Of a stretch of 49,941 bases of DNA, positions 1-49,941 are shown in pieces. Positions within the stretch are counted from its first letter, which is position 1. Every line of letters starts with the position of its first letter. The stretch comes from a bacterium Unc6 (GTDB lineage: Bacteria; Omnitrophota; Gorgyraeia; Velesiimonadales; Velesiimonadaceae), in assembly GCA_013626165.1 (NCBI GenBank), contig NDHX01000011.1, positions 1-49,941 of the forward strand. Reading direction: 5' to 3'. A program made the position numbers and the translations under genes. The notes beneath the pieces are model-generated. The model was not told the origin of the DNA. It ran no database searches and saw only the letters and a program-made list of their open reading frames with translations.

Positions 1-161
1 AAAATTAAATTACAAAACACCAGCACAATATTTAAAAGAGAAAAAGGGAATTACACTACAACGTATCGTTATCTAACAATTATGGAGATAAAATTTTTGA
101 GATGGACAACTCAATCATCGGTTGTGTAGGTCTGACTGGGATCAGAGATGACTTTCTCGTG

Positions 162-686
162 CTAGGGTTTATCGTGAAAAAACCTGAACAATGCTGCCTG
201 AGATTTGCCGTCTATTATTTTATTTTCTTTAAGCAAACTTAGAATCTCTTTTTTTGTGAACTCCTTATACCACATGTGTTCATCTTCATCAAGCTTCTTC
301 TTAACTCTGCTATCACAATGAACAATGAAAAGATGTATTTTTTCATTACTGTAACCGGGACAGGGATATATAAACCCAAACCTTAAAATCTTTTTTACAC
401 AAAAACCGGTTTCTTCTGCAACCTCTCTTTTCAAACAGGATATAATGGATTCACCTTTTTCAAGTGTTCCAGCAGGTATTTCCCATAAATATCTGCCTAC
501 TGCAAACCTCCACTGTCTTATCAGAACAATTTTACCGTTGGACAAAACAGGCACAGCAGCAATTGCACCGGGGTGTTTCACATACTCTGTCTTTTTTCCA
601 CTTTTAAATTCAGCCCGCCAGAAGTCAAAAACCCTTCCCCTTAAAATACACCTTCTCTTTGTTGCATCGTTTATTTTCAACTTCAT
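162..686 (-). CDS. Nudix hydrolase, ADP-ribose pyrophosphatase type
   Basis: A 174-residue Nudix protein, probably hydrolysing ADP-ribose or a similar nucleoside diphosphate sugar in the cytoplasm. The full Nudix box is visible at residues 73-95: G73, E79, R87-E88, E91-E92 and G94, the spacing of the Mg-binding motif. A proline-glycine pair about 16 residues after the box, as in ADP-ribose pyrophosphatases, supports the subgroup. The frame is open to 782, but the ATG at 686 is preceded by a purine-rich GGGGTGAG and starts with a typical family N-terminus, so I use it. The gene is divergent from leuS across a short region holding an inverted repeat. The family is sure; the exact substrate is inferred. 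Confidence 0.9.
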   Translation of the reverse strand: MKLKINDATKRRCILRGRVFDFWRAEFKSGKKTEYVKHPGAIAAVPVLSNGKIVLIRQWRFAVGRYLWEIPAGTLEKGESIISCLKREVAEETGFCVKKILRFGFIYPCPGYSNEKIHLFIVHCDSRVKKKLDEDEHMWYKEFTKKEILSLLKENKIIDGKSQAALFRFFHDKP

Positions 687-739
687 TTTTTTCTCACCCC
701 TTTTGTTTTTTATTATCATCTTTTGCTTATAAAAAGTCA

Positions 740-779
740 ACCCTGTTAGATTAGAAGATATGAAGTTATCTAACAGGGT
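740..779. repeat. 12-bp perfect inverted repeat between Nudix gene and leuS
   Basis: Arms ACCCTGTTAGAT (740-751) and ATCTAACAGGGT (768-779) are exact reverse complements around a 16-base loop. Almost the same stem sequence recurs at 9104-9133 after tRNA-Arg. It lies between two divergent genes, so it cannot terminate both; it may be a dispersed palindromic repeat or a regulatory hairpin. Confidence 0.6.
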
Positions 780-879
780 CAACCGCTACACTACCCTGTT
801 CATTTATGATATACTATGCTTCAAAGTTTGAGACCGCATCCCCCGGCCCCACAATGACAAGTAAAAACAGGAGAAGGAT

Positions 880-3357
880 ATGTCAGAACAATACAGATTT
901 GATATTATAGAAAAAAAGTGGCAGGAAAGATGGGAAAAAGATGGGATTTATGGGGCAGATATAGACTCTTATAAAAAGAGGCACTATGCTCTTACAATGC
1001 TTCCATATCCAAGCGGAGACCTGCACATAGGACACTGGTATGCAATGATCCCTTCAGATGTCCGGGCAAGATACATGAGGATGAAAGGATATAATGTTCT
1101 TTTCCCGATAGGTTTTGATGCATTTGGACTTCCTGCTGAAAATGCAGCCATACAAAGAAAGGTTCATCCCTATAAATGGACAATCTCAAACATAGAAAGG
1201 ATGAGAAACCGGTTAAAAAGTATGGGCGCTATGTTTGACTGGAGAAGAGAAATTGTAACCTGCATTCCTGAATATTATAGATGGACGCAATGGTTTTTTA
1301 GAAAATTCTATGATGCTGGACTTATATACAGGAAGTTTGCGCCTGTTGATTTTTGTCCGAAATGTAATACCACGCTTGCAAGAGAACAGGTGTGGGGAGA
1401 AGACAAACATTGTGAAAGATGCAATACCCCTGTTATAAAAAAAGAATTAGAGCAATGGTTTTTTAAGACAACAAGATATGCAGAAGAACTTCTTTGTGTG
1501 TCTGGTCTTGACTGGCCTCAAAGGGTCATAACAATGCAACATAACTGGATTGGGAAAAGCACAGGCGCAGAGGTAGATTTTAAGACTGAAAAAGGTTGTG
1601 CTATAAAAGTATTTACAACAAGACCAGATACCCTGTGGGGGGCAACATTTCTTGTCCTTGCACCTGAACATCCGCTTGTAGAACAGGTTACCTGTGCAGA
1701 GAAAAAACAATCTGTTAAATTATATATAAAAGAGGCGGTAAGAAAAACAGAGGTGGAACGACTCGGAGTTGAAAAAGAAAAAACAGGTATCTGGACAGGC
1801 GAGTATGCAATAAATCCGGTCAACAATGAAAAGATTCCCATATGGATTGCAGACTATATTGTTATGACATATGGAACAGGCGCAGTTATGGCTGTCCCGG
1901 CACATGACCAGAGGGATTTTGAGTTTGCAAAAAAATATAATCTTCCTGTAAGGGTTGTTATTCAACCTCCATCAGGAGATGGAAAAGAATTAAAATTAGC
2001 ATACACAGTTACAGATGTCGGAAAGATGATAAACAGTAGCAGATTCAATGGCATAGAGGTATCAAAAGCAAAGGATATGATTATAGATTTTCTTGAAGAA
2101 GAAGGCATAGGAAAGGCTTCCGTAAATTACAGGCTCAGGGATTGGCTTTTAAGCAGGCAAAGATACTGGGGAGCGCCGATACCTATTATATACTGTAAAA
2201 AATGCGGAGCCGTTCCTGTTAATTATGAAGATTTGCCTGTTTTGCTTCCCATTGATGCGCAAGTGTCTGCATCAGGTGAAAATGCCCTTAAATATCACCG
2301 GGGTTTTCTTAATACAAAATGCCCAAAATGTTCAGGCTCTGCTGTAAGAGAAACAGATACAATGGATACATTTGTATGCTCTTCCTGGTATCAATATGCA
2401 TATATAAGCCCTTACTGGAAAAAAGATGTACCATTAAAACATAACTCAATACCATTTGACCCGGAAGAGGCACAATACTGGCTCCCGGTGGATGTATATA
2501 CAGGTGGAATAGAGCATGCGACAATGCATCTTATATATACAAGAGTTTTTACAAAGGCAATGAGGGACTGCGGGATTGTGCACTTTGGCGAACCAATGAT
2601 TATGTTAAGAAATCAAGGAATAATTCTTGGAGAAGATTCCGAAAAGATGTCAAAATCAAGAGGAAATGTTATTGCTCCTGATAACCTTGTTGAAAGATAT
2701 GGTACTGATACTGTCAGAGCATATCTGATGTTCGGATGGAGATGGGAGCAGGGCGGCCCCTGGGATAGTAAAGGGATTGACGGTGTTTCAAGGTTTCTAT
2801 CAAGGGTATGGAACCTGTTTACAGAAGAAAGCCATAAAAAACAGGAAGATGTCAAAGAAGAACAAGCAACAGAACTTAAAAGAAACCTTCATCTTACAAT
2901 AAAATCTGTTACAGAGGACATAGAAAGATTTAACTTTAACACAATTATAGCCTCATTGATGGAATTTTTAAATTATCTTTATAAAATAAGAGAAACCTCA
3001 CTTTATAAAACAAAACAGTGGGACGAGGCTCTGGATGTATTTTTACTTCTTCTCTCTCCCTGTTGTCCACATATCACAGAGGAACTCTGGGAAAAAACAA
3101 AAAAGGCAGGTAGCATCCACAAACAAAAATGGCCACAGTATAATCTGTCCGCACTTGAACTAAAAGAAATACAGGTTGCTGTTCAGATAAACGGGAAAGT
3201 AAGGGCACACATCCTTATTCCGTCTGATGCAGGTGAAAGTGTTATAAAAGAAAAAGTTTTATCGGATGAAAAAATTAAACAATGGCTTAAAAACTCACAG
3301 ATTAAGAAGTTTATTATTGTAAAAGGAAAAATTATAAATATAGTAAGTGGTGAGTAG
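880..3357 (+). CDS. leuS: Leucyl-tRNA synthetase
   Basis: Full-length class I synthetase of 825 residues, charging tRNA-Leu in the cytoplasm. The HIGH signature is at residues 49-52 and KMSKS at 589-593. Two pairs of CxxC zinc knuckles lie around residues 160-180 and again in the insertion before KMSKS, and the editing domain carries the conserved TRPDTLWGAT stretch. The ATG at 880 follows AGGAGAAGG at a good distance. Native codon style (AGA/AGG arginine). The downstream small ORF and rubredoxin may share its transcript, since no terminator is seen. Confidence 0.98.
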   Translation: MSEQYRFDIIEKKWQERWEKDGIYGADIDSYKKRHYALTMLPYPSGDLHIGHWYAMIPSDVRARYMRMKGYNVLFPIGFDAFGLPAENAAIQRKVHPYKWTISNIERMRNRLKSMGAMFDWRREIVTCIPEYYRWTQWFFRKFYDAGLIYRKFAPVDFCPKCNTTLAREQVWGEDKHCERCNTPVIKKELEQWFFKTTRYAEELLCVSGLDWPQRVITMQHNWIGKSTGAEVDFKTEKGCAIKVFTTRPDTLWGATFLVLAPEHPLVEQVTCAEKKQSVKLYIKEAVRKTEVERLGVEKEKTGIWTGEYAINPVNNEKIPIWIADYIVMTYGTGAVMAVPAHDQRDFEFAKKYNLPVRVVIQPPSGDGKELKLAYTVTDVGKMINSSRFNGIEVSKAKDMIIDFLEEEGIGKASVNYRLRDWLLSRQRYWGAPIPIIYCKKCGAVPVNYEDLPVLLPIDAQVSASGENALKYHRGFLNTKCPKCSGSAVRETDTMDTFVCSSWYQYAYISPYWKKDVPLKHNSIPFDPEEAQYWLPVDVYTGGIEHATMHLIYTRVFTKAMRDCGIVHFGEPMIMLRNQGIILGEDSEKMSKSRGNVIAPDNLVERYGTDTVRAYLMFGWRWEQGGPWDSKGIDGVSRFLSRVWNLFTEESHKKQEDVKEEQATELKRNLHLTIKSVTEDIERFNFNTIIASLMEFLNYLYKIRETSLYKTKQWDEALDVFLLLLSPCCPHITEELWEKTKKAGSIHKQKWPQYNLSALELKEIQVAVQINGKVRAHILIPSDAGESVIKEKVLSDEKIKQWLKNSQIKKFIIVKGKIINIVSGE

Positions 3358-3361
3358 TAAA

Positions 3362-3397
3362 ACTGGTGCCCTGGTGCCCTGGTGTTCTGGTGCTCAA
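3362..3397. repeat. Short direct repeats of a CTGGTGCC word
   Basis: Four near copies of an 8-9 base unit (ctggtgcc, ctggtgcc, ctggtgtt, ctggtgct) follow leuS. Similar strings, in either orientation, recur at about 39640-39690 and 42395-42425. Function unknown. Confidence 0.5.
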
Positions 3398-3460
3398 AAT
3401 GACTCAACCTGCCTCTAATCAAGGCATAAAATGTAGGAAGAGAGATGGGGATTTATAACT

Positions 3461-3658
3461 ATGGTATATCTTACACGACAAGAAAAGGTTGTAATAGTAT
3501 TTCTTTTAACGGCAATGCTCATAGGTATTGGATTGAAAATTTATAGAAAAAGCATTGTTGAGGAAAAATACAAAGATGATGCAATAAAAACGGAGGAGGG
3601 AAAGATATGGAAAAATATATCTGTGATGTATGTGGATATGTCTATGACCCGTCCATAG
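3461..3658 (+). CDS. Small membrane-anchored protein, possible comEA remnant
   Basis: A 65-residue ORF with a short charged N-terminus and one hydrophobic segment at about residues 9-27, then a charged tail. A GGGGA-type ribosome site precedes the ATG. The anchor resembles the N-terminal segment of ComEA-like helix-hairpin-helix DNA receptors, but the helix-hairpin-helix region is absent. The last 17 codons run out of frame over the start of rubredoxin, so the C-terminus is probably meaningless and the gene may be a truncated remnant. Expression as a real small protein cannot be excluded. Confidence 0.35.
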
Positions 3659-3765
3659 GAGACCCTGAAAACGGTGTTCGGCCCGGAACTGCTTTTGAGA
3701 ATATTTCTGATGATTGGGTATGTCCTGTATGTGACGCTTCTAAAAATGAGTTTTCACCTGCATAA
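3607..3765 (+). CDS. Rubredoxin
   Basis: A 52-residue rubredoxin, a one-iron electron carrier of anaerobes, often serving oxygen or superoxide detoxification. Both iron-binding knuckles are present: C6-x-x-C9-G and C39-P-x-C42, with the conserved W37 and the usual GDP-NGV-PGT stretch between them. Length is typical of the family. A strong GGAGGAGGG site ends 6 bases before the ATG. It overlaps the preceding small ORF in another frame. No partner reductase is adjacent. Confidence 0.95.
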
Positions 3766-3780
3766 ACTTTGGACAAAAAT

Positions 3781-3834
3781 ATGTCTGAAATAAGAAAAGA
3801 TTTAAAGGAGAAGTCAAAAAGGCCACAAACATAA
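3781..3834 (+). pseudogene. Possible galT 5' remnant (17 codons)
   Basis: A 17-codon ORF right after rubredoxin begins MSEIRKDL and ends KSKRPQT. Galactose-1-phosphate uridylyltransferases start with an MxEIRKD segment and have an ERxKRP segment about ten residues later. The piece looks like both segments joined after a small deletion, then cut by a stop. Very short, so this is suggestive only. Confidence 0.25.
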
Positions 3835-3922
3835 AGTCATCCCTTTCGTCGTTCCACCTCACCTTCCTCTTCTTCCCACTTAGGGAAGAGGATAAAGGCC
3901 AATAAATTGCTCACGGTTTTCT

Positions 3923-4243
3923 TCAAAAACCATTCCGGGCTGTGCAAACAACAACATCATATACATAACCACGCACCACTCTTCTAACCTTTATTATTAT
4001 TCCGTGAAATTGGATTTGATAATTTTCTTTAAGTTCTTTGCCGCTTAAATTAGATTTCACTAAATCATTTATAGTTCCAGAAGTTTCAGGTATTCCTTGA
4101 AATATTTTTTTCAAACTGCGCACAGAAACCCCTCCTCCAACTCTCCAGCGGTTCTCTGCCAGCCTAACAACCATTTCTGGCGGTCTATCAAATTCGTCCT
4201 CAATGTCCCCAGATGTGGCTCGGATGCTTATCTCTGGGGTCAC
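3923..4243 (-). CDS. Hypothetical protein or gene fragment, 106 residues
   Basis: An open frame of 106 codons from a GTG directly after an in-frame stop (TGA ATT GTG). The translation looks protein-like, with a basic, valine-rich C-terminus, but I recognise no family, and no ribosome site is convincing. Its reading-frame neighbours upstream contain stops, so it may be the surviving 3' part of a larger gene. It lies in a gene-poor stretch at the 3' side of tRNA-Pro. Confidence 0.25.
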   Translation of the reverse strand: MTPEISIRATSGDIEDEFDRPPEMVVRLAENRWRVGGGVSVRSLKKIFQGIPETSGTINDLVKSNLSGKELKENYQIQFHGIIIKVRRVVRGYVYDVVVCTARNGF

Positions 4244-4562
4244 AATTCAAATTGGCGTAACTTACAGCGCTATCGCCACAAAAACCACCCTTGCAAAAGA
4301 CAATTCATTCCTGGCTGACCAGAACGAATTAAGAAATACCCAACAATGACTTATCCTAAATGCGGTGGCAGAATGAGTATCCTTAAATTCTTAAGCGATG
4401 GCTGTAGACTAAGATGCAATAATCATATCTATAAGAATAAAAGACATTGCCATCATAAGGTCAATGTGCCTTTGCTTATATTTTACTTTGTTTTCACTTT
4501 TCACCTTAACCTTTTTCAAATTGTTTAACACATATTCAAAACACGACTTTTAATATTTAAAA
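4244..4562. other. Decayed stretch with a cysteine-rich fragment
   Basis: No intact gene. A plus-strand frame at 4346-4528 begins with a YPKCGGRM segment followed by further cysteines and histidines, resembling a zinc ribbon such as those in transposases, then runs into hydrophobic nonsense. I read it as a fragment at most. The stretch ends at the 3' end of tRNA-Pro. Confidence 0.35.
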
Positions 4563-4640
4563 TGGTCGGGGCGGGCAGACTTGAACTGCCGACCTTTTGA
4601 ACCCCATTCAAACGCGCTGGCCAAACTGCGCTACGCCCCG
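4563..4640 (-). tRNA. tRNA-Pro (anticodon GGG)
   Basis: Complete cloverleaf on the minus strand. The 7-bp acceptor stem CGGGGCG/CGCCCCG, T-arm with TTCAAGT loop, and anticodon arm TTTGA-ATGGGGT-TCAAA place GGG at positions 34-36. Discriminator A at 4566 and an encoded CCA at 4563-4565. Confidence 0.95.
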
Positions 4641-4681
4641 ATTTTATTTATAACCATTTGTTGTGCATCTTTTTACTTTTT

Positions 4682-5668
4682 CTATTCTGGTTTTGCGGCC
4701 CTTGTCATAAGATCTTCTACCGCACACCGTGGGTCTTTTTTGTTAAATATTATATCATTAACTTCTTTTGTTATAGGCATTTCTATGCTGTATCTTAAAG
4801 CAAGTCCAAGAGCAGCCTTCGTTGTTCGGACTCCTTCAATTACAAAGATACTTTTAGAAAATATCTCTAAGGGATTTTCACCACTGCATATGCTTTCCCC
4901 AAATGTTCTGTTTCTGCTGTTTGCGCTTAAACAGGTTGTAATCAAATCTCCCATTCCGCTTAAACCAAAAAAAGTTTCCCTTCTTCCCCCCAATGCAATC
5001 CCGAGCCTTGTTATCTCAACCATACCTCTGACCATAAGTGCAGCCTTTGTGTTTGCTCCAAACCCAAGCCCGTCTGATACGCCAGCAGCAATTGCAATTA
5101 TATTTTTTAATGCCCCGCCCATTTCAACGCCAATAACATCATCTGTTGTGTATGCCCTGAAATTTTTGCCTATGAATATTTCTTGCAGTCTGCGTGCAAT
5201 ATTGTTGTCAATACAAGCAATAACTGTGCTTGCAGGCAATCCTTTTGCTATTTCTATAGCAATGTTAGGTCCTGATATTACTGCAATATTTTTTAATAAA
5301 AGAACCTCCCTTAACACCTCGCTCATTGTTTTAAGAGTATTTTCTTCTATGCCTTTTGCGGCGCTTAAAACAATCTTGTTTTCCAATCCCTTGTTGCTGA
5401 ACAGCCCTGCCACAGAGCGGATATAATTTGATGGGACTGCAAAAACAATAATCTGTATATCTTTAACAGTATCTTCCACACTGTGTGTAATTTCAAGGTT
5501 TGATGGGAGCCTTATACCCGGCAGATATTTAGGATTTTCCATGTTTTCACTTATGTATCTTGCATAATTCTCAAACGCACTCCAGATATTTACATCATAC
5601 CCTTTATTGCACAAAATTATTGCAAGGGTTGTCCCCCATCCGCCATCACCGATAACTGCTATTTTCAC
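4682..5668 (-). CDS. gpsA: Glycerol-3-phosphate dehydrogenase [NAD(P)+]
   Basis: A 328-residue enzyme reducing dihydroxyacetone phosphate to sn-glycerol 3-phosphate for phospholipid synthesis. The N-terminal Rossmann motif GDGGWGTT (residues 7-14) matches the GpsA GxGxWGT signature, and the GVEMGGALKNI segment with its catalytic lysine is present near residue 190. Length is standard. Its ATG overlaps the plsY stop by four bases (ATGA), so the two are translationally coupled. It closes the pcm-plsY-gpsA operon and supplies the substrate of PlsY. Confidence 0.97.
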   Translation of the reverse strand: MKIAVIGDGGWGTTLAIILCNKGYDVNIWSAFENYARYISENMENPKYLPGIRLPSNLEITHSVEDTVKDIQIIVFAVPSNYIRSVAGLFSNKGLENKIVLSAAKGIEENTLKTMSEVLREVLLLKNIAVISGPNIAIEIAKGLPASTVIACIDNNIARRLQEIFIGKNFRAYTTDDVIGVEMGGALKNIIAIAAGVSDGLGFGANTKAALMVRGMVEITRLGIALGGRRETFFGLSGMGDLITTCLSANSRNRTFGESICSGENPLEIFSKSIFVIEGVRTTKAALGLALRYSIEMPITKEVNDIIFNKKDPRCAVEDLMTRAAKPE

Positions 5669-6273
5669 AAAAGCCTCTTTTCTTCACCTTTTATTACGCG
5701 TCTTATATTGGGTACATGCTTTAATACAATCATAAATCCTAAAATAATTGCAAATATAAGTATATAGGGCCTTTTTTCAGAGTCCGAAAAAAAAGGAAGC
5801 GCCAGCGGTAAAAAAAAGGCTGTAAGAATTGAAGAAACCGAAACTATTCTAAATATTAGAAATGTTATAATCCATATTAAAAATAACACGCCTACTGCCT
5901 GAAACAATGAGGGTTCAATAATGCTTATACCTAATACTGCGCCTAATGATGTGGCAACCCCCTTGCCTCCTTTGAACAAAAGCCAGGGTGTCCAGTTGTG
6001 TCCCACCACAGCAGCAATAGCACAGACAAGTACAAATTCAAATTGCGATATAAAAATATTTGCAATCAAGCAAGGTCCAATACCTTTCAGTATATCTATA
6101 ACAAGAACAAAAACACCCATCTTTTTATTCAAGACACGAAATACATTTGTTGCTCCAATATTTCCACTTCCAATTTTCCTTATATCAAGCCCCGCAATAG
6201 TTTTTCCTATTATATAACCTGTGGGAATACTTCCAAGCAGAAAACTTAAAATAATTATAAGTGTGCTTATCAT
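5665..6273 (-). CDS. plsY: Acyl-phosphate:glycerol-3-phosphate acyltransferase
   Basis: A 202-residue inner-membrane protein that transfers acyl groups from acyl phosphate to glycerol 3-phosphate, the first step of phospholipid synthesis. It has several hydrophobic helices and the PlsY signature loops: GSIPTGY near the N-terminus, SGNIGATN, GHNWTPWL and KGGKGVAT. The frame is open 18 codons further upstream, but the ATG at 6273 overlaps the pcm stop as ATGA and begins directly with the first membrane helix, so I choose it. GpsA, which makes its substrate, follows with another ATGA overlap. Confidence 0.96.
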   Translation of the reverse strand: MISTLIIILSFLLGSIPTGYIIGKTIAGLDIRKIGSGNIGATNVFRVLNKKMGVFVLVIDILKGIGPCLIANIFISQFEFVLVCAIAAVVGHNWTPWLLFKGGKGVATSLGAVLGISIIEPSLFQAVGVLFLIWIITFLIFRIVSVSSILTAFFLPLALPFFSDSEKRPYILIFAIILGFMIVLKHVPNIRRVIKGEEKRLL

Positions 6274-6932
6274 AACCCTATGTTTTCCCTCCAGCCTTGT
6301 TTGCCTATTAGCGGAACAAACACACACCCTCCAAAATCTTCTGTATACTTTTTACCATCTTTTAATGATATACGCAACAGGGACTGAAAGTCTCTTTCTC
6401 CGACAGGGATAACCAGCCTTCCGCCGTCTTTTAATTGTTGGACAACAGACGCAGGAACCTGTGGAGATGCAGCTGTAACTATTATACCATCATATGGCGA
6501 AAATTCAGGCAGCCCCAGTGTTCCGTCTGAAACAAAAACCTGGACATTTTCAATCCCAAGTTCTGCCAGCGTGTTTTCTGCTTTTCTGGCAAGTTCAGGA
6601 ATTCTTTCAACGGTGTAAACTTTTTGACACAGAAGTGAAAGGATTGCAGCCTGATACCCAGAACCTGTTCCAATCTCAAGAATAACATCATTAGGTAGAG
6701 GAGAAAGAAGGCGGGTCATAAGAGCAATAATATAGGGCTGGGATATTGTCTGTCCATATCCGATACTCAGAGGATGGTCTTCATACGCTTCATTAAAAAA
6801 GGCGGGCAAAACAAACTTCTCGCGAGGAATAACAGACATAGCATTCAAAACTCTTTCATCTGTTATCCCCTTTTGTCTTATAAGAGATACCATCTGCTGT
6901 CTTTTTTTCTCAAGTTCACTTCCCATATGCAT
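6270..6932 (-). CDS. pcm: Protein-L-isoaspartate O-methyltransferase
   Basis: A 220-residue SAM-dependent enzyme that methylates L-isoaspartyl residues in damaged proteins so they can be repaired. Seen: the VPREKFV-type N-terminal segment, the family hallmark IGYGQTISQPYI (about residues 57-68), and the SAM-binding VILEIGTGSGYQAA. Length is typical. The start may be the ATG at 6932 or the in-frame ATG two codons later; no strong ribosome site separates them. It is the first gene of an overlapping operon with plsY and gpsA, a link to lipid genes that is not functional in any obvious way. Confidence 0.96.
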   Translation of the reverse strand: MHMGSELEKKRQQMVSLIRQKGITDERVLNAMSVIPREKFVLPAFFNEAYEDHPLSIGYGQTISQPYIIALMTRLLSPLPNDVILEIGTGSGYQAAILSLLCQKVYTVERIPELARKAENTLAELGIENVQVFVSDGTLGLPEFSPYDGIIVTAASPQVPASVVQQLKDGGRLVIPVGERDFQSLLRISLKDGKKYTEDFGGCVFVPLIGKQGWRENIGL

Positions 6933-6965
6933 ATTTTAAGAACTTGCACAATCCCATTAAATTAA

Positions 6966-7050
6966 GCATCAAATGTCAAAATCCAAATAAATTCCAAAAT
7001 CCAAATTGCTTGTCATTTGTCATTTATTTGTCATTTGCCATTTATTATTG
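6966..7050. repeat. Degenerate repeat of a CAAATGTCAAATGAC word
   Basis: Overlapping imperfect copies of caaatgtcaaa, ccaaattcc and the reverse-complement form gtcatttgtcattt fill this intergenic space. The same word family recurs at 21157-21270 and 22381-22420. No coding potential. Function unknown. Confidence 0.6.
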
Positions 7051-7209
7051 AAAATCCTATACCTTAAAAGTATCCTGCTTCTTGAAATCTGATACAGTAG
7101 TGTCCGTCATAATGCTTCTTTTAGTATCATAACACATATTGTTTATCAGCAAATTTTTTTATTATACATTTATTTGAAATTTGGGCTTATTGGTTATATC
7201 ATATTTACG

Positions 7210-8241
7210 GTGAAGGATTATTATCAGATACTCGGCTTAAAAAAGGGAGCATCAGAGGACCAGATAAAGAAAACTTACAGAAGCCTTGCGAAGAAGTACC
7301 ACCCCGACCTTAATCCAGGAGATAGGGCGGCCGAAGAAAAGTTTAAAGAGATTTCCTCTGCTTATGATACTCTTACTGACCCTCAAAAAAAGCAGCAGTA
7401 TGATGCAATGAGCGATATAGCATCAAAAGGATACGGCCCGGGGGGGTTTGAAGGATTCAAGACATATAGAGGAGAAACAGGCGCCGGTTTTGAGCATGAG
7501 TTTTCGGAGTTTTCGTTCGGTAATTTCGCCGATATATTTAGTTCAATATTTGATGTCGGTGAAAGAAAAAGGTCTACCGGTTATGGAAGAAGACAGGGTG
7601 AAGATGTAGAATATTCAATGGATATTCCATTTAATATTGCTGCACTTGGCGGTGTGATGAGTTTTTCAATACCAAAACAAGGAGCTTGTAACAGGTGTGG
7701 TGGAACAGGGGCTGAACCAGGAAGTTCTGTTTCGGTCTGTCCTCAATGTCAAGGAAGGGGCATAATAATCATCCAGCAGGGAGGGTTTGCAATATCAAGA
7801 CCCTGCCCTCGTTGTTATGGAAGAGGAGAGGTGATTTCTAAACCTTGTTCAAAATGTAAAGGAAGCGGGGTATACTCCGGGACCAGAAGATTTACAGTTA
7901 AGATTCCTTCCGGTATTGATACAGGAACAAAACTTAATCTTAAAAGAGAGGGAGAACCCGGAAGCGGAGGAGGACTTCCGGGCAACCTGATAATAAGGTT
8001 AAATGTATCGCCAGACTCCACTTTTAAAAGAAAAGGGCTTGATATATATACAGATGTAATAATAAATAAAGATACAGCATCTTGTGGCAAAGTTGTTTTG
8101 GTTCCTACGATAAGGGGAATGGCCAATGTAAATATTCCAAGCGGGATTAAGAACAGAACACTTTTAAGACTAAAAGGATTGGGTATAAAAAGCAAATTTC
8201 AAACAGGATACCACTATGTCCGTGTCCAAATAAAAGATTAG
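7210..8241 (+). CDS. dnaJ: Chaperone DnaJ (type I Hsp40)
   Basis: A 343-residue cochaperone that delivers substrates to DnaK and stimulates its ATPase. The J domain holds the HPD tripeptide at residues 31-33; a Gly/Phe-rich linker follows. The zinc domain at about residues 160-220 has all four CxxCxGxG repeats, and two substrate-binding beta domains complete it. The frame is open from a TTG at 7174, but the GTG at 7210 gives the canonical KDYYQILG start, so I prefer it; neither has a strong ribosome site. No dnaK or grpE is adjacent. rsmE follows closely, likely in the same transcript. Confidence 0.95.
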   Translation: MKDYYQILGLKKGASEDQIKKTYRSLAKKYHPDLNPGDRAAEEKFKEISSAYDTLTDPQKKQQYDAMSDIASKGYGPGGFEGFKTYRGETGAGFEHEFSEFSFGNFADIFSSIFDVGERKRSTGYGRRQGEDVEYSMDIPFNIAALGGVMSFSIPKQGACNRCGGTGAEPGSSVSVCPQCQGRGIIIIQQGGFAISRPCPRCYGRGEVISKPCSKCKGSGVYSGTRRFTVKIPSGIDTGTKLNLKREGEPGSGGGLPGNLIIRLNVSPDSTFKRKGLDIYTDVIINKDTASCGKVVLVPTIRGMANVNIPSGIKNRTLLRLKGLGIKSKFQTGYHYVRVQIKD

Positions 8242-8270
8242 GATTGATACAGAGTATTTTTTCAATTTGT

Positions 8271-9005
8271 ATGAGAAGATTTTTATTTAATAAGGAAAAC
8301 ATCCAGAACGGAAAAGTTGTTTTAGAAGGACAGCAGGCACACCATCTGATAAATGTTTTAAGGATGGAGTCAGGCGAATATGTTGTTCTTATAGACAAAA
8401 AATATGGAAGTTTTAAGGCAAAGATTTTATCAATACAAAATAAAAAAGTTTTTCTTGAAATTAAAGAGAGACTTGAGAAAGAAAGAGAATTGGTAAGAAT
8501 CGCCCTTTTTCAAAGTCTTCTTCCAAAAGGCAGGATGGATAAGATTATAGGACATTTAACAGAGATAGGGATAAGTTTGTTTGTGCCGATAAGAACAGAA
8601 AGATGTGTCCCAAGACTTAATCAAGAGCAATCTTTGGTAAAAAGACAAAGATGGGAAAAAATTGCATCAGAGTCTGCAAAACAGTGTGGCTGCCAAAACA
8701 TACCTGAAATATTTCCCGTTATAGACTTTAAAGATGCGCTTATTATGGCAAAAGATACCGAACTTATCCTGATGCCCACACTTACAGGCATCAGGGTTTA
8801 TATAGCAGATGCCTTAAAACAAGGCAGTGTCCTCCATTCTGTTTCAATATTCATAGGTCCAGAAGGCGATTGGACAGAGGGTGAAATAAAGATGGGGCTT
8901 GATATGGGCGCTGTTCTTATTGATTTAGGCGAAAATGTATTAAGGCCTGAAACAGCAGCCGTATACATAACAAGTATATTAAAGTTTTTTTATTCCCGCT
9001 CTTAA
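8271..9005 (+). CDS. rsmE: 16S rRNA (uracil1498-N3)-methyltransferase
   Basis: A 244-residue SPOUT-class enzyme methylating U1498 in the ribosomal decoding region. The N-terminus MRRFLF, the GQQAHHLINVLRM segment, and the C-terminal knot motifs GPEGDWTEGEI and LGENVLRPETA are all family signatures. I chose the ATG at 8271 because it gives the family N-terminus; the frame opens at 8244 with a TTG. It follows dnaJ by about 30 bases, the common dnaJ-(prmA)-rsmE arrangement with prmA missing. Confidence 0.95.
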   Translation: MRRFLFNKENIQNGKVVLEGQQAHHLINVLRMESGEYVVLIDKKYGSFKAKILSIQNKKVFLEIKERLEKERELVRIALFQSLLPKGRMDKIIGHLTEIGISLFVPIRTERCVPRLNQEQSLVKRQRWEKIASESAKQCGCQNIPEIFPVIDFKDALIMAKDTELILMPTLTGIRVYIADALKQGSVLHSVSIFIGPEGDWTEGEIKMGLDMGAVLIDLGENVLRPETAAVYITSILKFFYSRS

Positions 9006-9013
9006 GTTTTTTT

Positions 9014-9090
9014 GCGCCTGTAGCTCAACCGGAAAGAGCACCGGCCTCCGGAGCCGGTTGTTGGCGGTTCAAATCCGCCCAGGCGCTCCA
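9014..9090 (+). tRNA. tRNA-Arg (anticodon CCG)
   Basis: Complete cloverleaf. The acceptor stem GCGCCTG/CAGGCGC pairs fully, the anticodon arm is CCGGC-CTCCGGA-GCCGG with CCG at 34-36, and the T-loop is TTCAAAT. CCA is encoded at 9088-9090. A foreign-looking gene cluster begins just downstream. Confidence 0.96.
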
Positions 9091-9103
9091 TAAAATTCTT
9101 TTT

Positions 9104-9133
9104 ACCCTGTTAGAAAAATTTTTCTAACGGGGT
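9104..9133. terminator. Hairpin after tRNA-Arg
   Basis: Arms ACCCTGTTAGAAAAA and TTTTTCTAACGGGGT pair at 14 of 15 positions with no loop to spare, so the real stem will be shorter. It could end tRNA-Arg transcription, but no T-run follows. The outer stem repeats the inverted repeat at 740-779, so it may instead be a dispersed palindrome. Confidence 0.45.
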
Positions 9134-9208
9134 TTACATTATCAAAATAATTTTGTATCATAATTATAGATTAAGATTACTCTATTGATGAATTATTGAA
9201 GTAAGAAT

Positions 9209-9892
9209 ATGAGCAAATCATTTACTATTCATGACTTACCAAAAGATGAACGACCCCGCGAGCGGTTGGTTAAGTTTGGCGAGCAAGCGCTTTCGGCTCA
9301 AGAATTATTACAGCTTATTTTGGGACGAGGCATTGCCGGTGAATCAGTCGCGGTTACGGCCCAAAAACTATTAGCGCAATTTGGCAGTCTTCAGAAATTA
9401 GCCGAAGCAAGTATTGAGGAGTTATCTTCAATTAAAGGAATTGGCTTGGCAAAAGCAGCGCAAATAAAAGCCACATTTGAAATTAGCCGTCGCATTTCCA
9501 CTCAAGTTCCGTCTTACAAAAGCAAAGAGCTTACCGATCCGGAAAAAGTTTATCGGCTGATAAAAAGCAAACTTAAAGATTATCACAAAGAACATTTTTA
9601 CATTATCGCCCTTAATAGCAGAGGCCACTCAATCGCAGAAGTTTCAGTTGGCAGTCTTAATGCGAGTGTTGTTCACCCGCGCGAAGTATTTGCGGAAGCC
9701 ATTAAAAGTAAAGCTGCTTCGGTTGTATTTGTTCATAACCACCCATCGGGCGACCCCGAACCATCGGAAGACGATTTAGAAATAACAAAAAGATTAGTGG
9801 AGTCCGGTAAAATTTTAGGAATTGAAGTAGTTGACCATATTATTATTACCAAAACAGGATTTATGAGTTTTAAAGAAAAAAATTTAATTTAA
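9209..9892 (+). CDS. radC: RadC family protein (JAMM/MPN domain)
   Basis: A 227-residue RadC protein. The N-terminal part has a helix-hairpin-helix at about residues 73-85 (SSIKGIGLAKA), and the C-terminal JAMM metalloprotease-like site is intact: HNHPSGDPEPSEDD at residues 176-189, with the expected upstream catalytic acid region. The cellular role of RadC is unsettled; it is frequent on mobile islands and near restriction systems. It opens the island next to tRNA-Arg and is followed after four bases by a nuclease gene. Codon style differs from native neighbours. No native radC copy is visible in this window. Confidence 0.95.
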   Translation: MSKSFTIHDLPKDERPRERLVKFGEQALSAQELLQLILGRGIAGESVAVTAQKLLAQFGSLQKLAEASIEELSSIKGIGLAKAAQIKATFEISRRISTQVPSYKSKELTDPEKVYRLIKSKLKDYHKEHFYIIALNSRGHSIAEVSVGSLNASVVHPREVFAEAIKSKAASVVFVHNHPSGDPEPSEDDLEITKRLVESGKILGIEVVDHIIITKTGFMSFKEKNLI

Positions 9893-9896
9893 AAAT

Positions 9897-11078
9897 ATGG
9901 CTACAATCAAAAACTATACTAAACAATATCTAAAATGGCGTGAGGAACAAAAAGAGAAAGAATTAGCCGAGAGAGAAGCGCGTGTTAGCTGGTATAAAGC
10001 GAAAATGGGAAGTCCTGAGAAAATTAAGAATTTTACCGAAAAGGATTTACACGAATTGATTGAAAAACTCTGGGCTTTAGAGTTTTGGCGCAATAAAGCC
10101 TATAAAGTTAATAAACTCATTACGGATAATGGTTTAGATAAACTAAAAATCGCATTTATTAACTTACTTTATTCCGAACAGCTTATAGCAAAAAAATGGG
10201 ACGATTTTAGAAAATCTATCAAAGGACTGGGGCCATCTTCTTTGAGCGAAATTCTTACTTTGGTCTTTCCTGACCAGTATGGAATTATGAATATGAAGCC
10301 CCTAACTGTTTTACCCTACTTAGGTTTTTTAACCGAGAAAGAAACAAAAAATATCAGCTATGGTTATACTTCGGGCCGAGACTACGAAAAGTTTATGGAA
10401 GCACTTCAAAAGATTAGAGAGGAGTTAAAAAATAACGGACTACCGGAAGCAGATTTTATTGATGTTGATTTTTTTATTTGGTATTTGTTTGAACATGTTT
10501 TTGAATTGAAGTTTAAACGAGATAAAAAGATGGCTATCAAGTCTGCATTAGAAATAGAAGAGATTACTGCCAAACCAGAAATTGCCATTCCAACTAAAGA
10601 GATTAGAGAGATTACAAACCATTCAGAAGTTGAGTTTATCTTGTTAAAATTAGGCCAGATTTTAGGTTATGATACTTACTCGCCTGACAGAAACAAAGAT
10701 GCTTATGGTCAAAAATTAGAAGATTTAATTTTCCTCGACGCTATCCCTCAATTTTCCACCCCTTCGCTTTTAGATACTATTAGAAATATTGATGTTATAT
10801 GGTTTGAGGACGAATTCCCCGTTTGCTGTTTCGAAGTAGAACATACGACAGGTGTAACCACCGGCCTTTTGCGGCTTTATCAAACTAGTCAATTGAGTAC
10901 AAAATTATTTGTTATTGCTCCCGCTGATGTTTTAAAAAAATTTGAAACAGAAATGAATAAAATGCCATTTAGAAAGATGAAGAATCGCTATATTTTTAGG
11001 TCTTACCAAGATTTAATCAATTTCTATTATTTAGCAGAAAATTATACAAAATCTAAAAGTGATTTCTTTAAAGAATAA
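9897..11078 (+). CDS. Putative restriction endonuclease, PD-(D/E)XK-like
   Basis: A 393-residue protein in two parts. Residues 1-215 are mostly helical and charged, with a GLGPSSLSEIL segment like a helix-hairpin-helix and an FPDQYGIMNMKPL segment like those found in McrB-type and restriction proteins. The C-terminal domain has D299 (IDVIWF), then FEVEHTTG with E313 and E315 about 14 residues later, followed by GLLRLYQ. This is the layout of a PD-(D/E)XK-like nuclease core in which the usual EXK is EVE(H). It starts four bases after radC, and a DNA methyltransferase follows after ten bases, so the pair resembles a type II restriction-modification unit. Specificity unknown. Confidence 0.7.
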   Translation: MATIKNYTKQYLKWREEQKEKELAEREARVSWYKAKMGSPEKIKNFTEKDLHELIEKLWALEFWRNKAYKVNKLITDNGLDKLKIAFINLLYSEQLIAKKWDDFRKSIKGLGPSSLSEILTLVFPDQYGIMNMKPLTVLPYLGFLTEKETKNISYGYTSGRDYEKFMEALQKIREELKNNGLPEADFIDVDFFIWYLFEHVFELKFKRDKKMAIKSALEIEEITAKPEIAIPTKEIREITNHSEVEFILLKLGQILGYDTYSPDRNKDAYGQKLEDLIFLDAIPQFSTPSLLDTIRNIDVIWFEDEFPVCCFEVEHTTGVTTGLLRLYQTSQLSTKLFVIAPADVLKKFETEMNKMPFRKMKNRYIFRSYQDLINFYYLAENYTKSKSDFFKE

Positions 11079-11088
11079 ATAATAAATT

Positions 11089-12102
11089 ATGAGCAAAACA
11101 AATTACAAACCCATAAGAGAGAAAGTTAAAGTTGAACCCGAAGAAAAGAAAGGATATGTCCGTGATTTTACTACTGGACGGTTATTTAAGATAGAGCAAG
11201 TGTTTAGTGAAGATATTAATATTCCAGATAAGGAAGAAAAGAAAATAGAAAAAAATAACGCTGACCAATTAGAAAGAACTCCCAAATCATATAGAAAAGA
11301 TTTAAGCAAAAGAGGTTTTTTTGACACAAGAAATAGCTTAAATGATTTAACGGGCAAGGAATGGAAGTTTATGTCAAAATCGGTTATTACACGCTCTTAT
11401 CCGCTTGATTTTCAGCACAATTTGAGAAAGCAACACGGAGGTCAAAAACCACCGCTTTTATGTGCTGATTTAATAAAAACTTTTACTAAAAAAGGCGAAA
11501 CAGTTCTTGACCCATTGATGGGGGTTGGCGGAACGTTGATTGGTGCGGCTGTATGTGGAAGAAAAAGCATAGGTATTGAGATTAACAAAAAATGGATTGA
11601 TATTTATAAACAAGTTTGCGAATTAGAAAATTTGGAAGGACATAGAACTTTCTGCGATGATTGTAGAAATATCCTTAAAAAAGCAAGCAGTAATTCTATT
11701 GATTTTATTTTAACAGATGTTCCTTATTGGAATATGGATAAGATAGAAAAAACAAGAAGTAAGGTAGCGGTTAAATCTAACTTATCGCGGTTTAATGGCA
11801 ACAAAATTCAAACAAAACAGGAGTGGCTTGATGAACTTACTGAAATTTTTGATTTATGCTACAGAGTTTTAAAAAATAAAAAATACTTGGCAATTTTTAT
11901 TGGAGATATGTATCGAGGCAAAGAATATCATATATTATCAGCCGATTTGGCAAACGCAATTAAAGATAAAACAAAATTTTTATTAAAGGCAAATCTTATT
12001 TGGTACGATGTCAGTAAGAATTTACACGTCTATGGTCAACCTCACGCATATATACCCTCTATGATACACCAAAACATTTTGATTTTTAGAAAAGAAGAAT
12101 AA
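11089..12102 (+). CDS. DNA methyltransferase (amino-MTase, DVPYW motif IV)
   Basis: A 337-residue SAM-dependent methyltransferase, presumably modifying an exocyclic amino group of A or C in DNA. The SAM-binding motif I is DPLMGVGGT at residues 141-149 and the catalytic motif IV is DVPYW at 210-214, where most relatives have DPPY or SPPY. A KPPLL segment precedes motif I, consistent with the permuted layout (motif X first). The 85-residue N-terminus is charged and unlike the fold. Flanked by two nuclease genes with almost no gap; likely the protecting methylase of the preceding nuclease. Confidence 0.85.
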   Translation: MSKTNYKPIREKVKVEPEEKKGYVRDFTTGRLFKIEQVFSEDINIPDKEEKKIEKNNADQLERTPKSYRKDLSKRGFFDTRNSLNDLTGKEWKFMSKSVITRSYPLDFQHNLRKQHGGQKPPLLCADLIKTFTKKGETVLDPLMGVGGTLIGAAVCGRKSIGIEINKKWIDIYKQVCELENLEGHRTFCDDCRNILKKASSNSIDFILTDVPYWNMDKIEKTRSKVAVKSNLSRFNGNKIQTKQEWLDELTEIFDLCYRVLKNKKYLAIFIGDMYRGKEYHILSADLANAIKDKTKFLLKANLIWYDVSKNLHVYGQPHAYIPSMIHQNILIFRKEE

Positions 12103-12106
12103 CTTT

Positions 12107-13504
12107 ATGTTATTACAAGTAATTACAAATTCGGATATAAAAAAGTTAAAACCGTATTGTTTTTTGATTTACTCTGATAACATTTTAGAGAGTATAAACA
12201 TTTTGGATTTACTCTCAAAAGACAACCCGTTTTTAGAAATTATTGGTGTAAGCTACGAACCAATAGACCAAGCAATTTATCTTTTTAAGGAAAGGCAAAA
12301 CGGAAGATATGTTTGTATCAAAGTACTCGGTAAGTATGAAAATTGGGAATTGCCATCAAAAATTTTGGACCTCATAAATTTTATAGATAAACCAGATTTT
12401 ATAGTAGTTGATGAAGAAAAAAACAAAGAGATATTTGTAGGAGAAACAACGGGCACGGCCAATGTAGGTAATTCACAATGGCAAAGAGAAGGACGTAAAA
12501 TTTCGGCTGCCTTAAAGCAAATACCAATGGTTTATCAAACCTATTATTCGGGCACGGATCGTTCAATGTTTGCTCCAGATAAAATTGATAGAGGCGAGGC
12601 CAAAGGACAAGTTAGGCAGCCAACATCTTTACAAGTTATCAATCATTTCATTTATTCTCTGCGTTATCAAGTGCCTTCTTTTGTTATTTACTATCCTAAT
12701 CCTAAATACGATGCGGTTATAGGGATTGATAGAAGTAAAACTAAAGGCAAAGCATTATTAGAACAGTATATTTCTGTTTGCTTATTAAACAGCATCAATG
12801 GGAAATATAAAAACAGCAAGAAAAAAATTGAACGTTATATTTTCGGGCAGATGCTCAATTTTATTAACGAGCCAGTGCCATATAGAAAAACAACTATTAA
12901 GAGAATTGATAAAGATTTTCCGGTTCAACCAACCAATAAAATCTTGAAAAGCAAAGGAGAAGCTTTTATTAACTATCTTGTCGAGTTTATAAATAGGGAT
13001 GTAGCTTTAAGTGAAAAATTTAATTTAGTCAATTGGGATTATAAAAGTTTTTCTAACTGGAGCCATAGATATAAGCAAACCCGCTTACTTAAATTGCTTA
13101 CAAAGAGTAAGTTGCCATTTTTATCTTATTTAGCAAATGGCACAAAAGCTGGTTTTACTTTGGATACTCCATTTTTAATTAAACTTTTAGATAAGTTTTA
13201 TCCAAATGATAATGGTAAATTTGACCAGAAACTCAATAGCAAACTCCCAACCTTAATTATTCCTACTTTAATGCTTCAAAAAAGAGGCGATAAATATATT
13301 TATAAGGTTGACCCCGGCACAGGTGAAATTGCGGCTTTTGCTGAATTATTTAGCAAAGATTTGCAAGGAAATAAAAACATGAATGTATTAATTTATGTAC
13401 ATGTTCCGGGACCGGACAAATTTAGCACAAATACTAAACTTTTTAAGGCAATCAAGTATTATGCGGATTGTTTGATAATGAACGAGAGAATATATGAAAT
13501 TTGA
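12107..13504 (+). CDS. Putative restriction endonuclease, large (465 residues)
   Basis: A 465-residue protein without a fully recognised family. Residues 96-97 (PD in KPDFIVVD) and E113 in GETTGTANVGNSQWQR have the spacing of a PD-(D/E)XK nuclease core, although the usual lysine is replaced by threonine. The GNSQWQR block resembles a conserved block in uncharacterised endonuclease-like proteins. The C-terminal half is basic and rich in aromatic residues, perhaps the DNA-recognition part. It overlaps the next gene, a small nuclease, by 11 bases, suggesting they are translated together. Interpretation rests on motif and context. Confidence 0.6.
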   Translation: MLLQVITNSDIKKLKPYCFLIYSDNILESINILDLLSKDNPFLEIIGVSYEPIDQAIYLFKERQNGRYVCIKVLGKYENWELPSKILDLINFIDKPDFIVVDEEKNKEIFVGETTGTANVGNSQWQREGRKISAALKQIPMVYQTYYSGTDRSMFAPDKIDRGEAKGQVRQPTSLQVINHFIYSLRYQVPSFVIYYPNPKYDAVIGIDRSKTKGKALLEQYISVCLLNSINGKYKNSKKKIERYIFGQMLNFINEPVPYRKTTIKRIDKDFPVQPTNKILKSKGEAFINYLVEFINRDVALSEKFNLVNWDYKSFSNWSHRYKQTRLLKLLTKSKLPFLSYLANGTKAGFTLDTPFLIKLLDKFYPNDNGKFDQKLNSKLPTLIIPTLMLQKRGDKYIYKVDPGTGEIAAFAELFSKDLQGNKNMNVLIYVHVPGPDKFSTNTKLFKAIKYYADCLIMNERIYEI

Positions 13505-14096
13505 TGAAATAACAAAATTAAAGCCAAAGAAATTTACAGAGGAGTGCGTTTTGATTTCTGTTTATTTTACCTTGAATAGAATTAAAGATAATTGGTTTTT
13601 GAATTATATAAGCGCTCCCGGTGGGGCTTGGCAAGAGTTGAAAATTCTTAAGAACAAGATAGAAGAAAGGTTTTATGTTGGCAAAAACGAAAAGAGAGCA
13701 GATTTAATAATGCAAAAAGAAAATAAGACCAGTTTATTTTATTTGGCTGAAGCAAAAGAGTTTTTTAGGCAAGTTCTTAATGAAAGAGACAAAATAGATA
13801 ACAGCATAAAGTCGGTTTTTAATCGTATAAAAAGATTAAAAGGCGGCAAGGTGAAGCCAATTTATTCTTATATTATTGGTATTGATACAACCAATTTAGA
13901 AGGAGATATTTTTAACGAAGCTATCAACAATGAGTTAGATCTTATCAATGGAGTAATTGATAAATTACCACCCGTGGAAGGTGGAAGGGTTTGCGTTTTA
14001 ACCTATTGGCAAGGCAACCAAACTAAATTTGATTTAATTTTTTCTAAAGATTTTCCAAAAGAACTATCGCAGATGTTCAAAAAGATATTCTTATAA
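13494..14096 (+). CDS. Small PD-(D/E)XK nuclease-like protein
   Basis: A 200-residue protein with a compact nuclease-type core: KRADLIM (D70) followed about 16 residues later by YLAEAKEF (E86, K88), matching D-x(n)-ExK. E48/E49 in the preceding helix could supply the first acidic residue. No separate recognition domain is evident. It overlaps the 465-residue gene and precedes an adenine methyltransferase by four bases, so it may be the second subunit of a heterodimeric endonuclease or an accessory nuclease. Family not recognised. Confidence 0.65.
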   Translation: MKFDEITKLKPKKFTEECVLISVYFTLNRIKDNWFLNYISAPGGAWQELKILKNKIEERFYVGKNEKRADLIMQKENKTSLFYLAEAKEFFRQVLNERDKIDNSIKSVFNRIKRLKGGKVKPIYSYIIGIDTTNLEGDIFNEAINNELDLINGVIDKLPPVEGGRVCVLTYWQGNQTKFDLIFSKDFPKELSQMFKKIFL

Positions 14097-14100
14097 TTTT

Positions 14101-15177
14101 ATGAAATATATTGGCAACAAACAAAGATTGCTGGATTTTATAGATAGTGTAGTCCAAAAAGAAGGGTTGCCTCAAAATGGAATTTTTATTGATATTTTTA
14201 CCGGGACGACCAACGTAGCCCAACATTACAAGAAAAAGGGATATAGGATTATAGCTAACGATTTTATGACTTATTCGTATGTTTTTCAGCAGGCTTACAT
14301 AAAAAATAATCAAGTTCCTAAATTTAATAATCTTTTACATTCAAGAAATTTCAATATAAATCCTAAATCATTAAAAAGTAAATATGAGCCATTAAAAATC
14401 GTGATTGATTATTTGAATAAATTGCCGGGCAAAAAAGGGTTTATTTTTCAGAATTACGCCCCCGATGGAAAATTTAAGAGGCAATTCTTTTCAAATGAAA
14501 ATGCTATGCGCATAGATGCTACAAGAGGGCAACTGGATAAATGGGAAAAAGATGGATTAGTTAACGAGAGTGAATTTTATATTTTACTTGCTTCTTTAAT
14601 TGATGCGGCCGATTTTGTGGCCAATATCTCTGGCACTTATGGTGCTTACCTCAAAATTTGGCGTTCTATGGCCCTGAAACCATTTACAATGTCAGCTCCT
14701 AATTTAATTGAGAGCAATTTAGAACATTGGATTTATCAAGAGGACTCAAATAAAATTATTGGTGATTTAAAAGGTGATATTTTTTACATTGACCCTCCCT
14801 ATAACACAAGGCAATATGCCGCTAATTTCCATATTTTAGAAACCTTAGCTCGTTGGGATAATCCGCAAGTTTATGGCAAGACGGGTTTAAGACCTTATGA
14901 GGAACAAAAATCAGCTTACTCCCAGCGGACTAAATGCGAAGATGCTTTTGCTGACCTTATCAATAAAGCCAGAACCGATTATATTTTAATGAGTTATAAC
15001 AATGAGGGGATTATCCCCCACAAATTTATTTTAGACACATTGGGAAGAAAGGGAGAAGTAAAAGTTTACACAAAGAATTATCGTCGTTTTCGCACCGAAA
15101 GAGACCACGAAAACAGGCACTATAAAGTGCCTGACGATAAGGTTCAAGAGCTAATTTATTTCGTGAAAGTAAGATAA
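14101..15177 (+). CDS. DNA adenine methyltransferase, D12 class
   Basis: A 358-residue N6-adenine methyltransferase of the Dam/D12 class. Residues 1-8 (MKYIGNKQ) match the usual GxK(x)xLL opening of the class, motif I is FIDIFTGTTNVA at about 29-40, and the catalytic motif IV is DPPYNTRQY at residues 231-239. Between them lies the variable target-recognition region. Fourth in a run of nuclease and methylase genes; it probably protects DNA from the nuclease pair just upstream. The D12 class is firm, the target sequence unknown. Confidence 0.92.
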   Translation: MKYIGNKQRLLDFIDSVVQKEGLPQNGIFIDIFTGTTNVAQHYKKKGYRIIANDFMTYSYVFQQAYIKNNQVPKFNNLLHSRNFNINPKSLKSKYEPLKIVIDYLNKLPGKKGFIFQNYAPDGKFKRQFFSNENAMRIDATRGQLDKWEKDGLVNESEFYILLASLIDAADFVANISGTYGAYLKIWRSMALKPFTMSAPNLIESNLEHWIYQEDSNKIIGDLKGDIFYIDPPYNTRQYAANFHILETLARWDNPQVYGKTGLRPYEEQKSAYSQRTKCEDAFADLINKARTDYILMSYNNEGIIPHKFILDTLGRKGEVKVYTKNYRRFRTERDHENRHYKVPDDKVQELIYFVKVR

Positions 15178-15204
15178 GGATTTTGAGTTATAATAAAGTA
15201 AGAC

Positions 15205-16065
15205 ATGATTCCTCAAATAAAAAGGAAAACTCTCTTATACAAAAGCGGTGTTGAATATGCTGATTTTTGTATAAATCATGTAGAAGGTTGCGCCCATGGT
15301 TGCACTTTTCGTTGTTATGCGATGATGATGAAAATAAGGTGCGGGGTTATTAAAAATTGTAAAGAATGGCTAAAGCCAAAAATAGTAGTTAATACTCTGG
15401 AGTTATTGGATAAAGAAATTCCTAAATATAAACACAAAATTAAATTTGTTCATTTGTGTTTTTCCACCGACCCGTTTATGTATAAATATCCGGAAGTGGC
15501 GGATCTGTCTCTAAAAATAATTGAGAGGTTGAATAAAGACAATATCCGCTCTGTTGTTTTAACAAAAGGAATTTATCCGAAAGTTTTAGTTAATACTGAA
15601 AAATATGGCAAGAATAACGAATATGGGATTACTATTGTTTCTTTGGATAAAGGATTTAAAAAAAGATTTGAGCCGTACTCGGCCCTATACAAGGATAGGA
15701 TTAGATCATTAAAATATTTGCACGATAAAGGGTTGAAAACTTGGATTAGCATGGAGCCATACCCGACACCGAATTTAATAAAACAAGATTTACGAAAAAT
15801 TTTGAAGGAAGTTTCTTTTGTAGATAAAATTATTTTCGGAAAACTAAATTATAATGTAGAGTCAAGTCAATCCGGCTACAATGGAGATTTTTATCATGGT
15901 TGTGCCGAACTGGTCGTTGATTTCTGCAAAAATAAAGGAATAGAATATCATATTAAATACGGAACGCAGAAAAAAGACAACAGAAAAACAGAAAAAATTT
16001 TCGCAAAAAATATTCCCGAAAATTTTGAATTGAAATATACAAAACAACCCACCCTGTCTTTATAA
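15205..16065 (+). CDS. Radical-SAM-like protein with CX3CX3C motif
   Basis: A 286-residue protein resembling the SPL-like branch of radical SAM enzymes. The cluster motif is C29-AHG-C33-TFR-C37-YA, that is CX3CX3C in place of the standard CX3CX2C. The rest fits a radical SAM barrel: a HLCFSTDPF strand, a VVLTKG strand, a SMEPYPTPN segment and a FGKLNYN strand near the end. It ends the island, 27 bases after the adenine methyltransferase, in the same direction. Its role is unknown; possibilities include base or nucleotide modification or repair tied to the restriction genes. Uncharacterised relatives with the same motif probably exist. Confidence 0.75.
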   Translation: MIPQIKRKTLLYKSGVEYADFCINHVEGCAHGCTFRCYAMMMKIRCGVIKNCKEWLKPKIVVNTLELLDKEIPKYKHKIKFVHLCFSTDPFMYKYPEVADLSLKIIERLNKDNIRSVVLTKGIYPKVLVNTEKYGKNNEYGITIVSLDKGFKKRFEPYSALYKDRIRSLKYLHDKGLKTWISMEPYPTPNLIKQDLRKILKEVSFVDKIIFGKLNYNVESSQSGYNGDFYHGCAELVVDFCKNKGIEYHIKYGTQKKDNRKTEKIFAKNIPENFELKYTKQPTLSL

Positions 16066-16259
16066 TAAAAATCTGTTGGCTCGCCCGCCAAGCAGGCAAT
16101 GCAAGTAGGCAAGTCCCTCCCCCGAACCCTTTTCCTTTTTGCCTGTTTGCTGCAATTTTTGGGCTTGTTCCTCTCCGTTGCTTGCGGCTAGCTAGGGACT
16201 AAAAGTTAATTTTGTTCAAGATAGGCTTGGATTTGATTGTGTAAATAATCAGGACAATT

Positions 16260-17504
16260 ATGAATAAATTTTATGTTCATACATTCGGATGCAAGGTAAA
16301 TCAATATGAATCAGAAAAAATAAGAAGAGAGCTTCTTTTATGCGGTATGAGGGAGGCTAAAGAGTTAAAAGATGCAGGACTTGTTATATTAAATACCTGC
16401 ACTGTAACATCAAGGGCTGATGCAGATGCAAGAAATTTTATAAGGTTGTGTTCAAAAAACAATTCAAAAGTTGTTCTGACAGGTTGTTATGCACAAAGGG
16501 CAAAAGAATATTTATCAAAAATAGACGGTGTGTGCTGTGTCGTTCCGCAGGACCAGAAACAAAGAATTGTGGAAAATCTCTTAAGTGCGGGGCTTGTCCT
16601 GCGGATCTCCAATGCAAGGGTTGATACTTTAGATGGGATAAAAAATCATACAAGAGCATTTTTAAAGATACAGGACGGATGTAACAGGTTCTGCACATAC
16701 TGTATTGTTCCTTATGTAAGAAAAGAATTGTATTCAAGAAATAAGAACGATGTTATAAAAGAAGCGCAGGGTATGATAAACAAAAACATTAAGGAGATTG
16801 TTCTTTGCGGCACGCACACAGGGCTTTATCCACATCTGTCTGATGTTATTGAAGATATTATAAAGATAGAGGCTGATTTCAGGGTAAGATTAAGTTCAAT
16901 AGAGATAAATGAGATAGATGACAAAGTCTTAAAAATCGCAGTGGGTAATAAAAAGTTCTGTCGGCATTTTCATATTCCATTACAGAGCGGAGATAATGAA
17001 ATATTAAAAAAGATGGCAAGAAGATATACAAGGGACTTTTATTTAAACAGAATAAAAGAGATACAACAATTATGTCCCGATATATCTGTTACAACAGATG
17101 TTATTGTGGGTTTCCCTTCTGAAAAAGAGTCAGCTTTTCACAATACAGTATCACTTATCAGGGAGGCTAATTTTTTAAAGGTTCATATTTTTCCATACAG
17201 CAAAAGAGAGGGAACACCTGCAAGCAGATTTCCCGAGCAATTAGATTGCAGTATTATAAAACAAAGATGCAGGTTTTTGGCAAAGATTTCAAGAGAGTGT
17301 TCAAAAAAATATTTGAAAAATTTTAGGGGCAAGAAAGTGGATGTTCTTATAGAAAAAAATAAAGAAGGATTTTCATATGGCTATTCCTCAAACTATATTC
17401 CTGTGTATGTAGATAAACAATGCCCTGCAAATGAATTTGTAAGGGTTCGCATATCAGAGGAATACAAAAACGGCGTAAAAGGAGAAATAGATGAAACAGA
17501 TTGA
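16260..17504 (+). CDS. mtaB: tRNA t6A37 methylthiotransferase MtaB
   Basis: A 414-residue radical SAM enzyme that adds a methylthio group to t6A at position 37 of ANN-reading tRNAs. The N-terminal UPF0004 domain has its cluster cysteines C11, C47 and C76; the radical SAM motif is C141-NRF-C145-TY-C148; a TRAM-like C-terminus follows. The opening HTFGCKVNQYES is typical of MtaB and separates it from MiaB (GCQMN). Native codon style returns here, marking the island's right side. Its end overlaps the inositol-phosphatase-like gene by 14 bases. Confidence 0.95.
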   Translation: MNKFYVHTFGCKVNQYESEKIRRELLLCGMREAKELKDAGLVILNTCTVTSRADADARNFIRLCSKNNSKVVLTGCYAQRAKEYLSKIDGVCCVVPQDQKQRIVENLLSAGLVLRISNARVDTLDGIKNHTRAFLKIQDGCNRFCTYCIVPYVRKELYSRNKNDVIKEAQGMINKNIKEIVLCGTHTGLYPHLSDVIEDIIKIEADFRVRLSSIEINEIDDKVLKIAVGNKKFCRHFHIPLQSGDNEILKKMARRYTRDFYLNRIKEIQQLCPDISVTTDVIVGFPSEKESAFHNTVSLIREANFLKVHIFPYSKREGTPASRFPEQLDCSIIKQRCRFLAKISRECSKKYLKNFRGKKVDVLIEKNKEGFSYGYSSNYIPVYVDKQCPANEFVRVRISEEYKNGVKGEIDETD

Positions 17505-18294
17505 CCTGAAAAAAGCATTGCAGGTTGCAGTATGTTGTGCAAAAAAAGCAGGCGGCATACAGATGGAAAATTTTGGCAAGCCCATTGTTGTCCACTCTGT
17601 AAGCATGCATGATATTAAACTTGCAGTTGATCTGATGTGTGAAAAAGTAATTATCCAAAAGTTAAAGAAACACTTCCCCTTTTTTTCAATACTTGCAGAA
17701 GAAAGTGGCTTGTCAGAAACAGAATCAGCATACAGATGGATTATAGACCCTCTTGATGGAACATATAATTATTCAAGGACAATTCCACATTTTTCATCTT
17801 CTATTGCACTGGCAAAAGGTGATGATATTCTAATGGGAGTTGTATATGATCCTTTTAAGGATGAACTGTTCACGGCAATAAAAGGGAAAGGAGCGTTTAA
17901 GAACAGCAGAAGAATTTATGTAAGCAGTGTCTCAAAGATTTCTTCTTCTGCTCTTGTTATGGGTTTTATGAAGGATAAAAAAACCATTTCAACAGGTATC
18001 AAGGCGTTTAATTCCATTATATTTAAAGTTAAAAAAGTAAGAATCACAGGCTCTGCCTCCCTTGATATGTGTTATATTGCAAACGGAAGATTTGATGGAT
18101 ATTTTGAAAGTGGCATTATGTTGTGGGATGTTGCAGCAGGAGGACTTATACTTGAAGAAGCAGGCGGAAAGGTGAACAGGATTAAACAAGGGTCAGATTT
18201 TTCCATAGAAATGATTGCAGGCAACGGAAAAATAAATAAAGAGTTAATGAAAATCCTTAATCAGCGATTTTCACAGGGGTGTAAGCATTATTAA
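17491..18294 (+). CDS. Inositol monophosphatase family phosphatase
   Basis: A 267-residue Mg-dependent phosphatase of the SuhB/inositol monophosphatase family. Metal ligands are visible: E70-E71 (AEES), D86-PLDGT with D86 and D89, and WDVAAG near residue 210. Substrates in this family include inositol phosphate, fructose 1,6-bisphosphate and PAP, so the substrate is not decided. It starts inside the 3' end of mtaB and so is coupled to it. Confidence 0.93.
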   Translation: MKQIDLKKALQVAVCCAKKAGGIQMENFGKPIVVHSVSMHDIKLAVDLMCEKVIIQKLKKHFPFFSILAEESGLSETESAYRWIIDPLDGTYNYSRTIPHFSSSIALAKGDDILMGVVYDPFKDELFTAIKGKGAFKNSRRIYVSSVSKISSSALVMGFMKDKKTISTGIKAFNSIIFKVKKVRITGSASLDMCYIANGRFDGYFESGIMLWDVAAGGLILEEAGGKVNRIKQGSDFSIEMIAGNGKINKELMKILNQRFSQGCKHY

Positions 18295-18492
18295 ATAAAT
18301 TCACAGATTCATCTTACTACAATTCTATAATCCACGCAAATAAACAACCTTCAAATTTCACACCAGAAAAGATGTAGCATAATTATGACGCTGATAACTT
18401 TTAAATTACGCTTAAACATTCTCATATTTAGCCAATTTCTCCTTAAGAAAAACCAATAAAACCCGGTATTTCCACATTTCTCATCTCCTTTC
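18295..18492. other. Intergenic, no gene seen
   Basis: AT-rich DNA between the phosphatase gene and the promoter-like site upstream of the dead transposase. I see no ORF, RNA or clear repeat. Confidence 0.5.
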
Positions 18493-18521
18493 CTGACAAA
18501 TATGTTAAACAATAGTATAAT
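18493..18521 (+). promoter_or_regulatory. Sigma-70-type promoter upstream of transposase remnant
   Basis: CTGACA at 18493-18498 and a perfect TATAAT at 18516-18521 are separated by exactly 17 bases. The site lies about 45 bases before the readable start of the degenerate transposase and points toward it, so it is probably the old transposase promoter. Confidence 0.55.
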
Positions 18522-18563
18522 TTCACAACATTATAAACGTCACAACTTAACTAATAAAACAAG

Positions 18564-19259
18564 GGGAAAATAAGACTAAAAGACTTTTTTATTAAAAGCT
18601 TAACTTTACAGCAGAAGCAGTATGAGGCAGTAGGAGCAGTAGCATTTGAAGAAGGGAATGTAGAAGAGATAGTAAATCGTTATGGATACAAAGCAGATTC
18701 GCTCCAGGTTCTGACCAGCAAACTTTTAACCAGTCAACACATTCTTTTTCCTTCCCTACATTTTAGAAAGCGGCATCATAGATATTGTAGAGAAGATTCC
18801 CTTACCTGCCTCCAATGACATTGGATGTGAGCAGGCAGCATTATCGGTACTTTTGCTAAAACTTATTGGAAAAGCAAGGCTGTCTCACATTGAACAATAT
18901 AATACTGATAGAGGATTTGGAATATTTGCCGGACTTTCTCTTCTTCCCAAACCCACATACATAATGAGTTATTCTTGCAGGAGCACTGCTTCTGAAATGA
19001 TGAGATTTCAAAAGAAATTGTAAAGAATTTTTCAAGACAATATCCTTCTCTATATGAAAGCCGGACGATCAATCTAGACTTTTATTCTATAGCACACTTT
19101 GGAGGCAAATCAGAGATGGAGAAGGTCTGGTGTGGAAGTAGGAATAAAGCAATAAAAGGAGCAAATACCTTTTTTGCTCAGGCAGGAAGCAGTGATGCGC
19201 TGATATATAGCTGTGCTGATATCAAACAACGAGAGCGGTTTTCCTTTCGAACTTCTTGA
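18564..19259 (+). pseudogene. Degenerate DDE transposase
   Basis: Recognisable pieces of one transposase occur in different plus-strand frames. 18564-18740 reads LTLQQKQYEAVGAVAFEEG, then an HTH-like segment ending LTSKLL. 18760-19020 continues in another frame (ESGIIDIVEK, IGKARLSHIE). 19010-19235 in a third frame gives LDFYSIAHFG, EMEKVWCGSR and KGANTFFAQ, which fits the first catalytic Asp region of an IS4/IS1634-like DDE enzyme. At least two frameshifts separate the pieces, and the C-terminal half is missing. No terminal inverted repeats were identified. Confidence 0.7.
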
Positions 19260-19688
19260 ATTTAATGGCGTGATTGTGATAGCGGAGGATAAGCCCTGCA
19301 TCGCGGCCATTTTCCTACCTGCCTTGTTGAGGTCAGCGGCAAGTCTGGTGCAGTCGGTAATGCTTTTTAGTGGCACGTGCGATCCTCCATTCTTATGCTG
19401 TAGATGCAGAGGGACACGCTTGCAGTGTCCGAAGTTTTGCAAGAATTCAAAATAAATTTGAACCAAAACTTAGATTGTCTTCCGATTGTTTTAATCCCTG
19501 AATTACTACTGTAAGCTGTTCTTTGTTTTCTGTTTCACAAATCTGGAGGTTCTTATGGGATATTTTAGCTTTTTTTTCTAATCTGATATAGTCTATGGGA
19601 AGCCTGGCGGTTTTTCCCCAGAGAAGACAGGAGCATGGCATTTGCGATCTCTATGGAATTGCATTCTTTCTCGCCTTTATGGTTTGAT
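19260..19688. other. Decayed sequence between transposase remnant and ruvA
   Basis: Open frames occur on both strands (for example minus 19110-19466 and 19447-19641), but none looks like a known protein or has a credible start. Probably remains of the insertion and of genes once downstream of ruvA. Confidence 0.4.
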
Positions 19689-20318
19689 TTATTTCTTAAC
19701 CACTCTTTCACGGAAGACCTCATTGAAGATGTCTTCGGCGGTTTGTAATCGTGGATTTTTTGAAAAGGCCCTTCTTACCATATCATCTGCTTCTTTTTTT
19801 GTATATTGTAGTTGGACAAGAATTTGGACTGCCTCTTCAAGAATATTTTTTTGAACATCAGACTGTTTTTCAAGAGGCACTGTCTGTATAAGTCCGTACT
19901 TACCAACCTTGCCTTGAAGTTTTGCGATAATATCTTTTGACCTCTGTGGGCCTACTCCGGGAAGAGACCTTAAAAACAACAGATCACCCCTGTCTATTGC
20001 AGTTGCAATATCAGGTATAGGATGCACAAGAGATTTTACAGCAGTTTTTGGCCCAAATCCGGAAACAGTTATAAATTTTTCAAAAAATTCTTTTTCTATT
20101 TCATTTAAAAATCCTATCAATACGGGGGTTGACCTTGACGGTTCTACCTGATGGTAATGGTATGTTGTAAATTCAACGAATCCTTCAACATCTTTTATAC
20201 CGGACAGCCTCCCAATAACAAAAGGCGGGCATATCACCTCATAACATATACCCTGAACCTCAAGAAGTATTGAATCTTTATTCTGCTGTCTTATCTTTCC
20301 TCTTATTCTTGATATCAT
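19689..20318 (-). CDS. ruvA: Holliday junction helicase subunit RuvA
   Basis: A 209-residue DNA-binding subunit that clamps Holliday junctions and loads RuvB. The N-terminal OB domain begins MISRIRGKI, two helix-hairpin-helix motifs are seen (FITVSGFGPKTA near 83-94 and LRSLPGVGPQRSKDI near 115-129), and the C-terminal RuvB-binding helices follow after a linker. Length is normal. Neither ruvB nor ruvC is adjacent; decayed DNA lies downstream. Confidence 0.95.
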   Translation of the reverse strand: MISRIRGKIRQQNKDSILLEVQGICYEVICPPFVIGRLSGIKDVEGFVEFTTYHYHQVEPSRSTPVLIGFLNEIEKEFFEKFITVSGFGPKTAVKSLVHPIPDIATAIDRGDLLFLRSLPGVGPQRSKDIIAKLQGKVGKYGLIQTVPLEKQSDVQKNILEEAVQILVQLQYTKKEADDMVRRAFSKNPRLQTAEDIFNEVFRERVVKK

Positions 20319-20404
20319 ATCTTTAACTGTAAATATTCAGTCAATAACCCCATTGCACCCCCATTAAACCATCGTAAATATTTACTAAATACCGTTTATA
20401 TTTT

Positions 20405-20487
20405 AGGCACACAGGCACAAAGTTAACTGTCTTTTTGTCTTCTTTTTTCAATGTTTTATACCCTCGCTACTCTGTGCCTTTGTGCCT
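20405..20487. repeat. Inverted repeat of a GGCACA word
   Basis: Arms at 20405-20422 (aggcacacaggcacaaag) and 20470-20487 pair at 16 of 18 positions; short cagttaact strings follow each arm in inverted order. It occupies the space between ruvA and the flavodoxin gene. It belongs to the same style of degenerate intergenic words seen elsewhere in the window. Confidence 0.5.
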
Positions 20488-20611
20488 TCAGGCAACGCAG
20501 TTAACTGAGTATTTATTAAAATTCATACCTGAATTCATTTGTCCGATAGCCACCAGCGACCATTGAAATCTCTGTCATCATCTGTTCAAAAACCGGACAT
20601 ACCTTCAGAGT

Positions 20612-21082
20612 TTATTCTATCTTTTTTACCAATTTGGCAACTCTTTTTCCTAATCTTCTGCACTGGGCTTTTACGCGGGAATCTGGAGCACCGATAGAAA
20701 CCACTCCGTAATGACCGCCTTCAGGGTCTCCTTGAATAATCATTCCGTGGATAAGAAGGGCTTTAAGAATATCAGTGATGGTCGTTTCATTTCCTCCGCC
20801 GATATTGGCTGAAGAGGAAAAAGCAGCTCCAACTTTTCCTTCTAATTTTCCATGAAAAACAACACTTTTATCCAGAAGTTCTTTAATCTGAGCTGCCATT
20901 GAGCCATAATAAGTAGGAGAACCAATGATAATGCCATCTGCTTTAAGCAGTTCTTCTACATTTACTTCTTCTACCTTCTTTGTCTGAACTTCTACTCCTT
21001 CTTCTTTTACTCCTCTTTCTACTAACTCTGCCATCTTTTCAGTATTTCCCGTAGACGAATAGTAGATGATTAAAATCTTCAT
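20612..21082 (-). CDS. Flavodoxin family protein (WrbA-like)
   Basis: A 156-residue flavodoxin-fold protein binding FMN, either an electron carrier or a quinone reductase of the WrbA type. The phosphate-binding loop YSSTGNTEKMA sits right after the first strand, and the GSPTYYGSMAAQIKELLD segment matches the second flavin loop of WrbA-like proteins. I use the ATG at 21082 because GGAGGTGA lies six bases upstream; the frame extends five codons further only through that site. It stands alone between repeat-rich spacers. Confidence 0.9.
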   Translation of the reverse strand: MKILIIYYSSTGNTEKMAELVERGVKEEGVEVQTKKVEEVNVEELLKADGIIIGSPTYYGSMAAQIKELLDKSVVFHGKLEGKVGAAFSSSANIGGGNETTITDILKALLIHGMIIQGDPEGGHYGVVSIGAPDSRVKAQCRRLGKRVAKLVKKIE

Positions 21083-21156
21083 CTCGTTCACCTCCAATTT
21101 TAGAGCCTGTGAGCGTAAGTCCCAAGCACCACACCCAGAGGGTGCCCGAAATTACA

Positions 21157-21340
21157 AATAAATGTCAAATGATAAATAACAAATAGATGACAAATTCCAA
21201 AGTTCAAATGTCAAATAGATATCAACAGGTCATACTTTTTGTCATTTGGATTTTGATATTTGGCATTCGTCATCAAATGCCAGTCACCATTTTTTCCCTA
21301 CCTACTGTCTACTACCTACTATCTCTTGCCTTTTATGCCT
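21157..21340. repeat. Degenerate word repeats (CAAATGTC and CTACCTACTATC types)
   Basis: From 21157 to about 21270 the sequence is made of imperfect copies of caaatgtcaaat and its reverse complement; from 21290 to 21340 it is made of ctacctactgtctac-type units. Both families recur in other spacers of this window. There is no coding potential on either strand. Confidence 0.6.
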
Positions 21341-21367
21341 GCCCCCTTTTACCTATGTTCTGATGTC

Positions 21368-22360
21368 CTACTTCTTTATCCAATCCATCATTCCTCTTAA
21401 CTTTTGTCCTATTATTTCTATTGGATGTGTATTGTCTTTTTTCTCAAGTGCATTGAATACAGGACGACCTGCCTGATTTTCAAGTATCCATTCCCTTGCA
21501 AATTCTCCATTCTGTATTTCTTTTAATATCTTTTTCATTTCTTCTTTTGTGCACTTATTTATAATTCTTTTACCCCTTGTAATATCTCCATATTCTGCGG
21601 TATCAGATACTCTTTTTCTCATTCCCTGAATACCGCATTCATAAATCATATCTACTATAAGTTTTAGTTCATGTAAACACTCAAAGTATGCAATCTCAGG
21701 CTGATAGCCTGCTTCTACAAGTGTCTCAAAACCAGCCTTTATAAGTTCTGACACACCTCCACAAAGAACAACCTGTTCGCCAAAAAGGTCTGTTTCAGTT
21801 TCTTCTTTAAATGTTGTTTCAATTACACCTGCTCTGGTACCTCCTATCGCCTTTGCAAACCCAAGACCAATCTGCATAGCTTTCCCTGTATATTCCTGAA
21901 AAACTGCCAAGAGGCAGGGAACTCCTTTCCCTTCAACATACTGGGCCCTTACCAAACTTCCGGGTCCTTTGGGAGCAATCATCAATACATCAACATTTTT
22001 AGGCGGAACAATCTGATTAAAGTGGACATTAAAACCATGTGAGAAAAGAAGTGCTTTCCCTTCAGTTAGGTGTTTCTCAACACTTGTTTTATAAACACGG
22101 GACTGGACATCATCTTGTGTAAGTATCTGTATCACATCGGATTGTTCTGCTGCTTCTTCCGTTGAAACAGGCTTAAAATCGTCTTTTTCCGCCTGAACCC
22201 AGTTAGCAGTTCCCGGGACATCCGACACAACAACACAAATACCGCTGTCTTTCAGGTTAAGCCCTTGCGCTCTTCCCTGTATTCCGTAGCCTATGATTCC
22301 TACTGTTTTATTTTTCAGATATTTTAAATCAGCATCTTTGTCATAAAATATTTTTGCCAT
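21368..22360 (-). CDS. ilvC: Ketol-acid reductoisomerase
   Basis: A 330-residue class I enzyme of branched-chain amino acid synthesis, converting acetolactate (and acetohydroxybutyrate) to dihydroxy acids with NAD(P)H and Mg. The Rossmann motif GYGIQGRAQ is at about residues 24-32, the MIAPKGPG segment is present, and the Mg ligands appear in the [10 protein letters not shown] region. The ATG at 22360 follows AAGGGGGAAT. No other ilv gene is nearby; a glnA remnant lies upstream in the same direction. Confidence 0.97.
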
Positions 22361-22380
22361 ATTCCCCCTTTTATAATAAA

Positions 22381-22420
22381 GAAATGTCAAATGACAAATG
22401 TTAAATGTTAAATATCAAAC
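22381..22420. repeat. CAAATGACAAATGTTAAATG word repeat
   Basis: A short run of aaatgtcaaatgacaaat units between ilvC and the glnA remnant, belonging to the family at 6966-7050 and 21157-21270. Confidence 0.5.
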
Positions 22421-22421
22421 A

Positions 22422-22940
22422 TCATTTAAATTCTCTACCGCTTGCCAATTCCTTACAATATTGGTAAATATTCAGACAGTTTATAACTTGTAACCTGTGT
22501 CCTGTATCTATCCCATTTTTTTTCTTATTGGCAATCAATATATTAAATATATGGTCACCGGGTGCTTTTCTTACCACTTCACTTTTTTCAGTTATTGCAA
22601 CTGCTTCTTTCAAACTATCCGGTAGTGAATCTATACCTTTTTTCGCTCTTTCTTTATTTGTCATTATAAATATATCTTCTTCAACAGGCGCAATAAACTC
22701 ATATTTTTTCTCTATCCATCCCTTCAAGTCCAGCAGCAAGCATTACACTGAATGCAAGATATGGATTGCAGGCAGGGTCAGGGGCCCTGTATTCTATACA
22801 GGTTGCCTTTTCTTTGACCGGTTTATACTGTGGAATCCTTATAAGCACAGATCTGTAAATCACAGCCTTATAAATTTTACACCTTTCTTCTTCGCCATTT
22901 TTAAAACATATTGCTTATCCTTCCCTTTTGTGTTCTTCAT
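22422..22940 (-). pseudogene. glnA: Glutamine synthetase remnant with internal deletion
   Basis: Reading from an ATG at 22940, the first 30 codons (YVLKMAKKKGVKFIRL) match the N-terminus of glutamine synthetase, then a TGA interrupts before FTDL. The next bases read, in another frame, RIPQYKPVKEKATCIEYRA and DPACNPYLAFSVMLAAGLEG, which is the C-terminal catalytic region. A further frameshift leads to IEKKYEF, APVEEDIFIMTNKERAKKG and SLPDSLKEAV. So the protein's middle, about 300 residues with most active-site residues, is gone. The join lies in ACAGATCT, which could encode both sides (FTDL and NRSV), hinting at deletion through a short repeat. Non-functional. Confidence 0.85.
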
Positions 22941-23259
22941 ATTTCCCCTTTCCCCTTACCTTGAAGCCCGTTTGCTTACAATTGTGTGGCAAAAGTTCTC
23001 TTGAAAATCATAAATCATATTATATGCCTATGCTATTTAAAGTTCAATAAATCTTTTTGAGCTGTTTGTATGTTATTAATTTGTCAAGATGTTAAACTTT
23101 TAATTTTTTAAAATGCTAAACATTTTGATAAGTTAGTAACACAAATTTCGGTTACCTGCTTAAATGGCTTGACACAGCAACAGGCAGAAATGGTTTGAGA
23201 GTGAGGGTTTTATCATAAAAAAGTATTGAATTTTAAGGATTTTATGACATAATAAAAAT
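22941..23259. other. Intergenic, no gene seen
   Basis: AT-rich spacer between the divergent glnA remnant and the DUF362 gene. No ORF or RNA recognised. A TTGAAT ... CATAAT pair just before the DUF362 start is a weak promoter candidate. Confidence 0.4.
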
Positions 23260-24348
23260 ATGGCATCAGAGGTAATATTTATTCCTGTGGAGGTAAAAAA
23301 AATAGAACAAAGAAGCACCCTTACATCAAGATATGAAAGGGTGCTTAAAGGTTTTACAACAAAGTGGAACCTAAAAGACAAGACCATTGCTATCAAATTC
23401 CACAGAGGCAGGTAACAAACATACACATCAATCCATCCAACATTTATAAGAAGAACTGTTCAAATTGTAAAAGAGTGTGGTGGTAACTGTTTCCTTACAG
23501 ATTCTGCAGGTGGTGCAAATTATAGTATCGGTTATACAGAAGATGTGTTTGGCTGTCCTATATATCCAGCAGCAGGGATAAACGACAGATACTTTTACAA
23601 AAAAAAGACAGGTTCTAATATTATCCCTTACATAGAAGTAGCGGGATTTTTAAATGATGCTGATTTTCTTATAAATCTTTCTCATTCAAAAGGACATGGG
23701 AACTGTGCGTATGGGGGTGCAATTAAAAATCTTGCTATGGGAGGTGTAACAGCAAACACCAGAAGAGACATTCATTCTGTTATGTCTAAATAATATGAAT
23801 GGGATAAAAAACTTTGTATATATTGTAAAATGTGCCTTAAAAATTGCAGAGGAAATGCAATAAGATTTGATAAGGACAAAAATCTTACTATTGACCCTCA
23901 TTTCTGCGTATATTGCGGAAGGTGTGTCGCAATATGCCCTGAAAAAGCAATAAAAGTTGATGAAAGTTTTTGGCCAAGATTTCAATGTGCACTTGCAATA
24001 TCTGCAAAGGAGGTTTTAAAAACCTTCACGAAGCAAAACATCCTCCATATAAATATTATTATGAATATAACTGCCCTTTGTGATTGTTTCGGTATGGGAC
24101 AACCTTCAATAGTGCAGGATATAGGAATAATGTTTTCCAAAAATATATCTGCAATAGAAAAAGCAACCCTTGATAAAATCGGTCAGAAACAATTGTTTGA
24201 AAATGCAATGCCCGGCAAAAGAAAATTTATACAAGAAGAGGTTCACCCATTTAAGAAAGCATGGGGAAAAGACCCGTATGTCCAGATAACAGAAGCAGAA
24301 AAAATAGGGATTGGGAAAAGCAAATACATAATTAAAAAGGTAATATGA
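23260..24348 (+). pseudogene. DUF362 iron-sulfur protein gene with two in-frame stops
   Basis: One uninterrupted reading frame of 362 codons encodes a DUF362 protein with a C-terminal double [4Fe-4S] ferredoxin domain, except for TAA at codon 52 (23413) and codon 178 (23791). Seen: IAIKFH strand, IHPTFIRR, DSAGG, NLSHSKGHGNCAYGGAIKNLAMG, then CIYCKMCLKNC and CVYCGRCVAICP. No frameshift exists, and both stops could come from GAA by one substitution. Other genes here end in TAA, so general recoding is unlikely; recent pseudogenisation or base errors are the simpler readings. yjbQ overlaps its end by four bases. Confidence 0.8.
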
Positions 24349-24752
24349 AAAAATTTGAAATTTTTACACAACGGAAAACAGAATTTATTAATATAACAAA
24401 ACAGGTTCAGGATATAATAACATCCTCAGACATAGATGAAGGTATGTGTCTTATTTTTATCCCCCATACAACAGCGGCACTTACTGTAAATGAAATTGTA
24501 GATCCGGATGTTGTCTCTGACATAATAAACCATCTTGAAAGAATTGTTCCTGAAAAATGTCAGTACACACATAAGGAAGGAAATTCAGATGCACACATAA
24601 AAAGCAGTTTTATAGGTTGTAATGTCACAATTCCTGTTGTGAAAGGGAAGATGGCACTTGGAACCTGGCAGGGTGTACACTTTTGTGAATTTGACGGACC
24701 AAGAACAAGGCTGGTTTATGTAAAAATGATAAAAGATGCGGTAAACATCTGA
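24345..24752 (+). CDS. YjbQ/UPF0047 family protein
   Basis: A 135-residue protein of the YjbQ (UPF0047) family, some members of which have weak thiamine-phosphate synthase activity; the true role is unclear. The conserved metal-site residues are visible in IPHTTAALTVNE, EGNSDAHIKSS and GTWQGVHFCEFDGPR. Length is typical. Its ATG overlaps the DUF362 stop, so the pair formed an operon. tRNA-Ser follows ten bases downstream. Confidence 0.95.
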   Translation: MKKFEIFTQRKTEFINITKQVQDIITSSDIDEGMCLIFIPHTTAALTVNEIVDPDVVSDIINHLERIVPEKCQYTHKEGNSDAHIKSSFIGCNVTIPVVKGKMALGTWQGVHFCEFDGPRTRLVYVKMIKDAVNI

Positions 24753-24761
24753 TAACAAAAA

Positions 24762-24849
24762 GGAGAGGTGGCAGAGCGGTTGAATGCGGCGGTCTTGAAA
24801 ACCGTTAGGCTAAAAGGCCTCAGGGGTTCGAATCCCTTCCTCTCCGCCA
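24762..24849 (+). tRNA. tRNA-Ser (anticodon TGA)
   Basis: Acceptor stem GGAGAGG/CCTCTCC, long variable arm typical of serine tRNA, T-loop TTCGAAT and encoded CCA at 24847-24849. The anticodon loop CTTGAAA carries TGA. The last four bases (GCCA) are also the first four bases of a 30-bp repeat bounding the following cassette. Confidence 0.95.
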
Positions 24850-24875
24850 TTTTTGCAAAGTAAAAATGGCGGTGT
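24846..24875 (+). repeat. Left 30-bp inverted repeat of the R-M cassette
   Basis: Begins GCCATTTTTGCAAAG at the tRNA-Ser 3' end and ends AAAAATGGCGGTGT. Its reverse complement matches 27268-27297 at 29 of 30 positions. Each copy is also nearly self-complementary (gccattttt ... aaaaatggc), so it can fold into a hairpin. Confidence 0.8.
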
Positions 24876-25074
24876 CTTTTAGTTAAAGTCCGAACTTTTT
24901 TTGAGCAAAATCCACTTGCAGGTTTTGAGTAATCCCGCCCACCCCAAGTTCCGCCTTGCTGGACAGCAGGCAGGCAATAATAAGAAACTCCTTAATTTTG
25001 TTGTCTGTTTTATTAAAATTTGTTATCATACAATTACATAGAATTATGGCAGAACAATTTAATGTCATCAAATT

Positions 25075-25284
25075 ATGGAAAATAAACAAGAAAATAAATT
25101 AGAAAAAAATAAATTTTTTTGGCTTAAACTTGAACTTTCGCAGGACGAATTCGCAAGGAAAGCGGATATTCCCTATACCACGTTTACCAAAGTGGAAACC
25201 GGCATAATCAAAAAACCATCGGTCTTCGTTATGGCAAAGTTAGCCAAAGTGCTTGGTGTTAATATTGAGGATTTAATAAAGTAG
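25075..25284 (+). CDS. Xre-family HTH regulator (controller protein type)
   Basis: A 69-residue DNA-binding protein with a Cro/C1 helix-turn-helix: LELSQDEFARKADIPYTTFTK (about residues 19-39) and the closing GVNIEDL segment. Small Xre proteins directly before restriction-modification genes commonly act as controller proteins timing methylase and nuclease expression. The methyltransferase starts two bases after its stop, supporting one transcript. Confidence 0.9.
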   Translation: MENKQENKLEKNKFFWLKLELSQDEFARKADIPYTTFTKVETGIIKKPSVFVMAKLAKVLGVNIEDLIK

Positions 25285-25286
25285 CT

Positions 25287-26441
25287 ATGGCGAATACAAA
25301 AAACCTAAAACTATTAGACAATATTCAATTTATTTATGAGATTGCTTTGGCAAGGTTGGAATTACAATCATTTAATCCCAATCTAAAAGTTACAAACGAT
25401 TTTAGGGAATTTGAGCTAAAAGACGATGGCAATTTTGATGTGCTAAAAAGAAGACTCGCATATTTTAAGACAATAGATGGTGATTATTCCGATTATTACT
25501 ATTTACAAAAATATAACCAAACAAAATCGGTTAATCAGTATATAACTCATTGGATTTATCCGTATAAAGGCAAATTTCACCCCCAAATGATTAGAGCATT
25601 GATGAATATTATAAAAATCAAACATGGCGAAACATTGTTTGACCCGTTCGTTGGAAGTGGCACTGCTGTTTTAGAAGCCCAGATATTAGGGGTAAATGCA
25701 ATAGGATTAGACATAAGCCCGCTTTGCGTTCTTATTTCAAAGGTCAAAACAGAATCTGTTGATGTTCTTGATGAAATTAAAAAATATAAAGATTTTTATC
25801 TCTTCAAAAAAAATGGTAGAGAGCCAAATGATGAAAGGATAAAAAATTTTTACAAGGTCGCTGAAATGATGGCACATAGCGACCAATCAAGAAGAGGCAA
25901 AATTTTTGAATCTTCATTTGTTAGCGACGCCTTAAAAATGATCGCTTCTGTTGAAGATTATAGCAATGCGATTAAAAAACATAATTTAAAAATAGGCAAG
26001 ACAAAAATTATGGAGGGCGACGCTAGAAAAATAAACTTGAAAGATGAATCTGTAGATGGAATTATTACATCTCCGCCATATTCTGTTGCCCTAAACTATG
26101 TTGCTAACGATGCTCACTCATTAAAAGCGCTCGGATACGATTTAGACAAAATAAAAGAAGACTTTATTGGTGTTCGCGGGACCGGATTAAATAAATTTGA
26201 ACTATACGACAAGGATATGGAAAAAGCGTATAGTGAGATGTATAGAGTTTTAAAGAAAGATAAATATTGTGTTGTGGTTATAGGAAATGTGACTTTTCAA
26301 GGTCAAGAGCTAAACACTACTCAAAATGTAATTGAGTACTGTGAAGAAATAGGTTTTAAGACCATTAAGAAAATGGAAAAAATAATCTACGGCTTATATA
26401 ACGTTATGCAAAAAGAATATATTTTAATTTTTCAAAAATAA
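25287..26441 (+). CDS. DNA methyltransferase, SPPY type
   Basis: A 384-residue SAM-dependent DNA methyltransferase. Motif I is DPFVGSGTAVLEA from residue 119 and the catalytic motif IV is SPPYSVALNYV from residue 262, an arrangement common in N4-cytosine (and some N6-adenine) enzymes. An HPQMIRALM segment before motif I is probably motif X. It is followed after one base by the endonuclease gene, so it is the protecting methylase of this cassette. Target unknown. Confidence 0.92.
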   Translation: MANTKNLKLLDNIQFIYEIALARLELQSFNPNLKVTNDFREFELKDDGNFDVLKRRLAYFKTIDGDYSDYYYLQKYNQTKSVNQYITHWIYPYKGKFHPQMIRALMNIIKIKHGETLFDPFVGSGTAVLEAQILGVNAIGLDISPLCVLISKVKTESVDVLDEIKKYKDFYLFKKNGREPNDERIKNFYKVAEMMAHSDQSRRGKIFESSFVSDALKMIASVEDYSNAIKKHNLKIGKTKIMEGDARKINLKDESVDGIITSPPYSVALNYVANDAHSLKALGYDLDKIKEDFIGVRGTGLNKFELYDKDMEKAYSEMYRVLKKDKYCVVVIGNVTFQGQELNTTQNVIEYCEEIGFKTIKKMEKIIYGLYNVMQKEYILIFQK

Positions 26442-26442
26442 T

Positions 26443-27105
26443 ATGGAACAAAATAACTACATAAAACAATTAGAAGAAACAATTTCAAAATTTCTAAAGC
26501 CATTAAAGGATATTTCTTTCCCCATTGCTATAAAAGCCATTTCCGGACATGAAGTTTTGGCTTTTGATAAAAATGGCCGAGAGGACAAAGAATTATTAAG
26601 CCGTCTTACAAAAGCAATGGATATCGCAGTTAGAAATGCTTACAAAACAGGAATTTCAACAGCAAGACCAAATGAGGTTGGCAATCATATAGAGTCTTTT
26701 GTAAAAGACGCGCTCAATAACATAGGCATGAAAGCGGAAATCCCCCTAACTTCAAATGGTAGACACCAAAGCGCTGGCTACCCAGATGTTTTTATTAAAG
26801 ATATTGATAGTAGAATAACATATTTAGAGTGTAAAACTTATAATCAAAAAAGTATCGGTTCATCTTTTAGGGCATTTTATTTTCAACCTTCCGAAAGTTC
26901 TAAAATTACTCACGATGCACGGCATTTAATGGTTGGTTTTGAAATAGTTAGAGAAAAACGAAATGGAAAATCTATTTTTGTCCCGATTCATTGGAAACTT
27001 TATACGCTTGAAAAAGTGCTGGTACAAGTTAAGCATGAATTTAACGCAAGCAATAAGGGAATGTATAAACCCGAGGCGTTATTGGCTGAAGGTGGAATTA
27101 AATAA
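26443..27105 (+). CDS. Type II restriction endonuclease, PD-(D/E)XK
   Basis: A 220-residue protein with a textbook catalytic core: P114-D115 in GYPDVFIKD, then E129-C-K131 in TYLECKTYN. E84 in the preceding helix (NHIESFV) may complete the metal site. Size fits an orthodox homodimeric type II enzyme. Together with the upstream SPPY methylase and Xre protein it forms a complete restriction-modification operon. I cannot name the target sequence or a close relative. Confidence 0.85.
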   Translation: MEQNNYIKQLEETISKFLKPLKDISFPIAIKAISGHEVLAFDKNGREDKELLSRLTKAMDIAVRNAYKTGISTARPNEVGNHIESFVKDALNNIGMKAEIPLTSNGRHQSAGYPDVFIKDIDSRITYLECKTYNQKSIGSSFRAFYFQPSESSKITHDARHLMVGFEIVREKRNGKSIFVPIHWKLYTLEKVLVQVKHEFNASNKGMYKPEALLAEGGIK

Positions 27106-27267
27106 AAGAATTTGCCGCCAAATTGAATAAAGCTCGGGGTTCCGCTAAAAGTGGGATTAGAAAAACCCCGAAGTGGAAGCCTACGGCTTCACTACGTGGC
27201 AGGCTTGAAATCGTCCCCCAGTAGTAGAGGCTTCGTTTCACTACGGGGTAAAGATTTTTTCAAATAC
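27106..27267. repeat. Palindrome-rich end of the R-M cassette
   Basis: Several hairpins follow the endonuclease gene: CGGGGTT (27135-27141) with AACCCCG (27164-27170), and GTGGAAGCC with GGCTTCAC around 27173-27192, then an imperfect copy near 27225-27250. The first could serve as a terminator. GC content is clearly higher than around it. Confidence 0.5.
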
Positions 27268-27297
27268 ACACCGCCATTTTTGCTTTGCAAAAATGGC
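27268..27297 (-). repeat. Right 30-bp inverted repeat of the R-M cassette
   Basis: Matches the reverse complement of 24846-24875 with one mismatch and contains the 13-mer CCGCCATTTTTGC in direct orientation at 27271-27283. It is followed by a spacer with caatagaacaatagac-type words reaching 27350. Confidence 0.8.
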
Positions 27298-27462
27298 AGA
27301 GCAATTGAGCAATAGATAATAGAACAATAGACCGAAATTGCCCAATTGCGGTCTAATGCTCTACTGCCCAAGGGATGGGCTAATATGCTTGGGGAGAGAA
27401 CAAAGAAATGTACAAACCCAAAGCATCATTATCCGAGGGTAAAACTTTTAAAGGAAGAAAAT

Positions 27463-28002
27463 ATGAGGGATAAGGAAATTGATTTAAGGTATAATACTCT
27501 TGAAAGGATTATAGAACAGTGGAACAATCTTCGGGATATATATAGAAAAATATATAATGAAAAAAAGCTTGGGCCTGAGGAAGAAAATGCCTTTCTTAAA
27601 ACAAAAGAATTTCTTGCAAAACAGTATTATCTTGTCCAGCAGTTGGTAAAAGAATACAATGCCGGTGAAGAAAGGATAGATATTGTTCTTGCTGCACTGA
27701 TCAGTGTTGATACTATACCCCAGATATCAGAACTTCAGATAAAAAAGATTGATAATGATTGGCATATAACATATCTTTCTATGAACAGAGTTATGGGTAT
27801 ACTGGAATCTAAAAAAGATAAACTTGCACATACAAGCGCGGTGGGTCTGTTTTTGAAGAAAATATTTCTCAATCCATTCTTAAATCTTTTGGTACTTATA
27901 GTTGTAATAATTGTTCTTTATCTTGTGTCAGTAAATGTATTTCAGTTAGATAAAATATTAAAACCAGTTCCGGAAGAAAAAACAGAGGAGGGACCAAAAT
28001 GA
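27463..28002 (+). CDS. Tail-anchored membrane protein of unknown function
   Basis: A 179-residue protein with a long helical, charged N-terminal region (about residues 1-70, possible coiled coil) and a single strong membrane segment at about 138-160, followed by a short charged tail. I do not recognise the family. The ATG at 27463 follows AAGGAAG; the longer frame from 27346 lies in repeat sequence and is rejected. Its stop overlaps the start of the HU-like gene, so the two are coupled. The context with hisS and dgt suggests a house-keeping gene of this lineage. Confidence 0.75.
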   Translation: MRDKEIDLRYNTLERIIEQWNNLRDIYRKIYNEKKLGPEEENAFLKTKEFLAKQYYLVQQLVKEYNAGEERIDIVLAALISVDTIPQISELQIKKIDNDWHITYLSMNRVMGILESKKDKLAHTSAVGLFLKKIFLNPFLNLLVLIVVIIVLYLVSVNVFQLDKILKPVPEEKTEEGPK

Positions 28003-28304
28003 GAAAAAGAGATTTGGTTGTTAAAATTGCCGAGCAAACAGGTATCAAACAAAAAGAGGTTACAAAGTGTATCCAGAAATTTCTTGATCTTTCAATGGAA
28101 CTGCTTGCAAGTGGAAAAAGGTTAGAACTCAGGGATTTTGGTGTTTTGAAGGTGGTGAAAAGAAAATCAAGACTTGGGAGAAATCCAAAAAAACCTGAAC
28201 AGACTGTACAAATACCTGAAAGAAAGGTTGTTGTATTTAAACCAGGAAAATTGATGAAACAAACAATAATAAAAAGCAATAAAGATTGCCTGTGGAAAAA
28301 TTAA
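27999..28304 (+). CDS. HU/IHF family DNA-binding protein
   Basis: A 101-residue nucleoid protein. It has the HU fold order: MRKRDLVVKIAEQTGIKQKEV (helices), LRDFGVLKVVKRK (strands), GRNPKK at the DNA-inserting arm tip, and VVFKPGKLMK at the end. The RxGRNPxxP arm is typical of HU and IHF. It overlaps the membrane-protein gene by four bases and hisS follows two bases after its stop. Confidence 0.94.
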   Translation: MRKRDLVVKIAEQTGIKQKEVTKCIQKFLDLSMELLASGKRLELRDFGVLKVVKRKSRLGRNPKKPEQTVQIPERKVVVFKPGKLMKQTIIKSNKDCLWKN

Positions 28305-28306
28305 AA

Positions 28307-29575
28307 ATGCAGAATTCAATAATAAGACGAATTAAGGGAACTGATGATATACTGCCCAGAGAGGTCAATGAATGGTCAAATATTGAAGGGTGTGCCCGTA
28401 AGACTTTTTCAATATATAGATATCAGGAAATAAGAACACCTGTTTTAGAACAGACCGGACTTTTTGTAAGAGGAGTGGGATCAGAAACAGAAATTGTCCA
28501 GAAACAGATGTACACATTTCAGGACAGGGCAGCAAGAAACATATCCTTAAGACCAGAAGGCACCGCACCCATAATAAGAGCATACCTTGAAAATCAGATT
28601 GGTCTAAATGGTTCTCTTGTAAAAGTTTTTTATATACAACCTATGTTTAGAGCAGAAAGACCACAGGCAGGAAGAAACAGACAATTCCATCAGATAGGAG
28701 CAGAAGCAATAGGCTCGTATAGTCCTCTTCTTGATGTTGAAATGATTGCTCTGAACCGTTCAGTATTGTTGTCGTTCGGTATTGAAGATTTTATAATAAA
28801 ATTAAATAGTGTTGGTTGCAAGGAAGATAAAGAAAAGTATTCCAAAATTTTATATGAACACATCTCTGCAAAACAGGAATTTCTCTGTTCGGATTGCAAG
28901 GCAAGGTTAAACCAGAATCCGCTACGGATACTTGATTGCAAGGTTCCCAAGTGTAGGGAGATTGTAAAAGGGTCGCCTCCTCTTATTTTAATCCAGTGTA
29001 AAGAATGTAAAGATCATTATGAAAACTTAAAGCAGGGCCTGTCCGCATTAAATATAAGGTATGAACAGGATAATCATCTTATAAGAGGACTTGACTATTA
29101 TACAAAGACTGTGTTTGAGATTGTGCATAGTAGACTCGGTTCACAGGATACCATATCTGCTGGGGGCAGATATGATAACCTTGTTGAAGAATTAGGCGGA
29201 AAACCCACAGGGTGTTGTGGATTTGCAATAGGTGTAGAAAGAGTTATAATTTTAAGAAAAGTTCTTAACATATCCTTGCAAGAAAAAATATCTGCTCTTA
29301 CATTTATAGCAACAATAGATGAGGATGGGCGCCTGAAAGGACTTTCACTATCTGAGGCAATAAGAAGGTTTTCAATGCCCGTAGCAATGGATTTTCAAGG
29401 AAGGAGTTTGAAATCACAGATGAGGTATGCAAACAAACTGGGCGCAAGATGGGTAATAATCATAGGGGAAGATGAAATGAAAAATAATTGTGTTACGATA
29501 AAATTGATGACAGATGGAGTACAGGAAACACTACCGTTTGATGTCCATAAAATTGTTGAAAAATTAAAAGGATAA
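28307..29575 (+). CDS. hisS: Histidyl-tRNA synthetase
   Basis: A 422-residue class II synthetase charging tRNA-His. Motif 1 region RRIKGTDDILP, motif 2 (FRAERPQAGRNRQFHQIGAE), the HisA signature LIRGLDYYTKTVFE and motif 3 GGCCGFAIGVERV-type sequence (GGKPTGCCGFAIGVER) are all seen. The frame opens at 28286, inside the HU gene; the ATG at 28307 begins the normal N-terminus and I choose it. Tightly spaced with HU and dgt. Confidence 0.96.
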   Translation: MQNSIIRRIKGTDDILPREVNEWSNIEGCARKTFSIYRYQEIRTPVLEQTGLFVRGVGSETEIVQKQMYTFQDRAARNISLRPEGTAPIIRAYLENQIGLNGSLVKVFYIQPMFRAERPQAGRNRQFHQIGAEAIGSYSPLLDVEMIALNRSVLLSFGIEDFIIKLNSVGCKEDKEKYSKILYEHISAKQEFLCSDCKARLNQNPLRILDCKVPKCREIVKGSPPLILIQCKECKDHYENLKQGLSALNIRYEQDNHLIRGLDYYTKTVFEIVHSRLGSQDTISAGGRYDNLVEELGGKPTGCCGFAIGVERVIILRKVLNISLQEKISALTFIATIDEDGRLKGLSLSEAIRRFSMPVAMDFQGRSLKSQMRYANKLGARWVIIIGEDEMKNNCVTIKLMTDGVQETLPFDVHKIVEKLKG

Positions 29576-29583
29576 CCTTTATA

Positions 29584-30750
29584 ATGAAGATTGACAAAAA
29601 CATATTAGAACAAAGAGAAGAAAAGATGTTATCTATGTGTGCCTGTAAGAGTAAAACCTCACGGGGAAGAAAATATTCTGAGAAAGACGATATTTTCAGA
29701 ACCCATTTCCAGAGGGACAGAGACAGGATTATACACTCAATGGCCTTTAGACGCCTTCAGTACAAGACGCAAGTATTTGTTTTCCATGAGGATGATTATT
29801 ACAGGACAAGATTAACACACACAATGGAAGTTGCACAGATTGCAAGGTCAATTGCAAGGGCATTGGGCTTGAATGATGATCTAACAGAGGCAATAGCACT
29901 GGCACATGATATAGGACATACACCGTTTGGACATTGCGGAGAAGATGCACTGCATGAGATTATGAAAGATTCCGAAGGGTTCGAACATAACTTACAAGGT
30001 TATAGGGTTGTTACATCAATTGAACAAAGATATGCAGAATTTCCTGGTCTTAATCTTACATGGGAGGCAAGAGAAGGGATATTAAAGCACTCAACCCCTT
30101 TTAATAAACTAAAGATTCTGCAGATTGCACCAGAAATACAGGATTTTGGTCTTGAGAGCCCGCCTACACTTGAGGCTCAGGTTGTAGATATCGCAGATGA
30201 GATTGCTTATGATAGCCATGATCTGGATGACGGACTTGCAAGCGGACTTGTGCATGAAAATCAACTGTCTGAGGTTGAACTGTGGAACAGGCAGAACAAG
30301 AAAATAAAAGAAATTTATACGGCAATATCCTGGCCTATAAGAAGGAATCTTGTTGTAAAAAGTATAATAAACATTGAAATAACGGACATAATACATGGAA
30401 CATCAGAGAAAATAAAAGACTTAAAAATTGAAGATGTTTGTTCAATGGATAAAAGAATTGTTGGATTTAGCCAAGAGCTTGAAGAACATAGGATACCTTT
30501 AAAAAAGTTTCTTCTTGAAAATCTTTACAGACATTTCAAGGTTGTTAGAATGTCAGAGAAACACAAAAGGTTTATAAAAGAATTATTTGATGTATATAAA
30601 TCAAACAAGCAACAGCTTCCGCTGTCGGTTCAGAAGCGGGCAGAAAAAATAGGGCTTAAAAGAAGCATTGCAGACTATATTGCAGGTATGACAGACAGGT
30701 TTGCGCTTGATGAATATGATAAACTTTTTGACCCCCACCAGAAGGTGTAA
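29584..30750 (+). CDS. dgt: dGTP triphosphohydrolase (HD domain)
   Basis: A 388-residue dNTPase removing triphosphate from dGTP or related dNTPs. The HD metal site is present: H79 in RTRLTHTMEV, H108-D109 in LAHDIGHTPFGH, and a later Asp in VVDIADEIAYDSHDLDDG. The opening RTHFQRDRDRIIHSMAFRRL is the family hallmark. It follows hisS by eight bases and ends convergent with the next minus-strand gene. Confidence 0.95.
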   Translation: MKIDKNILEQREEKMLSMCACKSKTSRGRKYSEKDDIFRTHFQRDRDRIIHSMAFRRLQYKTQVFVFHEDDYYRTRLTHTMEVAQIARSIARALGLNDDLTEAIALAHDIGHTPFGHCGEDALHEIMKDSEGFEHNLQGYRVVTSIEQRYAEFPGLNLTWEAREGILKHSTPFNKLKILQIAPEIQDFGLESPPTLEAQVVDIADEIAYDSHDLDDGLASGLVHENQLSEVELWNRQNKKIKEIYTAISWPIRRNLVVKSIINIEITDIIHGTSEKIKDLKIEDVCSMDKRIVGFSQELEEHRIPLKKFLLENLYRHFKVVRMSEKHKRFIKELFDVYKSNKQQLPLSVQKRAEKIGLKRSIADYIAGMTDRFALDEYDKLFDPHQKV

Positions 30751-30769
30751 TTACATGCGAGGTTATATA

Positions 30770-32071
30770 CTATTTATTTTGCATTGAGTTTAACAGGGTT
30801 TTAGGATCAAGTGCCCCTACAACCGTTCCTTTTTTATTCTGTATAATAATAATCTGAGCTTTTAATTTTTCAACCTGTTCCAGAACAAGCCTAACAGATA
30901 TATCAGGGCGGACAACCAGAATTTGTTTATTCACAAATTCAGAGATTTTTTGTTCCAACTCTTTTTCAAGTGTTATTTTTGTAAGAACCGGAACAGGTTT
31001 TCCCAGTTCAAGAATCCTTTGTTTTATATATGCATAAAATTTATATGTGGGTATTCTTTCAAAACTTATGAGCATAGAATGATATGGTTCTGCCTTTATA
31101 AAGTGCATATGGTTCTGCAGAGCGCATTCATTTGTTGATGTATCTATCATAACAAGATAACGAAGGCTTGAGTCTGGAACTTCCCCTTCCATCCCTTCTG
31201 GTATTGCAGAAAGATATGTTAATTGCTTTGTTTGTTCTTGTGTGGGATTTAGTTCGGGGAACATACCTTGAAGTTGTTTTGCAATTTCATTATCTCTGTC
31301 TCTAAACTGGATTGCATATTTTTCCAAAGTATCTACTGCATCGGCAAGAAAAATCCCTATCGCAACATCTACACTATAAAGAAACCCCGCTGTAATAAAC
31401 GCTGCATCGTCAGACTCACCAGGCCCACGTTTGTGTCTTATATATAAATACCTGAGGTTTTTTAAATCTGTTCCTGCATCTGCGTCTACAATCAATCCGC
31501 TCCTGTGAAATTCTTCTAGTTCTTGTTCATGTTCTTCATGCGCCAACACCTCAGCATCAAGCCCCATTGCATTCATCACATTTAAATCAACGGTATATAA
31601 CTTACCATAACCTATTCTTACATTATAGTATTCCTCTGTCAGATGTCTTATCTGTGGATCATCTCTAAGCCCGCCTAATATAAATCCTTTTATGATATCC
31701 TTGCCTTTGAAAAATCTGTTCTTAAGAAATTTCAAACTAAGAAGCGGATAGCCTTTTTTATCAATAAGTTGTACCCCATCAGAAGATATGCAAACATTTT
31801 TTACAAAATATTCAATATTATCTATCAGTGTCTGTCTTTGTTTTCTTATTTCCAAGGGGTCCATATCCAGGGCTTCAACAATATCCTCAATGGTTGTATT
31901 TACATACCTTCTCTTAAGAAATGAACCCGCTCCATTGTGCGCCCTTCCTTCTATAGATTGAAGAAATAACAGCCCTGCTGTGTCAGAATCTACAGCAAGT
32001 CTTTCGCCAGATGTAAGAAGATTCCAGTCAGCCCTTATCAATTCTGGCGGTGCAACATTATGGCGTTTCAC
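30770..32071 (-). CDS. Conserved-looking protein of unknown function (433 residues)
   Basis: A long, well-formed cytoplasmic protein I do not recognise. No signal peptide or membrane segment. The N-terminal part is helical with a possible HTH-like piece near residues 55-80, a strongly acidic helix (EEHEQELEEFHRS) lies near 180, and an LRYLVMID strand near 300 begins a second domain. The last 60 residues (VNKQILVVRPDISVRLVLEQ ... KGTVVGALDP) resemble half of a CBS-like fold. It is convergent with dgt. Codon style is native. Function cannot be assigned. Confidence 0.7.
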   Translation of the reverse strand: MKRHNVAPPELIRADWNLLTSGERLAVDSDTAGLLFLQSIEGRAHNGAGSFLKRRYVNTTIEDIVEALDMDPLEIRKQRQTLIDNIEYFVKNVCISSDGVQLIDKKGYPLLSLKFLKNRFFKGKDIIKGFILGGLRDDPQIRHLTEEYYNVRIGYGKLYTVDLNVMNAMGLDAEVLAHEEHEQELEEFHRSGLIVDADAGTDLKNLRYLYIRHKRGPGESDDAAFITAGFLYSVDVAIGIFLADAVDTLEKYAIQFRDRDNEIAKQLQGMFPELNPTQEQTKQLTYLSAIPEGMEGEVPDSSLRYLVMIDTSTNECALQNHMHFIKAEPYHSMLISFERIPTYKFYAYIKQRILELGKPVPVLTKITLEKELEQKISEFVNKQILVVRPDISVRLVLEQVEKLKAQIIIIQNKKGTVVGALDPKTLLNSMQNK

Positions 32072-32176
32072 ATCCTCTCTTCAATTGTCCGGGTTAGTGA
32101 ACAGATAGATCCTAATAGTCTAAAAACCTCATCAGTGGCTTCTCTTCTCTTGCGCCCCTTACCCTCCGTCATCAGT

Positions 32177-33463
32177 TTAATGATTTATAATATAAACATT
32201 TGTTGATAAGGAGAATTCTTTTCCGTTGAAATCGTAAACAGTTTCACCTAAAAAAGCCATAAAGCCCAATTCTGGTCTTTTAATTTTATGTGGATAGTCA
32301 GAGCCTTTTGAGGTAACATCAAATTCTTGCCAGGTAGCATCCCGGAAATCCCTGGTTGGCGATTCGGCCTTCCAGAGGACTATTTTCTTGGGTTTTATCT
32401 CAGTATCAGTGGAGATAGAGAACTCTACAAATTCATCTTTCTCTTTGTACTGCCAGGAAACCTTAGGAAATTTAATTTGTCCGGCCGTTTTTAGAAAAAA
32501 AGCGCTAATAACATTCCACACTTTTACAATATTCCCTTCCATGCCATGTCCTGAATTTGGACCATAGAATATATACTTTTCGCCAATAAGGCCATCGTAA
32601 TAAATGTTAAGAGCATCAAGAGGCCAATATCGGTCATTGGTACCTATTATGATAAGACTGGGAACTGTAATTCTGTCCCGGTAAAAGTAGGGGTCAACAA
32701 GATTGGACAATTCTATCCCTTCTTCTTTTTCTAAAAGCTGAGGCAAATTCTTTTCCGTATAGTCTGATATTTTCTCGCTATATGCGCCCCAGGTATTGAT
32801 CTGGTGCTGCATCTGCTCCGGAAGATTAAGATTATCATATACAATCGGAGCTATGGCCTTTACCCTCGGGTCAACCACTGCGGTAAGCCATGTGGTCCAT
32901 CCTCTTTTGGAGGCGCCAGCTGTTAAAAATCCTGATACATTTATACTCAATTCCTGTTCAGCAAATTCTTGAATCGCATCCATAGCCTTTATCGCGCTTT
33001 TTGTCATTGGAAAAAGAAGAGGCCAACTTTTATCACGCGTCTCAAGATACTTCACAAAAGTATAAGAAATAAGCCCATCTTCTCTGAGACCGTCAAACAA
33101 TGGCTGATTGGGTACATCGTAAAGCACGGCGAAAAGTCCTCCCGTATCAGTGGCAGTTTTTACTCCGAGTAAAAGAATTTCTTCCCTGACCCGCCCGCTT
33201 CCCGTTATTAATAACAAGCATAGAGAAGGATTCGTTAATTTCTTGGGTTTTATAATCATTAACCTGTGTTCCCAAGTAATACCTTGCCATTTTTGCGAGG
33301 TCAGTTTAAGCTCAAATCCTACCGCGTCTTCAAAAAGGTCCTGCCGAGAAACTTTTTCCCATTGGAAAACTCTGTCGTCCATCTTGACATATTCAAAAAT
33401 ATCGGCATGCAAAAAAGTTGGCAAAAATATCAAAATCATACTTATTACAATAAACTTTTTCAT
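32177..33463 (-). CDS. PqaA-like secreted alpha/beta-hydrolase
   Basis: A 428-residue protein of the PhoPQ-activated pathogenicity-related (PqaA) family, an alpha/beta-hydrolase-like group. Residues 1-20 form a signal peptide (basic start, hydrophobic core, cut after A20). The nucleophile elbow is GASKRGW with S185; a later DPRVKAIAPIVYD and the GTNDRYWPLDA and SGHG segments would supply the acid and His. It would be exported. Its substrate is unknown in the family. No partners are adjacent. Confidence 0.9.
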   Translation of the reverse strand: MKKFIVISMILIFLPTFLHADIFEYVKMDDRVFQWEKVSRQDLFEDAVGFELKLTSQKWQGITWEHRLMIIKPKKLTNPSLCLLLITGSGRVREEILLLGVKTATDTGGLFAVLYDVPNQPLFDGLREDGLISYTFVKYLETRDKSWPLLFPMTKSAIKAMDAIQEFAEQELSINVSGFLTAGASKRGWTTWLTAVVDPRVKAIAPIVYDNLNLPEQMQHQINTWGAYSEKISDYTEKNLPQLLEKEEGIELSNLVDPYFYRDRITVPSLIIIGTNDRYWPLDALNIYYDGLIGEKYIFYGPNSGHGMEGNIVKVWNVISAFFLKTAGQIKFPKVSWQYKEKDEFVEFSISTDTEIKPKKIVLWKAESPTRDFRDATWQEFDVTSKGSDYPHKIKRPELGFMAFLGETVYDFNGKEFSLSTNVYIINH

Positions 33464-33604
33464 TTAATCATCCTCTTCTTAAAGTTGGGAAATTTTCACC
33501 CCTTTAGCGAAACTCCGGGCTTTGCTCGGCTTGGCGGCAAATTCCTTTTACAATTTAACCAACACCTTTAATATTTTCTCGGATTGCTTTCTTTTGTTTT
33601 TCTG

Positions 33605-33812
33605 CATTTTCTTGTAACTATTCAGCCCCATAATAATGATAGCGTAATAGTTTAGTTTCTCCAAAAGCTAGGTTCGGTGTACCACATTTCATTAAACCTG
33701 TCAAGCACAATTTTTGGGAAAACTTAACTCGATTCATGGTATAATTATCCTAACACATATCTCAGGTTCATGTCAAGTAACATGCAAGCAGGCTGAATAG
33801 TTACCATTTTCT
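33605..33812. mobile_element. MITE-like element with 14-bp TIRs and 8-bp flanking repeats
   Basis: Exact terminal inverted repeats GTAACTATTCAGCC (33614-33627) and GGCTGAATAGTTAC (33791-33804) enclose 163 bases without an ORF. The octamer CATTTTCT occurs immediately outside both ends (33605-33612, one base from the left repeat, and 33805-33812), as a target-site duplication would. The right end lies six bases from the 3' end of tRNA-Ser(GCT). The size and layout suit a non-autonomous transposon; no parent transposase is known to me. Confidence 0.65.
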
Positions 33813-33818
33813 AATAAC

Positions 33819-33912
33819 TGGCGGAGAGGCTGGGATTTGAACCCAGGAGCCCGCTTTGAGGCAGGCTAATCGCTTAGCAGGCGATTGCTATCGGCCACTC
33901 AGCCACCTCTCC
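33819..33912 (-). tRNA. tRNA-Ser (anticodon GCT)
   Basis: Minus-strand serine tRNA with long variable arm. Acceptor GGAGAGG/CCTCTCC, anticodon arm AATCGC-CTGCTAA-GCGATT giving GCT, T-loop TTCAAAT and encoded CCA at 33819-33821. Confidence 0.95.
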
Positions 33913-33919
33913 AAAAACA

Positions 33920-34050
33920 TAGTAGACAGTAGACAGAAGGCAGCAGGTAGGGAAAAAGTATCCCTTCTCACCCAGAGGGTGCCAAAAAGGAGGGTGGGTG
34001 GATTATATTTTTCCTATCTCCTATCTATTACCTTCTACCTACTATTTGCC
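33920..34050. repeat. TAGTAGACAGTAGAC and CTACCTACTA word repeats
   Basis: 33920-33960 has units of tagtagacagtagacag and gcagcaggtaggg; 34007-34050 has the inverse-complement style (ctatctcctatctattacc, ctacctacta). A cccagagggtgcc string lies between. Related runs are at 21290-21340 and 39735-39765. Confidence 0.5.
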
Positions 34051-34497
34051 CCTTTTTTGTTTAAAAAATTCTTGAAGGATTGACCTGCATTCTTCTTCAA
34101 GAATGCCTTTTTTTATCTGTATCCAATGATTCATACTTTTGTGGTGTGTAATATTTATTACGCTTCCACACGCACCTGCTTTTTCATCCATTGTTCCTAT
34201 AATAAGTCTTTTTACTCTTGCAAGGACAAGTGCCCCCGCACACATTGCACAGGGTTCTTTTGTTACATAAACATCTGTTTCAACTAACCTTTCATTTTTT
34301 AGTGCTCCTGCTGCCTGTGTTATTGCAATCATTTCTGCATGTGCTGTCGGGTCTTTAAGTTTTATTATCTGATTTCTTGCTTTCCCGATAATGCTACCAT
34401 TGTATATTATGACACATCCTACCGGAACCTCATTTTCCTCAAATGCAATCTTTGCCTGTTTTAAGGCCTGTTCCATCCACATAATATCTTGTTTCAT
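34042..34497 (-). CDS. tadA: tRNA-specific adenosine deaminase
   Basis: A 151-residue deaminase converting A34 to inosine in tRNA-Arg(ACG). The zinc site is complete: H53-A-E55 and P82-C83-A-M-C86. The first helix WMEQALKQAKIAFEENEVPVG is typical. The ATG at 34497 lies inside the 3' end of gmhB; a start at 34482 (ATG) is also possible. Both genes share direction and overlap, so they are probably one transcript. The C-terminus ends normally before tRNA-Ser(GCT). Confidence 0.95.
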   Translation of the reverse strand: MKQDIMWMEQALKQAKIAFEENEVPVGCVIIYNGSIIGKARNQIIKLKDPTAHAEMIAITQAAGALKNERLVETDVYVTKEPCAMCAGALVLARVKRLIIGTMDEKAGACGSVINITHHKSMNHWIQIKKGILEEECRSILQEFFKQKRGK

Positions 34498-35044
34498 TTT
34501 TTAAGACTATATTTTTTACCGCTTCAAGAAGGTTTTTGGCAACATGCTCAGGTTTTTCTTCCCACTCCTTCATTTCATCTACTGATTTTGTATGCCCCGA
34601 AAGAACAACTATGGCACTTAATCCTGCTGAATGTCCAGTCTGGACATCCGAAAGCCTATCTCCTACAAAAAAAATACCCTTTTTATCGCCTTTATAATTT
34701 TTCAGAACCTTTTCAATAAGCCCTGTCTTAGGTTTTCTGCATTCGCATCTGTCATCCGGTTTATGTGTGCAATAATAAAAACCATCAATCCTTCCTCCGT
34801 TTAATATTACAGTTTGTTTAATCTTTGTCGTTATTTTTACAAGAGCCTCTTTTGTAAGTGTTCCTCTTCCAACCCCTGACTGATTTGATATAACATATAC
34901 CCTGTATTTTTTTTCATTAAGAATCCTTAAAGCTTTTAAAGCAGGTTTTAGTATGTGCAAATCTTTAATAGAGTTTACACATAAAGCCTCTGCAGGGTCC
35001 TTATTTAAAACGCCGTCTCTATCAATAAATATTATTTTTTTCAC
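34439..35044 (-). CDS. gmhB: D-glycero-D-manno-heptose 1,7-bisphosphate 7-phosphatase
   Basis: A 201-residue HAD-IIIA phosphatase. The nucleophile motif is FIDRDGVLNKD with D8 and D10, motif II is VISNQSGVGRG, the zinc loop is CTHKPDDRCECRKPKTG, and VGDRLSDVQTGHSAG carries the last acids. It acts in ADP- or GDP-heptose synthesis for LPS-like or S-layer glycans; a histidinol-phosphatase role is the other option in this family. The C-terminal 20 residues run over the start of tadA. The epimerase gene upstream overlaps by four bases. Confidence 0.88.
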   Translation of the reverse strand: MKKIIFIDRDGVLNKDPAEALCVNSIKDLHILKPALKALRILNEKKYRVYVISNQSGVGRGTLTKEALVKITTKIKQTVILNGGRIDGFYYCTHKPDDRCECRKPKTGLIEKVLKNYKGDKKGIFFVGDRLSDVQTGHSAGLSAIVVLSGHTKSVDEMKEWEEKPEHVAKNLLEAVKNIVLKNETRYYVDGTGLKTGKDCI

Positions 35045-35958
35045 TTGTTCTTAAAATATTCAACTGTTTTTTTAAGTCCCTGTTCAAGTTCTACGGATGA
35101 AGACCAGCCTAATTCTTTTATTGCAAGATGTGCATCCAATGTGCTTTTTTGAAGTTCACCCTTTCTTGGCTTTTTATAATCCGGTTTTTTATTAAAACCT
35201 ATGATGTGTGAAAGATTTTTATAAAGCCAATTGACAGATGTTCCTTTACCTGTGCCGATATTAAATATTGAATGCCTACCGCTATACTTTAGTGCAAGTA
35301 TATTTGCTTTTACTACATCTTCCACATACACATAATCCCTTGTCTGCCGTCCATCTCCAAATATGGTAGGAACCTTTCCCTCTAACATTTTTTGTATAAA
35401 TATTGCAACAACTCCTGCCTCACCATGAGGGTCCTGTCTTGGTCCATATACATTACCGTATCTTAACGCGATATAATTAAGGCAATAGATATTTTTATAA
35501 TATAGCAAATAAAGTTCCGCCGATCTTTTTGATACACCATATGGAGAGAAAATATTTATAGGGGATGTTTCAGGCGCAGGTATAATATCAGCCTCACCAT
35601 ACATGACCCCTCCGCTTGATGCAAATATAAATTTTCTTACACTACATTTTATTGAATTTTCAAGAAGGTTTAAAGTCCCTATTATATTTATACCTGCATC
35701 AAACCTTGGGTTGCAGATAGATTTTCTTACATCTATCTGTGCCGCATGGTGAGAAACAATATCAGGTTTTTCTTTTTCAAATACTTTTTCCAGATCATCC
35801 TGAATGTCTATCTTATAAAATCTTGCCCCTCTGGGTATGTTAGATTTTTTACCCTGAGAAAGGTTGTCAATAATACTTACACTGTGTCCTTCTTCTATAA
35901 ATTTTTGTGCTACCCAGGAACCGATGAACCCTGCCCCACCTGTTACAATTATTCTCAT
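35041..35958 (-). CDS. NAD-dependent sugar-nucleotide epimerase/dehydratase
   Basis: A 305-residue extended SDR enzyme of the UDP-glucose 4-epimerase group. The cofactor motif is TGGAGFIGS (residues 6-14), the catalytic pair is YGVSK (Y about 142), and RYGNVYGPRQDP and the FGDGRQTRDYVYVEDV segments are diagnostic. It interconverts a nucleotide sugar, probably UDP-glucose/galactose or a derivative, for polysaccharide synthesis. It overlaps gmhB by four bases, and a glycosyltransferase gene lies upstream in the same direction, so this is a surface-glycan cluster. Confidence 0.92.
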   Translation of the reverse strand: MRIIVTGGAGFIGSWVAQKFIEEGHSVSIIDNLSQGKKSNIPRGARFYKIDIQDDLEKVFEKEKPDIVSHHAAQIDVRKSICNPRFDAGINIIGTLNLLENSIKCSVRKFIFASSGGVMYGEADIIPAPETSPINIFSPYGVSKRSAELYLLYYKNIYCLNYIALRYGNVYGPRQDPHGEAGVVAIFIQKMLEGKVPTIFGDGRQTRDYVYVEDVVKANILALKYSGRHSIFNIGTGKGTSVNWLYKNLSHIIGFNKKPDYKKPRKGELQKSTLDAHLAIKELGWSSSVELEQGLKKTVEYFKNK

Positions 35959-35989
35959 AATTCTCCAAATTAAAAATCATTAAATATTT

Positions 35990-36017
35990 GACGGGTCTGG
36001 AAACTCCCCGACCCGTC
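35990..36017 (-). terminator. Hairpin between glycosyltransferase and epimerase genes
   Basis: Perfect 8-bp arms GACGGGTC and GACCCGTC around a 12-base loop, overlapping the stop codon of the glycosyltransferase. No clean T-run follows, so it might be a weak terminator or an mRNA processing/stability hairpin. Confidence 0.4.
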
Positions 36018-36690
36018 ATATATATAATTTAAACAATATCCATAGTGTTCTTAAACCATCTTTCCAGCCTATCTTTTTACCTTGATGATAAGTTCTTCTT
36101 TGATATGAAACAGGAATCTCATTTATCTTAAAACCTTTTTTAAGAACTTTTACAGTAATTTCTGCTTCTACCTCAAAATGTTTTGATTTAAGATTTATCT
36201 GTTTAATTATGCTGCTTCTAAATACCTTATAACAGGTTTCCATATCCGTAAGTCTGGACCTGTATAAAATATTTGTAAGAAATGTAAAAAACGCATTTAT
36301 TAATCTGTGGAAAAAACCTGTAACCTTTTTATTATTTAAAAAACGAGAGCCATATACAACATCTGCTTTACCATCTGTAATGGGCTGAATAAGGTGTATT
36401 ATTTCTTCTGGCTTATATTCGAGGTCTGCATCCTGGATTGTGATTATATCACCTGTTGCAATTAAAATTCCTGTTCTTATTGCAGAGCCTTTACCTTCGT
36501 TCTTTGCCTTTCTAAATATTTTTATATCGGGTTTTGATGTAAACTGTTTTAATATGCTTTCTGTTTTGTCTGTTGAACCATCATCAATAACTATAATTTC
36601 TTTATTTATCGGAAGTTTAAGAAGTTTTTGTAAAACAATTCCAACGGTTTTTTCTTCATTATACACCGGAACAATAATTGATGTTTTCAC
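36016..36690 (-). CDS. Family 2 glycosyltransferase (polyprenyl-phosphate type)
   Basis: A 224-residue GT2 enzyme resembling dolichol-phosphate mannosyltransferase. Seen: SIIVPVYNEEKTVGIVL at the N-terminus, VIDDGSTDKTE, AKNEGKGSAIRTG and the IQDADLEY divalent-cation motif. No C-terminal membrane domain, so a soluble or peripheral enzyme loading a sugar on a polyprenyl phosphate or protein. Upstream of the epimerase and gmhB genes, in line with glycan synthesis. Confidence 0.92.
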   Translation of the reverse strand: MKTSIIVPVYNEEKTVGIVLQKLLKLPINKEIIVIDDGSTDKTESILKQFTSKPDIKIFRKAKNEGKGSAIRTGILIATGDIITIQDADLEYKPEEIIHLIQPITDGKADVVYGSRFLNNKKVTGFFHRLINAFFTFLTNILYRSRLTDMETCYKVFRSSIIKQINLKSKHFEVEAEITVKVLKKGFKINEIPVSYQRRTYHQGKKIGWKDGLRTLWILFKLYI

Positions 36691-36823
36691 TTAAATAAGG
36701 ATTAAATCTCAATTTGACTTTTGTTTTATTTCAATATACTTCGCATAACTTATAAACTAATATAGCCTATGAGCATAACCTCTATTTGACAAAAACAAGC
36801 ATTTTATATTTTTTATATCAAGG

Positions 36824-37233
<410 letters not shown>

Positions 37234-37248
37234 ATTCTCCCTCTTATT

Positions 37249-38024
37249 TTAAGAGCTTGTTGCCAATACCAAAATTTGCATCAATATAAAAAGCACTGCA
37301 AAACCTATACCGAAAAATGCAAATCCCTCACCCTTGCTCTTTTTATTTTTTATTTGATATAATGCAATTATTCCAAAAACAACGGCAATAAGTCCCAATA
37401 AAATTCCCCATTCAGGTATTATTGCAGAAAAACCAAGCATAAATGAGATTACCGCATTAGAGTTGACAGAATTGGGGTCTGACACAGGAAGATTATGTTT
37501 AAAACCTTCGGGCTTATCTTCACGATTACCAAAAACTGTGACGGCAACAGAACCCAATGAAAAACATATTATGAAAAATGTTAAAAACGCACCCGCAACA
37601 GGAAGCATCTGAATAAAAGCAATAGCAATGAACTCAAGTATAATATCCATACCAAAATCCCATTCTGTACAGATGTTTCTGCCTGTCTAAGTCCGCCTGC
37701 CCCGACTTGTTTGGGGATGGACAAAAAAGATTTTCTTAACGCGCTTCCAGTTGCAACAGAAGTTCCGATAAACCCGAGTACCAAACCTGCGACAAGGATA
37801 ATAAAATAAAATGAAAGAAGCAATATTCCTGTTATTGAGAAAAAAAGAAAAACTGCAACAGGTAATATTAGAAAGGTAGATAATAAACCAAAAACAAGTA
37901 CCCTGCCAGGCATTTTCAATATACAGTTTCGGAAAGTTAAAGTTTGTTTTTTAAAAAAAGCCGCGACTATAATATAAAAGAATCCCGAGCCAAAATACAA
38001 ATGCCCTGAATGTGGTAAATCCAA
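37249..38024 (-). pseudogene. Frameshifted multi-span membrane protein
   Basis: Two minus-strand frames overlap at 37581-37650 and together look like one membrane protein. 37650-38024 gives PGRVLVFGLLSTFLILPVA and further hydrophobic spans; 37249-37650 gives more spans ending in a DUF4190-like block (ISFMLGFSAII, FGIIALYQIKNKK, GEGFAFFGIGF). More hydrophobic fragments upstream of 38024 appear in other frames. A frameshift near 37640 is likely. I cannot name the full protein; the two parts could also be separate genes. Confidence 0.45.
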
Positions 38025-38093
38025 AAACGGGGCTATATTTTCTTATAAAAAGATTTGAAAATAACCTTCCTCTTAATAACATGCGCCATTATT

Positions 38094-39572
38094 TTAGAAG
38101 ATGCTACTTATTATTTTTTTATATCTTATGTACGCTTCATTCCAACTATCTGCATCTTTGGGTTTATATTCCTGTATCGGAAAAGATTTTCTTACAATTG
38201 TCCTTAAATGTTCTATTGATTGAACCTGTTTGGTTTGATATGCCTGTATAAGAATATTCCCAACAGCGGTTGCTTCAACAGGTCCGGATAAAACTATTCT
38301 ATTTGTTGCATTGGCTGTAAATTGAGATAAAAGTTCGTTTTGAGAACCTCCGCCTACAATATGTATAACCTCAATATTTTTATCTACGAGTTCTTCAATC
38401 TGTTCAATAGTTGCTCTATATGTAAGCGCAAGGCTTTCTAAACAACATCTTGTAATAGAGGAAATATCTTTTACAAATTTTTGACCTGTATGCTGACAGA
38501 ACTCTTGTATCTGTAGGGTCATATCTTTTGGTGCTATAAATTCTTTGTTGTTGGGGTCTATAAACATCTGAAACGGTTTTGCAAGTTTTGCCATTTTTGT
38601 CAGTTGAGGATATGTATAGGTCATGCCTTTTTTTTCCCATATCTTCCTACACTGCTGAATAAGCCACATACCCATAATATTTTTAAGAAATCTATATGTA
38701 TCTGCAAAACCGCCTTCATTGGTAATATTATAAAAAAGAGCCTTTTGAGTAAGTATCGGTTGTTTTATCTCCACACCTAAAAGAGACCATGTTCCTGAAC
38801 TTATGTATGCCCAGTTATTCCCTTGTGCTGGAACTGCTGCAACCGCACAAGCAGTGTCGTGTCCTGCTGTTGTAATCACAGGAATATCTTTCACCTTTAA
38901 TTCTTCTGATATATAAGGAAGAAGTTTTGAAGAATGTAGGCCCGGTCGGACAACGGGGGGAAGAATTCTGACAGGTATCTTGAGTTTTTCAATAATTTCT
39001 GTTTCCCAGTTATTTTTTACCGGATTAAACATCTGGCTTGTTGTTGCAATTGTAAATTCCTCTTTTTTCTCACCTGTTAAAAGAAACCTAAAAAGGCTCG
39101 GCATCATTAACATAGTTTCTGCATTTTCAAGAAGGCAAGGATTGTTCTTTACCATTGACAGTAATTGAAAAACTGTATTTATCCTCATAAACTGTATGCC
39201 TGTCTTTTCGTAAAATCTTTCTTTTGATACAAACTTTAAAGCCTCTTCTATCATTCCTTGTGTTTTTAAATCCCTGTAATGGTAGGGACTGCTCAAGAGA
39301 ACATCGTTTTTCCCGATAAGACCAAAATCAACTCCCCAGGTGTCTATACCGAGCCCATAAATATTTCCTTTTGTTTTTTTAACAACACTTTTAAGAGAAT
39401 TTTTCATCTCCAAAAACAAACCCAGCACATTCCAGTGTAATCCATCAGGAAGCATAGCGGGAATATTGGAAAATCTACTAACTTCTTCAAGATGCACCTT
39501 GCTGTCCTTTAAATTTGCGACTATTGTTCTTCCGCTTTCAGCACCTAAATCAAATGCAACATATGTTGACAT
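38094..39572 (-). CDS. rhaB: Rhamnulokinase
   Basis: A 492-residue FGGY-family kinase phosphorylating L-rhamnulose. The N-terminal phosphate loop DLGAESGR is typical of RhaB, with GIDTWGVDFGLI, AGHDTACAVAAVP, SSGTWSLLG and HIVGGGSQNELL following in order. The ATG at 39572 has AGGAGGG upstream; the 17 codons before it in the frame lie in repeat sequence. No other rha genes are here, so isomerase and aldolase must be elsewhere or absent. Confidence 0.93.
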   Translation of the reverse strand: MSTYVAFDLGAESGRTIVANLKDSKVHLEEVSRFSNIPAMLPDGLHWNVLGLFLEMKNSLKSVVKKTKGNIYGLGIDTWGVDFGLIGKNDVLLSSPYHYRDLKTQGMIEEALKFVSKERFYEKTGIQFMRINTVFQLLSMVKNNPCLLENAETMLMMPSLFRFLLTGEKKEEFTIATTSQMFNPVKNNWETEIIEKLKIPVRILPPVVRPGLHSSKLLPYISEELKVKDIPVITTAGHDTACAVAAVPAQGNNWAYISSGTWSLLGVEIKQPILTQKALFYNITNEGGFADTYRFLKNIMGMWLIQQCRKIWEKKGMTYTYPQLTKMAKLAKPFQMFIDPNNKEFIAPKDMTLQIQEFCQHTGQKFVKDISSITRCCLESLALTYRATIEQIEELVDKNIEVIHIVGGGSQNELLSQFTANATNRIVLSGPVEATAVGNILIQAYQTKQVQSIEHLRTIVRKSFPIQEYKPKDADSWNEAYIRYKKIISSIF

Positions 39573-39589
39573 ATCCCTCCTTTTTATAG

Positions 39590-39765
39590 GTGACATGTGA
39601 CAGGTGACTGAAAAACATTGCAAGCCTTAAAATTCACAACACCCAGGGGGTGCTCTGGTGTGCTGCTGGTGCCCGGGGGGTTCCTGTCACCTGTCACATG
39701 TTGCCAGAGCATCAGTTGCGCGTCACCATTTTTTCCCCTACCTACTACCTGCTATTTTCTCATCC
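39590..39765. repeat. Repeat-rich spacer between rhaB and glgP
   Basis: Contains a 14-bp inverted repeat (ACATGTGACAGGTG at 39593-39606 and its complement at 39688-39701), several ctggtgc-type words at 39640-39690, and a ctacctactacctgc run at 39735-39765 that reaches into the end of glgP. Confidence 0.55.
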
Positions 39766-42327
39766 CCACACAACAAATCCTGGTTCAAACCTGTTTATCA
39801 AATCAGGATGAGAAGGTAGAACACGGATAGAGTAACCGATATGTCCGGTGGTCTGACAAGTAATACAACCACAGAAAAGATAAGAACCCGACATTTTTGG
39901 GGTAGATGCCTCCTCTTTTTTCCATTCCATATCTATCGGTTCTCCATCTGGTATCTCTCCGTCTACATCTACCCTGCCCGCATATATCTGGACACATACA
40001 TCATCGGGGCTTAAATCTCCGAGGTGGACAATTGCCTCAACAGAAAGTTTAGAACCTGTTTTTAAGTTTGTAGTTTCACCCTCGTTCACGCTTTCTATTT
40101 TGACAGATTGCCAACCAAATTTTATCTTCTGTTTCCAAGAACTAAGTTCTTTTGCTTTCTGAAAATTATTTTTTGATAAGGATTTTACATCTTCATATGC
40201 GGGCAGGTATTTCTTCTCTAAATATTCTTTTACCATTCTATGTGTGTTAAACACAGGACCCATTTTTTTTATCGCATTTTTCATTCTTTTTATCCATTCT
40301 CTAGGAAGACCGTCTCTGCTCCTTTCGTAAAAAAGAGGTACTGCTTCTTTTTCAATAATATCATACAGCCTGTTTGCCTCAATCTGGTCTTGATATTTAT
40401 GGTCTGTGTATTCTTCTCCAAATCCTATTGTCCATCCGGTATTTTCTCTCTCAGCCTCACACCACCACCCATCAAGCACACTTATATTAAGAACACCATT
40501 TATATTTGCCTTCATTCCGCTTGTGCCGCTTGCCTCAAGAGGCCTTCTGGGAAGATTAAGCCATGCATCGCAACCCTGAACAAGATACCTCGCAACATTT
40601 AAATCATAGTCCTCAATAAAAACAACCCTGCCCTGCAACCTCGGCTCTTTTATAAAATGTAAAAGTTCCTTTATCATCTGTTTTCCAGGATTATCCTTAG
40701 GATGAGCCTTGCCTGCAATTATTATCTGAACAGGGAAATTGCTATTTACAATCTTTGCAAGCCTTTCAATATCCTGAAATATAAGGACAATCCTTTTATA
40801 TGTTGCAAATCTTCTTGCTATACCGAGGGTAAATGCCTCGGGATTTAGTATGTCCTCAATTGCTTTTAATTCAGAAGATGGGATGTTCTTTCTGATACCT
40901 TCTTCAACAAGTCTCTGTCTTGTAAAAACAACAAGTCTTTCTCTTCTTCTTTCATGTGTCTTCCACAATTCAAGAGAGGGGATTTTATCAATCTTTTCCC
41001 AAACCTCCTGGTCGGGCGGATCAGATACCCAGCGGGGTCCTAAATACCTATCAAAAAGCGCTGCCATATCGTAGGATATCCATGTCTTTACATGCACACC
41101 ATTTGTTATTGAATCAATGGGTATTTCCTTTACTGGCAATTTCTGCCATATATTCTTCCACAATTTCTGACTCACTGTCCTGTGAATCTGACTTACACCG
41201 TTTGACCCTGTTGAAAGTTTCAGAGCAAGAACAGTCATTGAAAACATCTCTTTATCATCTTCAGGATTTTGTCTTCCAAATGCGAAAAATTCTTTTTTTG
41301 TTATACCAATCTTTTGTATAAAATTGTCAAAATATTTTATAACCATATCAGGAGCGAACACATCGTTTCCGGCTGGAACAGCTGTATGTGTTGTAAATAT
41401 GCTCCCGGCAGAAACAATCTCACAGGCTTGTGAAAACGAAATCTTTTCTTCTTCAACAAGCTCTCTTATCCTCTCAAGTAAAAGAAACGAAGAATGACCC
41501 TCATTCATATGAAAGATATTGGGGGAAAGCCCCATTTGCCTTAATGCTTTTATGCCTCCTATACCAAGCACTATCTCCTGCCTGATTCTCATATCCTGAT
41601 CACCGCCGTATAGATGCTGTGTGATTTCTCTTGCCCAGGGAGGATTTGAAATAAACGAAGTATCAAGAAAATAAAGAGGCACCCTTCCAACATCAAGCCT
41701 CCATATATGTGCAAATGCCTGTCCTTGCGGAAAATTTAATTCAATCTCAAGGGGGTTTCCTTTCTGGTCCTCAACCCGCTGCAGAGGCAATTGATAATAA
41801 TCTATGTCCCTGTATACTTCCTGTTGCCATCCATCTGTATCAAGCCTCTGGTGGGAATATCCTCTCCTGTAAAGAAGTCCTATCCCAACCATTGGGATAC
41901 CAAGGTCGCTTGCAGACTTTAAGTAGTCTGCTGCAAGAACACCGAGCCCTCCTGAATAAATGGGAAGAGACTCATGAAATCCGTATTCTAAAGAAAAATA
42001 TGCCATCTGGGCAGGATGTTTGGAACCATAAACATTCTGGAACCAGCCGTCTTTTTTCAGGTATACATCAAGTCGGTCTACAACTTTTTTAAGATAGCTG
42101 CTAAATGCCTCGTCCTCTTTAGCCTCCTTTAATTTATCCTGTTGTATCCGCCCAAGCAATTCTATAGGATTATGATAGACCTTCTCCCACAAATCCCTTT
42201 CAAGTCTCCTGTATAATTCAAGGGATTCAGAATCCCATGTCCACCAAAAGTTATATGACAATTTTTTAAGCCCTGCCAATTCTTTTGGTAAAGCAGGCAT
42301 TACAATAAATGACTTGGCTGCTTTCAT
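39760..42327 (-). CDS. glgP: Alpha-glucan phosphorylase
   Basis: An 855-residue phosphorylase releasing glucose 1-phosphate from glycogen or maltodextrin. The N-terminal domain (LPKELAGLKKLSYNFWWTWD) is typical of the archaeal/Thermotoga-type enzymes. IYSGGLGVLAADYLKSASD, the HMNEGHSSFLLLER segment and the pyridoxal-phosphate lysine region SGTSGMKANING are present. The ATG at 42327 follows GGGGGG; the 25 codons before it lie in repeat DNA. glgC lies about 4 kb away on the same strand, so both arms of glycogen metabolism are in this window. Confidence 0.96.
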   Translation of the reverse strand: MKAAKSFIVMPALPKELAGLKKLSYNFWWTWDSESLELYRRLERDLWEKVYHNPIELLGRIQQDKLKEAKEDEAFSSYLKKVVDRLDVYLKKDGWFQNVYGSKHPAQMAYFSLEYGFHESLPIYSGGLGVLAADYLKSASDLGIPMVGIGLLYRRGYSHQRLDTDGWQQEVYRDIDYYQLPLQRVEDQKGNPLEIELNFPQGQAFAHIWRLDVGRVPLYFLDTSFISNPPWAREITQHLYGGDQDMRIRQEIVLGIGGIKALRQMGLSPNIFHMNEGHSSFLLLERIRELVEEEKISFSQACEIVSAGSIFTTHTAVPAGNDVFAPDMVIKYFDNFIQKIGITKKEFFAFGRQNPEDDKEMFSMTVLALKLSTGSNGVSQIHRTVSQKLWKNIWQKLPVKEIPIDSITNGVHVKTWISYDMAALFDRYLGPRWVSDPPDQEVWEKIDKIPSLELWKTHERRRERLVVFTRQRLVEEGIRKNIPSSELKAIEDILNPEAFTLGIARRFATYKRIVLIFQDIERLAKIVNSNFPVQIIIAGKAHPKDNPGKQMIKELLHFIKEPRLQGRVVFIEDYDLNVARYLVQGCDAWLNLPRRPLEASGTSGMKANINGVLNISVLDGWWCEAERENTGWTIGFGEEYTDHKYQDQIEANRLYDIIEKEAVPLFYERSRDGLPREWIKRMKNAIKKMGPVFNTHRMVKEYLEKKYLPAYEDVKSLSKNNFQKAKELSSWKQKIKFGWQSVKIESVNEGETTNLKTGSKLSVEAIVHLGDLSPDDVCVQIYAGRVDVDGEIPDGEPIDMEWKKEEASTPKMSGSYLFCGCITCQTTGHIGYSIRVLPSHPDLINRFEPGFVVWG

Positions 42328-42495
42328 ATCCCCCCCATCGCATAATATGTTACTGGTTAATAACTTGTATCCGTGACGGTGATCCGTGACGGCCACCGGC
42401 ACCAGTGCACCAGAGCACCAGTTGCTCTTTAAAGCCCTATGGGATTATTTTAGAGTCTGATGAGTTTTTCATCAAACCATATTGTACCTTTTCTG

Positions 42496-43173
42496 CTATT
42501 TTCCTTCAATAAGGGTCTTTATATCCTTCGGAAGCGGAGACTTAAAAGCCATAATGCGACCTGTTTTAGGATGCCTTATCTCAAGTTTTGATGAATGCAA
42601 TGCCACCCGCCTGAATTTTACAGGATACCTGTTTGCAATTGCATATTTTCTTTCACCCACTACGGGATGTCCAATATACGCAAGATGAACCCTTATCTGG
42701 TTTGTCCTTCCTGTCTGAGGCTGGATCTCAAGAAGTGTTAAGTCAGGAAGATACTGAAGAACCCTGTATAGTGTAACAGAGGGCTGACTTGCAATTGTGC
42801 TTCTTGTTGCAAATACTTTATGTGTATTTGGATCCGTTGCAAGAGGAATATCAACTTTTCCCTTTTTTTCTTGGACATAGCCCTGAACAACCGCAAGGTA
42901 TATCCTTTTTATTGTATGATGACGAAACTGAAGGGTAAGCCGCTCCAAACTGTTTTTGTTGAAAGCAAAAATAATAATACCGGATGTTTCTCTGTCAATT
43001 CTGTGAACAGGGCTTGCCGGACTTAAGTTTTTACTTTTTAAAAATTCATTAAGAATATGGACAAGTGTATGTTTTTCCTTTTTTGGCGTGGGAACAACAA
43101 GAAGTCCGGAAGGTTTATCAATAACAATAATATCTTCGTCTTTATAAATTACTTTAAACGGAAGAACCGCCAT
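42496..43173 (-). CDS. RluA-family pseudouridine synthase
   Basis: A 225-residue enzyme converting uridine to pseudouridine in RNA. The catalytic motif HRIDRETSGIIIFA holds the essential Asp (about residue 60), and LEIQPQTGRTNQIRVHLA is the family C-terminal block. The N-terminal S4 domain of RluC/RluD is missing, so it is nearer to RluA or to the C-terminal domain alone. The target site (23S rRNA or tRNA) is not decided. Confidence 0.93.
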   Translation of the reverse strand: MAVLPFKVIYKDEDIIVIDKPSGLLVVPTPKKEKHTLVHILNEFLKSKNLSPASPVHRIDRETSGIIIFAFNKNSLERLTLQFRHHTIKRIYLAVVQGYVQEKKGKVDIPLATDPNTHKVFATRSTIASQPSVTLYRVLQYLPDLTLLEIQPQTGRTNQIRVHLAYIGHPVVGERKYAIANRYPVKFRRVALHSSKLEIRHPKTGRIMAFKSPLPKDIKTLIEGK

Positions 43174-43228
43174 TTCTATTCAAAGTCCTCTTCCATATCT
43201 CCCATACCCTGTATTTTTTTTACAGCTC

Positions 43229-44407
43229 CTATAAACCGGGGAGGTTTTTCTCTACTGTTCCTTTTTCGTAATAGTCCATATTTATAAATCTGCATTTTAC
43301 CTTATACTGTGCCTCAGATATTTTTTCTACGATTAAAACCTCTGCAATTGCTTTTAGCCCTGATGGATAATTTTTGTTTTTTATCTCAACCTCTATCCTG
43401 TTTGTTGGTTGAAGAACATTTATTGTTGTAAAAGAAAATCCGTTGGAACTTGTATCCTGTAAAAAGCCGTCCCCGTATTGAATAGTCGGTTTTATGGACT
43501 TAAATTTTATTGTTCCTGTGTTTGAAGAGGTGTTCTCAAATTCTGTTCTTAACTGTCTTCCTGCAATATCCGACAGACTTTTAAGAATTTCTTCTATTGA
43601 TTGATACCTTTTATCCTGCTCTTTTTCTATCATTTTCATTATGCAATCACTCAGCTTTTTTGATACACCTGGATTGATTCTGTAAGGGTCAGCGGGTGTG
43701 TAGTTCAGGTGTTTCATCTTTGTCGTATGTATATCCTGTGCAAGAAAAGGGCTCTGCCCCGTTGCTGTTTCGTAAGATGTAACCCCGAATGCATATATGT
43801 CGCTTCTGTGGTCAATGCTTCCGCCTTTTATCTGTTCAGGGGACATATAGGGGGCACTGCCCATCCTGATGGTTAGTTCTATCCTGGATTTAAGATAGCT
43901 TCCGCTTATTGTTGATATACCGAAATCACAGAGCTTTACAATATCTTTATGGAAAAGAACATTTGCAGGTTTTAAATCCTGATGCACAATGGAATGACTG
44001 TGGAGATATTCTAAAGCACTTGCAATGTGTCCCATAATTATCAATGTATCATATTGATTTAAGTGCCCCCCTTTACGAATTCTTGCCCTCAGGTCACGAC
44101 CTTCTGCAAACTCAGAGACAATATAGTGCCTTCCCATGTGCTTACCCGTTTCTACTGTACTTATAATATTAGGATGTTTTAATTGTCTCTGCAGGTTTGC
44201 CTCACGGATAAATCTGCCAATAATATCTTTATTATGCGAAAGATCAGAGTTTAATATTTTAATGGCATAAAGCAAACCTTTTGATTCTACCTTATAGACT
44301 ACACCAAAACCACCTTCCCCAAGTTTTTCAATAAGTCTATAACGGGCAATATTTTTAACAGGTATATTTTCAAGTATCTTATCAATTATCATTATAAGTG
44401 TGCCCAT
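43229..44407 (-). CDS. Ser/Thr protein kinase with C-terminal PilZ-like domain
   Basis: A 392-residue Hanks-type kinase. Glycine loop LGEGGFGVVYK at residues 29-39, lysine K50, catalytic loop HQDLKPAN with D144, DFG at 161-163 and an APYMSPEQ segment. The loop has HQD rather than HRD, so activation-loop control of the RD type is absent. Residues about 285-385 (QDTSSNGFSF, VEIKNKNYPSG, AEVLIVE, YKVKCRFINMD) resemble a PilZ domain, which in other proteins binds cyclic-di-GMP; its usual RxxxR start is not clear. No membrane span, so cytoplasmic. The double-receiver gene lies three bases upstream. Confidence 0.9.
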   Translation of the reverse strand: MGTLIMIIDKILENIPVKNIARYRLIEKLGEGGFGVVYKVESKGLLYAIKILNSDLSHNKDIIGRFIREANLQRQLKHPNIISTVETGKHMGRHYIVSEFAEGRDLRARIRKGGHLNQYDTLIIMGHIASALEYLHSHSIVHQDLKPANVLFHKDIVKLCDFGISTISGSYLKSRIELTIRMGSAPYMSPEQIKGGSIDHRSDIYAFGVTSYETATGQSPFLAQDIHTTKMKHLNYTPADPYRINPGVSKKLSDCIMKMIEKEQDKRYQSIEEILKSLSDIAGRQLRTEFENTSSNTGTIKFKSIKPTIQYGDGFLQDTSSNGFSFTTINVLQPTNRIEVEIKNKNYPSGLKAIAEVLIVEKISEAQYKVKCRFINMDYYEKGTVEKNLPGL

Positions 44408-44410
44408 TTT

Positions 44411-45205
44411 TTATTTAGAAAAAAGAAGTCTTGCATTGTTAAGAAGGTCTTCAAATTCAACAGGAAAAGGTATGAGTACATCAGCCTTACAGGGAACGGC
44501 AAAGAAACCCCTTTTTACCCTCTCTATAAGTATAAGTGGAATTGAAAAGATGCTGGGACTTGATTTAATGCGTTCACAAACTCTATATCCATCCAATCCC
44601 TGAAGATAAGAATCAAGTATAATCAAATCGGGATGTTCAAGGTGTATGGTATTGATTGCATCGGGAGCCGTAGATTTAACAAAAACAGTATAACGGTCTT
44701 TATGCACCAAGGTATGAGCTTCAAATCTGTTTACTAAATATTTCAATAGTTCTTTATCGCTTGAGGCAATCAATATCCTTTTTCTGCCATATTCAGATTC
44801 TTTTTCAATAGGTGCTGTCCATGCTGTCTTTTTGATTTTATCAAGACAATGTCTTACTCTGCTCTGTAAAACAGCCGCCTCATAAGGCTTTGGAATATAA
44901 TCCTCCACACCAACAGACCTTCCATGAGAAATATCTTTCCAGGAAGACTTAGCGGTAAGAGCAATTATGGGGATGTTTTTAGTTTGTGGGTCTGTTTTTA
45001 GTTTTTCGCATACCTTGAAACCGCTGATATCCGGAAGCACAATTTCAAGAATGATAAGGTCCGGACTTTCCTCATGAGCTTTTTTTATCCCTTCTTCTCC
45101 GCTATATGCAAAAATAGCATTATAACCTTTTTTTTCAAAGTCAGTTTTTATAACTGAAACCTCATCAGGGTTGTTATTTATTATAAGTATTTTTTCTTGT
45201 GCCAT
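44411..45205 (-). CDS. Double receiver-domain protein with degenerate sites
   Basis: A 264-residue protein of two response-regulator receiver domains and no output domain. In the first, the phosphoacceptor is Glu (LIILE54IVLPD) and the acidic pair at the first strand is Asn (IINNNP), though K106 remains. In the second, D197 is present (LIILDSYL) but the acidic pair is Ser-Ser and the conserved Lys is lost (LIPFPVE). Neither domain should take phosphate normally. The kinase gene starts almost at its stop, so the two likely form a signalling pair. Confidence 0.92.
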   Translation of the reverse strand: MAQEKILIINNNPDEVSVIKTDFEKKGYNAIFAYSGEEGIKKAHEESPDLIILEIVLPDISGFKVCEKLKTDPQTKNIPIIALTAKSSWKDISHGRSVGVEDYIPKPYEAAVLQSRVRHCLDKIKKTAWTAPIEKESEYGRKRILIASSDKELLKYLVNRFEAHTLVHKDRYTVFVKSTAPDAINTIHLEHPDLIILDSYLQGLDGYRVCERIKSSPSIFSIPLILIERVKRGFFAVPCKADVLIPFPVEFEDLLNNARLLFSK

Positions 45206-45209
45206 ACTT

Positions 45210-45305
45210 TATTCCGTCATCTGTAGCCCGTATTCCGTTGTCCGTCGCCTGTATTTCGTATTCCGTTTCTTTTACGATATACGAAATACGGCATACGAAC
45301 GACGG
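45210..45305. repeat. CGTATTCCGT word repeats with inverted half
   Basis: Between the receiver-protein and argA genes lie units like cgtattccg, ccgtcgcctg and tttcgtattccg, followed by the inverse (acgatatacgaaatacgg, catacgaacgacgg). The whole can fold back on itself. No coding sense. Confidence 0.55.
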
Positions 45306-45308
45306 CTT

Positions 45309-45791
45309 TTAACCACCTGTCCATATCAGTGCTACCTCATTACATTTCGGAAATTCCGGACATCGCATACAATCTATCCATATCTTGTGAGGAAGTTTCT
45401 CTTTTTGTATTCTTTTAAATCCAAACCGTTTAAAAAATTCCGGCCTGTATGTAAGTGTAAATACATCTTTTACACCAAAATACTTGGCATCTTCAAGACA
45501 CTTTTCTACAAGTTCAGTTCCAATTCCCTGTTTTTGGCAAGAAGAGAAAACCGCCAAACACTTAATCTCTGCAAGATTATCCCAGAATATATGCAATGCA
45601 ACACATCCTACCACTTTCTTATTTTTAACGGCGACCCAGAAATCTCTTATACTTTCGTACAATTCAGAAAGTGAACGGGGCAGCATAAGCCCCTGTTTTG
45701 CATAAGAATTTATAAGACTGTGTATCTGTTTAACCTCTCTTATTCTTGGTTTTCTTATCGCCTCAGAGTTATAATTTTTAAGAACTGACAT
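45309..45791 (-). CDS. argA: N-acetylglutamate synthase, short GNAT type
   Basis: A 160-residue GNAT acetyltransferase making N-acetylglutamate, the first step of arginine synthesis. The N-terminal RKPRIREVKQIHSLINSYA, the acetyl-CoA loop QKQGIGTEL and the C-terminal LPHKIWIDCMRCPEFPKC-type block with its Cys cluster are characteristic of the short synthases. I use the ATG at 45791, giving a normal N-terminus; the frame extends 12 codons more. No other arg genes are near. Confidence 0.88.
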   Translation of the reverse strand: MSVLKNYNSEAIRKPRIREVKQIHSLINSYAKQGLMLPRSLSELYESIRDFWVAVKNKKVVGCVALHIFWDNLAEIKCLAVFSSCQKQGIGTELVEKCLEDAKYFGVKDVFTLTYRPEFFKRFGFKRIQKEKLPHKIWIDCMRCPEFPKCNEVALIWTGG

Positions 45792-45873
45792 TGAGATTTT
45801 TCCCTGCCTCTTGCGATTGCCCGCCACCTGAAATCCCTGCCCGCCACAGGTAAGAGCAAAAAAGCAGGCAGGC

Positions 45874-46263
45874 TTAGAATACTATCTCTATGGCCTTGTA
45901 TGGACAGGTTTTTAGACATAGTTCACACGCTATACATTTTTCTTTATTAAACGATATAAGCATATTCTCCCTGTCTAAGAAAAAAGCCCCTGTCGGACAG
46001 GTAGATATACAGGCAGTGCAGTGGGTACATCTTTTTTCATACCATTTTATATCACGGGCAAGAGATTGTATCTTTGCACCCTTTGCTTCAAGATACTTAA
46101 AGCCTTCGTCTAGTTTGAGTTTTTTACCTGTGATTTCCAGAACAAGAATACCTTCTTCATTGGGATTTACCTTTGCCATAAGTATATTCACCATAAGGTC
46201 ATAATCTTTTATAAGATGGTATGTGATGGGCTCATTTAAAAGAGATGTTGGAAATGTAAGCAC
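45874..46263 (-). CDS. NIL-domain ferredoxin
   Basis: A 129-residue protein with an N-terminal NIL domain (NEPITYHLIKDYDLMVNIL) and a C-terminal double [4Fe-4S] ferredoxin: CTHCTACISTCP and CIACELCLKTCP. NIL-ferredoxins occur in anaerobes and archaea and have been tied to homocysteine or sulfur metabolism. The visible frame starts at GTG 46263 without a good ribosome site. One more A in the A8 run at about 46268-46275 would join an ATG at 46280 and give the usual MTKKKVVLTFP start, so an indel or slippage is suspected. Confidence 0.9.
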   Translation of the reverse strand: MLTFPTSLLNEPITYHLIKDYDLMVNILMAKVNPNEEGILVLEITGKKLKLDEGFKYLEAKGAKIQSLARDIKWYEKRCTHCTACISTCPTGAFFLDRENMLISFNKEKCIACELCLKTCPYKAIEIVF

Positions 46264-46318
46264 GACCTTTTTTTTGTCATAAACACCCTCCCGCCTTAAT
46301 ACTGCCTATTGCCATTAC

Positions 46319-47554
46319 CTATTTTTTTACCACCGTTCCTTTTGCAACTACCACAATATCTGAAGATGTAACCATAAATCTTTTTTTATCTTTTTCTATA
46401 TCAAACCCTATTGTAGCACCATTTTCAACAATAACATTTTTATCAAGTATTGCTCTTTTTATCTTTACATGCCTTCCGATATTACACCCCTCCATTATAA
46501 TACTATCTTGAATATGTGAATAACTATTTATTCTTACCCCCGGTGATAGTATAGACCTTTCAACCCTCCCGCCGCTTATGATACATCCGTTACATATAAG
46601 CGAATTCAGAACAAGCCCAATCCTTTCAGGTTCTTCTCCTCCTGCAAATACTGTCTTGGAAGGAGGCCAGTGCCCCTGGTGTGTCCTTACAGGCCAGTTA
46701 TTATCATAAAGATTAAATATAGGTTCAACCTGAACAAGATCCATATTGGCTTCATAATATGCATCAAGTGTCCCTATATCTTTCCAGTATAAAATATTTT
46801 TTCTGTTTTCATCTTCAAAGGGGTATGCATACATTTTTTTTCCCCTTATCATTGCAGGAATCACATTTTTACCAAAATCATGTTGTGTAGGCTTATCTCT
46901 GTCAATGCCAAGTTCTTCTTTAAGCACATCTCTGTTAAATACATATATGCCCATTGAAACAAGAGCCTTATCCGTTCTGCCGGGTATAGGTTTCGGAGAA
47001 GCAGGCTTTTCTTCAAAACCCAAAACCCTGCTGTCCTGTGACATTTCAATGATACCAAACTGACCTGCCTTCTGTATGGGTGATTCAACAGCTGCAACTG
47101 TTACATCCGCCTGCTTTTCTATATGATACCCAATCATTTTCCTATAATCCATCTTATATATATGGTCGCCTGCAAGTATAAGTATATAATCGGGTTGAGG
47201 CTTTTCCATTTCAATAGAATAAAGGTTTTGATATACTGCATCGGCGGTTCCCTGGTACCAGCGCTCATCTATCCTTTGCTGTGCGGGCATAATCTCTATA
47301 AACTCACCCAACTCAGAATCAAATATGCTCCAACCCTGTCTGATATGTCTTGAAAGCGATATGGACTTATATTGCGTAAGGATGTATATCTTTCTCAAAC
47401 CCGAATTCAAGCAATTGGAAAGAGTAAAATCTATAACCCTGTATATCCCCCCGAAAGGAACTGCTGGCTTTGCCCTATCCTGGGTAAGAGGATGCAACCT
47501 TTCTCCTTTTCCTCCTGCCATAATAAATGTAAAAACCTTATATGGTATTGGCAT
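46319..47554 (-). CDS. glgC: Glucose-1-phosphate adenylyltransferase
   Basis: A 411-residue enzyme making ADP-glucose, the glycogen precursor. The nucleotidyl-transfer loop is IMAGGKGERLHPLT, followed by PAVPFGGIYRVIDF, GTADAVYQN and ILAGDHIYKMDY; the C-terminal left-handed helix part has INSYSHIQDSIIMEGCNIG. The ATG at 47554 has AGGAG upstream and gives the family N-terminus; 49 codons of open frame before it overlap the end of pheA and are discarded. With glgP nearby this supports glycogen storage. Confidence 0.96.
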   Translation of the reverse strand: MPIPYKVFTFIMAGGKGERLHPLTQDRAKPAVPFGGIYRVIDFTLSNCLNSGLRKIYILTQYKSISLSRHIRQGWSIFDSELGEFIEIMPAQQRIDERWYQGTADAVYQNLYSIEMEKPQPDYILILAGDHIYKMDYRKMIGYHIEKQADVTVAAVESPIQKAGQFGIIEMSQDSRVLGFEEKPASPKPIPGRTDKALVSMGIYVFNRDVLKEELGIDRDKPTQHDFGKNVIPAMIRGKKMYAYPFEDENRKNILYWKDIGTLDAYYEANMDLVQVEPIFNLYDNNWPVRTHQGHWPPSKTVFAGGEEPERIGLVLNSLICNGCIISGGRVERSILSPGVRINSYSHIQDSIIMEGCNIGRHVKIKRAILDKNVIVENGATIGFDIEKDKKRFMVTSSDIVVVAKGTVVKK

Positions 47555-47571
47555 AACTCCTCTAAAAATTA

Positions 47572-48690
47572 TTATTTTTCTACTGGATAGGAGCCTAATA
47601 TGTTTAAATAACTGCAATGTTTTTCTAACTCCTGCAATGCCTTTACTATATTTTTTTGTGTTCTGTGGCCTGAAAAGTCCACGAAAAAATAATAGTCCCA
47701 TGCCTTTTTTTTTGAAGGACGGGATTCTATCTTTGTCATATTTATATTCGCCTTTTTAAACGGCAGTATTGCATCATGCAATGCGCCGGGTCTATCCTTT
47801 ACAGCAAACACTATAGATGTCTTATCCACACCTGAACGCTCGGTATCTTGTCTTGCAAGAACAAGAAATTTAGTTATATTCATATAACTGTCTTCAATAT
47901 TTTTTGCAATAATATTTAATGAATACATTTTGGCGGCTAAAATGCTTGCTATACAGGCTGAATCTTTTGTTTTTGATACAATTTTTGCAGCCTCAGCAGT
48001 ACTTGAAGTTTCAACTAATTGAGTATCAGGATAATTCTCTTTAATATATTGCCTGCACTGTCCAAAAACCTGATCTTTTGAATAAATTTTTCTTATTTTT
48101 ATCTGTTTTGAAGGTGCAAGAAGAAAGTGTGATATACGAACAACAATCTCTGAAAATATTTTTAGTTTCGTATCAACAAGCATATCAAGTGTAATTTCAA
48201 CGGGCCCTTCTATTGAATTTTCTATAGGGACCACCCCATAATCACAGGAATCTTTTTCAACCTCAGAAAAAACATCTTCTATAGTCCTGCAAGGAGTGTA
48301 ACTTACAGATGAGCCAAATTTTTTCAACGAAGCAAGATGGGTATATGTCATCTGAGGACCGAGGTACGCAACAGCTATATGTTTTTCAAGTGAGCGGGAT
48401 GCAGATATAATCTCTGTGAAAATACTTTTAAGGTCTTGTTCAGATAAAGGGCCTCTGTTTTTCCTTATTATATTTTTATATATCTGCTGCTCCCTGATAG
48501 GAGAAAAGATACCTCTACCTGTGTTTTTTTTAATTTCTCCTATCTGAAGAGCAACCTGTGCTCTTCTATTTAAGAGTTCAACTATATTTTTATCAATCCT
48601 GTCAATCTGTTGTCTGAATCTATCATAAAGCCTCACAATAGATGTCCTGCTTTTGCAGGATTTGTTTTGAAGGTTTAAATATTTCAACAT
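47572..48690 (-). CDS. pheA: Chorismate mutase / prephenate dehydratase
   Basis: A 372-residue fused enzyme of phenylalanine synthesis. Domains in order: AroQ chorismate mutase (IDRIDKNIVELLNRRAQVA, about residues 32-110), prephenate dehydratase (VAYLGPQMTYTHLA, VVPIENSIEGPVEITLDML, STAEAAKIV) and a C-terminal ACT domain (DRPGALHDAI, KIESRPSKKKAWDYYFFVD), where phenylalanine would bind for feedback. The ATG at 48690 follows GAGGGAGGAAT. glgC begins 18 bases downstream. Confidence 0.97.
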   Translation of the reverse strand: MLKYLNLQNKSCKSRTSIVRLYDRFRQQIDRIDKNIVELLNRRAQVALQIGEIKKNTGRGIFSPIREQQIYKNIIRKNRGPLSEQDLKSIFTEIISASRSLEKHIAVAYLGPQMTYTHLASLKKFGSSVSYTPCRTIEDVFSEVEKDSCDYGVVPIENSIEGPVEITLDMLVDTKLKIFSEIVVRISHFLLAPSKQIKIRKIYSKDQVFGQCRQYIKENYPDTQLVETSSTAEAAKIVSKTKDSACIASILAAKMYSLNIIAKNIEDSYMNITKFLVLARQDTERSGVDKTSIVFAVKDRPGALHDAILPFKKANINMTKIESRPSKKKAWDYYFFVDFSGHRTQKNIVKALQELEKHCSYLNILGSYPVEK

Positions 48691-49442
48691 ATTCCTCCCT
48701 CATATAATATGTCACTGATTAATAATTTGTAATGGTAACTTTTTTTCTTTTTGCTACTTTTTCTTTCTTTGTTAATTTGTTAATATTGTGAATAATCAAC
48801 AACAATAAATTATTTCTTTGAAAATTAAGAGACCCCGTTAAACTTATCCTTGATAGGTAATAAGAAAGAACATCTTGTTCCTGCTTAAGGTTAAACCTCT
48901 GAAAAAAGTATATATCTCTGGCTTAAAAGCTAAACTGCTAACCCGCACAATAAATAATACAGACCTGACTTGCTTTTCTTAATAAAACAGTGATTGAAAA
49001 GCATAGAAAGCAAGATGTGGCAAAGTGCTTATTCTTACACAAGACGAGCTCTTGTTTTTAGATCCAGAGGGTCTTTCTTAAACTTGTTATTTCATCAAAC
49101 CCAAACAATAGGTCGAGGTTAAGATCTATGTGTTATAGACTTTTTGTATCTTGTTACAAAAGAAATCTTATTATTTTTTATTTTGACATATTACCGCACA
49201 ACTTTTTTGAGAATCCGTTAGCCATAAAGGCCGACCTGGTGCCGGTTTGAACTGAAGGCCATTTTCCCCTTTTCCCGAAATGTCTGATTTTATCGTACCA
49301 CAGAACTCAGTGAGGCGCTAAATTTTGATGCTACTGAACAATAACTTTTTCTTGCTTGGAGTAGTTCTATCTCTTTCTTCCGGTGCTTCTGTAACGTTTG
49401 AAGTGGTCCATAAGGTCTTATGTTTCATATTGTATCTATTAT
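48691..49442. other. Long gene-free stretch upstream of pheA
   Basis: About 750 bases without a credible ORF on either strand and no RNA that I recognise. A plus-strand string at about 49200-49370 (encoding ADLVPV and FPLFPK pieces broken by stops) may be old insertion-sequence DNA. A GACCCCGTTAAAC string at 48833 resembles the ACCCTGTTAGA repeat core. Confidence 0.4.
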
Positions 49443-49625
49443 TTAGTTAAAAGTCAATAATTTATGTGACCTTGGAGGAAGGTCAATTGTAAATTCTTTA
49501 TTATGGCGTAGAGAAGTTACGCCCTTAATTTTTACTGCCTTTTTCTTTAAAAGTCCTATCTCCTCTGATTTAAATCTTATTTTTTTCTTTACAGGTTTAT
49601 TGGTGGGATTAAAAACTCGGTTTCA
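49443..49625 (-). pseudogene. C-terminal fragment, glycosidase-like
   Basis: A minus-strand frame without start reads NRVFNPTNKPVKKK ... EEIGLLKKKAV ... EFTIDLPPRSHKLLTF and a TAA at 49443-49445. The FNPT(N/D)KPV and PPRSH(K)LLTF pieces resemble the closing beta-sandwich of glycoside hydrolases such as rhamnosidase or mannosidase types. The frame is cut by TGA at its upper end, exactly where a transposase fragment on the other strand begins. Family assignment is weak. Confidence 0.45.
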
Positions 49626-49941
49626 ATCTCCTGGTAAGCACAAACCTCAATGCCGTCACAGCTAACCTGGCATTGAAACTGATGGCCTTCAATTTAATAA
49701 GTGCCTTCCGCAACGATCTGGGTGGTAAATTCCTCTCAATGACTCCTGATCTAATCCATCGGCACTTTCTAAGAAATGTGCAAGGCAAGGTAAAGCTGCA
49801 TGGCGATTATGTCAGGGTCGATGTTTTTGGGTTTGAACATCAAGATGCAGTTAGGCCGCTCCTGGATAACCTTCAGGCAAAGCTCTTGAAAAACGGGCTT
49901 GATCCAAGGATACCCTGGCTGAATAACCATAAGATCTGCTT
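49613..49941 (+). pseudogene. Transposase C-terminal fragment (runs off window)
   Basis: An open plus-strand frame from 49613 to the window end, with no start, reads TNLNAVTANLALKLMAFNLI, then KFLSMTPDLIHRHFL, KVKLHGDYVRV and PRIPWLNNHKI. This matches the C-terminal region of IS4/IS1634-like DDE transposases. The N-terminal catalytic part is missing, and the frame abuts the glycosidase-like tail, so it is a 5'-truncated remnant unless the gene continues oddly outside the window. It is of the same general type as the remnant at 18564-19259 but represents the opposite end of the protein. Confidence 0.6.

Follow-up and report, generated by a model that had tools for sequence, protein, structure and literature searches.

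A restriction-modification cassette at a tRNA-Ser 3′ end in an Omnitrophota genome, the probable cargo of a large serine recombinase element

Genes and repeats at the locus

The window, by which is meant the whole analysed stretch of 49,941 nucleotides from a bacterium of the phylum Omnitrophota, contains a tRNA-Ser(TGA) gene (24762-24849, plus strand, located by ARAGORN) whose 3′ end, ...CTCCGCCA, closes with the hexamer CCGCCA. Downstream on the same strand lie genes for a C-type helix-turn-helix (HTH) regulator of 69 aa (25075-25284; PF01381, 2.4e-09), an N6/N4 DNA methyltransferase of 384 aa with DPFVGSGT and SPPY motifs (25287-26441), and a putative PD-(D/E)XK restriction endonuclease of 220 aa (26443-27105), the second of these supplying, with its match to PF01555 (9.8e-16), the DNA methyltransferase of a Type II restriction-modification (R-M) system. 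The original prediction, made from the DNA letters of this stretch, had placed a regulator, a methylase and a nuclease between two 30-bp inverted repeats, and its description of the locus is borne out: the repeats (24846-24875 on the plus strand and 27268-27297 on the minus strand) are identical at 29 of 30 positions and enclose the three open reading frames (ORFs), among which there is no integrase; the left copy opens with GCCA, the final four bases of the tRNA; a 13-mer, CCGCCATTTTTGC, recurs as a direct repeat (24844-24856 and 27271-27283); and each 30-bp copy contains a hairpin (z -6.4 and -4.1). An inverted match of 30 bp has a chance expectation of 0 in 100 dinucleotide shuffles and can be extended here to 49 nt at 84% identity (24842-24890/27253-27301), while the genome-wide search suggested along with the prediction retrieved the 30-mer, in 1.27 Mb, at the two cassette ends only.

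No family was returned for the 220-aa protein by sequence searches of Pfam, NCBIfam and the PDB. Its relatives have in common the motif GYPD...YL(E/D)CK, which follows a PD-(D/E)XK nuclease pattern, and an AlphaFold2 model (mean pLDDT 81.5) compared with the PDB by Foldseek came closest to SfiI (6.8e-04), SwaI (1.5e-03) and EcoRV, at a modest TM of ~0.4. Conserved motif and model point to a putative restriction endonuclease. Outside the right repeat, a plus-strand frame at 27408-27450 (MYKPKASLSEGKT) weakly resembles the endonuclease C-terminus (MYKPEALLAEGGIK) and might possibly be the remnant of an older R gene.

Large serine recombinases at tRNA ends

A family of large serine recombinases (LSRs) is encoded in 87 of 380 Patescibacteria genomes (E <= 1e-80) and, within the window's phylum, in 48 of 285 (E <= 1e-50). 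In 42 of the 51 copies examined first, the LSR gene ends at most 300 nt from the 3′ end of a convergent tRNA gene, an arrangement whose chance expectation, estimated from tRNA density in these loci, is roughly 1-2%; among the other copies, four run off the contig and one (L136) has a tRNA-like end missed by ARAGORN. The target tRNAs include those for Ser, Gln, Ala, Trp, Asn, Arg, Leu, Lys, Val, Gly, Ile, Asp, Cys, Phe and Pro, and elements of the window's phylum, found chiefly at Ser and His tRNAs, share the layout.

A full element reads, in order, tRNA-CCxCCA, an inverted repeat, the LSR gene directed into the tRNA, a second copy of that repeat, TGGxGG with an adjoining arm, cargo, and a distal arm ending in CCxCCA. 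The repeat flanking the LSR gene, detected in 35 of 39 loci, is 33-140 bp long and mostly 97-100% identical between copies; its usual starting point is 5-6 nt before the tRNA's end, and it recurs just upstream of the LSR gene, where it ends in the complement of the element's own tRNA end (TGGCGG for Ser, TGGTGG for Ala, TGGCTG for Gln) and is followed by a conserved arm with the consensus TGTnTnTTngACnAAgTTcGAAC. Where the sequence reaches far enough (26 loci), the arm region has a distal inverted copy in 24, at a distance of 2.6-8.2 kb from the tRNA; most of these copies end in CCxCCA, the copy counted in L020 and L116 being an inner repeat rather than the arm proper. Within one family, the LSRs of loci L107-L181 seem to differ in the tRNA isotype to which they are matched, and the inverted repeat includes the last six bases of the tRNA concerned.

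The 29 elements that could be delimited span 2.6-12.4 kb, and R-M genes abound in their cargo. By Pfam matches, their 97 scanned cargo proteins include nine N6_N4_Mtase, three D12 and one C5 methylases, alongside nucleases of HpaII, ScaI, MjaI and BfiI types and OLD/AbiEii-like ATPases; by strict motif, a methylase is present in 8 of the 29. Relatives of the LSR were absent from IMG/VR viral contigs, and open-access full texts, the literature covered here, yielded no description of the family, which, large as it is, is apparently undescribed.

Attachment arms of the cassette

A profile of the arm was built from 33 LSR-bearing elements, the window not being among them. Scored over all window positions on both strands, its best hit is 24867-24906 (38.5 bits against 18.3 for the next), which remains first when the core is left out. 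This segment consists of an inverted core, TGGCGG, and a P arm, the combination found on the tRNA-proximal side of cargo in the LSR family, and the likeness continues past it, where the window's TTTTTTTGAGCAAAATCCACTTGCAGGTTTTGAGTAATCCCGCCCACC resembles L069 and L197. Since the best hit of the profile falls on the left repeat, the 30-bp repeats are better regarded as the ends of attachment arms together with a short palindrome at the site of the LSR module: the left copy consists of GCCA from the tRNA, a 17-bp palindromic stub, TTTTTGCAAAGTAAAAA (24850-24866), then the inverted core TGGCGG and TGT of the arm. Comparison with relatives indicates that the stub occupies the position of a 1.5-1.8-kb recombinase module, and the hairpins are best read as a small palindrome standing in for it. 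Similar stubs occur at the host tRNA-Ser(GGA) (L200) and in L194. Between the repeats there is neither an LSR nor a coding remnant of its catalytic part, and the inverted repeats that bracket an LSR gene beside the tRNA in the family are represented by this palindrome alone; because the defining LSR was looked for and is absent, we call the window copy a derivative and not an intact member.

The right arm (27237-27276, minus strand) ends in the core CCGCCA and is partly decayed. It is the third-best hit of the full profile (14.5 bits) and becomes weak without the core, ranking about 160th in the window; its first 24 nt resemble the left arm, and it resembles the right ends of L019, L020, L021 and L023. 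Across the 285 genomes, the arm pattern gave 12 hits, three of them in the host, against one for a reversed control. In the tail of the cassette lie GAATTTGCCGCCAAA (27108-27122, plus strand), a 5′ stretch of the recombinase gene with codons for EFAAK that recurs at the right end of cargo, and CTTGAAATCGTC (27204-27215, plus strand), a second piece of the same stretch (LEIV), both being parts of the LSR gene 5′ region KEFAAKEKLEIV. Pieces of this type also bound cargo in L019, L020, L021 and L023. As a general feature of the elements such spacers were rejected: only a subgroup of the 29 has them, within 350 nt of the left end in 7 and of the right end in 9, and some of the right-end cases look like chance.

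The paired inverted repeats, with no transposase between them, would also suit a unit of MITE-like or IS-like type that depends on a DDE transposase. The repeat, however, has just two copies in the genome, both at this cassette, the insertion lies exactly at the tRNA end with no pattern of target-site duplication, and the arms match those of LSR elements, so that we hold a transposon of this kind to be extremely unlikely. Nor is a transposon-type repeat needed to explain the symmetry, for the attP sites of serine integrases consist of half-sites, each about 25 bp long, in a pseudo-palindromic arrangement (PMC3783163), and mutually inverted arms are accordingly what an LSR element should have. 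The right hairpin is nevertheless the inverse of the left, and simple attL/attR duplication does not account for this inversion; gene conversion between the ends, or an inversion, is a possible cause.

Relatives of the cassette in other phyla

Within the window's phylum the nuclease occurs in 2 of 285 genomes. Its closest relatives lie elsewhere, 90-94% identical, in Nealsonbacteria, Portnoybacteria, Berkelbacteria, one more Patescibacteria MAG and one Thermodesulfovibrionales MAG, and the DNA of the cassette is 84-91% identical in these relatives, identities that mark a recent transfer across phyla. More distant nuclease relatives (about 50-60%) are spread over many phyla. No relative of the nuclease was found in IMG/VR viral contigs, nor in plasmids or phages. 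A distant relative of the R-M system in G102 (L017, 8792-10274) sits directly 3′ of a tRNA-Gln gene and has an extra gene of 135 aa between M and R.

In the Thermodesulfovibrionales contig (L020), the same R-M system is bounded by tRNA-Ser(TGA) on one side and, distally, by a copy of the tRNA end, CTCCGCCAGTT. Adjoining the tRNA is an LSR of 482 aa with Resolvase, Recombinase and Zn_ribbon_recom domains, its last codons running into the tRNA. The element thus pairs the window's cargo and the window's tRNA with a recombinase, and by this comparison the class of the mobiliser is that of the large serine recombinases. Six relatives share the gene upstream of the L020 element (72-85% identical) and have tRNA-Ser(TGA) with the element absent, and one of them continues, CCGCCAGTTTAC, like the right flank in L020; as the downstream gene is not common to the relatives, this empty-site comparison is supportive only. 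For the window's own host, the only species of its family in the genome set, that set contained no relative with an empty site. Most of the sequences compared are contigs of MAGs, often broken at these elements, and contamination is possible for short contigs such as L018 and L021; the L020 contig (47 kb) and that of the window (about 50 kb) both carry host genes on either side of the element.

The L020 element also bears on another explanation, a classical tRNA island of a tyrosine integrase that has since been lost, with the 13-mer as attL/attR. Insertion at a tRNA 3′ end and the direct repeat CCGCCATTTTTGC are what such an island would leave behind. There is, however, no tyrosine integrase among the cassette ORFs, in the relative where this cargo occupies the same tRNA the recombinase is of the serine type, and the arms again match LSR elements; we regard a tyrosine-integrase island as very unlikely.

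Other sites in the host genome

The host has four tRNA-Ser genes with a CCGCCA-type end, and all four are marked by the LSR family. Besides tRNA-Ser(TGA), which carries the R-M cassette, tRNA-Ser(GGA) on contig C1 (L200, 1389-1530) is followed by stub and arm, CCGCCA-GTTTTTGGCAATGCCAAAAAT-TGGCGG-TGTTTTTTTGAATAAAATCC, with no cargo, and is possibly a site from which cargo was lost. A third LSR-less stub at a tRNA-Ser gene, CCGCCA-TAAACCACGTAGGGTTTA, is found in G098 (L194). At tRNA-Ser(CGA), on contig C5 at about 77-86 kb (L205/L206), several R-M systems follow one another amid spacers and arms of the family, namely an EcoRI-like nuclease with a D12 methylase, an Eco57I-type methylase with a 222-aa ORF, and a ThaI nuclease with an N6/N4 methylase; recombinase-gene fragments were seen between these cassettes, and an arm-CCGCCA-repeat site inside the run. 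The fourth mark is a relic in the window itself, 3′ of tRNA-Ser(GCT) (33503-33548, minus strand), which matches the cassette tail at 37 of 46 positions (E 2e-08). The relic spans 33503-33912 (minus strand), and its start, GTTATTAGAAAATGG, resembles the LSR-side repeat of relatives, and a candidate zinc-ribbon-like peptide at 33630-33725 (minus strand) was set aside as not significant (E 0.16).

These sites bear on a simpler account, that the left hairpin is the intrinsic terminator of the tRNA-Ser gene, the right copy a chance or REP-like duplicate, and the R-M genes arrivals by unrelated means. A hairpin with a T-rich tail does stand immediately 3′ of the tRNA, and at the host tRNA-Ser(GGA), where there is no cargo, a hairpin of similar form precedes TGTTTTTTT. 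Against this, the 33-element LSR profile has its best hit in the arm that follows the hairpin, the 30-mer is unique to the cassette in this genome, and in another phylum the same R-M system is the cargo of an LSR element at tRNA-Ser(TGA), all of which makes a mere terminator improbable.

Origin of the cassette

The repeats that bound the cassette match the attachment arms of the family, which is why it looks like the cargo of a mobile element that is missing its recombinase. We put the probability at about 0.87 that it derives from an LSR integrative element at a tRNA CCA end whose recombinase module has been lost, a reading based on comparison of sequences. By analogy with A118-type integrases, the arm-CCxCCA-repeat site would be attP and the tRNA end attB, and the LSR would recombine arm-CCxCCA sites with the tRNA end. 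After insertion the module would have been lost, perhaps because its long perfect inverted repeat collapsed to a short palindrome. The 17-bp palindrome would then have taken its place, so that tRNA end, palindrome and inverted core with arm now make up the left 30-bp repeat, the right one combining the other arm and its core with an inversely oriented version of that hairpin.

The original prediction of a selfish, non-autonomous cassette mobilised in trans, or bounded by targets of a hairpin-recognising recombinase, is partly upheld. An R-M system of the selfish type, non-autonomous and with a recombinase target sequence at the tRNA, is indeed what the locus holds, and the cassette is bounded by that target; hairpin recognition gives way to a better reading of each repeat as a double-stranded P arm ending in the tRNA core CCGCCA. 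Present mobilisation in trans finds no partner in the host genome, where no intact LSR of the family was detected: the only LSR-like gene (contig C6; best match, 25% identity) is distant, interrupted by an internal stop and has no tRNA nearby, and was rejected as the mobiliser. An LSR arriving from outside could still act on the cassette ends.

Comparison with known systems

The cassette shares with C-regulated Type II R-M systems the gene order C, M, R and the combination of HTH regulator, N6/N4 methylase and PD-(D/E)XK-like nuclease (putative here), and differs from them in a nuclease that belongs to no named endonuclease family. Its likely vehicle is an LSR element, by which R-M systems would be moved from one phylum to another among small-genome bacteria. 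According to published descriptions, serine-recombinase elements insert within genes, whereas tRNA 3′ ends are typical targets of tyrosine integrases (PMC5704250, PMC4383910), and the LSR family breaks this rule by occupying tyrosine-integrase territory. If its enzymes work as proposed, they would form a set specific for different tRNA ends, in which the matching of LSRs to tRNA isotypes could allow specificity determinants to be mapped, and orphan defence cassettes beside tRNAs would be accounted for by repeated loss of the recombinase module.

Elements of the A118 type are the nearest mechanistic parallel, as the LSRs of the cassette's relatives likewise have Resolvase, Recombinase and zinc-ribbon domains, and a short shared core is common to both; attP half-sites there measure about 25 bp (PMC3783163), against roughly 29 bp of core and arm here. 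Unlike A118-type elements, the family uses many tRNA isotypes, flanks its LSR gene with inverted repeats of its own, encodes the end of that gene across the junction into the tRNA, and keeps a complete inverted arm-core-repeat site inside the element, while the window copy differs in addition by having no LSR.

Integron gene cassettes offer the other parallel, with a recombinase gene beside a recombination site, much defence cargo beyond it and, in the host array at tRNA-Ser(CGA), successive R-M cassettes. As a tentative and rather doubtful generalisation, the family may be a serine-recombinase counterpart of the integron. Its LSR module, anchored at the CCA end of tRNAs, would retain an internal attachment site that is still intact, and defence cassettes, mainly R-M, would pass as whole units among Patescibacteria, Omnitrophota and Nitrospirota, with CCGCCA-type cores and fragments of the recombinase gene as the points of exchange; in the window, one such cargo unit would live on without the recombinase. 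Integrons, in contrast, rely on a tyrosine recombinase (IntI) and attC sites, whereas the family has a serine recombinase and no known attC, and its cassettes are separated by pieces of the recombinase gene.
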